In this document: positions 1-64,000 of the stretch, in pieces
How the letters are laid out: each line of letters opens with the position of its first letter
Position numbering within the stretch: position 1 is the stretch's first letter
DNA from: Chrysoporthe austroafricana
Taxonomy: Eukaryota > Ascomycota > Sordariomycetes > Diaporthales > Cryphonectriaceae
Assembly: GCA_001051155.2 (NCBI GenBank)
Contig: JYIP02000007.1
Coordinates: 3,598,342-3,662,341 of the forward strand
Length of the DNA stretch: 64,000 nucleotides
Direction of reading: 5' to 3'
Made by a program: the position numbers and the translations under genes
The notes under the pieces: generated by a model
Seen by the model: the letters and a program-made list of their open reading frames with translations, nothing else
Database searches by the model: none
Told to the model about the DNA's origin: nothing

Positions 1-864
1 TTTGCTTCATTTTGTTTTTTTAGTGTCCTCGGAGTTAGCCTCGTGCTTAGCCTGAGAATGAGGGTGTCTTGAACCTTTTTCGGGAGATTTCGACGGAACT
101 GAGTGAGTGATGACCAAGACTCCTGCTGCCCCAGCAGTCAGAAGCTGTCACTGAGGTCATTATCATCGAAGGTGTAGTAAAGGTAACCGGAGCCGTTGAG
201 CGTGACTCTGAGTGGAGTTGCTAAGCGATAGATGAAGGAACTTGGAGTGATGCAGGCCTGGTATTGACGAGTGATGTTCCTGCCACTGCGTCGGTGAAGT
301 CAGCACACAATGGACAAAGTGCAGGCATCTGCTGTGGGCAGTAGCAGTCTAGAGCAGACACTGTCCGATAAATGCGCTTTATCAGCAGCTGTTGTAACAC
401 CTCCCCAACCTCCAACCTGCATTTTGTCAATGGCCTGGAGAGGCACGGTAGGGCAGCCAGGATACGGGATCATGGACTAGGGCTAAGTGGGGGTTGTCGA
501 AGTCTATCGTGGCGCTGACTGAGTGAATATATCTTGGAATTCCACGAGTCGGTGCATGCTGAAGCCAGGCTCTGGGCTGCATCCATCTCCTCGGAAACCA
601 GGCTCTGTACGTACGACGCCGCATGGAGCGGGGATCGCGGCCATGATAACATCCTGGGCTACACTGAGAACGCGGCGTTGTCTTTAGATTCCCAATAGTG
701 GTCTAGGGAGGGTCGGCGAGGACGCCCTCCTGGTTGGCTGTCCTGGCCAACTTGATGTGTCATTGTAAGTACGAGTCTAGTCACTCGACCGGTGGCCGCG
801 TCGACATCCCCTCGATGTTCCCTTAGCCTTTGACATGTCATGCCGACTACCCCCCGACACCCTG

Positions 865-1010
865 TTTCCTTATCTTCGTCGCCGAAAATCTCGATCATTA
901 GTCTTGCGGACCCGTAGGTGATGGAGGCGCTAGTGCTTGTGCTGTCCTTCGGCACGAGCCCCGGAGTAGGATTTTGGGGGCGCCAGACCGAGTTGCCACA
1001 GTCCGTGGTA
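865..1010. repeat. direct repeat, copy 1 (partner 1615-1760)
   Basis: The stretch starting with the TTATCTTCGTCGCCG motif near 868 matches 1615-1760 at roughly three quarters of positions. Shared blocks surround a GACCCGTARGTGAT element and the following CTTCGGC. It supports tandem duplication of this locus with an offset of about 750 bp. Confidence 0.6.
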
Positions 1011-1059
1011 CTTCTCTACGGGCCGCAGTCCTAGCACTGCGACGAGGCGATTGGGTGAA

Positions 1060-1750
1060 TGTCGAAAATCGAGGTGTATTTCTTGTGCTTTTCCTTAGCT
1101 GCAGATGATCTGTAGGGTGCCTGCTCCCCTTCTAATTTGGTCCGTTTGTGGTCCTCACTGCACATTCATCGCCATCTGGTCTTCCAACCTCAGTAGTTGT
1201 AGACTCCTGTGAGTCCACAGTCGATTCTGTATCGGCACTGTTGGACATCTCACTGCGAAAGCCCAGATCGTCACCGCCACGTCTAAACCGCTTGGAAGGC
1301 GGTCTATCGTCGGCAGCATCGTCGCGGCTACGCTTTAGTTTTGCTCCTTGATCACCGGGACCGTCCTTATTGTCCGACGTCGGGCCAGGCTTACCAGCAT
1401 CCCGCTTCTGCTTGATGATTCGATCTCACGTGGCCTCATCATCGCTATTACATCTGGATATCCTTCTTGTGCCACGTACGACGTTCGGACCGTCTCAGTC
1501 ACGCTGGATCCGCTTAACTCGGCCTCAATGAGCGGTGACTTGCTGCAGGGTCTTTCAGATACCTTGTGGTTTCACACCGCTACGTCGAGAGGACGACTGC
1601 CGTCTGAAATGCTTCTGCATCCTTATCTTCGTGGCCGGAAATCCCGACTATTGGTCTTGCGACCCCGTAAGTGATAGAGGCGCTGATGCCTGTACCATCC
1701 TTCGGCGCGAGCGTCGGGGAGGGCTTTTGCGGCGCCGGATCAAGTCATAA
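1060..1750 (-). pseudogene. decayed tandem copy of the adjacent minus-strand gene (C-terminal half)
   Basis: On the minus strand this stretch reads, with interruptions, as a basic/acidic low-complexity protein tail including K-L-K-R-S-R-D-D and P-P-S-K-R-F-R-R. That resembles the nuclear-localisation-like tail of the neighbouring gene at 1821-2905 (R-S-P-K-R-Q-R-R). Several stops lie in the frame between 1350 and 1700, and no start is obvious. I read it as a degraded second copy of the neighbour's 3' half produced by tandem duplication. Family not recognised. Confidence 0.35.
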
Positions 1751-1760
1751 CAATCTGTAT
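1615..1760. repeat. direct repeat, copy 2 (partner 865-1010)
   Basis: Second copy of the diverged direct repeat. It lies just downstream of the 3' end of the minus-strand gene ending at 1821, so the duplicated unit probably included that gene's 3' flank. Confidence 0.6.
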
Positions 1761-1820
1761 CTCCTCCTGATGGCCGGCGATCCGAACACTGCGACGAAGC
1801 GGTTGGCTGGTCGTCGAAGA

Positions 1821-3066
1821 CTAAGGTGCATTTCTTTTATCGTCAACTGTGTCGTGGCTGTATTCACCCGGAGCGTTCCGCCTCTGCCTCTTGGGACTTC
1901 GATCTCCTATGATCTCGTCTTGGCCGCGTTCGAGCCTCCTCTTCCTCCCTTTCCGGCCATCCGAGCTACTTTCGGCGATCTCGGTTTGCTTCAACTCGAG
2001 CTCGGTCAAGGAGACTTGCTCCCGAATCCATTGCAGCAATATAGCATGGCGCTCGGCATGATGCTTAGCCTCTCGGTAATTGTAAGTGTTTCGGAAATAT
2101 TCGATGACAAGGTCGTTCCGTCTCTGTATAGATTCTAGCGATTGTTCCGCCAAGTATAACTTAAATTGAGCAGCCACCAACCTTTGTTGTGCAGAAGGAG
2201 AAGGCCATAATGGATCGGGGATCGCTTCTTGTGCCGACAATATAGTAGATCGTGCTGATTCTACGGCTCTCTTAATCCGGACCTCTTCACTGTCGCGCTG
2301 AAATGAAGACTCGTCGCTCCAAATAAACTCGTACGTCTCATGCGGTCTCAACACCTCCGAGTCCACGAGTTTCTTCCATTGTCTGTCGCACCACTTCACG
2401 CGGCGCTTGTGCCATGCATACCTGCTAGTGTAGACGTTGTACTCGTAGGTCAGTACTCGATGAATGTCGTTAGATGATCTTGTTGCTTTGGGTCCTCCTC
2501 GAACGCAAACCCGATCGGTGCCGTGTATGAGTGTCTGTTCTGGGGCAATTTCCTGGCCTACTGGGTGTATTCGGAAAGGCTGCGGCCCTCCGTCCTCCTC
2601 TTTACCTGACACTCCCGGAATTGCGTCCATCGTAGCATCTGTCTCCCAAATACTCACCAGTCGTCTGGCTGCGCATCGGGAAATGGCTGCCACGCTCGTA
2701 AAAACTCGCGGTGTTCTCGTGGATTCTTAGAGACCTCTTCGAGGAGATGATTCGGGTACCAGGGCTGCCCTCCGTCGCTGACAAGCTCGTCATAGTATCC
2801 CCTTTCCTCCGCGACCTTTCGCTGGTATTCGTCTTCAGGGTCGGGTGTCCTATCCTTGGACGAGCCTGGAGTGGACGGGTCTTGGGAGCTATTTTCATCG
2901 ACCAAACCAAGTTCTCGAAAAGCCTCGACCCTGAGACCATGGCGACGGGCTCGTCTCTCGATAGGTGTGTGCCTCTTAGGAGAGGTTCTTCCCCCGGGAG
3001 ATGCTCGTAGTAGTCGGGCGGAAAATTGGTCGAGATCAACAGGACGGGATCGACTCGCGGTATGTG
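1821..3066 (-). CDS. unrecognised nuclear-type protein, two reading segments
   Basis: Two minus-strand open segments have protein-like composition. The upstream one (about 3066-2654) reads ...GLRVEAFRELGLVDENSSQDP... and ends ...PFPDAQPDDW at a good donor (TG|GTGAGT, about 2658). The downstream one (about 2605-1821) reads KEEDGGPQPF... through a helical Trp/Arg/Gln-rich middle to a basic tail with R-S-P-K-R-Q-R-R, likely a nuclear signal. A short intron of about 50 nt (GTGAGT...TGTCAG) would join them, but the phases do not match cleanly, so either the acceptor is elsewhere or there is a frameshift. No start codon is certain. I do not recognise the family. A decayed tandem copy lies downstream (1060-1750), and the gene is divergent from the kinase at 3310. 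Confidence 0.45.
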
Positions 3067-3309
3067 CTTGATATCTGTTTTGCTGTTAGAAGAGCCTACA
3101 GGCAGGGCAAGGAGCGAAAACAGTTACCTTAATCTCTGAGTAAAAGATTTAGATGAATTCTCCGGATCGTGGACGCTGACGAGTCTGTGCTCGATGTGGT
3201 CAGATGCTATGCGTTCAGATGATCGACCGGTAGCGCAGAGATGGTGGTTGATATGTTTATTAGGGTGGGGCTCCAGGAGAATGTCGCTTAGTTTCGCCGT
3301 GGACCCGCG

Positions 3310-4385
3310 ATGAACGTGGATAACCTCTCCTTCGGTGGACTTGGCTCCCACAGCATGGACTCGACGGCAGCGCCGAACGGGGCGCAAACGCCCAGCACAG
3401 ATGCCATCCTGCTAGACAACAGGGAGCTCGGCAGAGGAGGCCAGGCAGTGGTGAGTCGGTTGTGGGATGTCAGCACTGCAAACGAGTATGCTTCGAAGGA
3501 CCCCTTCCCGAAGGCGTCCTGGAAGCGATTAAGGGGACAAGTCGATCTTATGAAACAGATCATTCATGTGAGTCGATGCAGTATTCCTTGAGCAGCAGAC
3601 GCTTACCGATATCCTTCTAGGAAAACATTATCCAGTGTATTCCTGGTTTTTCGAGAACAATGCCAGTGCCTCGATTAGGTCTGGAGTATATCCTTTTCGG
3701 ATCTCTCGAAGACCAACGCCAGAAAGCAGGGATTTTAGTCGAGGAGAGCTTCGCAATCCTTTGTCAGGGTCTTGGCGCTTTGAGATATCTTCATGAGCGC
3801 GAAGACCCAATCGCTCATCGAGATATCAAACCGAGCAATATCCTCGTCCAGTCGCGAACCCCTTATTTCCACGTCAGGCTCGCAGACTTCGACTACTCAA
3901 AGGAGAATCAAGATTATTTGGTAACATACTGCGGCAAACGACTCTATGCCGCTCCTGAGGTCCATAAAAAACAAAGCTACGACACGGCTGTCGATATATA
4001 GTCTCTCGGTTTGGTGGTCTATCAGTACACCCATCGCCTTCCCGGACGCTATAGATTAAAATTCGATGGGGTGAGGTGGACCAGGGAAATCATCCAGGCT
4101 CTCGAAGCCGCGGTCAGTGCTTCGTATTGCCCCCTACTTAATTTCTTGTCAAGGGCCATGCTAGTTGAAGATACGCAATCACGATATTTAGCCCACCGGT
4201 GCTGGAAGCAGGCGTGGCAGCTTGACGTATTACAATTTCGTTGCTCAACGCCGACGCCGGCTACCTACGCTGAAGAAGACAAGCAAACGATCATTCGCTT
4301 CTATGCTGAGAATGACGATGACGATAGTGGTATTCAACAGACTGTATTGTTCCAAGGCGCAGGCGGGGCCCCTAATCCCAATTAG
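3310..4385 (+). pseudogene. Ser/Thr protein kinase with an in-frame TAG at the conserved DxWSLG Trp
   Basis: Exons are 3310-3567 and 3621-4385; the intron has a GTGAGT donor and CTTCTAG acceptor. Exon 1 carries the glycine loop (G-R-G-G-Q-A-V-V) and a candidate VAIK lysine (Y-A-S-K). Exon 2 carries HRDIKPSNIL (about residues 152-161), DFD in place of DFG (175-177), and an A-A-P-E activation-segment end. At 3999-4001 a TAG sits where protein kinases have the Trp of D-I-W-S-L-G; reading resumes in frame as SLGLVVYQYTHRLPG and runs to 4385 with no other stop. A single TGG to TAG change therefore separates it from an intact kinase. Upstream of the stop, the catalytic loop is conserved but the DFG glycine is not. 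It is either a recent pseudogene or a readthrough product. Substrate unknown. Confidence 0.8.
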
Positions 4386-4704
4386 TGCAGGTCTTCCATA
4401 GATGGAGATGGAAGGCACGACAGATCAGGTGCTCCACCTCCCGAGCCTTTCGTATTGGGCTCTACTGCGCGCCGCAAGACGACATCGCAGGTATCAAAAG
4501 TGTCGCCGTCGGATAGGAGTCATACCAAGCGCCGAGGACTTAGTGATAATGCAGTCGGAGAGGTGGGGTATTTCTTCGAGAAGTCTCGAACCCACTCCAT
4601 CCCCTTTACATTGGGTCCTCTCTCGTAGCAGAAGAAGACTCCGACTGGATGAACGGGACCGACAAAGCTTGAAGGTTCCTATCTAGCGTGGTCTACATGC
4701 GCTT

Positions 4705-5446
4705 ATGGGCAGTCGAGCTAGCGAATCGAGTGTCCTTCAGGATTGGTACCTGCACTCAAGATGGGCGGAGCCAAGCGGTCATGATGTACCTGTGAGTATA
4801 TCGAGGGCTGGGAATGGAGGTGTTTTTGACCGAGTCTGCTTTCTCGGCGACCTGATGCAATATGACCAGCCGTTAAATATCCATGATCCTTCCAAAAGTA
4901 CCTGTCCTGGCGAATGCGGCAGCCTTGCTGGTTGCCATCCCGATGGCTCTGATGACAGCTACGATACTGCTGACGATAACCGCCAAAGAAGCCCCCTGGT
5001 CGTTCAAGAAGCAGAGCATGCAGAATCCTCTCACGTAGCAGAAGACAGACCAACCGGCTTTATTTTGCCAGATGGGCAAGAGGAGGCCCTGGTTTGCCGG
5101 AAGAGAAGAACCAGGTATATCTACCGTATATATTGGCTTGGTCGCAGGGGTGCTAATATAGCATATAGTCCCCAGGACAAAGCTATTCTTGAAGCTACGT
5201 ATCTTCAAAACTCGAAGCCTGACAAACGCACACAGCTCAGTATTGTACAGCGTGTCTCAATGAACGACAAGCATGTCCAGGTATGGGGTCCTCGGCCTTC
5301 TCTCTTATAGTGAGTCTATCTGTATTAAAAGTGCAATCTTCGCTCCCCAGATCTGGTTCCAAACCCGTCGCCAGGGTGACCGACGACAAAGAGGAGGGCG
5401 ATCGCGAAAACAGTCTTCCAGGGAGACTTATCAGCATTTCCAATGA
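4705..5446 (+). CDS. homeodomain transcription factor, three exons
   Basis: Two introns interrupt the homeodomain. Intron 1 is 5115-5168 (54 nt; GTATAT donor, GCTAATA branch, ATAG acceptor). Intron 2 is 5281-5350 (70 nt; GTATGG donor, CCCCAG acceptor). Spliced, the domain reads KRRT-SPQDKAILEATYLQN, then SKPDKRTQLSIVQRVS, then MNDKHVQ-IWFQTRRQGDRR, matching helices 1-3 of a homeobox, and the protein ends at TGA 5444-5446. The family's near-invariant Asn51 (WFQNRR) is Thr here (WFQTRR). The upstream segment (H-P-D-G-S-D-D... and P-T-G-F-I-L-P-D-G) resembles the leader of fungal homeobox regulators. The start is uncertain: 4705 is the first ATG of the frame, but a possible intron beginning at about 4793 (GTGAGTATAT) makes upstream exon structure unclear. 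Expected to act in the nucleus, though loss of Asn51 may impair DNA contact. Confidence 0.75.
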
Positions 5447-6787
5447 GAGGCGGTGGCATCCTCTTGTTCAAAAAAGCTAGTATGTCTGCTTAGACAACCT
5501 CTAGGAGTCTCAATGGAAGTCCCGGAGATGTAGTTTTCGTCAGTCTGGCTTGAAGGCTTGCATATTTTGAATCTAACTCGCTCGCTGAGCTTTGCCCAAA
5601 TCCATTGTATCTCGAGATGAAGTGATCGTTTCAGCCTCATCTTCACCTAAAGCCAATATTTAGGCTCAGTCGGCTTGCACTTGTCAGTGGACGTGTTTTA
5701 TGCAAGTTTGGATGAAACGAGCACCGTCTCTAGGAGCACGAACGGCAGGGCAGTGGTGGTATGGAGGTGTGAATGGGTGGTTTGAGGAATTATAAGAGGT
5801 TAAGGAACACGAGTTTGAAATTTGGTTCCCCAGAAACTAATACAATCAATTTCGTTACGTAATGTAAAGCTAGCCTCACCAAACCATGCTGCTGGCAGTT
5901 GTGGGTGAGGTCGCTGGCGCATTTTGCTGTTGGCCATGCTGTCTTGCGTGTCAGGATGGTCCGCTCGGTATTTTCCTTTCTCATCTCAGTCACCTGCACC
6001 TCCAGCTCTCAGCATCGTCCCATCGCCCTTCATCAAGATATATCTCACCGAACATAGGCCCTTATAAAACCGACGTGCCTCGATCTCTTACCTTTATCAG
6101 CGTAGTCCTCAACAACGACCGGGACGTGCATAATCGGCTAACGACGGAACTCAGACTGGTGCTGCTCAACTATGATATGACAGCACGCTGCTGCTATAAA
6201 TACCATATACCACCACTCCCGCGGTCGCTTTTGGTCACTTTGCCTTGACGATCACTGTACCAGTCCATCCCATTGCCTGTATTATTCCATCTTGGCGGCG
6301 CTCTCGGATGAACGGGAGCTAATAGAAGGACCAAGCTGATAGGTCTTTGTGACTGCTTAATCGATGCAATGCGATGTACGCACTGTGTAATATTTCTGCT
6401 GTTTCAATTCCCGAGTGGCTGCTTAGGACCGGATCTCGCGCGTTCCCGCTGGAATGTTTTAACGTCATTTATAGTTGTCTCAAACTTTCATAGGCTAGAG
6501 ACGTTGTTTAATTAATTTCTAGACTATGTCGATATATTTCCGTTACGTCTACTCTTACCTAAGAATTCTTTGAAGCCGAACTAAAACTAGTCATACCGCG
6601 CCGGCATGAATCGACGTCAGCCACATTAGTGACAATCCCAGGCGCGTTGCCATGAACTTGCTAGCCTTTTTGCCCTATATAACGCCGATGCTTCTCTTTA
6701 AAGAAAATAATCAATTTCAACTGCTTCTTAAAAGTCAAGTCTTCATCATTATACCATATGAATTTACCATCATCATATAAGTATTAA
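5447..6787. other. no convincing gene
   Basis: Only short shadow ORFs occur here. Bases from about 6470 to 6787 are AT-rich, with a TATA-like element (CCCTATATAACG, about 6673) and pyrimidine tracts that could serve as the promoter of the ORF starting at 6788. Confidence 0.4.
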
Positions 6788-7507
6788 ATGGACTCGAATT
6801 GGCAAAAGCATAGGTGGGGTATATCGATAGGATTTCGAGTTGAAGTTCATGACAATCATTGGCTCCAAAACAGTACATTCCGAATCGATGAAGGTTCCAT
6901 GGTCGCACGCAATCCATCACGTAGTCTGGACAATAACACCTTTCGAGACCATTTCGACTGGAAATGCCAAACTGGGGGACCTCTCATATCCTTCTATTGC
7001 AAATGGAACAGAGCGATGAAATGGAGGGAATTACTCATAAAGAAAGGAGCGCAACACGTCGTCGTGATAGCTGTGTGGTTGGAAGGCCTTGAGGTATACG
7101 ATGCATACGGCGTCGCTAGTCACCTAGGGTTTCGAAACGAGAAACTGGATCAACATCTGGACGAGTTTCTGCTTCATGGGAGTATACATGAAGATAGCTA
7201 CCGAATCCTCGCCGTATTCCACGATACACTTCCACTAGAGCGGGTTAGGTTATCAACTCGCCACCATATTTTCGAGGCCGAAATACCTGGGGGCTTCCCT
7301 CACTCTTTTTACGGACAACAGGCAGACAACTTCGGCACTTATGAGCGAAGGGACGCAACGGAAGACATCTACACAGAGGTCTATTCTAAGACCGGAATAA
7401 TTGGCGGCATCAAAGTGCTCAGTCTTCTTTTTTCTATCGGCGGTATCCCATATTCTACCGAAGAAGTCAATGGTCAAGATTGTATCATTCCAGGACTTAG
7501 TAAGTAA
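6788..7507 (+). CDS. fungal DUF7587-like protein, 239 aa
   Basis: Single intact exon beginning ATGGACTCGAAT, following an AT-rich promoter. The layout resembles DUF7587-type fungal proteins: an F-R-V-E-V-H-D opening; an N-x-F-R-D-H-F-D-W block; P-L-I-S-F-Y-C-K-W followed by a helix ending in W-R-E-L-L; then V-V-V-I-A-V-W. A second half contains GGFPHSFYGQQADNFGTYE and T-E-D-I-Y-T-E-V-Y-S-K-T-G. No signal peptide or membrane segment is seen. DUF7587 proteins have no established biochemical role and are often near HET/NLR-type genes; that context is inference here. The stop at 7505-7507 is followed by AT-rich sequence. Confidence 0.6.
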   Translation: MDSNWQKHRWGISIGFRVEVHDNHWLQNSTFRIDEGSMVARNPSRSLDNNTFRDHFDWKCQTGGPLISFYCKWNRAMKWRELLIKKGAQHVVVIAVWLEGLEVYDAYGVASHLGFRNEKLDQHLDEFLLHGSIHEDSYRILAVFHDTLPLERVRLSTRHHIFEAEIPGGFPHSFYGQQADNFGTYERRDATEDIYTEVYSKTGIIGGIKVLSLLFSIGGIPYSTEEVNGQDCIIPGLSK

Positions 7508-8020
7508 AAACAATTACTGATATAAAATAGCAGATACTAATAAAGACAGTTTAACGATTGTAGTTCGGTAGACATGTAGCCGCTGATTGAATCGAAAGTT
7601 AAAAGACTGAAACACTATTTCCAAATATCGGACTTATCACCTGTGACAAATGTTTACCTTACCTGAGAGCCAAGGTTGCATGAGAATGCGGAACACATAG
7701 ACCAGGTGGCGCCGGAGCTAGGAGAGAAGCTGCTACATTAGCCTATCAGCAAAAAAACCGAGCTCTGGTACCTCGCCTCTCACCATGATATCGAATGGGA
7801 AGACCAGAGGGCACTCGTCCGACAGATTCTTGAGATTAAGAGCGTCGCCCAGTGGATCGGGAGGTAATTTATTTACGGTGAGCGGCTCTCGGCAGGCAGG
7901 GCCATCGCAGAGACCCAGTCTTCATCCCCCTCGTCGTCATTGCTGGCACCAACAACTGCCAAAATCTCCTAGGAGTTCGGCAGTGTGCTGCAGCACCGGC
8001 TGCAGATCCAGCAAGCTACC
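7508..8020. other. non-coding stretch, nothing recognised
   Basis: AT-rich to about 7630, then mixed composition. No ORF here has protein-like composition. Confidence 0.3.
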
Positions 8021-8145
8021 GATGGTACCAGCAGGATGCCAGACTGTGGGGAAACTTTGTCCTTCAGTCCAGAGGGTGGCTTGTGGTTGTAAAGAAAAGA
8101 AAGTCTAGTGTACAGGCGAGCACAGAAGGTCCCTTTTCATACCCT
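8021..8145 (-). pseudogene. relic sharing a peptide with 39980-40310
   Basis: Read on the minus strand, this gives LYTRLSF..NHKPPSGLKDKVS, which matches MYARSFVLDNHNSPSGLEDK at 40228-40291. The DNA similarity centres on CTTTGTCCTYYAGTCCAGAGGGTG. The surrounding frame is broken by stops. It is a fragment of an ancestral coding repeat; the family is not identified. Confidence 0.45.
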
Positions 8146-8681
8146 TACAGCCGGCGTTTCAGCCTGGCCGCCCCGCCTTTCCCACACAGACAAGAAACAA
8201 AGCCTCGTCTATGGCGGGCACGGATTCCCACTCCGTACCGGTATCACACTTGACGCAAACTAAATTCCTGACAAGGATCGGCTCGTCGTGCTGGCTTTCA
8301 AAGTTGTGGGTGTGCTTGGTGCGACGGCGGGGACGTATCGTAACGCGTGTGGTGCGAGGGCGTGGGACAAAGGAAGTGTACATGTCACTTCCAACTGACT
8401 TAATTTTCATTACGCATCCTTAGAAGATGTGATATGTCTTCCTTTAAACTCTGGGGTCCAACCTAAAAGCTGGCTGGTCTAAAGAGACAAGGCTGTATTG
8501 AATATTGACAAGACTCTCGGGCACCCTCCCAGACCTCTTAACAGCCGTAAAATATTGTAGTTTTCTAAATAGAAAACAGACATGTATCGTGCAGTCTTGA
8601 TATCGAATATGCTTAGCCTTCGTTTCCTTGCCTTCTTCGGAGTTTTCCTTCATTTTCTTCCACGGATGATAAACTACGCGA

Positions 8682-9751
8682 TTAACTAACCCGCGTTGCT
8701 GTGGTATCCTCGGGCCAACGCATTGGGTTTTTCGGATCGTTGAATCCTGCTGCGGCCATTCTTTCTGCGGCCTTTGTCGCTGCGGTCATGTTTTCGGCGC
8801 AGACAATTGCTTCATGGAGCCTATCAAAGGGGATGCGAATGAGCTCGGTTCTATCTGCAATGCCTTCGACGGCCGCATTGCCGAAATCTCGAAGCTGTAG
8901 CTCGAAAGTTCCAGGCAGGAACTGACCGGATTCGTCTCGAATAGTCTATGAATATACGTTAGCTAAGCATTTAGCTGAAAAGGCAAGTCAAATATACATA
9001 CCATCATCCTTCGCTTTTCGATCTCGAAAATAAGCGTCCCAGCGCTGCTAGGCCTTTGCCGGCGCCGGTATTCAATAAGCCGGACCTCAGGGCTCCCAGG
9101 CTTGGTATCGATTGTGAGAACGAGTGGGATATGTGATCCACGGGTTCCGAGTAGATAGTTGTAAACAAGACGGTCTCGATCCTTTCGCTTCTGTACCGAC
9201 GAAAATACTTCGAGTATAACAGTCGGATATATCTGCCATATTGCTTCTCTGCTCGTAGGATCGTCGATGCCGACTTTCCACGAACTATCAGGCTCATGTT
9301 GGGCCGGTATATTGCCATTGTCATTGCCATTCATAGGAAAGTCGAAGCTCCACCGTGCCGATCCCGAACATAAAATGCGATCAGCCAAGCGCACGGCTTC
9401 AGCAGAGCCGGAAGAACAGATCTTGGCCAGCTTATCGTGAAAAAATTCTTTCATTTTCTCTTTCAGAATGTTATCAAAAATGCCAGAATAGCGAAATACG
9501 ACTTGCTGCAAATCGGGGAAATAGTCGTAACGGAGCTTGTTCTCGATATACCCCCACAGGCGGGGCTCCAGATATTCGGCCTGGGCAATAGCCTCCTGAA
9601 GCGCTAACCAGTCGCCAGCAGACAGCGGGACTCGGAACCAGTCCTCTTCGGAGATGGGAAAGCCCTTGCTGCGCTGCCGGATCAGGCCGAGAACCGACCT
9701 CGCCTCGGGAGAGAGACGAGCGGTGTAGTCCGGGTCAGGGCTGAATTCCAT
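8682..9751 (-). CDS. PD-(D/E)XK-like fungal protein, 337 aa
   Basis: Two exons: 9751-9002 and 8945-8682; intron 8946-9001 (56 nt; GTATGT donor, CTAAC branch, ATAG acceptor, phase 0). The N-terminal half contains NKLRYDYF...VVFRYSGIF, shared with the 22118-23944 protein (SKVRYDYD...LVFRIM). The core reads P-D-S-S-W (PD at 154-155) followed by Y-P-T-V-I-L-E-V-F-S (Glu181) and a helix with D-R-D-R-L-V-Y-N-Y, then P-L-V-L-T-I-D. That is the strand-helix-strand order of a restriction-endonuclease-like fold, but with the motif lysine absent, as in Uma2-type proteins. Exon 2 ends with an amphipathic tail (...I-R-I-P-F-D-R-L-H-E-A-I...). No signal peptide. Nuclease activity is unproven. It is homologous by eye to the genes at 22118, 41269 and 42755. 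Confidence 0.7.
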
Positions 9752-9989
9752 ATTGTGTTTCGGGCGAAGGGCGAACGGTAGAGGTCGAGGAGGGGGAAGT
9801 TTGATGTGTGATGTAAAGTAAAGGGCGGCAAGCGCAATCTAGCTAAATAGAAGGCTGGCTATTTGTAGTTCTCCTGGCTGCACGGACCATTACCCAAATG
9901 GCGACTAAAAGCCCTTACTGCACGGATTATTCAATAACCAAGAACGATTCACAATATTCACCCCGAAGGACATTTTTTGTTTTGGTTGT

Positions 9990-11760
9990 AGTCACTAGCA
10001 TAAGTATGTAGACAGGCGAGCGCAGGAGGGCAGCTCTTTTGCGCGCTTTTGCGCGCGCAGACAGCCTCCCCCGGGCGCGATGACAACAGCATCCGACGGC
10101 CGCAGCGCTGTACAGAGGGGTGCTGCGCGCCTGTTGTCCCTCCAGATCACATTAGACAGGCTGTATATCGCAGATCCGGGCGCACCTGCACGATTCCGAC
10201 CCGTATTCGCAGAATCCGCGGCAGGTTTGTCTGTCTGGAAAGGTGTTTTGCGCGCAAAGGGGGCCCGGGGCCCGGGGCGACCTGCAGCGCCCGCACAGCA
10301 CGTCTTTGCGCCGCCATCAAGGGGGCTGCACGGCGTACCACCCCTCGGCATCGCAGGAAACATCTTGTGCGGTGCGTTTACGGGTGGGTTCGGGCGGTTT
10401 CGGGCCGCGATGGCGGCGTGCGCGGCAGGTCTGGGTCGTTCGGGGTGGTCTTCGGGCGGGCGGGCAGCACAGAGGGCGAGGGCGAGAGCGCGCGCCCGCA
10501 CCAAAGTGGACCACACACACACACGCTCCCCACACATCACCATACCCTGCATCGCAGAGACACACCGCGCGCACAAAGAAGCTGCCATACCGGAACCTGG
10601 CTGTAAAAGGCGCGAACAAAATACACGAACCATATATCGGGGGGAGGGGAGGACTAGCAGGGCTGCTGGCCGCGCGCGCAGCGTCGCGCCGCATTCGACG
10701 CGCGCACGGCAACGCGCCGCACCACCAGAGCCCGCTACAACCGCCCGGGGGGAGCTGAAAAAGGGCGAGCTCGAGGAGCTGTGGGAGGAAGAGCTCTGGG
10801 AGTCGTGGCAGCAGGACCGCGAGGTATGCTCCGGCCAGCCGGCAGGCAGACAGGCAGCCAGCCAGCCAGCCAGGGGAGGAGGCAGCGCCCGCGGGGCGTG
10901 GTGCTCTGCGCGCAGCTGGCCACAGGGGAGGAGGTGCGGTGCCGTCCAAGCAGCTGTCTGCGACAGAGGAGGAGAGAACACCCACGGGGCATGATGCTGT
11001 CCAGGCAGCTGGTGTCGACAAAGGAGGAGGAGGCATGCTGGGGAGACCAGCTCGCGAGGTGATGACGCCCTGCAGGCAGCTGGCCCATATGGGAAGAGGG
11101 GCAGGATGCTCACGAGGTGCAGTGCTGGCCGTAGAGGAAGACAGGACGCGTTCCCAGCCCAGAGGGTCGATGACCTCCAGGCAGCCGGCGTGCACAGAGG
11201 AGGAGGAGGCGTAGCTTCGACAAAGGAAGAGCCGCGATAGCTCAGAGGGGGCGATGTTATCGCAGGCACCGGCTGGTCTGCACAAGGGAAGGCTCCACGC
11301 CACGCACGGACTGGTCTGGTTCTGCACAGAGGAGGAACGCGTGTGTTCACACCAGTGAGCGTGATCACGTGGTTCGGCTATAGTCGGACATAAGCCTGCT
11401 TGGCTGTGGGGACAGCCTTGTCTCCCTCGGCCTGGTCTCCCCCTCCCCCTCCGGCCTCGCGGCCTCGTCTCTCCCTGGCCCAGCCAGCCAGCCAGCCCCA
11501 CGGCCGTCCAGGCGAAGAGACCGCGGCTCAAGCAAGACCGGCAGGCTGCGCTGTCTATACGCTGGACTAGGCCTCTGTGCTGACATGTCGACCCGGCAGG
11601 ATCGCAGGCGGATGCCTTGCAGGCGCGGAAAGGCTCGGCGAGACCGAGAGCGCCCTGATGTGCCCTGCCAGAGGCCGGCCCGGCTAGGCGAGACGGCAGC
11701 CTAGCGAGACTAGCGATCTGCAAGACGATCGTATCGGCCCAGGACTGAAAAGCTGGATAT
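9990..11760. repeat. GC-rich mosaic repeat block 1
   Basis: The block assembles modules seen elsewhere in the window. They are an ATGCGATCCCGARAGG-type module (reverse, near 10135-10170 and 10336-10370); a TTCGGGCGGTTTCGGG module (10380-10460, also at about 20830-20920 reverse, 30960-31050 reverse and 56160-56240); a CACA microsatellite (10510-10530); a CAGCCAGCCAGC/GGAGGAGG module (10840-11060); and the 20-bp core GGCTATAGTCGGACATAAGC at 11376-11395 with its CACCAGTGAGCGTGATCACG leader. Long ORFs here (for example 457 and 484 aa on the minus strand) are Ser/Pro/Cys/Arg-rich artefacts of high GC. Confidence 0.75.
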
Positions 11761-12130
11761 GTAAGGTTCAATATTTCTTTATTGCACGACCTATAGGCTT
11801 CGGCATAGCAGGTTCGTTATGCGCGCAATATATCTTTGCAATACAACGGATATGGGTTCAGACCGCCCGGACAAGTCCAGGATTGCCTTATACGACTTGC
11901 TAGAACCATCCCGAACGGGTCTTGAGGGCGCAATACCCTCTCTGCGCGCGCAGTTAGCCTGCCCTCCTGCTGTCGCCTGCCCTCGCCTGCCCCCTCCCCG
12001 CCCCCTTTTGCCTGCTGCCGGGGTCCACGTCGGGATATACAGTACTCGGAACTTCCGCGGAACAGCCGCGGAACTGCCGCGGAATTGACCAAGTACTGGA
12101 CTTCTAGAGCTTATAGTACTCCACCTTTAT
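11761..12130 (+). repeat. TTTAATATTTCTTTATTG-type repeat module with GC-rich tail
   Basis: GGTTCAATATTTCTTTATTG at 11762-11781 recurs at 17985-18012. The following CTTGCTAGAACCATCCCGAACG recurs at 49760-49790 and in other diverged copies. The CTGCCCTCCTG...CCCCCTTTTGCCTGC tail (11950-12015) recurs at 37730-37770 and 49940-49985. It fills the space upstream of the FAD-oxidase relic. Confidence 0.65.
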
Positions 12131-12389
12131 TCGGGAGTGCCGTGGAACACGGAGAGTTTGTCTCTGCGATGTGTCTTGAGATGGGGCAACTGAGCCGTGC
12201 TTTATTTGGCAGCCCTCTAGCATAAATAGCGCTGGGGCGTGAGGATCCCCGATTCTCCGCAATCATCTCCCAGCGAGGCTCACAATCTCTACGGCTGTTC
12301 CTTCAATCGCACGTCGTCTTTAAAAATCCGTGTCCTGTTCGTTGAAAAGCAACAAGAAAAGGTCGCAAGAGGGGCTCCGTGAGAAAGAA

Positions 12390-14332
12390 ATGACAGACGA
12401 GACCCTCAGACAGGCCGGTTTCTCCGGTCGTATCCTGCGTCCCTCGTCGCCGGACTATGTTGCCGCGTTACGTCGGTTGAACGCTGCGGCAGAGAGAAAA
12501 GCCCGTCTGGTCGCGTTTCCCCAGAACTCAAGAGACGTATCGCTTGCAGTTGTATTTGCAACTAGGTACGATGGTTACAGGCCGGTGTTCTGACGGAGGG
12601 ATTGCTGATATAGCTTCTAGCCACTCGCTAGAAATTGCGATCAAATGTGGTGGTAATCACCTCTCATCTGCTAACAGCGTGGAAGACGGACTCGTCATTG
12701 ACATGTCGGACATGAATAGCGTCATAGTAAACAAAGCAAAGATGCAGGTTACTGTCGCAGGCGGTTGCCGATGGGGAGATGTATATGCAGCGCTGCAGGC
12801 TGAAAATCTTTCCTGCATTGGCGGCGGGGTGCATGTTGTGGGCGTTGGTGGCCATCTTACTGGAGGTAAATGTCCCTTCTACGGGAGACTTGGCCCTTCA
12901 CTCATGGCCAATAGGTGGTTACGGTCCATTGTCGAACAAGTATGGCATAGGTAAGTCTTCCAGTACCGACTCAAGGCCTGGTCGTATTGATGATGGATTT
13001 AGCTTGCGACAATATAGTCGCCTCAGAGGTCGTCCTTGCCTCAGGCGAAATTGTTATCGCCGATGAAGCACACAATGCCGATCTATTTTGGGCAATCAAA
13101 GGTCTGAATTGTGACACCTGTGGACGACCCTGCTGATGGAGCTGAAACAGGTGGTTCTTCCTCTTTCGGGGTTGTAACGCAGTTCGTATTGAGGGCAATA
13201 CCCGCCCCCGTGAGCCATCAGAATCCTTTTGGGATATTGAAGACCCGTCACTTTCGGAAGCTGATCCCTTGTGCCAGGGTCCGTTCTTCCTCCGCTCCCT
13301 AGGCTGTTCCGGTCACAGTTTGAGAGCAGTCATAACTGCCGTTTCGGTAAACGAACGCCCGAATATGTCATCTACGTTCGCACACTGATATATCCGGCAG
13401 CACTTCTTAGATCAGACGATGGACGGAAGACAGCTCATCGTTTTCATGTATTATGTTCGAGGCCCGCCACCCAAGCACGAAGTAAGTACTGCATTTTTGC
13501 GATATATCTTTGTCAGTTTGCCTAATCTCGTGGAAGGCAACCGTCATCTTGAATTTCTTTGGCCTTGGACTTGTAGAAGACTATGAAGATGTGTTTGGAT
13601 CGTTCCTCCAGGCCGCTCCTTTTTTCCTTGACAAGACAACGCAGTGCCCAACGATGGCCGAGTTCAGTCATGTCGTAGACGACCTTCTTCTCCTCGGCTC
13701 TCCTCGAAAAGCAGTTGCAGGAGTCCCTGTTACAGGCCTTTGGCCCGGAATGGCAGAAGGGCTCTGGGAGCTTTTCGTGGAGTACACTAATTCCTACCCC
13801 GAAGCCGTAGATACGAAGATACTTTTGGAGTTTCATAACAGTATCAGGGTACGGCCGGTTAGTTGCACAGCCTAATTGATCCACTTTACGTTTGTGCGAG
13901 ACAACTAAGATTTGCGCAGGACTTGGCTTGCGTTCCGGTCGCAGTGCGCAAGCATTCCATACTGATCGCAAGCGAAGAGTATTTCTACCCTCTCACCTTG
14001 AGTGGATTTATCTACTAAACATATAACCAGGCACAATCACCCCGATGGAGACAAGTGTGCTGAACAATGGGTGCTACGAATGAGCGACGTGATGCGCTCC
14101 TATTAGAGAACATATGGCGGCTAGGACTTGGGCATCAACGGAAACGCCTGTGGTCTTTTTGCGAAAAGCAAAGACATCTGGGGAAGCAACTACCCACGGC
14201 TGCAAAAAGTCAAGGTGCGACGATGCTGATGCGTCAGGCGAATTCTATGACTGACTATTTGTTGGACAGGCAAAATATGACCCGAACCGCGTTTTCAATC
14301 GATTCTTCCCGATCGAGCCGGAGGTCCTATGA
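12390..14332 (+). pseudogene. berberine bridge enzyme-like FAD-linked oxidase, decayed
   Basis: The 5' half splices cleanly: exons 12390-12565, 12621-12865, 12915-12950, 13003-13101 and 13151 onward, with introns ending TTCTAG, AATAG, TTTAG and ACAG. Together they give ...ATSHSLEIAIKCGGNH, then TVAGGCRWGDVY, then GGHLTGG-GYGPLSNKYGI, then ACDNIVASEVVLASGEI, then WAIKGGSSSFGVVTQF, the FAD-binding PCMH domain and BBE signature. From about 13230 the frame breaks: homologous pieces (LRAVITAVSVNE; VFMYYVRGPPPKHE; LLEFHNSIR) lie in different frames, with a TGA at about 13388. The C-terminal flavin-enzyme motif (GNACGLFAKSKDIWGSNYPRL...KYDPNRVFNRFFP) follows two in-frame TAGs near 14100-14120. No signal peptide. 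Such enzymes usually oxidise secondary metabolites or sugars, but this copy is unlikely to be active. Confidence 0.8.
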
Positions 14333-14740
14333 TCAACTCTCGCTTGGCCATCCATCTTTTAGTTTACTTGTTACTAGACATTTGAGGTCTCGACACTGTC
14401 AAGAAGTTCACGAAGCTCACGTAACAAGGCAAGCATCGCAAAAATAGAGTGGCCATGATACTTTGGACTGACATAAGGACAACTTGGTCTGACCTGTCTA
14501 GTAGTGTAGAAGAGCAAGCCAATTGCGAGCAATAGCATTTTCCCTGCAATAGCGCACAGTAATCACTGTACTTGTAGTTCTCCTGCTGACTTGGTTCTGA
14601 TTGCCGACCACTTAACTCGTTCTCCGACACGATCATAGATTTTCAGCTCCGATTACAGGGGAAAGTACCGTTGCAACATAGGACTTATTGAAACACCATA
14701 GTGGGAGGTGGCGCACAACAGGGATAAACGACACCGAAAT
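14333..14740. other. no gene seen
   Basis: Flank of the FAD-oxidase relic. No ORF with protein-like composition and no clear repeat. Confidence 0.3.
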
Positions 14741-14743
14741 ACT

Positions 14744-14837
14744 TCCCTGGGAGGATCGAACGACCAATAAGATACCGATACACTGGGCTGAATCCAGTCA
14801 CAGGATACTTTGCTGCCAACTAACTGAGCCTACACCT
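14744..14837 (-). pseudogene. tRNA-like sequence (possible tRNA pseudogene or SINE head), anticodon position TCA
   Basis: On the minus strand an A-box-like GGCTCAGTTAGTTGG is followed by a perfect 5-bp anticodon-type stem ACTGG/CCAGT enclosing the 7-nt loop ATTCAGC (plus-strand 14787-14793). After a long variable region comes GTTCGATCC, close to the B box GGTTCRANNCC. The loop would present anticodon TCA. The acceptor stem does not pair and the T stem is poor, so I call it a pseudogene or tRNA-derived SINE, not a working tRNA. Confidence 0.4.
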
Positions 14838-16600
14838 ATTGGTCAACGACCGCTTTAGTACCATTTGCATCCGTGGATCCATCTCTAGCTCAAAGCTATA
14901 GAGACCCGAACAGGGGGAGACGCCTTCAAGCCAATGTTCTGTCCCATCTAAGGCTTTCCACATAAATTTGGCATCAGCTCTTATCCAGGACTTACCGCGG
15001 TCAAATTTCTGGCGCGCCTGCTCCTTGCTTCAGGGGTGACAAACAATAAAACGACAGTGAAGCCGATCACTTTCCTTATTAACTCTGCAATTCCAATTGG
15101 TGGTAATCTAGTCTCCTATTTCGTGCTCTCATATGTTACAACCCAGTGGAATCCTCGCTCAGCCATTCTGCCGGCAAGCCAGGAAAGGTGATAGTGCAGG
15201 AGGTTACAAAGGTACGACTGAATCCTACAACTCTCACAGCGAATTCTCATGTAGTATTTTTTTTTTTTTTAGGTTAACGGTGTAAGAGTTAAATTTGAGT
15301 CTGAAGAGGTTTCATTGCCCCTTGTCACTCCCTACGAGATCGATCTCTGCCGCTCTTTGCTATCTGTTATCGGCTCCGGCTGGGATGATGCAAGCAATCT
15401 AAGGACTCACAGAGATAGCGGGAATTGTTCATCAGCCAGCTCTGATACATCGTCGCCTGGTGAGAGCAGCACCGTCTTAGCCTCGCCCACAAATGATGAG
15501 AGAATTTTCAGAATCGTTCTGCGCGAAGCTATCGTTCGAGGGGAGCGCATGTTTCAGCTTGTCTGCGCTTCAAAGAGAGTGGGTTGGCGCATACTCCCCC
15601 CCACCTTTTTTTTTTTGTTGGCAACAGCCATGTGTGATTAATCCGACTGAGTGAGCATGCGCGGCTGGACTTTATGCGCGGACTCTCCTTGAAGAGTTGA
15701 AACTCAAGTGCTGCTTTTGGTTCTATTCGAGAATGGATTACTTGTCCCGATTGCAACGTTGATTCCAAATAAGATGGGCAGTCCGAGATATCGCCGTTCG
15801 ACAAGCTGCCGCTGCCTTCACTATAGCCATGGGTCCTGATAGCGAGAACTGGGTGCATTCCTGCCCTTTCAAATGGCGGCCTTCCGGCATATTTTGTCCT
15901 TACGAGTCCGCCGAATCTGTTTAGAGCGGCAAGCAGTTGCAGAGACCCGGACGGAGGAGTAGTATGGGCAGAATAAAGCGAGAATGGAAGATAGTATTAT
16001 GGGTTTGCCTGGTATCAGTACGTCAATTGGTCTAAGGCGCATTTCGGGCACAGATTTGTTACCAAGGAGGATGGAGAGCTAACATTTGGAGAGCAGCTAT
16101 ATACTTCAATAAAGTAGTCAATCATCATCACCCTCCATCCATTCTTAACATCAACACTGACGCCCAAATAGCTCGATGCGAGTGCGGTTTACTAAGGCTC
16201 ATTCGCGAACTAGTTCTTCGAAGCGTACGAGACCAGGACCGATGGTCCATTGGCCTTCTTCATCCCCGAGGATGGTCTTAGAATTTTGACACTCGCTCAA
16301 ACTTACTCTGCTCAAATGTAGCGTCGGGAATGGGCTTTGCCGACAACTTGGTGAAGCCACGTGTTTTGCGTGGGGCATCTGCGTAACCCGAGTCCGTCCC
16401 GTTGCTGTTGTCTGTTGTCTGTGTTAGGTAGTGACCCTTGGCCACTCTCGTCGACAGGATAGGATCCTAGGATCTATCAAGTCATTGGTAGATATCTGTG
16501 ATTTTGTTAAAATGAAAGTAGTCTAAAAATAGTAATATTCACGTGGCTATCTAGAAGCGGGATCAAGATAGTAGTAGAAGTTGCAACACGTCTCATCATC
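14838..16600. other. unassigned interval with weak coding potential
   Basis: A plus-strand ORF at 15315-15641 (start PLVTPYEIDLCRS...) follows a T-tract plus AG acceptor-like site at 15270-15273 and may be an exon remnant. A long T run lies at 15608-15617. No family recognised; the rest shows nothing. Confidence 0.25.
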
Positions 16601-16614
16601 GTTGGTTAGATTCA

Positions 16615-17888
16615 ATGGTACCATCACAGGCGCGTTATAACGAAGACAGGCAGGAAAGATATGGTAGAAGAGAGCATCGAATGCTGCTCAACCTAAACAC
16701 CATCAATAAGACTAAGGCGATCCGTGGCCACCCACTCGACAAAGTCATGCTCCTCAGTATTACCGGATTGCCCCCCTTTCCTCCCTCTACATCAATGCAT
16801 AAATTACAACCAGCAACTCGCAATGAATATATCCTCCAGACTAGAGTTGCGATCAATGGAGTTTGCTCCAATTTTTACGGCCATAGTAATAGCCAGCTCA
16901 AGTCAAGGACATGTTTCCTATTTGCAGCCTCCAAAGAAGAGATCTCGCAGATAGTGAACTCTTTCGGAGACTTCTCTAAAATAAACATTGTCGCCAAGAA
17001 AGCAAAGCGTATCGGGCTCCTTTTCTCCGATGCGCGTGCCGTGATGACTGTATCTCCAGATCGATGCGAGGATATTGCTGATACTGAGACGGATGATTAT
17101 AATTTCACTGATATATGCGGCCTGATCTCTCCCTCGCTTGACTAAGAACTTGCTCGGAAGATAAGGATCATGCATAGAGACATGCGTTATACACTATCTC
17201 TGTTCCAGCTGAGATACTGTGGTTATAAGGGTGTGGTTACTGTTGATCCTACTATGAGAGAAGAGTTCTCGCTTCTCAAGTTTCGAAATCAATTAAGAGG
17301 CTTTGTGGCGGAGACGACTATTCGTTTTCTATCGTCAGGTACTCAAAAGCGACACCATCACCATCCTGACGGAGCTAAGCTGACTCTTTTCAGCCGTATG
17401 TCTTTAGGAATCTCAATAGCGAGACAATCCTTCTATTGCAAGCTCTCGGCATCCCGCTCCTCTCCAAGCAAAAGGAGCACCTTCAAATCCTCACCGAGGC
17501 TTGTCACGATCCTCGTTCAGCGTTCTGATTTCTCTCCTATATCAACAAGCCTGAGCTAGCAGAGAACGTCTTTATAGATCCGCTTGAGTCAGTAAGACCA
17601 CGGATTGGTAGCCTGGTCAATATTGAGTATAGTAAGATGTTGAACAAGCGAGATGAGCAGAAATGCCGCATATTGATACCCAAATCAAGACTTCTCTTTG
17701 GAGTAAACGACGCGTGGGGAGTGCTGAAAGAAGGGGAATGCTCCGTGAAAATCACGATGGATGGCGACAGTCAACCTCGTGTGTTGAGAGGGACAGAGAT
17801 CATTGTCACTAGGTGTAACGAACAGTGTTGGAAGGTACTACTGCGACATAGATCAAAAGATCAGCTAATATTCGAACTCCCCGTTTGA
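16615..17888 (+). pseudogene. RNA-dependent RNA polymerase (QDE-1/RDR family) relic, catalytic C-terminal part missing
   Basis: Recognisable RDR blocks appear in order. FYGHSNSQLKSRTCFLFA, GDFSKINIVAKKAKRIGLLFS and FTDICGLISPSL lie in 16860-17142. SLFQLRYCGYKGVVTVDPTM lies at 17200-17253. After a frame change near 17340-17400 comes RNLNSETILLLQALGIPLLS, and in 17640-17800 SRLLFGVNDAWGVLKEGEC with VTMDGD-like ITMDGDSQ and GTEIIVTRC. An in-frame TAA (17143-17145) and the frame change break it. It ends at 17886-17888 before the D-x-D-G-D metal-binding loop that defines the polymerase active site. Family role: dsRNA synthesis in quelling or meiotic silencing. This copy is almost certainly inactive. 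Its 5' end is uncertain. Confidence 0.8.
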
Positions 17889-17977
17889 ATATCCCTTCCA
17901 ACCGTATATATAGCGCATGCCTGAATTACGGGTCATAACACTAGGAATCCTTGCCTTCATCCTGGTGACTGGCAACT

Positions 17978-18270
17978 GGATGTACAAGGTTTAATATTTC
18001 TTTATTGTACAGCCTGTTTCATGCGATCCCGAGAGGTGGAGAGGTAGTAAGCCCCTCCCCCCCATTCATTTCTTCGCCGGATACAGACAAACAGACTACC
18101 CTGCCGCGCACCCACGCCCTCCTCGCCTGGACTTGCACAGAAACGCTTGGAAAGGCGCTGTGCCGCTTGTCTGATGTGATCCCGACGGGCTCTACGGGTG
18201 TACGACGCGCCGTGCAGCGCTGCAGGACGCGCCGGACTGCTGTGGCCAGCACCCCATAGCGTCGCGAGTT
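17978..18270 (+). repeat. repeat module with ATGCGATCCCGAGAGG core
   Basis: Starts with TTTAATATTTCTTTATTG (as at 11765) and continues with TGCGATCCCGAGAGGTGGAG (about 18020), then a second diverged core TGATGTGATCCCGACGGG (about 18172). Related cores occur at 20928, 21080, 49550, 49770 and 52270. Confidence 0.65.
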
Positions 18271-18335
18271 TGCTCAGAGGGCTACAACGCCCTCGATAAA
18301 CAAGGAGCGCGCTAGTTCTCGTTGTTTCTGCTTAG

Positions 18336-18475
18336 TGACTGTAGCTTTCGTAGTGACTGTAGGTTGCTCAGTGACTATAGCTTGCTTAGTGACTATAGCT
18401 TGATCACTGCCTATAGCTTGCTCACTGACTGTGGCCTGCTCAGTGACTGCAGTCTGCGCAGTGACTGTAGTTATT
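18336..18475. repeat. 18-bp tandem repeat (AGTGACTRTAGCTTGCTC)n, about 8 units
   Basis: Successive AGTGACTGTAG/AGTGACTATAG units are spaced 18 bp apart with scattered substitutions. Any peptide read through it (T-V-T-x-Q-A on the minus strand) is a product of the repeat. Confidence 0.85.
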
Positions 18476-18698
18476 TGTTGAAACACAGAGCACAGAGTTC
18501 AGACATATATATAATAGAAGCCCAGGCCCCGCTCTCCCACGCCTCATTTGCCAATTAGATTGATGCCACCCACACAGCCAGGGTATTCAGTCACGACTCC
18601 ACCCTGAGCGCACTTCGCTTTCCGACATCCCTTGGTCATCGCATCGGTTAGCTCGCCGCACCCTACGATCGTATCGGTTGAGTGAATAACTCGATACC

Positions 18699-20333
18699 AT
18701 GCGGTCAACGCGGGCACGGCTAACCGCCGAGCCTTCTACAGGATGTTCCCTCACAGCGAGACCGCAGGACCGAAAGAGACACCACGCAGACGAGGCCTCA
18801 CAGGACGGCCGTCTCACGCGACGTGAGCACCCAGCCAAGCGGCCACGCCGGGACCAGACAGCACGCAACAGTCCCCCAGCAGAGACTGCCCATCCTCCGC
18901 GTCCAGTTCAGAATTACGGCTCCTGGCGTTACCCGCCCGAATTTTGGGACGGACTGTCGGCGGTCGCCCTGACCCGCAAAGCCTTGAAAGAACTCGACCG
19001 CCGCGCCCGTCTACGACCCCTACCCCCCTTTCCGCGGACGCCGACGGCTACCGGCCAGCTTGCTCAGTTTGCACGCCACGGCGGCCCAGACCTGCGTAGC
19101 CTTCGAGGGTATTCTTTTCCCGCAGCAAGGAATCATCGACCTGCTAGCGCCATGAGCTCCTCATCCCGAGCCCGATCGACTGAGTCTGCCGACCCGACAA
19201 TTGATATAACAGGCTCGGGAGCGGGCCAGGATAAGCCCAAGAGGTCAGGCAGTGCTTATGATCGTAACTTCCAGAACTATCTGACCGACCATGCTATTTA
19301 TCCGCTTGGGCGATCGCAAGAGCCAAACTTGGAAGGCGTACATGCGGCACTGGAAGTTGCAAGGCCATCAGTCGGCCTCCCTATCTTTTCTGAAAGCGCA
19401 TTCAAAGCCTTTCAAGATGAGATTTGGAATGCCGAGGGCGAAGATGATGTGAAGCGAGCCGTACTCCCCACTATCATTGGAAAACAAGGGAAGGACCAGG
19501 TCTGCTCTTCGGAAATGCGGTTTACAAACCTGGAACGGCTTACGAGCGGCAACATAATGCCGGCGAAGCCAGATATATGTTACGGCGCATTCCCTGACCA
19601 TCTTCATTCATCTATCCGCAAAGAACTCGCTCCTCATATCACCCCATCGAAGACGCGCAAAGCTATGGCACCCAATTTCTTCCTGGAGGCCAAAGGGCCG
19701 GACGGGTCTGAAAAGGTAGCGGAGCGGCAAGCTTGCTATAGCGGCGCTATCGGGACACGCGCTATGCACAGCTTACAGAACTACGGTGCAAAAGAGCCAA
19801 TTTACGACGGCAGGCCATATACGTTTACCTCGACGTATTATCAAGGCCATCTAGATATATATGCCCATCACGCCACCGCGCCGACAATACAAGGGGAACA
19901 ACCGTCATATCACATGACGCAAGTGGGGAGTTACGCTTTAAAGAATGATCTGGGCAGCCTTATCAATGGAGTTACTGCATATAGGAACGCGCGGGATCTG
20001 GCAAAACAGTACCGCGACAACTTTATCCGAGCCGCAAACTCCGCATACCAGGCCAGGGCAGCGGCAGCTAAAACCTCTCCTGCCATAGACGGAGCACGTC
20101 CCGCGACCGGTTCCCGCTCGAACGAAGATGTGGACCGCGAGCTTCACGATGCGGCAGACGTCGATAGGATCCTGCCTGCCAACGAACAAGCAGTAACCAT
20201 CTCGACAAGCCTCGCCCCGAGAAGCGGCCGCCGCGGCAGAGCCTCCTCCAAAAAGCGCCATAGGACTTTACAGAGCCCCCCGCCAGGCCTCCGTCGTTCA
20301 AAGCGGTTAACAGCACAGAACAGTGATAGTTAA
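18699..20333 (+). CDS. PD-(D/E)XK-like fungal protein, 544 aa (DUF7924-like)
   Basis: Single intact exon. The N terminus (1-170) is a basic, Arg/Pro/Ser-rich disordered stretch with K-R-P-R-R nuclear-signal-like motifs. The folded domain spans about 180-450: A-K-P-D-I-C-Y-G (PD at 291-292), F-F-L-E-A-K-G-P (E330, K332), then E-R-Q-A-C-Y-S-G-A-I-G. This gives PD...ExK...Q, the complete PD-(D/E)XK signature. It continues with SLQNYG, TFTSTYYQGHLDIY, YHMTQVGSYAL and the helix NARDLAKQYRDNFI. The C terminus is again basic (S-K-K-R-H-R). Many fungal genomes carry multiple near-repeat copies of such proteins. With all motif residues present it could be an active nuclease, but that is inferred from motif only. 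GC-rich repeats flank both sides. The second DUF7924-type gene is at 31261-33051. Confidence 0.75.
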   Translation: MRSTRARLTAEPSTGCSLTARPQDRKRHHADEASQDGRLTRREHPAKRPRRDQTARNSPPAETAHPPRPVQNYGSWRYPPEFWDGLSAVALTRKALKELDRRARLRPLPPFPRTPTATGQLAQFARHGGPDLRSLRGYSFPAARNHRPASAMSSSSRARSTESADPTIDITGSGAGQDKPKRSGSAYDRNFQNYLTDHAIYPLGRSQEPNLEGVHAALEVARPSVGLPIFSESAFKAFQDEIWNAEGEDDVKRAVLPTIIGKQGKDQVCSSEMRFTNLERLTSGNIMPAKPDICYGAFPDHLHSSIRKELAPHITPSKTRKAMAPNFFLEAKGPDGSEKVAERQACYSGAIGTRAMHSLQNYGAKEPIYDGRPYTFTSTYYQGHLDIYAHHATAPTIQGEQPSYHMTQVGSYALKNDLGSLINGVTAYRNARDLAKQYRDNFIRAANSAYQARAAAAKTSPAIDGARPATGSRSNEDVDRELHDAADVDRILPANEQAVTISTSLAPRSGRRGRASSKKRHRTLQSPPPGLRRSKRLTAQNSDS

Positions 20334-20359
20334 TAACGTTGCTCAATATATCTCGTAGA

Positions 20360-21740
20360 ACGACTCAATAGTCTGGCGATTCCGTATCGGCCTCTTCAGA
20401 TGGTCCCCGAGCCCTCTTGACGTTCTCGAGCTTCCGCGCCGTCGGCTGACCTCTGCAGAGTGCGATGTCTTGTAAGTCTTTTTTTTTGTCTGAGCTGTCT
20501 TCGTCTGTCATCCTCGTCGAGGTTGTCTTGGTCGTCGTCCTCCTCCTTGCACTGTCGTCCTCTTCGTCGTCCATGTTCCCCCTCGCGCGCGTGCGGCCAG
20601 TAGCCCCCCGCCGGCCCCCCTCCCTGCTATATATATGGCTCGTATATCTCGTCCGCCCCCTTATAAGTTTCGGCATGGCAGGCGTGTCGTGCGCGCGGGG
20701 CGTGGTAGTGGTTGCTAGTGTGGTGGTTGGCGGTGGTTGTGGTATGGGTGCTGGACTGGTGCGAGATCCTCTCTACCTCTGCCGCCCGCGCCCGGCGCTG
20801 CGCTGCGCTGCGCTGCCCGGGCGCCCGAAAAGCTCACCCCGAACACAACCCAAACCGGCGATGCACGACGCCCTCGCAGCCCAAAACCGCCAGAAATCAC
20901 CCGGAAACGCACTGCACAAGCTGTTTTATGCGATCCCGAGAGGTGGGCTAAGCCGTGCAGCCCTCCTCGTGGTAGTGCCGCGGCGCGAAAACGTGCTGTG
21001 TGCGGGTGCTGCAGGTCGCCCCGGCCCCCGGCACACAAGACACACACAAAATCTGTCACGGATTGTGCACAAATCTATCTAATGCGATCCGGAGAGGCAA
21101 CAAGTGCGCAGCACACCTCCCTGCGCGGCGCTGCGGCCCTCGGTCGCCGTCGTCGTGGTGCTCGGGGGGTGGATCTGCGCGCGCTTCTCCAGGAGTTGGT
21201 CTCTGTCCTCTCCTGCGCCCACAGCACCGCGAGTTCGCTGCCAAAAGCGAAGACGCGAGAACCCTGGAGACAATGGGAAGCATGCGTGACGGCTCGCGAG
21301 GCAGCTAGTCGCGACACACGAGGAGGAGGAAGGAGCATGCATGCTGGACGGAGGAGCGAGCACGGTGATTGATGCCTTTGCATGGAGGAGGAGCGCGCGT
21401 GTCAGCACTAGTGCGCATGAGCGTGAGCACGTGGATTGGGCCATAGCCGGACATAAGCCGTGCTTGGCTGTGTGCGCGGGCTTGGCTGGGCCTTGTGTGC
21501 AGGCAGCCTTGTCCCCGCCCGCCAGCCTTGTCTCCCTCGGCCCTGGCTTCACCCCTTCTGGGTTCTCGAACCTGCGCCGCTGCACTTCGTCTCGCAGTAG
21601 GCACACCGCCCCCGACCTTGGGTCGCTCAGCTTAGCGAGTCTTCTCACGCGGGACCGCTATCGCAGCGGACTAGCGCGTACCTTAAAAGCCGGCTCGCAG
21701 GCCAGCTCCACCCCTGGCGCGCGCGTTGCGACGGCACGGC
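20360..21740. repeat. GC-rich mosaic repeat block 2
   Basis: Contains the TTCGGGC/CCGAAA module in reverse (20830-20920), two ATGCGATCC cores (20932-20943 and 21081-21096), a variant of the 20-bp core (GGCCATAGCCGGACATAAGC, 21439-21458) and the CCTTGTCTCCCTCGGCC module (21500-21545). ORFs of 100-211 aa here are compositional artefacts. Confidence 0.7.
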
Positions 21741-22117
21741 GCGACCCGAGCTCGCCACAGTGATTGCCTTCGGTATTCAAGTCAAAACAGAAGGGAGGCT
21801 GGATCTCACCATACACCTTGGCTTTCTTCAATGTCTTTCTCAGGCTGATGCATTAGCGATTCCGCTTTTGTATGTTTTTTCTGACAAAGAAAATGCTATT
21901 GCAGCAAATAAAACGAAAATTAAGTCTTCAGGTGAAAAACAAGCACCTTGTTTAGCAGGGAATACATTGAATGGGTATTAAGAATTCTATCTATCTGCAC
22001 AATGGAGAATAAGAGTAACTGAATAAAGCTTATTCATAATTCTGTAATCGTAGAAAAGTAGTTTAGCGTATTGGCTGCTCCTCTTTTCTCCATATATATA
22101 ATACTTTTCATTCTAAC
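21741..22117. other. AT-richer interval upstream of 22118
   Basis: A 73-aa ORF at 21760-21981 has no recognisable family and may be chance. TATATATAATAC at about 22093 could be the core promoter of the following gene. Confidence 0.3.
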
Positions 22118-23944
22118 ATGTTTTTTCCCCAACTTGATTCCAAGTTCGTGCCGTTTACAAAAGCTGTATCAGCTTTCGTTGTTCCCCCTTCCCGCAGCAC
22201 TAGCTACGAGCTCCATACGAACATGCAGAACTCAGATATGGAGGGCCCAGATATGCAGGGCTTAGATATGCAGGGCTCGGCTACGGCAAAGAAAGTCACT
22301 AGGCGGCTCTCACAGGGACAGCCAGACCTGCAGCAGCCTGCACAGACAGACATGCGCCCCCCGTCGTTCGCCTCTCATTCACTAGCCTCTCAGTCACTCA
22401 CTTCCCAATCTTTCACCTCCCTTCACTCTGAGTACACTGAGGGCGAAATGGTCCCGGAGCAGCCTGCACAGACAGACATGCGCCCCCCGCCCCTCGCTTC
22501 CCAGCCCGTGACCTCCTGCTGCGCCGGAGGTCAAAAGGGCGCGGTGCAAGCAGCCAGGCTGGACTTGCAACAGTCGCCCAGCGACACGCACCACCTGTTA
22601 TCCCCCTTCCCAGCTGCTCCTTCGCCACCCGCCAACGACCGGACAAGCCCATCATCCCCCGTCTCGCCAGCCTTCCATCACGTCGAAGAGCCTCCTCGCG
22701 CACAGCTGGACCCGCCCTTGAAGAACAGCAGCTCCCAAGAGCAGGGCGAATGCACAGAGGTGCATAAGGAAGAAGACCAGCCTCACAACCACGGTTCGGG
22801 CGACCTGGAGAGGGCCTTTTCCATCATCAGAGCATTGTGGCTAGACTCGCTGCACAGCTGGGGCTCGTCTCTTGACGCATTGTCACTCGGGGAACCGTCT
22901 CTCGAGTGGTATCCTCTCCGTATCTCGCCATCCGAGCTGGTCCAGCTGCGCCAGAAGCTTGAAGATCACGATTCACGGCTTCTATTGCATTTCGATTCAA
23001 AAGTTCGTTACGACTACGACCGACCGAGTTGCCGTCTCGTGTTTCGCATCATGGATACCTTGATCCATAACGGCGTAATAAATAAACTGATGAATTTTTT
23101 CGTCATCGAGCTGAATGGTATCACATCCGATTGTCCGGATCTAAGAGAACTCGCATCAAATCTCTCGGATTATCGCAATGTCAAAACGATATTGGTACCA
23201 GGAAGTGTGAAGAGCCCTGGCGGCAGGTTCTTGGTACCAGAATGTCAGAAGAGCCCTGATGGCTGGTTCTTGTTTGCACAAAAAGGACTGCCAGCATTCG
23301 TTATTGAGGTTGCGTATGCTCAATCAACGAAAGCTGTAAATAAATGCGCCAGACAATACATCAAACGCAGCAAAGGCAAGATCAAGACGGCTCTCGTTAT
23401 CGATCTTGCCTATTCGCCTCCAGAACTGAGGCGCCAGCCTAACGATACCACAAACCGTCTGGGAACATTCTCTCTCTGGCGCGGTTTTGAGCGTATCTAT
23501 GATTGCGAGGTCTTTCGCGATGCACAGGGCAACCCAACTGCTAGCTCAATCCGGCTCTTTCTGGCAGATTTCATTCCCGACGACGCCCTCGAACAGCTTG
23601 ACAAAAGCATCTTACAGCAAGCCCAGCAGCGTATTATCGATATACCTGCGGAGCTGCTATGCGAATGGCTAGCAGGACATGAGATGGCACAAGCAGACTA
23701 CGATAAAAGAACCGGGGAACCGCGAGCAGAAACGGAAGAGGATAGTATCGAGGAAAGCGACGAAGATAGCGAGGAGGACAGTGAGGAGCATAGCGACGAG
23801 GGCACCGATTATACACGCCTCTCCAAGAGACGAAAGCTGTCCGACGGGAACCGAGAATATCTCGCCACCGGAGGCAGCAGCAGCACGGCGGGCCTCGCGG
23901 AGAGGCGGATGACCCGCTCTATGTCGCGCCGGGAGGAGGCGTAA
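22118..23944 (+). CDS. PD-(D/E)XK-like fungal protein with acidic tail, 608 aa
   Basis: Single intact exon; the first ATG is 22118, but 22223 (M-Q-N-S-D-M-E-G) is an equally good start. Residues about 35-240 are low-complexity with internal repeats (QPAQTDMRPP twice; A-S-H-S-L-A-S-Q-S-L-type). The folded part has DSKVRYDYDRPSCRLVFRIMDT, then P-D-G-W-F (Asp about 381), A-F-V-I-E-V-A-Y-A-Q (Glu397) and KGKIKTALVIDLAYSP, the same order as the 8682-9751 protein. The lysine of ExK is not present. A C-terminal acidic run (E-E-D-S-I-E-E-S-D-E-D-S...) and K-R-R-K suggest nuclear or chromatin association. Function unknown. Confidence 0.75.
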   Translation: MFFPQLDSKFVPFTKAVSAFVVPPSRSTSYELHTNMQNSDMEGPDMQGLDMQGSATAKKVTRRLSQGQPDLQQPAQTDMRPPSFASHSLASQSLTSQSFTSLHSEYTEGEMVPEQPAQTDMRPPPLASQPVTSCCAGGQKGAVQAARLDLQQSPSDTHHLLSPFPAAPSPPANDRTSPSSPVSPAFHHVEEPPRAQLDPPLKNSSSQEQGECTEVHKEEDQPHNHGSGDLERAFSIIRALWLDSLHSWGSSLDALSLGEPSLEWYPLRISPSELVQLRQKLEDHDSRLLLHFDSKVRYDYDRPSCRLVFRIMDTLIHNGVINKLMNFFVIELNGITSDCPDLRELASNLSDYRNVKTILVPGSVKSPGGRFLVPECQKSPDGWFLFAQKGLPAFVIEVAYAQSTKAVNKCARQYIKRSKGKIKTALVIDLAYSPPELRRQPNDTTNRLGTFSLWRGFERIYDCEVFRDAQGNPTASSIRLFLADFIPDDALEQLDKSILQQAQQRIIDIPAELLCEWLAGHEMAQADYDKRTGEPRAETEEDSIEESDEDSEEDSEEHSDEGTDYTRLSKRRKLSDGNREYLATGGSSSTAGLAERRMTRSMSRREEA

Positions 23945-23959
23945 ATACGCAGCGGCTAG

Positions 23960-24110
23960 AAAGGCGGAGAGACAGCACCCCCCGAGCACCATGACGATAG
24001 CCTGACGACGGCTATAGTACAGCGTAGAGGGGTGCTGCGCGGGAGGCTCGGGGCGATTTGCAGCACCGCATAGATATAAATCAAAGACAAGGTCTATACA
24101 CAAGCAGCGT
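23960..24110 (-). repeat. short GC-rich repeat fragment
   Basis: GACGGCTATAGTACAGCGTAGAGG next to GGTGCTGCGCG resembles the left edge of block 1 (10095-10130), placing a truncated copy immediately 3' of the 22118 gene. Confidence 0.45.
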
Positions 24111-24199
24111 GCAATGGAGATGATTGAACTGTCTCGCTGAGAATTTCGTTGTATCGATCTTGTAAATATGAAGATTGCACGAGGAATACCTGAGCTCAA

Positions 24200-26390
24200 G
24201 TCGCTTAGCTTAGCCCACTTTATAGCATAAACTTTCGACCTGAAAAATGACAGCAGGCAGCTTTATAGTCGATAACTCCGATCGAAATGTTGTTGGGCCG
24301 CTTGCTTCATCACAAATCGTGCGGGTCCTGTCGGCCGCGACGAGATCTCCAGTGTCCAGATCTTCCTAGATTGCGATTCAGAGCAGATTAATTTCCATAG
24401 ATATTTTGGTAGATAATTGCATATCTAAGCACAAAGGTCGAAGGCTTCGGCTATGGCGTTAATATGTGGCTAAACAATTCGTAGCCAGAGATCGTTCGAC
24501 AAAACTAAGCAGCGACTACAACTCGAACAGCTTTTTGTGACGAATCACGATCTCCAGCAAAAAGAACAACCTTAAATCCTAGCGCAGATGCACCTTGGAA
24601 TAGGCCCTATTCCCAATCACCTATAGCAGAAGTCTGGTACTATAGGCTGGGCATGATTCTAATAGCTGAACTTGGGGATACAAAAATTAATCTTGGCCAG
24701 CAAAGGCTGCTTAGAAGTTTTTGCCTTAGGTACCCTGTCCCTAAGGTGATAGAAGGAAAAATCTAAGTAAAGTGAGATGAAGCAAGCAGTGACAAGAGAG
24801 CATACTATCCGAAGAAAATACGAGAATTCGAGCAGAGTCGTCGAGTCCCTGCCACTGTTCCGAGTTATGTTTGAAACAAAGCTCTATGTAGATGATGAAG
24901 TTGCCTGGATCGCTATGAACTCAGGCCTGAAGCTAGAAAGAATCTGTAGATGGGTTTTCAAGTAAAGATCGCCCTGCCGCTCCACTCTTTCTGGGGTTAT
25001 CTTTAAAGGAAAAATAATCTAGTAGCAATAGTTTCTTTTAAATCTGGATCTTTTTCGAAACTGGCAATTTATAATTACGGATAATAGATAGACCGATAAT
25101 ATAATAAGTTTCGAATAGCTAAAAAAAATCTTTATTCCAGAAAGCTAGTATTAAGGGCATTGAATACAAGTAAAGTAATAGAGTATAAAATGCTCCCAAG
25201 CAATATAATTATAGCTAGATAGCTAGAAGGACGATTAATAAACCTATCCTTCCCTTCCTTTTCTTTAATTTGCTATCCTTTTTATCCCTATTTATATTTA
25301 TTTTATGCTAGAGTTTTCCGCTCTGTTTTTGCGCTGCGCCCTTGCTTAGTTTTCGCTTATTAAATTAGTTTTAGCTATACGTTCCTTTCTTTAGCATTGG
25401 CTATAATGGCCGCATTCTCGTATTCCCGTGCGGTTTCTTAGCTCCGGTCTCGCAGCGTATCCCGCTTTGGACCCCAAGTCTTAATAATGTTATTTCGCTC
25501 CTTGATAGCTAGCCAGCCGACCTTTCAGAAGCTAGATTGCTAATCCTGGATAGCTATAGCAGCTATAAAACAGACGAGTTTATATAGAAATGCTTCCAGA
25601 ATAATATTTTATTAATCTATCTATTTCCTTATATATTTTATATGTTTCAATTTTTCGACTTAAGCATGTTTTCTTCTTTCAAGAAAGCTTATAAAAAGAA
25701 GCTTAGTCTCCTAGGCTAATAGGGAAATTTGACAATTTTAAAGAAACGACTATTCTTTCAGAACTATTCCCAAGCTCGTACGGAAAGTCTTTCTAGCCAA
25801 AATATTAAATCTGGATAGAAAATAACGAATTTCTGGCCTATTAGATTAGCTAAGCTACTTTTAAGCCTTCTTTTTCTCGAGAATAATTAATATTATTAAA
25901 TTCAGCCGAAACCAGATTTAAAATAATTAGCAGCATTGAATTATATTATCTCGAAACCTTTTTCGAGCTATCCGGATATATATTCGACCCTTAAAAAGGC
26001 TAGAGATCTATATTATCGATTACAGAATAACCGGTATTAATTTTTTAATTAAATCAAGATAGCATATATTATTCAGAAAAATACAAAAAGCTTGGGAAAG
26101 AAGAGATATAGAACTAGCTAAAGCTTTAAAAGAGAATAAAGCTTTAAAAATACAGGTTGAAGCTTCCAGGCTGAAAAAAAAGAAAGAAAGTTGAAACAAG
26201 CCCAAATTCGAAATTTGCAAATATCAGGGCTATACAGAAAGCTCAAAAAGAAGCCAATAGAAATATAGATAAGTCTAATAAAAAGAGCGATATCGAATTA
26301 TCTGGGGCTGAAAAGGATTGCATTATAATAGCTAGTTTGGCATAAGAGTAGAAGAAACCAATATATATATATATATATATTTGGTGTGGC
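24200..26390. repeat. AT-rich, RIP-like decayed transposable-element island
   Basis: Composition drops sharply to AT-rich with abundant TA dinucleotides and dense stops in all frames. A readable piece at about 26085-26190 (plus strand) gives ...AWERRDIELAKALKENKALKIQVEASRLKKKKE, a coiled-coil-like stretch similar in character to the C-terminal tail of pogo/Fot1-type transposases; that assignment is a guess. The island ends in an (AT)n run at about 26361-26381. Consistent with RIP of repeated DNA. Confidence 0.6.
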
Positions 26391-27300
26391 TGACCAGGGG
26401 TGCCGGGAAGGGGGGGTGCCGGGAACCCGGTGGTTTAACTTATTTTAGCTAATAGGCATTTCCTCTATCACTACCATCGAGCTTCCCTCGAACTAGTGTC
26501 GTAACTACTCACCTATTATCACCCACCAAACTTGTATACTGTCGAGGCTCTTGCATCGCACTGCTGTAGTATGGTGTAGAATTCTTTGTGTCGAAATGTC
26601 GAAGCCGGGTGGCCTACGGAAGGCTGCATGGTTCAACGAAGATTTGAGAACCAAAAACTCCGAATTTCAAGGAGATACGTACAATAACGACCAGTATAAC
26701 GAACTCAGGCAGAAATGGAAACTAGAACTAAAGGAGAATGACCAGTTATCTCAAGCCCGAGAAAACGTCATCGGAAACCCTGTGGACACATCTCAGACTC
26801 TGGCAGATTTTATGGAGATCGGTAGAATACCCCGAAATTGGAATGAGATTATATACCAAATACTTCTGTACTGATACACCTATGACCTGTGGGTTTTATG
26901 TTAGCAAGTTAGTCAGAAGAGTATGATCTTTCTTATGCAATATGTCGACTCCGATGTTGATAATCCTCGCTTTTGGGGCTATTACTATGAGATGCAACTG
27001 ATATATTGTCACCTCTGTCACCTCACCGCAATTCACATCATCATTGGCGTAGCCCTCGTTACAGCGTGAGATGTATGCGAATCCCTTTTTTGTTAATCCA
27101 TGCCCATGTTAAAGGTCTTCTGGTTGGAGTATGATACAAACCCGGCATTCTCATCCCCGAGCCAGTCATAGTCCTGGGTCTAAGCAAGCTCTATAGTATT
27201 GATCTCGGTGCAGTTGGTTTAGCTGAGATGAGTGCCATCTTCAACGATGGTATATATCTATAGACATTACGTCTAGGGCGCGAGGCTCTTATTTCTTAAT
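26391..27300. other. decayed interval, one short ORF
   Basis: An ORF at 26551-26874 (107 aa; inner Met MSKPGGLRKAAWFNEDLRTK) has ordinary composition but no family I recognise. The remainder shows no gene. Confidence 0.3.
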
Positions 27301-27314
27301 GCTACGGAAGTGCT

Positions 27315-27460
27315 TTGCAGGCAGCATTATATAGAGGCTACAAGGACCTTGCACAGCTGATTCTTAACAAGGGAGCTGATATCAATATGCAGGGTGGATA
27401 TTACGGAAATGCTCTTCGGATTCAGGGAACTGGCCTGTTTACGATAGCGCAACCAACAGG
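27315..27460 (+). pseudogene. ankyrin-repeat fragment
   Basis: Reads LQAALYRGYKDLAQLILNKGADINMQGGYYGNAL, a canonical ankyrin repeat plus the start of the next one. The G-x-x-x-N-A-L-Q spacing is typical of fungal NACHT-ankyrin proteins. No other repeats are detectable on either side, so it is an isolated fragment. Confidence 0.6.
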
Positions 27461-27591
27461 TTTCAGCATTGCTAGTGTTGTGAAGGCACTCAACGAGGAT
27501 GATCGATACAGCAGAAGCTGTTACATCAAATAGGAAGCTTTACGACACTGTATGAAAAGCTATGCTGTATTATATGTGGCACTAGATGTGA

Positions 27592-28008
27592 TCAATCGAA
27601 AAAAAGGGAAGCCAGGCGTCGCGTTGCTTCTTCACTGTCCCACTCGATCAAGCGTCGTTCTTTCGACTCCTCCATCTTTATTTGCACCAGGGGCTCCATC
27701 GCTGCTCGCTCTGCTTCACTCAACAGAGACACCCTTGTCTTCCATAGTTCGTCCATGGGAACATCTTCTCGCCGCTCGCCAAAAAATCTTTCATCAAGGT
27801 ATTTCCAGTAGACAGTATCAAATGCCCAACTTCTCCTGGCGGCATAATTCAACCAAAAGCGGCCCGTTGCCCAACTCTCCCGCATGTACGCCGACAGCAG
27901 CATAGAACCCGGCTTCATGTCCTTCTCCGCTTCTTCCATTGCTGAAACCCAGGTTTTCAACCGTCTCTCGTAAACACTTGACCAATCCTCAATGCCACTG
28001 CCCCACAT
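27592..28008 (-). pseudogene. C-terminal fragment of an aminoglycoside-phosphotransferase-type (APH) protein
   Basis: The 138-aa segment reads YERRLKTWVSAMEEAEK, SAYMRESWATGRFWLNYAARRSW, FDTVYWKYLDE, then AMEPLVQIKMEE. This succession is typical of the region after the catalytic domain of fungal APH-family proteins. The kinase core (HGDLHxxN, IDWE) is not seen upstream (28010-28200), which instead enters low-complexity sequence. Reported as a truncated gene; recognition is from the pattern only. Confidence 0.55.
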
Positions 28009-28079
28009 CTCAAGGACATCAAGAAGTAGCTAATATTCCTACAGCCAACGCAAGGTTGCCAGCCCTAGGCAAAGCTTCG

Positions 28080-29040
28080 AGGGCTCAGATTGCCAGGGCA
28101 TTGCCGATATAGCGAAAATCGCGAGCGATACGCCTCTGGTCTGGCTGGCATAGAGGCTGGAAGGCTGGTTAGGCTGGAAATCTGGCTAGTCTGGCCGGTA
28201 GAGGCTCTTTTTTAAATAGCTTAACTTTTAGTATTTATCCGTAAATAGTACTTAAATAGAAGATTTTTTTGCGCTAAGCGTACGGATAGAAAGCTTATTG
28301 GTCTGGAAGGCTTATCGGTCTGGAAGGCTTATCGTTCTGGAAAAACCTATTACAGAAAATATTAGCCAGAACTTTTAGCAGAAATATATAAACCTAATTT
28401 ATTTATAGCTATTAATATAAGTATTATAAACGCTATAGTAATTCTCGGATAACTGTAAAGTTAAAGGGTTTATGCTAATAAAAGCGGTATTAAATATTGC
28501 TTTAAATATCAGAATAAATTTACTAAGTATTGCAATATTTATAAGCTTTGAATAGCTATTAATAGTAAAGTCCGATTAATATTTAGATTGATAACTGAAA
28601 AGCTATTACTATTTATCTGGTAAATATCCGGTCTTTATATATCCAGCTTTTCAATCCTAAATTACTAGCTTACTAAATAAGCTAGTAAGCCTGGCTTATT
28701 AGCTTACTTAATAATCCAATAATCCTTACCTTATCTAGCCTTAACCCTTATTTATATAAACATTTATTTGGCTTTGCGGCTAAGCTTAAAAATCCTAGCA
28801 TTAAGTAAGCCATTTTGAATAGCTTTAATGTATATTAGTTTATAATATTATCTCTTTTCCTATCGGTTAATATCCTTATCAATTTCTATAAGCTTCTTTA
28901 GTTCTTCTTATCATTTATCGTACTTTCCTAATTAGGATATCGGGTAGAGTATAAAAGAATCGTTCGCTTAAGACTTAGTATCGTAATTCCTTTTTGGAAG
29001 CAATTTTTCAATATGCTATCCAAATGCTTTTGGGGCAGCT
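28080..29040. repeat. AT-rich RIP-like island with GGCTGG/GGTCTGGAAGG tandem motif
   Basis: 28130-28205 contains repeated GGCTGG-type units. 28300-28345 has CTTATYGGTCTGGAAGG twice plus a variant. From 28350 on it is strongly AT-rich without coding potential. Likely a mutated transposon remnant. Confidence 0.55.
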
Positions 29041-29059
29041 GGCGCAAAGTTGCAGGCTA

Positions 29060-29274
29060 TCGGGACCGCAGCGGGGCTCTGGAGTTGTTCTCGGAGTGTT
29101 AGCTGCGGCAGCAATTTATTTCATACCATGGGAAGACGTCTTCGAGTGGCTAAAGGGCGCCTTGTCTTAGCTCTGGGAGACGATTTGCGACTTCTGGGAC
29201 CGTTTCACGGGTTGGATCAAGTCATGGTTCGCGACGGTTCGCGACACAGTCCCCGGAAAAAAAAAATGAGCCAC
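29060..29274 (+). pseudogene. C-terminal membrane-peptide relic with in-frame TAG
   Basis: One frame reads GVVLGVLAAAAIYFIPWEDVF (a single membrane helix), then E-W-L-K-G-A-L-S, a TAG at 29168-29170, then LWETICDFWDRFTGWIKSWF and a basic end before TGA. Hydrophobic helix plus Trp-rich amphipathic segment is protein-like, but I do not recognise the family. Confidence 0.4.
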
Positions 29275-29584
29275 CGTACCATGACCCGGCCAATGACGTT
29301 TTGAGGTAAGCCGCAATGACAACGTAATTTATTTTGATTTTGATAAGGACAAATGCTCACAATGTTGACATTGGGTCTAGACGTATGTAATACGACTTAT
29401 AACATCATCGTCGCCACTATATAAGTCTGTAAAAGTTACGGCATATCTGTTAAGAAGTGCGAATCTAGTCTAGTCTGCCAAAAGCATAGTCAAACATCTG
29501 GGAAACCGGCCAGTTGCCCACTCAGAATGTGCACAGCTACCAACTAATCCCAGTGAAATAGAAACTACGCCAACTTTCTGCCCC

Positions 29585-31200
29585 TTGCGCGGAATTTGCG
29601 CTATAGTGCCCTGGGTTGGCATTATAAGGACCATATCCGGCCGACTTTTGTCATATTGCCGTCCTTTCAGCGGCAGCCAGGCCGCCTTTCCCCCCAGGAG
29701 CTCTCAGATTGCCAGTGCGCCCGGTATCCGGTTGCTTGTACGAATGCCCAGGTCGATATATCCTGTTCGGGTGGAGATGCCAGCACGGCCTGGTCCAGCG
29801 TGTAGACAACGCAACCTGCTGGTCCTGCTCGAGTCGCGGCCTGGGCGGCCGTGGGGCTGGCTGGCTGGGCTAGGGAGACGAGGCCGAGGGAGACAAGGCT
29901 GGCGGGTGGGGACAAGGCTGCCAGCAGCACACAAGGCCCAAGGCCCCGCGCACACAGCGGTCCCCCTGCTGTGCCCCGCGCGATCACAGCCCAGCAGGCT
30001 TATGTCCGACTTATAGTCGAACCGCGTGATTACGCGCACTGGTGCTGTGACACAACACTCGCTCCTCCTCTGCGCAGACCAGACCAGAGTCCGTGCGTGG
30101 CATGCAGCTCTTCCCTTCCTTGTGCTGCAAACGAGCCCGTGGCTGCCATGGCATCACTGCCCTTCTGAGCTGTCGATGCTCTTCCTCTGCCTCTCATGCT
30201 TTTGTGAGGTCTTCCTTTGTCGAAGCCCGTTGTTGCCTGGACTGCATCCCCTCCTCCCCCCTCGTGGCCAGCTGCGTGCAGAGCATCACACCCCGCGGGC
30301 GCTGCTGGCTAGCTGTCTGGCTGTATGGCGGCCGGCTGGAGTAAGTGTCATCACCTTGTGTTCTCTCGCGGTCCTGCTGCCACGACTCCTCCTCCCAGAG
30401 GTCGCACAGCTCTCACAGTTCGCACAGCTCTCACAGTTCGCACAGCTCCCACAGCTCGTACAGCTCCCACTGCTCGTACAGCTCCCACTGCACAGCTCCC
30501 ACTGCTCCTCCTCTCAGTTCTCCCTATCTTGACAGCTCTTAGCTTCTCTCGACCTAACCACTCCCACAACTCTTCCTCCTGACAGCTGGACCGGACAGCT
30601 CCTCCCACCAACTCCTGTCCTGGCTCCTGTCCTGGCTCCTCTCCTGCTGACTACTGCTCCCAGTTCCTCCCTTCCCGACGATTCCCAGATGGTTTCAGTT
30701 GTCCCCGAACCTCTTTTGTCGTCTCCAAGCACGAGATGCGCGTCTCGTCGTCGTCAACCTCGCCGTCGTCGACCTCGCCGTCTGGCTTGCCCTCCCTCGC
30801 GCGTACAAGCAGTCCGTGGAGGGCTGTTGTTGCTTGGTGAGCGCCTTTGACGCCCCTTCGTCGTCTCGGATTGTTTTCCACCGTCCCCAAGACCTCCCCA
30901 TGCTGCTTCAGGTCTGTTTGTTATCGTCCCCAGGCCTTGTGGCTATCCCCGCGCTCTCTCTTGCTCTGCCCGCCCAAAGACCAGGCCGAAAGACACCAAC
31001 CTGCAGCGCACGACGCCCTCGCAGGCCCAGGCTGCCCGAAAATACCCTGAAATGTAATATGTAAAGAAGATCTCGAAAAATAAGAAAAGCGCGGGCTCCC
31101 AGTGAAGATCAGGACTCGTGATGGAATATAGAGAGCGTGTGTAAAAGGTATTGGGGGGAGGGGGTGGGAGCTCGATCATGAATGACTGTTCTATAGATTT
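29585..31200. repeat. GC-rich mosaic repeat block 3, largely inverted
   Basis: Modules of blocks 1 and 2 appear in reverse: the core variant (minus strand) at about 29998-30019, CCGAGGGAGACAAGGCTGG at 29889-29910, and GCAGCTCTTCCC/TTGTGCTGCAAACGAGCC at 30100-30140. Two more follow: a CACAGCTCYCACAGYTCG period-9 minisatellite (30410-30510) and the GGGC-AAAGACCAGGCCGAAAG module (30965-31050). ORFs are artefacts of composition. Confidence 0.7.
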
Positions 31201-31260
31201 GTTCACAACGGTCGTCTCAACTACGCTGTAATAAGGCCCGTCTACTACACGGGTCTAGGC

Positions 31261-33051
31261 CTATGAATTGTCGGACCTACCGCTATTCCTACGCGATGAG
31301 GATCTTTGCTTCTTACCGCTGGCCACGGAACTGCCATCGGATGGCGGCGGGCGCGACTTGGCCTCCCCGGACGCCTTCTTCCTGCCCTCTTCCAGAAGGC
31401 TGTCCAGGGAGTGCCGGATCTCGTTCAGCCGTCCGTCCTCCCCCCAGTCGATGATGTTCCGGACGTACTTGCGGAACTCGAGATAGTGCTCGGGCTCCTG
31501 GAGCAGGAAGCTTTTGACCTTCCGCATGTAGTAGTCCAGCTCGTTGTGCCTCCACGAGATGTAGAGCCGTGCTTCCGTACCGTTCATGGCGATGCTGAAG
31601 GCCGCGCTGCCTATCGCCTGGACCCTGTCGCTCCTGCACTCCCTCAGCTGCTCGTTGAGAAGTTCGGCCATGTTGACACAGGACATGGAACCTCTGCAGT
31701 TCTTCGAGTAAGCAGGTGCTATTAGAAGGGGGTTACAATAACAAGAGGTGCATACCCGAGGCATTGGTTCGCTGCCACCCACAGATCCCCGCCATTGCCC
31801 TTAAACTCGATGACGAAGAAGGGATAGACCAGGCCCTCCGTGTTGGCCATGGGTTGTGTTCCCATGGAGATCAGCTGCGCTCGCTGCTGAGGAAATGCCG
31901 TATGGCGGTTGTACCCGTAAAGCATATCCGGTACCGGGTTGCTCACCCGAAGGCTGGATCCAGCGCTCGGAACGGTATGTCTGGCCATCGGCTGTCGGCC
32001 GGTGCGCCGGAGACGATCCAGCGGCGAAGGGTCCGGGAATATATGAGAGGAGAAATACTTCTCCACGTGAGGCTCGTCCAGCCCTTCCGTCTCGAGCTGC
32101 TCCAAAGACGCGTCCTGCCACACCTGGTCCAGGGAGGGGCCCGGGGAGCCGCGGTCCCTGCCGACCTGGCGAACAAGGTCGGCTACGTGGTCGGGGAACG
32201 GCTCGCGGGAGGAGCACAGGTAGATGTTGTTCGCGGCCAGGTTCAGGTCTCTGTAGTGAGGATCCTCGACGAGGCTCCTCCCCGACCGGCTGGAGCTGGG
32301 GGCGTCCGACCGCGCGACCGATCCGGCGTCTGCATCCGCCTGGCACGAACGTGACCCTGTGGAGGCGGGCGTCGGCGGCAGGGCAAACCCGTCCGCATCC
32401 CGCGTGTAGCTCATCGCCGGCGCTGATCTCGCGAGCCGCCTCGGGACGGGGTCGTCGTCTGCACGGTAAAGATGGCTGTCTGACCGGCAGCGTTTTTCTC
32501 TGTCTGATCCAACGGACTCGAGCCACCCGGATACAACGGTGTGGAGAGACTCGGGACGGGGCGACTCGGGACGGGGCGACTCGGGACGGGGATGCGGGTG
32601 GACTGGCTCGACGAAGTCCTCGAGGAACGAGGCGTACAGCCTCTTGGGAGGCCTGGGCTCTGGCTGTTGTAACGTCGTCTGCGCAACCTCCTCTGTTAGT
32701 CGCTGGCTTGCATTAGGGAACGCCCCGCATACCTTGTCTGGTTGTTCTACCTCCTCAACTCTAGGCTCTTGTGCGTCCGCTCGCGTCAGTCGGGCCCTCT
32801 TCGCTGGCAATAGAACCCTCCTCTCGGGCGTCGCGTCGCGCTGCCTCTTCGCCGTCGGCACGGGCGTCGCGCCTCGGGCCAGGCCTCCGTTCACTGGAGA
32901 CTGCGCTCGGTGGCTCCGCGGGAGCTCTGCACCTGACGAGTTAATGGTCGTCCGCCTCCGCGAGACTTGTCGATGACTGACCTGCACTCTTCTCTGCTGC
33001 AGCAGCGTCCAGCAGCTTCGCCTGCACGGCCTTGGTGATTCCGCCCTGCAT
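31261..33051 (-). CDS. DUF7924-type PD-(D/E)XK-like protein, 559 aa, three exons
   Basis: Exons are 33051-32982, 32932-31756 and 31693-31261. Introns are 32933-32981 (GTCAGT...GTCAG) and 31694-31755 (GTATGC...CTGCAG). The frame closes exactly, 1680 nt. Exon 1 encodes MQGGITKAVQAKLLDAAAAE, the expected family start. Residues 24-330 are disordered, with P-R-P-E-S repeats and basic patches. The core has P-D-M-L-Y-G-Y (PD 358-359), F-F-V-I-E-F-K (E399, K401) and A-A-N-Q-C-L-G across intron 2, a complete PD...ExK...Q set. Then come CVNMAELLN, AAFSIAMNGTEARLYISW, HNELDYYMRKVKSFLLQ and FRKYVRNIIDWG, strongly characteristic of the family. The tail is basic and Ser-rich. Intact. Function unknown; a nuclease fold is inferred from motif. 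Confidence 0.85.
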
Positions 33052-33940
33052 GGCAGAGAGTGCACTGACGCGTGCAGGAAGGATGTATTTACTATCAGCG
33101 CGCAGGCTGGCCGACAGGATGGCCTGCTAAGAGCCGCAAGGTCGCGGGTGTCGTCGCATGCAGTCGCAGAAACGTACTTTGGTCAAGGTGATCATTTGGG
33201 CCGCGCGCTTACGAATATCCACTATTTCAGGCAGCAGGATGCCGGGGCAGCTAGTGCTGATTGGCTGCTGGCGGCGGCGGCCTGCGGGGTAATTGGCCTA
33301 CCCCAGCCGCACCAGTGAAAAGCTGGCGCCTGGATCCCCTGCTGCCATATTCCCTTTCTCTTTCTTCCACTGCTTGATCTACCTGGCTCTGTTCCTGATC
33401 GCATCCATGCAGAGTGCCCCGTTCGCCCTCCACAGCGCCCTCTTCAATCTCGTCCTTGAACGCCGCAACAATGGGTTGTTGGTCCTTCCTCGCTCTATAG
33501 TCGCCGTACTCTTCACCTTCTACTAAACACACTGATTAGGGTGGATGATCGTCTAGACTCTATGTCGGTTCACATAACTTATGATATTTGAAGTAGCCTT
33601 CCTACATCCCCTATTCTTACTCCGTCCGCAACTGCGATCTCTACAACGCAGCCACCGTCTATGTCGTCATTCTGCGCGGTTGAATTCTTGAGTTTCCTTG
33701 TCTGGTATTCTCGCCTGCCGCGACTTGCCTGAATGGTCTTGGCGATCTTGGCTGCTTGCTTGCACTACTGCTAATGGCGGTGGGCACAACTGCGCTGTTA
33801 TTAAGCCTTGTTCTACGGATTTTGAGAGTCGTTAACGAGATTTGTAAATAGTAGCCGTCTAAAATGGTCTACTAGGAGCTTGGTACAATTAGCCGGCCGA
33901 CCAGACGATTCATGGTCACTGATATCCTCTTCCTCCTCAT
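33052..33940. other. no gene seen
   Basis: Upstream region of the DUF7924-type gene plus unassigned sequence. The short ORFs lack family resemblance. Confidence 0.3.
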
Positions 33941-33945
33941 TACCT

Positions 33946-34620
33946 TCAGAATGTGAGTATATCAACGGTACCACCATACCGTAGAGATCGCGCTGTAGAC
34001 CTAATGGGAGTCCCATTCTGTAGTGCCGACTGCTTGGCCTGCTGGCGTTCATCGGTAGGGTTGGATTGACGAGCCCAATTCAAAGCCGCAGAGATGTCGG
34101 ATCGCTCAACGGGCGAGTGCGAATCTTGGATTCTGGACGCGGCAGAATGTTCACCAACGTGGAACGCCTTGTTCTCGCCGCGCAAAATGCGACGTTCATG
34201 ACGATCGAGCATCTTCGAGTTGAGTAGGCCCACAACGCCTTCCCAGCAAGGTACCAGCACCACCAGCTCGTGCAGCCACCGGAGCAGTTCCAACGGTACG
34301 TCGTGCCAGCTGTAGTGTTGGAAACATCCAAGCCCCCAAGGGGCGATGATGCCCAACTAATATTGCAGGCGTTAGTTTTCACGGTTGCGCGTATTCTTCC
34401 CACGCTCCGCCAGATGACGGAAGCTATCCCAGCGTTTGGCACCGGACCCGTCGTGGCCGGCAATGGCACGGAAAATGGGCAGAAAAGCCGCGGCGATAGT
34501 GGCGGCGAGAATGTCGATCGCGAGGATCTTGTCGCGGGAGCGCTCATATAGCTATTCTCGCTCATGTGCGCTATGGTAGGAGTTGGCATCCCGGTGAAAG
34601 CTCGCGGCGAAATTCATGGA
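33946..34620 (-). pseudogene. degraded unrecognised gene
   Basis: Protein-like pieces appear in one minus-strand frame. One is YERSRDKILAIDILAATIAA (hydrophobic-helical) and the next WDSFRHLAERGKN; both are separated by stops from GIIAPWGLGCFQHYSWHDVP and LELLRWLHELVVLVPCW. Several stops interrupt the chain. Family not recognised. Confidence 0.35.
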
Positions 34621-35690
34621 GGCCACAGCGGCGGACGACGACGCTTGCAACGAGTAAAGGTCGACCGCCGCCGTCGCCGCGTCGCGAGGACCCATGACCT
34701 TGGGAGGTGCTATCCACGCCGTAGACTCTCACTATCATCGCCGTGCTTTTCAAACTACAGTAACGAATAGCAGTAAGATACAACTCGGAAAAATCCAACC
34801 AGTCGCTATCAAAGGTTATCTTGAAATGCAGGAGATGGCGAGGTCTGCCGCGCAAAGGGATTTGAGGCAGTGTCGTGCCCCAGGCACGTGCCGTTGACAA
34901 GCGGAGAGAACTCGGAGTTGACGACTCAATATTGCTCACAATCATAACTTCTCTCGACCTCCCTCATGGCTCTCGATGATCGTTGCTCTTCCAGCTTCCC
35001 ACTACCGATGTCGAGGAGCATCTACGTATTTGCCATGCTCCAGCACTCAATGAGTCGGACAGACTTGTGAGCTTCCGAACACTCTGTAACATGAGTGACC
35101 ACATCAATAGTTGCTCTTCAACGGTCTGGGTCCGGTGTATTATCTTAGACCAGTGATCACACCAGGAGGCCATCAGATGTTTCCGCGAGTTTGTCCGTCA
35201 GCGAGTCTCGCAGTTCCACTTCTGACTTTGTTGTTGGACTCACCAGATATTAATACAACTCATGAGCTCCACAGTCCGTCCAAAGATTGCTTTAAGGGGC
35301 ACATTCCCCTCGCATCCTTCTGTCTCTGGCCAGGCGTATCGCTGGTGAGTTATTCACTGGTACTTCGAACGTGGTGGCTGCTGCGAGCGAGCTGAGCTTC
35401 TGGAGTAAATGAGCCCAGTCACTTTTAGAGGAGGACGGGTATTGATCGGCAAATGCAGCCTGCACATCCCTCAGAGTTCCCAAAGAGAATCGACAAATTC
35501 ACACGGCTCGGGAGGAGGTTACATGCAGCCGAACACGGGGGGGCTATCATCATCACTGTCTAGATCTCTAGAAGCGTCTGGCCACGACGATACGTCCAGA
35601 GCTGCGCTGGAATTACCTTCTTGCCTGACGTTGAGAGCATTGTATCGCGGTATCGCGGTTCAGCTTTGAAACCCCAGCAAGTCTGGCAGC
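34621..35690. other. unassigned, weak coding traces
   Basis: The minus-strand stretch 35292-35483 (VQAAFADQYPSSSKSDWAHL...) has protein-like composition but no recognised family. The rest shows nothing. Confidence 0.25.
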
Positions 35691-35699
35691 CAAGGAACA

Positions 35700-36330
35700 C
35701 CACGCAGTACCGCCTCAGAGATCTGCTGGCCTTCAATTCAAGCCTTGGCCTTCGCGGCTCCCGACCGTGAGTGCTCGTCTCACCTGGCACCTCCACCAAA
35801 GGCCTGGATGGGTGAGCCCCCTCTCCATAGGCGTGGTACGTGGGCGCTGGCGCAAGACAGGGCAGGCGCAGCGAGCAGGGAGCGCCCGGGGTGGTAGGGG
35901 GCAGGAGAGCAGCGCACGCACCGCCGCGAGCACGCGCCACCTGCTCAGCAGGACTGCCGTATTGTATTTGTCGGTCGCGAATACGGGTCCAAATCATCCG
36001 GCAAAGGGGTGTGCGCGGCAGCGCGAGCCATGCCGTTGTGTGAGTGGCGGCTAGATCGAGCCATCCGCGTATGCGTCATCCTACACATATCTCAATACGT
36101 ACTGTGCTCGGACCGCTCTGTGGCTCGTGCGCGGCCAGGTGAACGCCAAAATTCTGTGTCCAGACACAGAATTCGTGTGCTCGGACCGCCTTGGGGCCCG
36201 TGCGCGGCCAAGGCGAGCACCCTTGCCCAAGCTGGCCAGATAGCATTTCTTTCCTCGGTTCCTCCCTTCAGCGGATTAATCCACTTTTGCCCCGACACAC
36301 GCACGTACGTATGCAACAAATATACTATAC
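35700..36330 (+). repeat. repeat cluster upstream of the HET fragment
   Basis: 35830-35950 is a reversed copy of the CTGCCCTCCTGCCCCC module. 35965-36030 matches the GCGAATACGGGTC module. GCTCGGACCGC...CGTGCGCGGCCA occurs twice (about 36108-36142 and 36180-36213) and again at 52684-52720. The pyrimidine-rich CTCCCTTCAGCG...TTTTGCCCYGACAC stretch (36262-36300) recurs at 42650-42690. Confidence 0.65.
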
Positions 36331-36429
36331 TTCTCGCCGTGGCTGTGCGGGTGGGACGGTCATGCTTTTCCTGTCGCGGCACCCCATTGGTCAAGCAGGA
36401 CTGTACGAAATGGTCGACATGCATCTGAC

Positions 36430-37195
36430 GTGCAGATGGGATGAAGACCTAGGTTCTTCCTGCCCTTCGTGGACCCCGCGCTGGGATCGCGGCGCTTTTG
36501 TTCCCAGTTTACACAATTCATCAAACCAGATCATCGAAAATGGCAACAATCTAGCCATTGTGCAGCAGGGTTCTGTTCTTCGGCTAAGAGCGGTTGTTCT
36601 CGGCCCGGTCGGATATGTTTCGGGGGAAATCCAATATCAAGACCGAAACCCGGCAGCAATTGCTGAAGTAGTCCGGCTATGGAGAAAAGTCGCGCCGCAG
36701 TCTACAACGTATCTCGGCCCTCATAAAGAACGTCTTAGCTTGGCCTTCCTGGATGTACTCTGTATGGGAGGGTTCAGTAGTGAAGTAAAAGGTTTCTACG
36801 AGTCTATGCTAGCATTCGCACACCTTCTCCGATCTGACGAGCCACGCTGCCCGATAGATACCTATATACAAGACAGGAATGCGGCACGGATAGCACGACA
36901 TGTTTGTGATTATTCACGTTCTCGACGCCTTATTCTCTTTGGTAGCGGGTGTTACGGAATCGCACCACGTCTCACTCGCGAGGGTGATGTGTGCGCTATT
37001 ATCTACGGAGCGCGCACGCCGTTTATACTCCGAGAAGTGGCTGGCGAGAGAAGTCACTGTCAACTTATCGGGGCAACATTTCTTGAAAGCGAGAAGTCAA
37101 GGAGGTACGGCATTCCGTTTAGGATAGGTCGGGGCCTTGGGGGCGATGATTGGGAACAGGGGGAGTTGCCAGCGGAGGACATCTTCCTTCATTAA
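36430..37195 (+). pseudogene. HET-type protein, C-terminal part only
   Basis: The open frame starts at 36191 inside repeat DNA, but protein-like sequence begins near 36430. It carries the features that follow the HET domain in heterokaryon-incompatibility proteins: C-P-S-W-T-P-R-W-D (usual P-S-W-V-P-D-W), a helical middle, then SRRLILFGSGCYGIAPRLTREGD, VCAIIYGARTPFILREV and CQLIGATFLE. This is the small beta-rich C-terminal segment typical of the family. The N-terminal HET domain, the part thought to trigger cell death, is absent, apparently replaced by repeats. Stop at 37193-37195. Probably non-functional. Confidence 0.7.
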
Positions 37196-38110
37196 GACAA
37201 GGAGAACAGGGCGCAGCTCACGCCACAGTAGCACCGTCTTTGAAGCTATGAACAGACACAGTTCAAGCCGTCTAGCATCGTTCTCGCTGTATGTTCCTGT
37301 AACGCTCTGCGGGGTCGCTTTACCTAAGCTGCAGTTGTAATATGTATATAGTCTATCAGGTTATGAGTTGGCCGTGTGCCAACTTAGAGATGCCCATCTT
37401 GAAAAGTATAGCAGTACTGGGCTTTCGAGGGCGTTCATCCTCCCGCAAGCCCGTAAACAATCCGTTCAGCGCCAGATCTCGCTACTTACTCTATAAGCCC
37501 TGCCCAGATGTTGGCGCAGCCTCCTTGCGTCGGAGCTGTCCCCCTGCCGACCGACACCCCATAAGCACCTCAGCAGTCAGTATAGATTTCCATGCGTAGA
37601 GGCGTTAGCAGTCCGGTCCGGCGAGAAAGCTACGTATTGAAAACCTGAGTCCTTAACGACGTCTGCGTAATGCAGGACAAAGGAGGGTTGCAAGGGCAGC
37701 GGGTGGCGCGCGCGAGCGGCGGTGCGCGCGCTGCCCTCCTGCCCCCTCCCCCCTGGCCCTTTTGCCTGCGCCGCCTGCTGCCCTTGCGCGGAAAAGCGCG
37801 CGCAGACAGCGCCCCCCCCCCGGGGGCAACGACGCTATTATGTATAAGATAGACACTCGTTATGCTCCTCGGCCACGAGTGATGGTAAGCCGCGCGTTGG
37901 GTCGGACTGATGTGGTGCGAGACATTGTGCTGATTCTAGACTAGCCGCTAGCAATCTGTGCTATATTAGTAGATAGAATGAGCATTCTTCCTTCGACGAC
38001 TACGACGTAGCTGGTTACTACTAACTGGATCAGCACCAAATCACAACCTCGCGACAACACTTACGTTGATAGCACTCTCAAACGTGTCAGTACCCGGCAG
38101 AGCATTCTCG
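37196..38110. other. non-coding with repeat insert
   Basis: 37705-37850 is a copy of the GCGCGCTGCCCTCCTGCCCCC...CCCTTTTGCCTGCGC module found at 11945 and 49940. Otherwise there are only short ORFs. Confidence 0.45.
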
Positions 38111-38118
38111 ACTGAAAA

Positions 38119-39885
38119 TCATCCACCTCTCCCTCTCCCTCTCCCTCCCCCCCTCCCCCTCGTACCATCCCAAGGTCTCGCCCGTTCCGCCTCCTCCTCT
38201 CGCCAAGCCGCCCTCGTCTCTTCCGCAATCTGCCTCGCCGTCTTCCCATCCACGTCCTCCTCATCCATCAAAGCGTTCCAGTTCTTCTCAAGCGCAAGCC
38301 CTTCCTCGGCACTCCCGCACAAAACCCCCAGCATCGCGTCCTGCATTCGAATGCCCTCCTCCACCGAAACCGTCGGCAAGCCAAGTTGCCCTCCCGCAGC
38401 CTCATGAAGCGGCGTCCGGCCCCTCCTGTTTCGCGTCCGCACGTCGGCGCCGCGGCCGAGAAGGAGCCGCGCCGCCGGCACGTCCGCGAGATACCGCGCG
38501 GCGAGGTGCAGCGGCGTGTTGCCGGCGTCGTCGACGGCGCTGACATCGGCGGCAAGGTCTCCGTCCAGGTCCAGCAGCAGGGCCGCCAGGCGGGTGTCGA
38601 CGCGGGACGATGCGTGGTGTGGGCGGCCGTGCCACAGGCGGTGCAGCAGGGTCTCGCCGCCGCAGCCGCGCTGCCTGCCCGAGGCGTGGAGGTCTGTACA
38701 GAGGAAGCGGGCGACGGCGATGGCGGCTCTGCCCGTGATGAGGTTGGGCGAGACGGCGTAGTGCAAGGGCGTCTCGCCGTGTTGATCTGGAGCGTTGATG
38801 AGGCGCGGGTTCCCTCCGTCTGTGAGGATGCGGAGCAGGACCATGGTATCGTTGTCGGCAGTGTCGGCACCGGTGTGAGTGTCCGTGGAATCGGAATCCG
38901 GGCCGGGCCGGGCCGCACCCAGGGCACCAGGCCATCCAGCCGCGGCATAATGAATCGGCAGCCGACCAAACTGGTCCCGGCGGGCCACGGCGTCCGCCAT
39001 ATCCACGCCACGCTGCACGTAGTGCTCCACAAGCACCTGGACGCCCGGATAATTCCCATAGAAGGCAGCGTGGTGCAGGAGCGTCAACGTCCTAGATGCT
39101 CCGGTGTTCTCGAACAGGTAGCCGAAGGTGTCGTGCGAGCGGTCGCTCGTGACAGCGAACGCATCGGCGCCCTCGTCTATCAGCCGTCGCAACAGCGCGG
39201 GACCGGCACGCGCGATGGCGAGGCTGAGCACCGTATCCCTGTCACCATCACTGTCGACTGCGGCGAGGTCGGAATCCCATTCTGAGTAGCCCATGGTGTC
39301 GCGCGCGCACGCGCCGCGGTCGAGAAGCAGGCCCACCAGCGCCTCGGACCGATGGACCCGCTCGCGTGCTGCCTGCGCATCGAACTGAGCTTGCCCGGCC
39401 CTCTCGGACTGCTCGTCCACCGCGCACGATACCAAAGACACGGCGGCGTCCAGGATAGGCGTGCGGCCGTACTCATTGCGGGCATGCAGGCTGATAAGTG
39501 CGGGCTGCTCGTCGAGGAGGTAACGGACCGTCTCGAGCGCACCATGCGCACACGCCACACTGAACAGCGAGGAGCCGCGCTCATTGGGTGGCGGCGCGCC
39601 CGGCGTCGGGTGCACGGCCCAGTGTTCGAGCAGGAGACGCAGGGCGCCTGGGTCCGGCAGCTGGGCGGCTACGATGAAGGGGTCGAAGTAGCTAGGACAT
39701 TCCGTGTGCAGACCCTCGGGGTTTCGGGCGAGGTACCGCTGGATGGCGGGCAGGTCGCCTCGCTTGATTGGGTCGATGAGCCAGCTGTGCCACCAGTACT
39801 CGCCCAGGTGCGCCAGCTCCTCCTCGGTCGGGAGCCGGTAAGGATCGTCTACATTGTCATTCATGTTGAGGACTGTGAGATTCAC
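38119..39885 (-). CDS. ankyrin-repeat protein, 588 aa
   Basis: Single intact GC-rich exon. The N terminus (PTEEELAHLGEYWWHSWLID) is followed by about eight to ten ankyrin repeats. The best are SLFSVACAHGALETVRYLL, TLLHHAAFYGNYPGVQVLVEH, GRLPIHYAAAGW, GETPLHYAVSPNL, GETLLHRLWHGR, GNTPLHLAARYL and GRTPLHEAAGGQ. The C terminus ends in an Arg/Gly-rich run (R-G-R-G-G-G-R-G-R-G) encoded by a CCTCTCCCTCTCCCTC-type simple repeat. No catalytic domain; presumably a protein-interaction scaffold. No introns. Its clean frame contrasts with the decayed neighbours, suggesting it is maintained. Partner unknown. Confidence 0.85.
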   Translation of the reverse strand: MNLTVLNMNDNVDDPYRLPTEEELAHLGEYWWHSWLIDPIKRGDLPAIQRYLARNPEGLHTECPSYFDPFIVAAQLPDPGALRLLLEHWAVHPTPGAPPPNERGSSLFSVACAHGALETVRYLLDEQPALISLHARNEYGRTPILDAAVSLVSCAVDEQSERAGQAQFDAQAARERVHRSEALVGLLLDRGACARDTMGYSEWDSDLAAVDSDGDRDTVLSLAIARAGPALLRRLIDEGADAFAVTSDRSHDTFGYLFENTGASRTLTLLHHAAFYGNYPGVQVLVEHYVQRGVDMADAVARRDQFGRLPIHYAAAGWPGALGAARPGPDSDSTDTHTGADTADNDTMVLLRILTDGGNPRLINAPDQHGETPLHYAVSPNLITGRAAIAVARFLCTDLHASGRQRGCGGETLLHRLWHGRPHHASSRVDTRLAALLLDLDGDLAADVSAVDDAGNTPLHLAARYLADVPAARLLLGRGADVRTRNRRGRTPLHEAAGGQLGLPTVSVEEGIRMQDAMLGVLCGSAEEGLALEKNWNALMDEEDVDGKTARQIAEETRAAWREEEAERARPWDGTRGRGGGRGRGRGG

Positions 39886-39979
39886 CGGGTGAGGCTTACA
39901 GGTGGGAATTCTCGCTTCGTGTGCCGGTGGGGCATAGATTTACGTATGATTTGATCATTTCAAAATGTGGGTACCGCGA

Positions 39980-40310
39980 CTAAGCGTTATTTATCAAACA
40001 GATACTGGAGTCCACGGTATCAAACAAACTGGGGACAGCCCCACTAATCCGCCCCCACGCAGACATAAGCACTATTAATCCGGACGAGTAGGCGTCTGCT
40101 TGCATCATGGCCAGCTTCTCGGTCATGCAGTACGAGCAGAGCTCCGACTGCGGGATGTCGGTCACGTCGATCACGTTCATGTACGCAGCGACGAGGTCTG
40201 AAGTGCGCGGGCATTTGTGTGGCGAGGAAGCTTTGTCCTCTAGTCCAGAGGGTGAATTGTGGTTGTCTAAGACAAAAGATCTAGCATACAAACAAGCACA
40301 GAATGCTCCT
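39980..40310 (-). pseudogene. small cysteine-containing relic sharing sequence with 8021-8145
   Basis: Reads MYARSFVLDNHNSPSGLEDK, then YMNVIDVTDIPQSELCSYC, then T-E-K-L-A-M-M-Q-A-D-A-Y-S-S. The S-E-L-C-S-Y-C...M-M-Q block is reminiscent of segments in secreted fungal LysM proteins, but no LysM is present, so that is a weak guess. Its 5' portion matches the relic at 8 kb. Confidence 0.4.
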
Positions 40311-40499
40311 CTTTATAACCTTGCAATCGACATCTTATCCGGCCGCCGGCCTTATATCCGGCTTTCCCATAATTTGAGGTCAGCCTTAGACTAGAGTAGG
40401 ACGGGGACCACATCAAGAAGACATTAGATCCGTCTGCTCCGCACCTCCTGCTACTCTCTTCAGACATGACTCCAGAGTGCCGAGGTCCTCTCCGAGGAA

Positions 40500-41075
40500 C
40501 AACGGCCCCTGCTCTTTTCTAGCTTTCTCGCAGGTGCTAGGGGGACATCCTAGCATAAGATGACGAGTTTGTGCGGGGAGGACCGCGAGGGCATGCCGAG
40601 CTTGTCGAAGAACCGGGCAGGAACACAGGCTCTGAAGAAATAGAGCCGCGACGGGTCTGTCGCAGCGCTGGCCAGCAGGTAGACCTGGAGACCTAGCTAT
40701 TAGCGATTGTGCCGTGAAGAAAGAAAAGACGGAGTTTGGGGGCGGTCAGCTTATAAACGTATAACTCGGGAAAGCGGTCTCGCCCCGGACATAGTATGCA
40801 TACGTACCTCTGTATCTGTGGCGGCGGGGTCGACCACGGCCACCAGTCTTGCAGCTGACCTGGGCGGCTGCTGCGACGAGGCGGAGCCAGCAGTATCCGG
40901 CTATCCCGACAAGGCTTCTTCCTGCCCCTCAGCTCTCGGCTGCTCCCCCTTATCTTCCAGCGACATTCCTGCGCCAGGGCGATGAGCACAGCTGCGATGT
41001 AAGGGTCTTCTATCAGTGGAATGCTACAGCACACAACAGTGGTGTTCTCGCGACGAAGCCCACGTAATAACATTG
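40500..41075 (-). pseudogene. conserved fungal protein relic, frame-broken
   Basis: Minus-strand pieces read DPYIAAVLIALAQECRW, then (another frame) ARLVAVVDPAATDTE, then VYLLASAATDPSRLYFFRAC-VPARFFDKLGMPSR, split by stops and a possible intron at about 40690-40800. The order is like that of a widespread uncharacterised fungal family with A-L-L-I-A-L-A-Q and Y-F-Y-x-A-x-I-P-x-x-F-L-D-K-L blocks. Non-functional as it stands. Confidence 0.45.
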
Positions 41076-41268
41076 GGACGATGCATTGCGCAGAATGTTA
41101 AGCACAAGTACGGCCGACCCACCATATATCGGGCTTTAATGTCTGCAGCCCTTTACTTTCAGACCTATGAGATTTGCAATTGAAATATCGACAGCAATTG
41201 TACCCTTACTTTGGCCTCAGGTCTATCCTCTACTGCCTACAGGCCTTATCCGTCATTCCTTCAAATCA

Positions 41269-42380
41269 TCAGGATATACATACACTCCTGCGAGCACAAA
41301 GGAATATGTTTCTCAGCTGTGCATATGTGATGACGATCTGGGGGGGCCCTGTAGAAATGGCTCGGTGGTCAGCTCGTCATTCCATGATGTGAGTAGGGAG
41401 CGGAAAGAGAAACAGGGAGAGAAAAGAAGAGCAAGCAGAGGGAGCAAAGTAGGGGGTGAAATAAAAACAGTAGGGACAAAGAGACACATACCGAACAACG
41501 CCAGCCGTGATCTCAGTCGCCGAGGGCCGAGTAAAGGAGGCTGGGAGCGGGCTGGCCCCGCGCAGGAAATCTGAAGCGTAGAGGCCAACCTGGCCCTCGG
41601 GCTGCTGGGCGCCAAGATCATCATGGTAGAAGATCTCACGGCGCAAGGCCCAGCGGCCCTGCAGACCATCAGCGACCATCAGGCTGACCTTGGCCCACTT
41701 TCCAGTGGGAGCCTTCAGATCCAGAAGCAGGACAGCGCCGATACTGCCTTGGCTGCCATTGATGTACTCGGTGGCCTTGTCTTCTCCATGTTTCGTCGTC
41801 TCGCCCTACGAGACTTCGCCAACAAACGAGACATTGCCTCCTCCTTGGACATTCTCGACGAACGAGACATCACCTTGCTTCCTAAAGCCGAGAGCGCCAG
41901 GTTATACAATCCCAGCAGTTCCGATCTCTTCCAGTGCTTTCAGGCGGCTGGAGATCTCGGGCTTGTCATCAGCAGTAGTCGAGATCTGAGCAGTGATGGC
42001 TGCCTTCAAGAGGTCTCGAGGGCCAGCCTGGGTCAGGTAGTGGATCCGAGTCTCACCCGTCATGTCAAGCTCGACCTTTCCCGACGCGTAGCTGTAGTCG
42101 AAATGGCCAGGCAGATCGAGGGTTGCAAGGCGGGCGACCAGGGTATCGATGTCGGCAGCAGGCCAGTGAAAGGTGACTGGAGTGAGATCGAGGGTGGCGC
42201 GCTTTTGGACCTGTTCCTCGAGTTATCTGGCGATCTCATCCAAAGACAGGCCGTCAAGGGAAATCTGCGCCATGAAAGACTGGTTAGCCATGCTGCGACG
42301 GCGTCTAGAGCATATTCAAGTACCTTGTCCACGTCCGTCTCGCCGTCCGACGCGTTGGGGAGAGGTGAAGGCGCCGCCAT
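41269..42380 (-). pseudogene. PD-(D/E)XK-like paralogue A (divergent pair)
   Basis: Starts ATG 42380 (MAAPSPLPNASDGETDVDK); intron about 42264-42324 (GTACTT...GCGCAG). Then ISLDGLSLDEIARYLEEQ, LTPVTFHWPAADIDTLVARL and FDYSYASGKVELDMTGE follow, clearly paralogous to gene B at 42755. The frame carries a TAA (after TAGIV) and a TAG directly after G-E-V-S at the core, then continues GETTKHGEDKATEYI and AKVSLMVADGLQGRWALRRE. A 3' exon after a long intron ends with ...V-I-T-Y-A-Q-L-R-N-I-F-L in a frame shifted at a C run. Pseudogene. Confidence 0.7.
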
Positions 42381-42754
42381 ATTGGTATTGTGGTGGAAGA
42401 GGAAGGCTGACAATGGTTTGTGGTGATGAGAGACTGAGAAGGGGCTTTCTTACCTGGGTTGTCTGCTCTACATATGTCTGGGAGGAAACCCATGATGTTG
42501 ATGGCACGTGATCTTGGTGATGAATTGGTCTTAGTGAGGACAGGTGATCAAAGCTCCTGTCACTAGCTGCCACTACTGCCACTAGCTGCCGTCTCTACTA
42601 TATATTTATTTCGCCAGCCAAGCTGGCTAGATAACGTTTCTTCCCCCTTTTCTCCCTTCAGCGCAAATCAACCCATTTTTGCCCTGACACATCTTTTGCT
42701 CAGGCACGGACCACATACATCAATTGCACCCATCTTCCCCCAGCAGAAGCCAAG
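42381..42754. promoter_or_regulatory. bidirectional promoter region between paralogues A and B
   Basis: 374 bp separate the two start codons. Contains CACTAGCTGCC twice (about 42564-42588), CTATATATTTATTTCG (about 42598) as a TATA candidate, and the module AGCCAAGCTGGCTAGATAACG...TTTTGCCCTGACACA (42613-42690) that also lies upstream of the HET fragment and FunK1. Confidence 0.5.
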
Positions 42755-43793
42755 ATGGCTACACATACGCAGGACCAGCCTGTGCTGGAGGACGAGTCGA
42801 TCGTGGAAATGGTTCGGCAGACGAAACACCCCTTCGTTCCAAGTGCAGAAGAGCTGACTATTTCTAGGCCCCGGTTTCCCTCGACGGTCTGTCCCTCGAC
42901 GGGATTGTTACCTACCTCAAGAACGCCGAGCAGCAGCTGCCGCACAAATCGCACCCCGTCACGTTCCAGTGGCCTGCTGCAGACCTTGATCACCTACTGC
43001 ACCGTCTCGAAGACGTCATCGTCGGCAAATTCAGCTACGATTACCAGGCCCAAACCGTGCATCTCGACATGGAGGCGGAGACTGTCCTTCATTTCAAGAC
43101 CGAGGAGGGGCTGAGCGACCTGCTCGGACCTGCCATCCAGAATCTCGCCGTCACCATCGACGATCCCGAGGTCGGCCGCCGCATGAAGCTGGTGGACACC
43201 TGGGGTGCGGCCGATATCAAAGTTGTCGGCGCTTTTCTCAAACACAGCGATGTTGCGTTCTGCGAGTCTGTCCCGGGCGGTCTCCCGTCTCTTGTCTGTG
43301 AGGTTTCCTAGGCCGGAACCGCACGACATAGAGAGAAGAAGGCCACCGAGTACATTCTCAGGGGCCAGGGCAAGATCCGCGCCGTCCTCCTCCTGAACCT
43401 CGCCTATCCTCGTGCGGAGCGCGCCACCGTTAGCCTCCTGGTGGCCGACAGCAGCAGCCCGCAGGGCTGTTGGATCCTGCGCCGCGAGACCTTCTACCAG
43501 GATGGTCTCGACGATCAGCCGGTGGGCCACGTCGGCCTGTATGTCTCCGACTTTCTGCGCGGAGACGTCCCGCCCCCGGCCGCTTTCTACCGCCCATCGG
43601 CCGCCGAGATGGCCGCCGGCACCGCACGGTACGTTTCTACCTACTTCCCGCTCCCCGCCGGTCGTTTGATGGCTAACTAACTGCCCCTCCCCCCTACAGA
43701 CAACCCGATGTCGCGCTCACCTATGCGCAGCTCCGGGGCATCTTCCTGCGCGCTCGCGAGGCGTATCGGCGCATGGAGCCTGGCAGTATCTAG
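42755..43793 (+). pseudogene. PD-(D/E)XK-like paralogue B with a single in-frame TAG
   Basis: Start ATG 42755 (MATHTQDQPVLEDESIVEMV); an intron ending TTCTAG at about 42867 precedes PVSLDGLSLDGIVTYLKNAEQ. Then VTFQWPAADLDHLLHRLED, FSYDYQAQTVHLDMEAE, SDVAFCESVPGGLPSLVCEVS, TAG (about 43308-43310), and in the same frame AGTARHREKKATEYILRGQG, KIRAVLLLNLAYP and FYQDGLDDQPVGHVGLYVSD. Intron 43629-43699 (GTACGT...CTACAG) leads to QPDVALTYAQLRGIFLRARE and stop 43791-43793. TAG replaces the aromatic residue of E-V-[AS]-Y found in the 22118 homologue. Everything else is open, so it is one codon away from intact. Confidence 0.7.
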
Positions 43794-44011
43794 CCAATGG
43801 GATCGATGGAGCTTGACAGTAGCTAGCTAATAGGGTCGATGGATAGGGCTTATGGAAGGCAAGCACATGATACTAAGCCCCCGATCCCAACCAAGCATGG
43901 AGACGATGGAGGTGAACGGCTGGAGGAGAGGTTGTTCTACTGGCGCGAAGCAGTAATTCATATACTGAGCCTCAATCCTAAGCACCTTACACATGATATA
44001 GATGACCCCAC

Positions 44012-44078
44012 CTGTGCCTCAGTGACCTGTGCCTCAGTGACCTGTGCCTCAGTGACCTGTGCCTCAGTGACCTGTGCC
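44012..44078. repeat. 15-bp tandem repeat (TGTGCCTCAGTGACC)n, about 4.5 units
   Basis: Perfect or near-perfect 15-bp units; the plus frame would read repeated C-A-S-V-T. Confidence 0.9.
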
Positions 44079-44199
44079 ACCTCATCTTTTCCTTTAGTTT
44101 TTTTTCCTTCCCTGTAGTGCGTGTCTGTTCTTTTGAGAGGTTGGGGGCGAGAGGACAGCGCAGCGCAGGGCGCGGGCGGCAGGCAAGGCATACGGCATG

Positions 44200-45250
44200 G
44201 GTTTCGTACCAACCACTACCACCACACCACACCATACCACACCACACGATGCCACACACGCCGCACACCACACCGCAACGCGCCGTACTGCCCCCATTCC
44301 CGCCCGGGGGGTACGGATACTCGACGACAAGCCTGGGGATAGATCACGGGGCGCAAGGGAAGCCTGGGAACGACGAGAGGGAAGGGAACAGACGTGAACG
44401 ACGCGTGCGGGCCGCGCCACCGCAATACCACGATACCACGCCACGACGCGCCGCAACCACGACACGCCGCACTGCCGCTACTAACGCCCGTAAGGTACGG
44501 ATACTCGACGACAAGCCTGGGGATAGATCGCGGGGCCCGGGGGAGGGGGAGGGCGAAGGGCGCGGGCGCGGGCGCGGGGCAACAAGCAGAGGCCCATGGC
44601 CGGATTTCGTACCAAATACCACGACTACCACGACGCGCTGCACTGCTACCACGAACGCCCGGCGGGGCGCAGACACTTGACGGCAGCCAGGGGATATGTC
44701 GCGGGGCGCAGGGCGCGGGCGAGGGCGCGAGCGCGGGCGGACAGGCAGAGGCACAGGGTGGACTTCGCCCCAAGCACCCACCGCCACCACCACCACCATA
44801 AAACACCACACCATAATGCGCCGCACTGCCACCACGAACGCCCGCGGGGTACGGACATTTGACAAGAAGCCTGGGGAAATAGTAAGGGGGGTAAGGGAAG
44901 CCTGGGAATGACAAGAGGGGCAGTTGAAACCACAGACTGCCTAGGGCTTGGGGCAAACCCTGGACGATAACCACGACAGCAAAGACAACAGGATCTATTT
45001 CCCCCGACCAACCTCGAAAATGCGCGTCACGGGGCGCAAGGGAGGCCTAGGGGCGATAAAAGGAGCAGTTCAAAACAAACCGAAAACGACAAAAAGGGCA
45101 ATTCAAACCAAACCAGAGACGAACGACAAAAGAACATACTACGGACACGCGCGCAGGCAACGCGAGGTCGGCAACGATAAAAGGGAAGCTCGGGGACGAT
45201 AAGGGGACGTAAAAGGGCTGTCAATAATAACCCGGGGCGATCAGGGGACG
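44200..45250. repeat. tandem modules with GGTACGGATACTCGACG core
   Basis: The core plus ACAAGCCTGGGGATAG occurs at about 44310 and 44495, with diverged copies near 44665 and 44850. Each is preceded by a (CCACACCAC/ACCACGAC) purine-free stretch; spacing is about 180 bp. A related copy is at 56418. The trailing GGGGCGATAAAAGGAGC...AAACAAACC part resembles 56640-56760. Confidence 0.75.
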
Positions 45251-45397
45251 GGAAAAACGAGCTTCAAGATACGGACTGCTTGTCCATACGCGCAAGAGGG
45301 GGGGGGGGCTGTGCAGGGAGGAAGGACGATAACGACCAAAATAAACGATAACGAGCATGACAAAGTGTGCAAGGAAGAGGGAGGGCAAAGTCAGACG

Positions 45398-45545
45398 AGG
45401 CGTGGTGCGTGCCGCGCAGGCCACCACGTCCACGCAAAGACACGACAGGGGAGAGAGGCTAAAAAAACGACTCTTCCGCCGACCCCAACCTCCGCCGCGC
45501 GCAGAGGCCAAGACCGGGGACGGCGGCGACATGGCGGGAGGACGG
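45398..45545. repeat. direct repeat, copy 1 (partner 46730-46875)
   Basis: GAGGCGTGGTGCGTGCCGCG followed by CCACGTCCACGCAAAGAC and CGACTCTTCCGCCGACC, ending GGCGGCGACATGGCGGGA, is shared with 46730-46875 at about 85-90 percent. Confidence 0.8.
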
Positions 45546-46729
45546 CGACGACGTGGCGGGTTGGGGGGAGGCAGGAAGCGGTTGTCGAGAGAGGCAGCAT
45601 CCGGGGGGGGGGAGCGGGGACCTGGACGACGACCACGACGGGGGAGTACAGGGCAGGGAGGGAAGATAAGGCAAAGACGACTCTTCCGCCGGCCAACTTC
45701 GAGATGTATAAACACAAGAGGAGCTGTGCGATCTGTAAGGGCTCTCGGAGCCGTGCGAAGAAGAGGTCTGGGAGATCTGAAAGCTTGTGGCAGCTGTGCG
45801 AACTGCGCGAACTGTGCAAGCTCTGGGAGCTGTAGGAGCTGCAGGGAAAAGAGATCTGGGAGGAGGAATGGGACCTGCTCTGGGAGCTGCGCAAGCTGTG
45901 GGAGCTGTGCAAGCTCTCGGAGCTGTGGAGGGCGAGCTGTGTAGGCTGTACGAGCTGTACAGGCTGTACAGGCTTTTAGAGCCGCGGGAGCTGTGAATGC
46001 AGTACGAAAAGGAGGTCTGGTAGGAGCTGTGGGAGCTGTGGGAGCTGTAGGAGCTCTCGGGGCTGTGAAGTGCGAGCTATGGGAGAGCAGCTCTGGCAGC
46101 TGTGCTAGCAGTGCGAGCTCTCGGAGCTGTAGGAAGAGGAAGTCTGGGAGGAAGAGCAAGAATATTGGGAGCCGTGGCAGCAGGACCGCGAGAGGACACA
46201 AGGTGATCACGCCTGCTCTGGCTAGCCAGACAGCAAGCCAGGCAGCCAGCCACAGGAAAGGAGGGAGCGCTTGCAGGGTGGGATGCTCTGCACGCAGCCG
46301 GCCACGAGGACGAGGACGTATGATGGCGTCCAAGCAGCTGGCGCCAGCAGAGAGGAGGAAGGAACAGGCACGAGGTGCGATGCCGTCCACGCAGCTGGTA
46401 TCGACAAAGGAGGAGGAAGTATGCTGGGTAATGATGCCTGCTCTGGCCTTGCCGGCCGGCACACAGGCAGACAGCCAGCCAGCAGCGCCTGCGGGGTGTG
46501 TAATGCTCTGCACGCAGCTGGCCACAAGGGAGGAGGAGGCTAGAGTCAGCAGAGGACATATGCTGGGAAGACACCAGCCCAGGAAGGACAACACCCTCCA
46601 GCCAGCTGGCGTCAGCAGAGGAAGAGGGAACATGCACGAGGCATAATGCTGTCTGTCCAGGCAGCTGGTATCGACAGAAGAGGAGGAAAGGATGCCTTGC
46701 CAGCCCAGGAGGTGTGATGTCGACAAAGG

Positions 46730-46875
46730 CGGACGAGGCGTGGTGCGTGCCGCGCAGGCTACCACGTCCACGCAAAGACGACAGGGAAAGGCTGAAGACG
46801 ACTCTTCCGCCGACCAACCTCCGCGGCGCGCAGGAACCAAAACCGGGCGACAGGAGGACGGCGGCGACATGGCGG
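46730..46875. repeat. direct repeat, copy 2 (partner 45398-45545)
   Basis: Second copy with small indels; the two bracket the period-9 minisatellite between them. Confidence 0.8.
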
Positions 46876-46959
46876 GAGTCGTTGTCGTCGTTGGGAGGGG
46901 AGCGGCGCGTCTCTTCTCGCCGGTACGCCTCGACATGTGTGTATCGCCCGATGATGCTC

Positions 46960-47175
46960 CTGGCGGTACGAGCAACAGACCGTCGCTCTGCCAGCTCCCG
47001 TTGACGTACTCCTGGTACTCGCTGTCGGCTACGTCGGCCGGCGTATCGAATAATACAACCAATGGGAGATTCTGCGGATGGCTGCCGTATCGGACATAAT
47101 CTTCAGCCTCTTGCGCGCTGACAGACAGGTTGAGCGACTCATGAACGACCTTTGTAAAGGTCCACTGCGCCTAGC
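46960..47175 (-). pseudogene. orphan coding fragment embedded in repeats
   Basis: One minus frame reads FTKVVHESLNLSVSAQEAED, then YVRYGSHPQNLPLVVLFDTP, then ADVADSEYQEYVNGSWQSDG. The composition is ordinary for a protein, unlike the surrounding Ser/Pro/Cys-rich frames. Family not recognised. It has no start and runs into repeats downstream. Confidence 0.4.
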
Positions 47176-48287
47176 GGGACTTCTCCAGCCGAGTCGCCTT
47201 AACCTTCTCTTCCTCTTCCGCCGGCACGCCTCGAGATGTATATCTCCTCTTGCGCCTGCCAACCTCCGCTGCGTGCGGGGACCAAAAGCCGGGGGGGGGG
47301 CGTAAGCTTGACGGGGGGGGAGGACGGCGACGACAAGGAAGAGGCGTTGTCAGGAAAGGCGCTGGGAGGCATAATTAGCAGACGAGAAGCCGGAAGAGCC
47401 AGGACGAGAGGATCTTACTGGAAGCGTCGAGACAAAAGCGGCCAATACAAGACGAGCTGGGAGAAACCAATACAAGAGGAGCTGGCAGGTCGAGCTGTCA
47501 GGAGGAGGAGCCGGGAGGAACCAACACAAGAGGAGCTGTGGGAGCTCTCGAAGCTATTGGAGCTGTGCAAGCTGTGCGAGCTGTGCAAGCTGTGGAAGCT
47601 GCGCGGGCTGTGGAAGCTGTAAGAGCTGCGCAAGCTGTAAGGGCTGTGAAAGATGAGCAGCTCTGGCAGCCAGCTGTGCGAGCTATGCGAGCTGTGGAGG
47701 CTGTGAGAGCTCCGGGAGCTGTCGAGACAAGAGCTGCCAACACAAGAGGAGCTGGGCGAGCTGGGCGAGCTGGGCGAGCTTTCGAAGCTGTACGAGCTGT
47801 ACAAGCTGCGCGGGCTGTAAAGGCTGTGCGAGCTGTGCGAGCTGTGCGAAAAGGAGGTCTGGTGGGAGCTGCGGCAGCTGTGCAAGCTCTCAGAGCTATG
47901 GAGTGCGAGAGGACACAAGGTGTTCATGCCTGCTCTGGCCTTGCCGGCCGGCATGCAGGCAGCCAGCCAGCCACAGGAGAGGAGCGAGCGCCCGCGGGGT
48001 CGGGTGTGATGCTCTGCACGCAGCTGGCCATGAGGGAGGAAGAGGAGGAGAAGGAGGGGATGCCTTGCCAGCTCAGGAGGTGTGACGCTGTCCAGGCAGC
48101 AGATGTCGACAAAGGGAGGCAAGCGGGGGAGACCAGCTCGCGAGGTGATCGTGCCCTGCAAGCAGCTCGCCCACAAAGGAAGAAGAGGGTATGCTCACGA
48201 GGTGCAGCTGGCATCAGCAGGCAGCTGGCTGTGACAAAGAAAGGGAGAGCTTCGACAGCACAGCTTCGACAGACAGCGCAGGAGGAC

Positions 48288-48318
<31 letters not shown>

Positions 48319-48470
48319 CCACTGTAGGCACGGGCTGGTTTGCACAAGGGAAGAGGGAAGAGCTGCATGCTCTGGCTTGCCGGCCGGCATACAGGCAGAC
48401 AGGCAGCCAGCCAGCACCAGTGCGCGTGTGTCCACACCAGTGCGCGTAATCACGTGGCTCGGCTATAGCC

Positions 48471-49510
48471 GGACATAAGCCTGCTCGGCTGTTGTGATCG
48501 TGCGGGGACAGGACAGCGGGGCATAAGCTGTATGATAGACAGCAGTGTGTGCGCGGGCCTGGGCCTTGTGTGCTGGCAGCCTTGGCCCCCTCGTGGCTTT
48601 GTCCCCGCCCGCAGCCTGGTCTCCGAGAGCTGTGGAATGCGAATGCGAGCTCCGGAAGCTGTGGAATGCGAGCTTCGAGAGCTGCGAGAGCTGTGGGAGT
48701 AGTGCCGGGACGAGAGTGTCAAGAAGGCTATAGGAGCCGTAGCAGGAGAATGCTCGAGACAAGACAGCAGAGAGGAGAGAGAGGTTGCGAGGAAGAGCAG
48801 TGGGCGGAAGAGCAAGTAGGGAAGAAGAGGAGTTGTGCAAGATGAGCACGGGCTGTATGTGTGAGAGCTGTGGCCGGAAGACGCGTGGGCAGATGGCAGG
48901 TAGGAAGATGGCAACTCTAGAAGAATAATAGACAATAACAATATAACGTGGCAGGTAGAGAGGGAGCCAGGACGAGAGAAGCTGCGAGAGCTGGAAGAGG
49001 AGGAAAAGAAAACATAATACAAGATAATGATATATACTCTAGCCAACCGGCAGACAAACAGGCAGCCAGCTATAAGAAAGGAGGAAGCGCCCACAAGGTA
49101 TGATACTCTACTTACAACTAGCCACGAAGGAAGAGGGAATAGTGATAGGGCAATGATATCTATACAACTAATATCGATAAAGGAGGAAGCATACTAGGCA
49201 TATACCAGCCGACAAGATATAATGGTACCTACTCTAGCTTAGCGACCGATATACGAGCAAACAGCCAGCCAGCAGCACCCGCGGGGTGTATAATGCTCTG
49301 TACGCAGCTGGCCATGAGGGAGGAGGAAGAGGAAGAAGAGGAATGGCCTCGACAAAGGAAGAACTGACAGCTCAGGAAGGGGGGTAACGCTATTGCAGGG
49401 TCGGACTGGTTTGCACAAGGGAAGAAGGAAGAGCTGCATGCTACGTACGGACCTAGTCTGGCTCTGCACAGACGAAGAGTACGTATGTCAGCACTTGCTA
49501 TACGGACCTG
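48471..49510. repeat. mosaic repeat, partly decayed
   Basis: CCTTGTGTGCTGGCAGCCTTG and CTTTGTCCCCGCCCG modules (48562-48615), period-9-like GAGCTCCGGAAGCTGTGG (48645-48700), and a more AT-rich diverged copy of the CAGCCAGCCAGC module (49040-49290). No genes. Confidence 0.65.
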
Positions 49511-50160
49511 TACGGTCCGAAGCTACCCAGAAAGGCACTGCACGGCCTGTTTGAAGCTATCCCCAAAGGTCTTACGAGCATAATACCTCCTTGCGCGATA
49601 CTGCAGCCTTCGGACGCCCTCGTCGGGTTGTTTGATGCTGCCCGAAACCCGGGCTTGTACAGAGCAGATAGCAGCCCCCAGACAGACAGATTTGCCTCGG
49701 ATTACGCAAATACGGGTCAAAATCGTTCGGATAAGGTCAGGGCTATATCATACGACTTGCTAGATGCTATCCCCAGGACTTTCGAGGGCATATTACCCCT
49801 TTGCGACGCGCTATGGCCTTCGGACGCCCTCGTCGGGCTAGTTCTGTCTGCACGACAGACGCGCGAGATGCAGACAACCTGCCGCGCTTTACTACCGTTA
49901 AGCTGGACTTGTATACGAGAGGGCCCCCTCGAGCGCAAAAAGGCACGGCCCTCCTGCCCTCTCTGCCCTCGCTCGCGCCCTTTTGCCCGCAAAACCTACG
50001 GCTCGCGCTTGCCCCCAGCACTTCCCAGCCCTCTTGTTTTCGCCAGACAGACTGACAGAGACCAGACCAAAACAGACCAAACTGCCGCGCACTACTACCC
50101 CTGACCTGGACTTATATAGACGCACGGGGAAATATACTATACTGCTTATCTCATGCAATA
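49511..50160 (+). repeat. repeat family 2, best-preserved copy
   Basis: Contains three cores (CTGTTTGAAGCTATCCCCAA, about 49547; TTGTTTGATGCTGCCCGAA, about 49628; CTTGCTAGATGCTATCCCC, about 49758), the CAGACAGACAGATTTGCC module (about 49680) and the CCCTTTTGCCCGC module (about 49977). 55900-56200 is an inverted relative of 49540-49740. Confidence 0.75.
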
Positions 50161-50171
50161 TATGGACCTAC

Positions 50172-51323
50172 CTAAGCATCCTCTGGCCGCCGGAATGACC
50201 TGAGCCATGTGCCGTTCTCGAAATGATCTAGCATCGTATCCTCGACGCTGCGCATCTCGTCCTTTACGTAGTCCTCCATCTCAATCTTGATGCCAGCCAC
50301 CCGGTCGTCGACTACGTCTTCCAGATCGTCCCTACTTACTGCTTCCGCGAGACCTTCCTCGACCCGCGCCGTGATTTCGTCCTGGAACCTGTCCATCCGC
50401 TCGTCTACATGCCCGCTAATCCAGGCCTCTGCCCTGCCCAGTTCCGCCAATACCTCGCCGCGGAGCTCAGCGTATTGCCGTGCCATCGTTTCGTCGCAAA
50501 TGCTCTGGATCAAGGCACGCATCTGGCGCAGCTGGACACTTTTCGCCTCCTCCACCACTACAGCAGGACGCCCATCCAGGCCCGCGACACCCGCGTCCGC
50601 ATCGGGATCTGGGCTTGCGCTCGCGCTTGTACGCCGCCGCTTCTTCGCGTCGGATCGCGAAGACCCAGCCGTAACCTGATCGTAGGATGGGAGATGTGCA
50701 GCAGGCGCCTCGTCGTCATCCTGGGTTGTTATCGTGCTGATATCTTCAATGACCCTACCAGGTTATCCGGAAAATAGCCTGGCGAGATCGGCGCGAGGGC
50801 TCGTCTTTAACAAGCCGGGCGTAGATGCCGCGGAACAGAGGGCCCGTATCTGCGAGGCGGACAGCGCGTCATGAGAAATGTAAAGGACCAGGGTAGTCTG
50901 ACAGGCGAGGAACCGCAAAGGACTCAGGGCTTGCCCGTTAACGTCGCAGCTCGGCAGCGGTCATGTAGGAGGAACGATGACGGATCAAGGCCGGCTCAAG
51001 GTAAAGCGCAGACAGATAGTACCTCGGGCAGGACTTCCGCAAAGCCGGGCAACCTCCGTATCAGTATTTTCGGTCTCGTCTTGGACAAGGCGGACGATTC
51101 GTTCGGGCTCGATAAATATGAAAACAAATGAGCTGGCTTTATCGCCAATCGGCAGCCGCAATCTGAAAAAGGCGGACTTTGACGCGAGGTTCAAGAACAA
51201 GTTGGGAGTGCAAGGGATTGGAGTCGATACGGGCGGTTGGCCTTCAGTCCTGGTCTCGGGGCCTTCAATAACGACTGGTCTGGCATAGAAGGCAATGGCG
51301 ACTGAAGTCGGATTGTCCGGCAT
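50172..51323 (-). pseudogene. coiled-coil protein, relative of 59388, with three in-frame stops
   Basis: The N-terminal part (51323-50985) reads MPDNPTSVAIAFYARPVVIE...CLRFTLSRP, then in the same frame stop, SVIVPPT, stop, PLPSCDVNGQ, TTLVLYISHDALSASQIRAL, LFSG, stop, PGRVIEDISTITTQDDD. After a basic K-K-R-R-R-T comes a long coiled coil (VQLRQMRALIQSICDETMAR...LRSF). The order F-x-L-x-x-P / VVP / L-x-L-Y-I matches the 59388 ORF (FRLELSSPPALVVP...TLYIP). TGA, TGA and TAA each look like single substitutions. The intact family is a widespread uncharacterised fungal protein. Confidence 0.7.
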
Positions 51324-52005
51324 GGCTTTCGAGCTGGCCTGCCTTTATAGCTCTATCTATTTGATCGTAATAGCTTCCCAGCTAGCAGTCGGCAGGCAGG
51401 GGATAGAAATAGGTTCACACTGGGGAAAAAAAGATCCCCTGCGTGAATATGAACACACAGGTATCCCACCCTCCCGGGCTTCAGAGCAGCCTTGGCTCTT
51501 CTGTCATAGATGCAGCAGGACTAGCCTACGGGGGGATTTCTCTACCGTAGAAGCAATAACAACCAGTGCCACGAGAGGCGCGAGCTTCCGCCAGGCGGAA
51601 TGGCTCCTATCCAGCTCGCGGACTTTCATTCAAGAATCACTCAAGCCCCCATACCCAGGCCCTTTTCGGATCTGTAGCTTGGTAGTGGGTGCGGCTAACC
51701 GGCAAACCTTCAAGAACTTACTGCGAAAAGTGCGATGCAGTAATTTGGCGTTAGGCTTACGGGCGGGCGAAGGGTATAAGGGGAAAAGACGAGAGGTAGA
51801 GTATGAGGGTTGACCTTCAAGGGCTTCCTGCAAGAAATGCAATGCAGCAATTTGGCGTTGGGCGTACGGGCGGCGAAAGGTGTGGGGAGAGACGAGGGTT
51901 GGGGCGGCGTAATGGGCAGAAGCAGCGAGGCGTAAAGCGGATAGGAAGAGAGCACAAAAGGACAGGCTATCTTTTATCTAAGGGCTTGGGCGAAATAGTT
52001 CCTGA
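51324..52005. other. no clear gene; short inner duplication
   Basis: GCAGTAATTTGGCGTTAGGC (about 51738) and GCAGCAATTTGGCGTTGGGC (about 51844) with similar flanks form a diverged tandem pair about 105 bp apart. Otherwise there are only short ORFs. Confidence 0.45.
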
Positions 52006-52011
52006 GAACCC

Positions 52012-52172
52012 TAACCCTTGCTTATCCACGCATGCCCGCGGAGATGTTGGGTTCGGCATGACGTATTAGGTGGGGAGACGAGAGAATATGTCACGAGCAT
52101 TTCCGCGGGATAATACGACGTCGGATGATCGTCTCGGGGATATATATAAATTCCGTAAGCAAGGGTTAGGGC
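52012..52172. mobile_element. MITE-like element, TIR CCCTAACCCTTGCTTA (copy 1)
   Basis: Begins CCCTAACCCTTGCTTA and ends with its inverse (GTAAGCAAGGGTTAGGG), 161 bp in all, non-coding. The interior shares CGTCGGATGATCGTCTCGG with copy 2 (58268-58413) in inverted orientation. The TIR contains the telomere-like TTAGGG/CCCTAA unit. No clear target-site duplication. Confidence 0.6.
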
Positions 52173-52308
52173 TGATCAGAGCCCTCTCTTTTTGCCGGAC
52201 AGACTACCTTGTAGCGCATTACTGCCCGGAACTAACCAAACGTATTGGGAGATGCATTGCGCCGCTTGTTTAATGTAATCCGAAAGGAGATTGATTTGCT
52301 CGTTCAAG
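52150..52308 (+). repeat. left inverted arm bounding the FunK1 unit
   Basis: From the ATTCCGTAAGCAAGGG motif to GCTCGTTCAAG it matches the reverse complement of 58158-58302 at about 90 percent or better, apart from an 8-nt insertion and one length difference (right arm about 26 nt shorter). The core TGTTTAATGTAATCCGAAAGG is a family-2 module. Confidence 0.85.
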
Positions 52309-52382
52309 ACCGTAGCGAACGCAAACAAGAGGGGAGGTGAAGAAGAAGCCGAAAGGGTCGAGGGAGGCGGGTGAGATAAAGC
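52309..52382 (+). repeat. 74-nt mirror repeat, left half
   Basis: Begins ACCGTAGCGAACGC and ends GTGAGATAAAGC. Read backwards (not complemented), 58157 down to 58084 gives exactly the same 74 bases. It abuts the inverted arm (ending 52308) with no gap. Confidence 0.95.
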
Positions 52383-52683
52383 GCTTTCTGCCTGTATGCC
52401 GGCCGGCAAAGCCAGAGCAGGTGCATGTCTTCCTTCTCGGAAAAGAGATGTTCCTTCCGGCTGACTCAGCTGCGTGGCTGAGCTGGCAACGCGACCTCGA
52501 CCAGTCGCGTCCAGCTCAGGGGTCCTATCTTCCTTCTACGGCGTCTCGATCGCAGCCGCAGACCGTCAAAAACCATTCGAATGGGAAAGGCCTTGATTTC
52601 TTTCGCTCGTCTTTCAGTCACTTGCGAATACAAGAGCGTCTCGTGCTCGCCGGACGTGGTCCATAACCTCGAGCGCCAGCCAC

Positions 52684-52800
52684 CTTAGTGCGCGGACCGC
52701 CTTGTGGCCCGTGCGCAGCCAGGCGGACACCCTTGCCTCGACCTGTTTTCGCCAGCCAAGCTGGTCAGATCTTCGCCCTGACACAACCTTCCAGCCAGCA
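52684..52800 (+). promoter_or_regulatory. shared upstream module ahead of FunK1
   Basis: GTGCGCGGACCGCCTTGTGG and AGCCAAGCTGGTCAGATCTTCGCCCTGACACA are shared with the regions upstream of the HET fragment (36180-36300) and inside the A/B divergent promoter (42613-42690). Either a promoter-proximal repeat or a common 5' flank carried along by duplication. Confidence 0.5.
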
Positions 52801-53091
52801 GCTTCCAGCCGCCATCTTCCTCCCTACGCGCCCATTCATCTAATCACATCATGATACAGATCTCCGCAAGCTCGTCTTCATCCTTCTGAGAGCGGTCCAA
52901 TACATCCCCGCTGCCGGCGTGCTACCTGCCAGAACGCGTCGTCTCGAGGCGATCTCACTGCCGACGCTCTCGACCCCGTCCTCGACCGCATTTGAAGATA
53001 CGCTTACCGTGCTGTTACCGAAGCAACCCCCCCTTCCTATACCGCCAGCCCCTTCCCCCCAACAGATTCCGTGGCTCTGCGCATATTTACA

Positions 53092-55821
53092 ATGGCGGAT
53101 CAGTCGCTGTCCGAGGTCAAAAGCCATCCGATTGGGAAAAACCTCGATGCTTTTCGCGCTTCTTTTGTTTCACTCTGTGAAGACAGAAACATCTCCTGCA
53201 CCCCAGACGCGCTTGACCAGCTTGTGAAAGAAGGTAAGAGAGATGGATGTTTCGTTAAGAGAGCGGCAAGCATGGCCGTCCACGAAAATGGATTCAAATG
53301 ATCAAACCTATCTGACTTCTATACAGATATCCAGAATCTTGCCCTCGATCTCGTGCTTGCTTTCCGAAACCTCCTAGCCGTTCGCAGCCTACACTCTAAT
53401 GCAAACCACAGCGCCGCCCTTCGCAATAATACCTTACGACTCAATTCCATGATCAGCTTTGACGACTTCGACCCCGACCGTATCAAACCCCTCCTCAAGA
53501 CAGCCTTCAAGACAGCCTTCGAGGACTGTCCCGACAATACGCTGCTCTGGGACAAACTCCATGATGCTGTCACTACCGTATCCGCCCCGCGAACCCCGCC
53601 GCCGCGACCGATCGCGACCCTCCTCGAGCAGACCCCGTGGGTCTATACTACGAGCGGCATCATGAACTCGTCCGAGAAACGTGAAGAGGTGGACAGGATC
53701 CTTAAGCAGGAACTTGGTCCTCTCTATGTCGATATTCCTTCCTTCGACGAGATATACTTCGGACGGGTCGCAGGCCTGGAGGCAGGGTCCAGGGCTGTTT
53801 TTGAGAAGTGCGCCGAGGGCAGCAACCCGCTCTTTGGCCCCCGAGGGTGGCGCGATTGGCCGGCAGTCACATCAGAGAAAAACGTGGTGAGCTGGTTCAA
53901 TGACCTGTTCCCCAAGCTGCAAGCATTCGCAAAGGACTGGAGTGCCGCGCCGACACCTGCGCCGACACCTGCGCCGACCCCTCAACGAAAGCTGCTAGCA
54001 CAACCCAGCACGCCGCTCCTAGACTCTGTGGGAAAGCGCAGCATGGATATCGGCTTTGTCAAGGACGACCCTATCACAAGAGCAGCAAGCGGTCTCAGAT
54101 ATCGGTGGTTGGACGTCCTTGTGCCTGGCGAGTTGAAGATCGATCCGTCTTATGATATACCCTCGCTTGCATGGTTGAGTATTGCGACATACGCAAGGGA
54201 AGTGCTCTCTGGCAGCAAAACCCGTCGCTTTGTCCTATGCTTTACCCTCTGTGGGTCGCTTATGAGACTCTGGGAGTTTGACCGGCTCGGGGGAATTGCG
54301 TCCGATCAATTCGATATCAACCAAGACGGGCTGCGGTTTGTATCCGCAATGCTCGGTTTTCTGTGGATGAACGAAGAGGAGCTTGGCTTTGACCCGACAT
54401 TTAAGAGGACACCGAGCGGCCAGCAGTTCATTGAGATCGATCGGAACGGCGTAACTGAGCGTCTCATGATCGATAGAGCAATCATATACCAGCGTTGCAT
54501 AGCTGGCCGAGCAACAACCTGCTGGCAGGCTCACCCCGAAGACGATCCTCGGACAATACTTGTTGTCAAGGATTCATGGCAGTTTCCAGAGAGGGATGTG
54601 GAAGGTGACTTGCTCCGCAAGGCGACTGATAAGAAGGTTGTCAATATGGCCCGGTATTATCATCACGAGATTGTCCAGATAGGCGGTACCGATGATGATA
54701 TCCGGAGCAATGTGCGCAAGGGACTGGACATCACCAAAGCTTCCAACTACAAGCCGGACTGGACAGACTTTACGCCGCGCGCAAGAGCAACAAGTGTCTC
54801 TCGGAGAGGCCGGAGCAGCAGTGTTGCCGCCATGAAGCGGCTTTCCAGCCAGGCTGTCGCCCCTCCGCCACCAATCAACCGGCCAGCAAGCAGCAGACGG
54901 CCGTCCAGCCAAGCCAGCACATCTCTGCCACCACTGAGCCCGCCCTCCAGCCATGCCAGCACGTCTCGGCCGCCGAGCAAGCGGCCGTCCAGCCAAGCTG
55001 CTGACGCCCCCCAAGCTAGCACACCTCTGCTGCCGACTAAACGGCCCTCCAGCCATACCGACGACGCACTTATGCCACCCAGCAAACGATCCAGGCAATC
55101 GCGAACTCCCAACGAGGCCAGCACTGCTGCCACCACCCTGCCGGACCGGGTACATAGGCGTACTATTGTTCGCGATTATGGGCTGCCGATCTATAAAGCA
55201 AGCTCGCGGGCGAGCCTGCTCGCCGCGCTAGAAGGTTGCATCGCGGGACATGAATCCCTATACCGGGCAGGCTTCCTGCATAGGGACATCTCGGTAAATA
55301 ATCTCATTATCAACGAAGATCCCAGCAACCCGTCCTGGCAGTCGTTCCTGATCGATCTGGACCTTGCTATTGAGATACCACGAGATGGCGCGTCGGGCGC
55401 CAAGGGCATCACCGGAACCAGGGCTTTCCTAGCCATAGGCGCACTTATGGGCGAGCAGCATTCGTTTATGCACGATATCGAGTCCTTCTTCTGGGTTCTC
55501 CTCTGGATCTGCATTCACTACGAGGGGCCTGGCGAGGAGAGAATTGTTCCCGAGTTTGATAGGTGGAACTATGTGGACGGGGACACGCTGCTCAAGATAA
55601 AGGCCGGTGTGATCACGAGCAATATCTTTGCGCGGACAGTCAGACAGGACTTTACCGACTACTACCGGCCGCTGATCCCACTTGTAAACAGACTGCGGGA
55701 AGCGATCTTTCCTGGGAATGAATGTTGGAAGCAGGAGGATCCAGGTCTGTATGCGAGGGTACGGAAAATCCTCGCAGACGGCTGTACAGACCCAGACATT
55801 ACCGCCTTGCCAAATAAGTAA
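53092..55821 (+). CDS. FunK1 fungal-type protein kinase with N-terminal PD-(D/E)XK-like domain, 878 aa
   Basis: Exons 53092-53233 and 53327-55821; intron 53234-53326 (GTAAGA donor, ATACAG acceptor). The start MADQSLSEVKSHPIGKNLDA is preferred, as the frame continues across the intron into DIQNLALDLV. The N-terminal half carries V-P-G-E-L-K (315-318), then ATYAREVLSGSKTRRFVLCF, TLCGSLMRLWEFDRLGG and LGFLWMNEEELGFDP, the typical FunK1 leader with an ExK nuclease-like strand. A Ser/Pro linker (about 550-655) has repeated K-R-P-S-S-Q-A units. The kinase lobe has LHRDISVNNLIIN (HRD at 699-701), FLIDLDLAIE in place of DFG, GTRAFLAIGAL and HDIESFFWVLLWICIHYEG. All match Pkinase_fungal (PF17667). Intact. 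The substrate is not established for the family. It lies inside the inverted-arm unit. Confidence 0.92.
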
Positions 55822-55839
55822 ATAGCATAATAGTAGCCG

Positions 55840-56830
55840 GCGCGGGCCACGTCTGGGTAGTGCGCAGCAGTTTGGTCTATTCTAGTCTTGTCTGTCGACG
55901 CAGAACGGTACCGAGCCTTCAAAACCCCTCGGGGAGGTATATAGCAGGTCGCATATTGCTATTCTGAACTTGTCCGAACGATCTTGACCCGTATATGCGC
56001 AATGCGAGGCCGATCTGTCTGTCTGGAGGCTGCATCTGCTCGGGGCGCCCGGGCGTACCAAACAGCCCGATAAGGGCGTCCGAAAGCCATAGCGCTACGC
56101 AAAGAGGTGCTGCGCCCTCGAGACCCTTCAGGATGGCTGCAAACAGGCCGTGCGGTGCATCTCCGGGTAGCTTCGGGCGGTGCAGGCCTGCGTGGCAGGC
56201 TTTATGCCGTTCGGACTGGTCTTCGGACTCTCTGGGTCTTTGGGGGTAGATGGCCTTTGGCGCGGGCGCGCAGCGAGGGCGAAGGCGAGGGCGCGGGGCG
56301 GCAGACAAGGCATATGGTGGAATTCGCACCACTACCATCACCATACCACATCACACCATACCACACCACAGCACACCACACTATAATGCGTCGCACTGAC
56401 ACCACTAACGCCCGGGGGGTACGGATACTCGACGATAAGCCTGGGAATATATTGAGGGGTGCGGGGGGCGGGGCCCTGGGGATAACGAGAGGGAGGGGAA
56501 CAGACGTGAACGACGCGCGCTGCACCACTACTACCGCCACCACCATCACCACCGCCCGGGAGGAGGGAAGGACGCTGAAAGGGGGGCGCGGACACCTGAT
56601 GGCGGCTTGGGGATACGTCGCGGGAGGCAGGGGAGGCCTGGGGGCGACAAAGGGAGCGACTGAGAACAAACCACATACCACGGCAATGCGAGGCTGGCAA
56701 CAACAAAAGGGGAAACTCGGAGACAAACTGAAACCCCCCGGCAACGACAAAAGGAGACGAAACGATACGGACTGCTTGTCCATGCGCACGGGAGGCCGGA
56801 AGGGGGGGAAACCTGGAGCTATACGAGCTG
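55840..56830 (-). repeat. repeat family 2 (inverted) plus block of shared modules
   Basis: 55965-56190 is the inverted relative of 49540-49740 (CGAACGATCTTGACCCGTAT; GATCTGTCTGTCTGGAGGCTG; GGGCGTCCGAAAGCC; AACAGGCCGTGCGGTGC). It is followed by the TTCGGGCGG module (56170-56240), GGTACGGATACTCGACG (56418) and the GGGGCGACAAAGGGAGC module (56640-56760). Confidence 0.75.
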
Positions 56831-57840
56831 TAGAAGCTGCAAGAGCTCTGTATAAGCTTTCGGAGCCGTAAAGTGCGAGCTGTAGGAGGAGTAGGAGCAG
56901 CTCTGGCAGCCGTACGAGCTGTGCAGGCTGTAAGAGCTGTACGAGCTTGGGAGCCGTACAAAGCGGAAGTCTGGGAGATCTGAGAGCTGTCGCAGCTGTG
57001 CGAGCCTTCGAAGCTGTAAAGTGCGAGCCGTAAGAGGTATAGAAACTGTAAGAGCTCTAGGGGCTATGGGCAGATGAGCTGTACGAGCTGTGCAAAGATA
57101 AGGTCTGGGAGGAGGAGTAGCAGGAAGAATGGCGGCTATGCGAGCTATGCAAGCTTTGAGAGCTCTGTGCAAGCTCTAAGAGCTCTGTGCAAGCTCTGAG
57201 AGCTATGGAATGCGAGCTGTGGGAGGTATGGAAGTTGTAAAGAGTTCCGGGAACTGTGGGAAGAAGATCTGCGCGAGCTGCGAGAGGAACAGGAATAGCT
57301 CTGGCAGCTGTACGAGCTGTACAAGCTGTGCAAGCTGTGCGAAAAGGAGGTCTGGTAAGAGCTGTGGCAGCTTTGCAAGCTCTTCGAGCCGTGCGAGCTC
57401 CGGAAGCTGTAGAATGCGAGCTGCGAGAGCTGCGAGAGGAGTAGGAGCAGCTCTGGCAGCTGTGCGAGCTGTGCGAAGAGGAGGTCTGGTGGGAGCTGTG
57501 GCCGCTGTGCAAGCTCTTCGAGCTATACGAGCTCCGGAAGCTGTGGAGTGCGAGCTGCGAGAGGAGTGCGGGCTGTGGGAGCTGTGGGAGCTGTGGGAGC
57601 TGTGGGAGCTGTGGGAGCTGTGGAAGCTGCAAGAGCTCCGCAGGAGCTCTCGGAGCTGTAAAGTGAGAGCTGTATAAGCTGTAGGAGGTGCGCAAGCTGT
57701 AAGACGTCTGGGGGCTATGGAAGGAAGAGCTGTAGCAGGATGCGAGAGGATACAAGGTGATCATGCTGCTCTGGCCTTGCCGGCTGGCACACAGGCAGAC
57801 CGCCAGCCAGCCAGCACCAGTGCGCGTGATCACGTGGTTC
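56831..57840. repeat. GAGCTGTGN minisatellite (block 5)
   Basis: Dense 9-bp units, including five or more perfect tandem GAGCTGTGG at about 57578-57630, with GTCTGGGAG and GAAGAGGAG interruptions. The block ends with the GGCCTTGCCGGCTGGC / CAGCCAGCC module and the 20-bp core at 57841-57860. Confidence 0.85.
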
Positions 57841-58083
57841 GGCTATAGTCGGACATAAGCATCACTACAGCTGGTCGTGCGGGGCACAGCGGAGCACAGC
57901 AGGGGATAGCTGTGTGCTGTGTGCATGACAGCAGTATGTACGAAAGACAGCTGTGTGCACGAAGGATAGCTGTGGGAGAGGGGGATAGCTGTATGCGCGC
58001 TAGCCTGGCTGTGCCTTGTGTGCTGGTGGCAGCCTTGTCCCCCGCCTACCAGCCTTGTCTCCCTCGGCCACCAGAGGGAGCAC
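57841..58083 (+). repeat. core-motif repeat module
   Basis: Starts with GGCTATAGTCGGACATAAGC and continues through GTGCTGGTGGCAGCCTTGTC and CCAGCCTTGTCTCCCTCGG, the same order as at 11376-11440, 21439-21545 and 48461-48620. Confidence 0.75.
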
Positions 58084-58157
58084 CGAAATAGAGTGGGCGG
58101 AGGGAGCTGGGAAAGCCGAAGAAGAAGTGGAGGGGAGAACAAACGCAAGCGATGCCA
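58084..58157 (+). repeat. 74-nt mirror repeat, right half
   Basis: Runs from CGAAATAGAGTGGGCG to GCGATGCCA. Its bases in reverse order equal 52309-52382 exactly. It abuts the right inverted arm at 58158. Confidence 0.95.
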
Positions 58158-58302
58158 CTTGAACGAGCAAATCAATCTCCTTATATCCTTTCGGATTACA
58201 TTAAACAAGCGGCGCAATGCATCTCCCAATACGTCTGGGTGGTTCCTGTCCGGCGAAAAGAGAGGGGGCTCTGATCAGCCCTAACCCTTGCTTACGGAAT
58301 TG
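58158..58302 (-). repeat. right inverted arm bounding the FunK1 unit
   Basis: Reverse complement of 52150-52308, from CTTGAACGAGC to the CTTACGGAATTG motif. Contains GCGGCGCAATGCATCTCCCA, identical to the left arm when reversed and complemented. Confidence 0.85.
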
Positions 58303-58413
58303 CGTATGTCTCCGTGCGTATATCCGAGACGATCATCCGACGCGCACGCATCCAGACCCTAACGACCAATCGTTAGCCGCCCTTGGCACCGCGCTGCACA
58401 AGCAAGGGTTAGG
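58268..58413. mobile_element. MITE-like element, TIR CCCTAACCCTTGCTTA (copy 2)
   Basis: Begins CCCTAACCCTTGCTTACGG and ends GCACAAGCAAGGGTTAGGG, 146 bp. The interior shares CGAGACGATCATCCGACG with copy 1. Flanks are CTGATCAG and CTATCAGG, with no convincing duplication. Confidence 0.6.
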
Positions 58414-58655
58414 GCTATCAGGATGTTGAGTCAGGACAGATCCAACGTAGCCTGATCATCCTCTTCTCTCTCCTCTTTACCATCGCTACGTTTCGACATA
58501 CTACACCGCACATTGTTCCATTGGTCGTCTTGCGTCTTCCCATACTCTTCTTTCCATTCTGCTTCTCTCCCGCACAGCACAGCACCCAAACAAAATACTG
58601 CATCGCACATCCGCAGTAGGCACCAGAAGAACACAGTCGCCCGCCATCCCATCGC
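58414..58655. other. no gene seen
   Basis: Pyrimidine-rich interval between the MITE-like element and the tandem repeat. Short ORFs only. Confidence 0.3.
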
Positions 58656-59010
58656 CACGCTACAGGACGCTTCGTCTTGTGCTTTAGGGGCAGCGGAATA
58701 ATCCCCTCTTCGGTTTCTCGCCTTCACGGCAAACGGGATACTGTATGGTAATCCCCTCAACGGAGAACCGGGGCCAGGGTCGAGTTGCGCTGTCCTACAG
58801 GACGTCTCGTCTTGGGCCTTGGGAGCAGCGGAATAATCCCCTCTTCGGGTTCTATCTCGCCTTCACTGCAAACGGGGAGAGGGGATAATCCCCTCTCCGG
58901 AGAACCGGGGCCAGGGTCGAGTTGCGCTATTCTACAGGACGTCTCGTCTTAGGAGCAGCGGAATAATCCCCTCTTCGGAGAACCCGGGGCCAGGGTCGAG
59001 TTGCGCTGTT
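58656..59010. repeat. three tandem copies of a 90-140 bp unit
   Basis: Each unit runs CTACAGGACG, TCTCGTCTT, GCAGCGGAATAATCCCCTCTT, then GGAGAACCGGGGCCAGGGTC and GAGTTGCGCT. Copies start at about 58662, 58793 and 58932; the third lacks the middle part. Confidence 0.85.
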
Positions 59011-59084
59011 GGCCGAGACTGTGCTTCTTTTGGGGACCGCATCGCATTTATTCTTCATTTCCCTTCCTCTCCATCTCGTCTTTC

Positions 59085-59120
59085 GATCGATCCGATCCGA
59101 TCCGATCCGATCCGATCCGA
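59085..59120. repeat. (GATCC)n microsatellite
   Basis: Six consecutive GATCC units within TTTCGATCGATCC...GAACC. Confidence 0.95.
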
Positions 59121-59387
59121 ACCAGAGTCAAGGCTGCTCTATTACGCTGCGCTGCGTTCTACCGACCAAAAGCCGGGGCGGGTGGGATCCTTGTATATTT
59201 CATGCAAGGGGTTTACATTTCTGATATCTAAAGCCGGTGAATACAGTTACGTTCTTCTCTTGGCCTGCCTGATTCTTCTCGGGGGACTGTATATAAATTA
59301 TCCGACCACTGCTGACTGTTTGTATGCATTCATTCCTAGGCCCGACCGACCTACGCCCCCCCCCCCCGGGGTGTCATAGTTAGCATC

Positions 59388-60050
59388 ATGGCCATGCCCA
59401 TGTCCGCCACCGCGTCTTCCTCCCCCAGCGCCGTCAGGTTCACCCGGATCGGCGTGGCGGACTTCAGTCCGGATCATGATTCCTTGCCCTCGTCCGGGTC
59501 CTGCGCGTTTCGCGCGAACATCCACGTCCTCTTCGAACCCGCTTCCAACAGCGCTAATATCAAGGTCGAGGCCCCTGTCGCCTTGCGTGTCATTCCCGCC
59601 CCTCAGACTGCTAGTTACGTCCCTGCGACTGATATCGATACCAACGACAATTCCTCCCAGTTCCGCGTTCTCCTGCACATCCGCCCTGAACAAATCACCT
59701 CGGTCGCCTCGTCGCGGCTGCAGAAGCTCCCCCAGCGCCTCCGTCCGGTATATGAGCGCCTCTATGATCAAGATACCGTCTCCTTCCGGCTTGAGCTCTC
59801 CTCGCCGCCCGCCCTGGTCGTCCCGAACATCAGTCCCCCCCTCTACCCCAACACGCGCGCCGATCTTGACCTGCTCGCAGCCTTCCAGCATGCTGCCAGT
59901 GCTCCTACCCGCGCGCTCACTCTCTATATCCCCGGCACTAGCCTGACCGACGGCTGCACGACGAGGCTGTCTGAAGGCTGCCACGCCTGCCACGACTGAA
60001 GTCGACCCGGAGAAATACAGGAATCATGCAACTTGTCCTAAGCTACCAGC
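59388..60050 (+). pseudogene. N-terminal part of the uncharacterised family seen at 50172-51323
   Basis: The 203-aa open frame (MAMPMSATASSSPSAVRFTR...) has FRANIHVLFEPASNSANIKV, RPVYERLYDQDTVSFRLELS, SPPALVVPNISPPLYPNTRA and ALTLYIPGTSLTD, the same order as the 50-51 kb relic. After TSLTDG the frame slips. A +1 frame reads KAATPATTEVDPEKY, closer to the expected continuation, and is then cut by repeat DNA at about 60060. The coiled-coil C-terminal half is missing. Probably truncated. Confidence 0.55.
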
Positions 60051-60059
60051 TAATCTTCT

Positions 60060-60480
60060 CCCCATGACGGATAAATAACAACAGCAGGGGAGGACGTGCA
60101 GCTGTCGACGCAGCCAGCTAGTAGCGACAGAGGAGGCGCGACGCTTAATGGCTCCAGGCAGCTAGCCGCAACAGACAAAGAGCAAGGAGCTGTCATTAGC
60201 CCGGAAGAGCGGCTTCGATAAAGGAAGAGCCTACAAAGCATAGGCAGCAGAGGACAAGCATTGACAGCTGGTGCCATCACGGGCACGGACTTGGTCTGGT
60301 TCTGCACAAGAAGGAACGCGTATATCCGCATATGTCCATACCAGTGTGCGTCAGTACGTAGATTGGCTATAGTCGGGCACGCATTCGGCTATAGCCGGAC
60401 ATGCCTGCATACCGAGGACCTGCCGCGCCCTTGCGCTGTGCTGTGCTGCGCACGCCCGGAAGTGCACTCTGCACGTGAGC
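60060..60480 (+). repeat. GC-rich mosaic repeat fragment with two core motifs
   Basis: GACGCAGCCAGCTAG...GGAGGCG modules resemble 10960-11060. GTTCTGCACAAGAAGGAACGCG precedes GGCTATAGTCGGGCAC (60364) and GGCTATAGCCGGACATGCC (60386). Confidence 0.65.
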
Positions 60481-60917
60481 TCGTTTCGTTTGTCCTCTAG
60501 AAACAGCTACGTGATGGGGATCGATGCAGACTACGTATGTCGACAGGCTAACGGCCGTGGGTTCCTCTTTGCGCGCTTCGCCTGCGCGCTCCTCCAAGCA
60601 GCGCATCGCCGGCCGGCGCTTTGGGGCGTCAAGCTAAGCCTGGCCTGCCTGCGCGCCACAGTATTCATTGCAATGTGCACATATCACCAGTCTTTGAGAA
60701 CAGAAAGCACGGGCCGGAAGGAACGTCACGCAGACATGCTTATACGCAGCTACGAGAGAGAGTTTTGGGTTGTGTGGGAAGACACTGGGATTGGGCGGAC
60801 GCGGCTGCTCCGTCTCCGAACTACTTTATGCTACAGGAGTAGTAGTAATGTGTGTCAGTCCAAAAAAACAGAAAAGACAAGTGTGAGTTGACGTCTGACT
60901 GCACGTCTTCTAAAGAC
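60481..60917. other. unassigned interval
   Basis: ORFs of 70-140 aa overlap in different frames; none has a recognisable family. Confidence 0.25.
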
Positions 60918-61807
60918 TCAGTCCTTTCCCTTGCGAGCCGGGCCGTTGTGGGCCTGTATCACAAAACCATCGTCCATGTGGATCGCCGCATTCTCGTCTC
61001 GGGACGAGTAGCCAATCCCACCCTTCACATAGCCACCGTACGCTCCGGGGCAGCCGAAGTTGGCCGCATCTGTTCTGTATTAGCATCGTTCACCCACCAG
61101 AGAGGCTTGAAGTAATGATCTCGGGAGTGTCTTCAGGAAGGAAAATAAAGGGGGGGGGGGGAAGGGCACCGTTTTGAAGAAAAAAGAAAGGTGAGAGTGG
61201 GTGGCTACTTACAGTGCTTCGTGGGCTCGTCGACGACCGCACACCAGCACTTATCATCGCAGATGTTGTACTGGGGCCGCTGCCAGCCCCGGGGGTTTGG
61301 CTGCGGCGCCCGGGTCTCCTTGTTCACCTTCACGCCGGCCGAGTTGCAGGTCCACCAGCCCTGGCACGCATGCAGCATCGAGGGGGCATCGTACGGAACC
61401 ACGCCCGCGGGCTTGGGAAAGGTCGCCGCGCCCGAGGTGTCGCAGCGCAGCTCGTAGCGGATCAGGAGCGAGGTGTCGAACCCCCGCTCCGCTAGGATGT
61501 GGCCTAAGACGGTGTCGGTGTGAGCGGTGCGGGTGCTCTCGGGACCCGAGGCCGCGGCGGCAGAGACGAGGTGAACGGAGGTGGTGGCTGTAGCGTTGGT
61601 GGTGGCGGCGCCGGTGGTGGCGCCGAGGGCGGGGGTAGTGGCTGTGACAAAAGTAGAAGCGACATCGGAAGCAGAGGCGCCGTCGGAAGCAGAGGCGCCA
61701 TCGGAAGCAGAGGCGACCTCGGCGACGGCCGAGAGGGCCGCGCCGGAGGCAGACATGATGAGGCCCAGCAGGGCGAGAATGCCGGTAGAGTAGATGAACG
61801 TCTTCAT
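60918..61807 (-). CDS. secreted cysteine-containing protein, 248 aa, two exons
   Basis: Exons 61807-61213 and 61069-60918; intron 61070-61212 (GTAAGT donor, GCTAAT branch, AACAG acceptor), total 747 nt. The N terminus MKTFIYSTGILALLGLIMSA is a signal peptide. Residues about 28-100 are Ala/Ser/Thr-rich, with an imperfect A-S-D-G-A-S repeat (encoded by an 18-bp tandem). The mature domain has cysteines in RCDTSGA, HACQGWWTC, ICDDKCWCA and, in exon 2, NFGCPGAYGG, consistent with disulphides. Splicing replaces the C-K end of the unspliced frame by Y-A-A-N-F-G-C. A small secreted or effector-type protein; no family recognised. Divergent from 62848. Confidence 0.75.
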
Positions 61808-62157
61808 TGTTGCTAGATGTTGCTAGGTCTGGCGGCCTGGTTTGTAGACAAGTCGTTCGTTAGCTCGCTCCTGCGCCTCCGGAGATAGTCTGCTCGGGAG
61901 AACTGCTTACCTGCGGGATGATGATTTGTGGGAGTGTAGAGAGAGTCTTTGGTGCTTACGTCGAGGACGAGGAGTAGTGGACAAGACTCGGAAGATCTGT
62001 CTGCTTGTTCGGTAGGGAGTTGAAGAAGAACTGGACAATTTCCAAGTGCGAAGGGAGATGGGTTTATATATCCCACCTGTAGTGCGCAGCGGGTGAGAAT
62101 ATTCAACTTCAATGCGGGTTAGGGTAGGATGAAATTGTACTCACTTTACGCAATAGA
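61808..62157. other. upstream region of the secreted-protein gene
   Basis: No coding signal; includes the promoter side of the minus-strand gene. Confidence 0.35.
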
Positions 62158-62645
62158 ACCCTTTCACTAGGTCTGTAGAGGTGAAGTAATATCGTTCCCA
62201 GAGGTGAAAACAGGACCCTGTGACTAGGTCTATATAGGTGAAGTGATGTAGTCACTGTTTTCCGAGACAAAAGTAGCAAATAGCCCTAAATAGAAAATCT
62301 TCACTAGATTTACATAGATGAATGAAGTCATTATCATTCCCAGAGAGAAAAAAAAACCAGCAAACAGCACCTTTCGACTAAGTTTGTACAGGTGAGGTAG
62401 TCACTCATCGTGTTTAGAGATTCAGAGATAAAAAATAGCAAATGCCCCTAATTAGAATTCTTTCACTAGGCCTACATAGATGAAGTCGCTATCATTCCCA
62501 GAGAGAAAAAACAGCAAACAGCACCTTTCGACTAAGTTTGTATAGGTGAAGTAGTCACCGTGTTCAGAGATTCAGAGATAAAATTTTAGGTCTGGGTAGG
62601 TAAAGTCATCATCATTCCTGGAGAGAAAAAAACTGCAAATAGCTC
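62158..62645. repeat. alternating tandem repeat in the divergent intergenic region
   Basis: Seven units with CTAGGTCTRYATAGGTGAAGT-like cores at about 62170, 62225, 62306, 62378, 62465, 62532 and 62588. Two alternating types follow the core: one with GTAGTCAC, one with CATTCCCAGAGAG. Higher-order period about 150-160 bp. Confidence 0.8.
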
Positions 62646-62847
62646 TAACTATTTGCAGCAAGCTGCATCCTGCAGTAGATATCTTCCAATATATAATGAC
62701 GCTTATATCTCGCACCACTTTGCAACTCCTTGATCTCACCCATCTTCCACAATAGCTAAAGATAGTCATTGCCTTTGTGGATCTCCTCCCGAACTGACAT
62801 CTGCCGATAACTATCCATCCTCTGCAACCAGAAACCAAGCCGTCAAG

Positions 62848-63539
62848 ATGCGTTCCCTCGCCCCCATCTCCATCCGCTTCTCCATGGTCGCCCTCGCCGG
62901 CATGGTCCTCGTCGGCATGCTCCTCGTCAGCGCGACCACACCCACCGTGACCTACGTTCCCGTCTCCCCCACCCTGCCCGCCTACATGCACATCGACTGC
63001 TACTCCACCCGCATCCCGTCCCAGGACTCCCTGATCTCCACCACGGCCCACATGATGGACTGGTGCGGCTGCGAGAACAAGCTCAACACGAACCGCCTCG
63101 CATACGCTGGCAGTAAGTCGCGCTCTGTGCCACCCCCCCACCCCCCTACTAGAGGTCGTATGTCAATACACACAAGCTAGATACTGACCCAGAGGCAATC
63201 AATAGTGTCCGTCTACGACGACAAGATCCTTCCCGGCGCCCCTTCCGACATGCAGCCCGCCCGCACTTGGGCCTGCAGGTAAGTACTTTTTAAACCCCCT
63301 CAACACACTTGTTATTATCAACCCCACAGAAAAGCTGACCATCTGGTGTGAACAGCATGTACGCCAATGCCGCCTGCGACAGCGAGACGGACTGGTACCA
63401 GGCCCTGGGCAACGTCTCGGCCCAGTGCAACGGGGCGTCGGGCTATTTCTACGACGCGAGCCGCCAGATGGCCTGGGGGTTCGGAACCTATTGGGACAAC
63501 GCGTTCTGCGAGAGCGTGGGCTGGATTGGCATTTCTTGA
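62848..63539 (+). CDS. secreted cysteine-containing protein, 173 aa, three exons
   Basis: Exons 62848-63112, 63206-63278 and 63356-63539; introns 63113-63205 (GTAAGT...CAATAG) and 63279-63355 (GTAAGT...GAACAG), total 522 nt. The N terminus has a hydrophobic FSMVALAGMVLVGMLLVSA signal or anchor. Mature cysteines lie in HIDCYST, MDWCGCEN, TWACSMYANAACD, SAQCNGA and AFCESVG, eight in all. Spliced joints read LAYAG-MSVYDDKI and TWAC-SMYAN. Likely a small secreted effector-type protein. Partner of the divergent gene at 60918-61807, with which it shares the repeat-bearing intergenic region. Confidence 0.75.
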
Positions 63540-64000
63540 GGCGGCAACTGCATGAGCGGCTTCAGATGATACAACGTTCCGATACGTCTGGTCACCCCTT
63601 CCCCCCCCCCCCTTTGGCGATGATGGGGCACGATAGAACGATTTGCACTCGCTAGTTGGGGAAGACATCATTGCTGTCTCGATATAGATAGCATAATTTT
63701 GAGAGAAGAAGATGTGAGAGCAACTTTGCTTGCGTGACTTATACTATTGATACTCCACCATATGATTATTTACATGTGAATGTTTGCAGAGAGGCTCCGC
63801 GCCCGCTACTAAGAGTATTAATATCACGAGATTGAAATTATCCTTGGGCATATCAAGATAGTCTTGCGAGCAGTTTACAGCACAGCGCAGCACAGCACAG
63901 CACGAGGGCGCGGCAGGTGCAGGGTGTGTCCCAAGCGAGACCCGCGGTAGGCGGGCCAGAGAGGCGAGACAAAGGCACGAGGGAGACCAGTCGAGCTGCC
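63540..64000. other. 3' flank and start of another GC-rich repeat
   Basis: A C-run at 63600-63612 and an AT-rich stretch to about 63840 hold no gene. From about 63870, CAGCACAGCACAGCACG and GGGAGACCAG indicate the edge of a further GC-rich repeat. Confidence 0.4.

Follow-up and report, generated by a model that had tools for sequence, protein, structure and literature searches.

Short segments complemented in place, without reversal, in repeats of one contig of the Chrysoporthe austroafricana assembly

Antiparallel copying or joining of DNA, in any number of rounds, yields only direct sequence or its reverse complement. We know of no recombination, template switch, polymerase or other enzyme that copies or joins strands in parallel, nor of any templated route, inversion and template switching included, that leads beyond these two products. 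Mirror-symmetric letters are a property of H-DNA motifs, which are homopurine mirror tracts and require the two mirror halves to lie close together. A further class, swinger DNA, is said to be represented by the 16S sequence of Kamimuria wangi (doi 10.3109/19401736.2015.1033691). As set out by Seligmann, swinger DNA follows the exchange A<->T+C<->G, so that the homologue is recovered by complementing without reversal, and the switches to and from regular sequence are abrupt (PMC4942731; PMC7027195). According to the same author, the DNA cases obey this rule only (PMC4942731), and the author's own RNA cases are conceded to be possible sequencing artefacts (PMC7027195). Template switches give reverse complements (PMC7954356), and the blocks produced by short-range template switching and micro-inversion are short, sharp-ended and often near inverted repeats (PMC7954356; PMC8755829).

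Here, a stretch of 64,000 nucleotides, in the following called the window, was analysed. It covers C20:3598342-3662341, C20 being the label of the contig, in a genome of 48.15 Mb in 22 contigs. The features of the window are the following:

52119..52308, + strand: left inverted arm, from the arm alignment
52309..52382, + strand: left counterpart of the patch in normal orientation, with the same form in the repeat copies L002 and L003; homology of the family ends at 52382
53353..55821, + strand: open reading frame located between the arms, whose 822-aa product is a protein kinase of fungal type by its Pfam match (PF17667 Pkinase_fungal, E 2.6e-131)
57804..58069, + strand: left-hand neighbour of the patch, normal in form and a paralogue of the copy L037 (read as reverse complement) and, from about 57946, of L003
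58070..58157 (C20:3656411-3656498), + strand: patch of 88 nt complemented in place, not reversed; complementing it restores the alignment to the left copy, L002, L003 and L037
58158..58342, - strand: right inverted arm, from the arm alignment; over its first 25 nt it reproduces the left arm, read as reverse complement, without mismatch (25/25)

Read from 58157 down to 58084 without complementing, the right-hand segment reproduced 52309-52382 at 74 of 74 positions, whereas the same pair agreed at 0/74 positions as reverse complement and at 14/74 in direct reading. The match was exactly 74 nt long and both of its ends were sharp. When the window was compared by BLAST with its complement (E <= 1e-3), the pair emerged at E ~1e-31, and the sole other match was a low-complexity self match of 25 nt. 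Within the window the pair was also the sole exact match, mirror or parallel, that reached 20 nt and contained 10 or more different trimers. The initial annotation, which had described an exact pair that was reversed and not complemented, adjoined true inverted arms, changed from antiparallel to parallel at a single base (58157/58158) and was too long for chance, was thus accurate as to the letters.

The arms themselves form an ordinary inverted repeat, with 5 mismatches in 162 aligned columns plus 51 gap columns, and a genome search with the right arm (E <= 10) returned three places: itself, the left arm and the place of L037. The telomere-like word CCCTAACCCTTGCTTA is repeated within the arms and close to them, in one orientation or the other (52009-52024, 52156-52171, 58277-58293 and 58400-58416). 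The patch falls outside the kinase frame, of which the closest named relatives were proteins of Cryphonectria parasitica EP155 at 66-72% identity. Between 56815 and 57750 the window harbours long degenerate arrays of a 9-nt GAGCTGTGG-like unit; among the matches listed in the genome, all were on C20 at about 3.0-4.03 Mb.

A genome search with the left junction found three places, these being the junction itself, L002 (C20:3750650-3750743; 97% over 94 nt, with the left form right after the end of the arm) and L003 (C20:4088279-4088319; 95% over 41 nt), and the search with the right junction found no place besides itself. In L003, the homologue of 57946-58068 runs on into part of the left form, read as reverse complement, which is how a normal inverted repeat is arranged. 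L037 (C20:3795900-3796380), a paralogue of the right-hand context with an internal deletion, keeps the first approximately 27 letters of the disputed stretch in normal form, directly after a shared CGGCC. Each of these three copies spans only part of the disputed stretch. Because all three share the left form, the right copy is, as judged from the letters of the family, the anomalous one, complemented base by base in place over 58070-58157 with its order kept, and the same agreement ruled out the left copy as the odd one. L030 and L038 carry no weight on which form is normal; both diverge close to the patch.

The edges of the patch are at 58069/58070, set by L037 right after CGGCC, and at 58157/58158, and both flanks are normal. 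After complementing in place, the patch matched L006 (the same place as L002) at 95% over 86 nt and L010 (the same place as L003) at 94% over 50 nt; its first 14 nt can be compared with L002, L003 and L037 only, and show a few substitutions. These 14 nt extend past the left-arm homology into sequence proper to the patch's own context. What had been taken for an independent 74-nt mirror repeat is hence better described as an 88-nt in-place complement of the right copy, the 74 nt being simply the portion still covered by the left copy. Its location at the inner edge of the arms is just the point where the complemented patch breaks the inverted repeat.

When 344 kb of C20 were compared with the complement of the same sequence, one further high-complexity pair was detected, between L011:508-578 and L031. 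The weaker matches set aside from this comparison (53 rows in total) were either simple or self-mirror sequence or else AT-rich matches with 66-94% identity and E values of 3e-6 to 0.006, and some of these could be decayed patches. Searched for across the genome, the in-place complement of L031:1-380 had two matches and no more:

L011:508-578 (C20:3662808-3662878): patch of 71 nt complemented in place, 96% match in the complement search
L033:428-532 (C20:3592228-3592332): patch of 105 nt complemented in place, 94% match in the complement search

L031 is a member of a dispersed element of approximately 285 nt, as estimated from alignments of its copies, with about 25 copies listed on at least 8 contigs. 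In the genome search with L031:80-260 (34 rows listed), 23 places matched straight across the interval, an interrupted copy on C16 matched in two pieces, and L011 and L033 matched only beside the interval. Across this interval L033 (C20:3592202-3592392) was 86% identical to L011. The two patches overlap in the coordinates of the family, with sharp edges and normal flanks, and have 69 letters in common, all identical. They coincide at neither end, the offsets being 2 nt and 36 nt. After complementing in place, both aligned without gaps in the patch to L031, L034, L035 and L036, which are 4 of the 23 places matching straight across. The three patches (88, 71 and 105 nt) all lie inside 70.7 kb of C20, those of the second family about 6 and 64 kb from the patch in the window. 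The initial annotation had presented a single event, and a one-off glitch is ruled out by L011 and L033; on the evidence of the assembled letters, in-place complementation is recurrent, with three patches in two repeat families.

Since the search with the complement of L031:1-380 recovered both patches, the method is able to find such patches. With the in-place complements of window positions 57745-58068 and 55935-56320, nothing was found in the genome at E <= 10, an empty answer that alone shows little in either case. Among the matches listed, the family of 57745-58068 has many copies on C20, up to 97% alike, and the copies of 55935-56320 are mostly approximately 66-77% alike, so that patches in the latter family could be missed. 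The clustering of the patches is a result about repeats, as the approach tests these only and would miss patches in single-copy DNA.

The 23 possible base exchanges were applied to 345 kb and the matches filtered for a minimum of 24 trimers and 85% identity. Of those that passed, 12 belonged to the complement, 1 (a trivial self match) to one other rule and none to the remaining rules, which excludes under this filter a bias towards arbitrary base exchange. Without the filter, the other rules gave from 0 to 498 hits at E < 1e-3, the best of which were self matches (for rules keeping two letters) or simple sequence, and the exchange rule TACG gave an 82% echo of the pair in the window. The ends of alignments that continue as complement, scored in the same 345 kb, formed 4 clusters at 19-20 of 20 positions, all of them already known cases. 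For comparison, no cluster arose with either of two other base maps, 1 arose with in-place reversal and 4 with in-place reverse complementing, all of these at 17/20.

Set beside swinger DNA, the nearest counterpart claimed in print, the patches show identity to the homologue only after every base is complemented without reversal (74/74 in the window; 94% for the 105 nt and 96% for the 71 nt), all three return abruptly to regular sequence at both ends, and the exchange is A<->T+C<->G and not another rule, as seen in the filtered comparison. They differ from swinger DNA in being 71-105 nt long, inside repeats, outside the kinase frame and three within 71 kb, in occupying twice one site of sibling copies and in having several normal copies in the same genome. 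At the level of letters the patches would therefore belong to the swinger class, a label that here denotes a letter pattern and not a proven molecule: a polymerase origin is Seligmann's claim for swinger DNA, and the patches are known from assembly letters. With the products of short-range template switching and micro-inversion, as these are presented in PMC7954356 and PMC8755829, they share the short block, the sharp ends and the neighbourhood of inverted repeats; those blocks are reverse complements, in contrast to the 0/74 found here.

The explanation best suited to these observations is that the three patches are errors from the production of the consensus, in correction, polishing or gap filling, and not DNA, to which we assign a probability of approximately 0.62. 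The follow-up here agrees with the initial annotation, which had named an assembly or polishing error as the foremost ordinary explanation, and an orientation error is ranked first because templated routes give no parallel complement while software emitting reverse-strand letters naturally does. A correcting or filling program might lose track of the strand inside repeats that are hard to map and would then write the reverse-strand letter at every position in forward order. This could happen in a walk through a k-mer graph with a flipped orientation flag, or in a pileup to which minus-strand reads are added uncomplemented. The product would keep length and order and have its letters complemented, with sharp ends at the limits of the walk or of the read coverage.

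An artefact is favoured by the proximity of both second-family patches to that in the window despite family copies on at least 8 contigs, and by the patches of L011 and L033 being near the same position of the element with different ends, as software acting twice could produce. It is favoured weakly also by the private letters, of which these two patches, complemented in place, contain 0 in 176 columns against 7 in 364 in the flanks (one-sided Fisher p = 0.06, six copies compared). This argument is weakened by the four normal copies, used as a control, which also have fewer private letters in the patch region (7/428 columns) than outside (19/652), and the region may simply be better conserved. 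In the window, the homogeneity of the patch relative to the arms (74/74 against 5/162 mismatched columns plus gaps) was not significant (p = 0.15). Taken together, the letters give at most a hint of patches that arose recently or were taken from a family consensus.

The sample contained three non-ACGT letters in all, each a lone N, at C20:3736990 and 3738073 (both in L005) and 3578577 (L032). They lie at distances of between 14 and 75 kb to the nearest patch, and two of them have runs of G or C of at least 13 within about 40 nt. They may reflect an imperfect consensus, or else letters that were withheld. We know of no published tool that was shown to make the error proposed here, and in the literature on complemented-but-not-reversed sequence nothing matching was found in titles and the beginnings of abstracts. 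A general bug is argued against by the two other repeat stretches, for which no complement match was obtained in the genome. Neither was the patch in the window simply pasted from the left arm, since it runs 14 nt beyond the homology to that arm, and copy-pasting of the arm by a gap filler as the sole cause is accordingly weakened.

The alternative that the patches are real DNA, an unfamiliar process having put the parallel complement into young repeat copies repeatedly in one chromosomal region, is considered unlikely, yet it is the one that survives best. The three patches are sharp-edged and each matches the family sequence proper to its place, and the complement alone among the 23 exchanges gave non-self matches passing the filter. 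The overlapping patches of L011 and L033 with their different ends might represent repeated events at one site, or alternatively a single event that conversion with normal copies shortened afterwards. Patched regions were folded with a view to hairpins at the junctions as a possible trigger: those of L011 and L033 folded better than shuffled versions (z -3.1 and -4.9), and the patch in the window did not (z 0). Against this stand the lack of an enzyme known to us for parallel synthesis or joining, the count of 0 private letters inside the two patches tested and the tight cluster on one contig. The more particular proposal, that in-place complementation of 70-105 bp really took place several times in the region and came back to one site in sibling repeat copies, is slightly less probable still. 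It would have the strands swap base identity without rotation, and need parallel-templated synthesis or a novel repair step; for parallel-stranded copying, too, titles and the beginnings of abstracts yielded nothing matching.

Hand finishing, in which segments were pasted at a few places of one region by the use of 'complement' instead of 'reverse complement', is improbable. It would account for three patches in 70.7 kb with none further for the L031 family or the two other stretches tried. Targets of 71-105 nt inside dispersed repeats would be odd choices in a genome of 48 Mb in 22 contigs, however, the more so as two are at one site of siblings with different ends. It is very improbable that one in-place event, real or artefactual, occurred in a source copy that was transposed to L011 and L033, the patch in the window being separate. 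The identity of the 69 common letters and the family-diagnostic letters that L011, L033 and L036 have in common would fit such a descent, but L036, about equally close, is normal, and later trimming has to be assumed because one copy has normal family letters where the ends differ. Chance, a mirror repeat of the H-DNA type and an ordinary micro-inversion or template switch can be dismissed for practical purposes: 74/74 at mixed composition speaks against the first and 0/74 as reverse complement against the last, and an H-DNA reading, for which the mirror-symmetric pattern and the 77% purine of the patch might be cited, is ruled out by halves 5.7 kb apart and by the other copies, in which the symmetry is seen to be a by-product of one side complemented in place.

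If the patches were real, they would break the rule that templated DNA change is antiparallel only and constitute a new class of mutation. If they are artefacts, as we think likelier, they would represent a type of error that the usual checks would miss, because length, spacing and GC content are unchanged and 70-105 nt of letters are wrong, and they would suggest an ordinary source for database entries of swinger DNA. Elsewhere on the contig, the repeat blocks listed in L015-L030 (C20:3402301-3562300) are strongly AT-rich, with 17-34% GC, and lie beside GC-rich repeat DNA, a picture resembling RIP-type decay.
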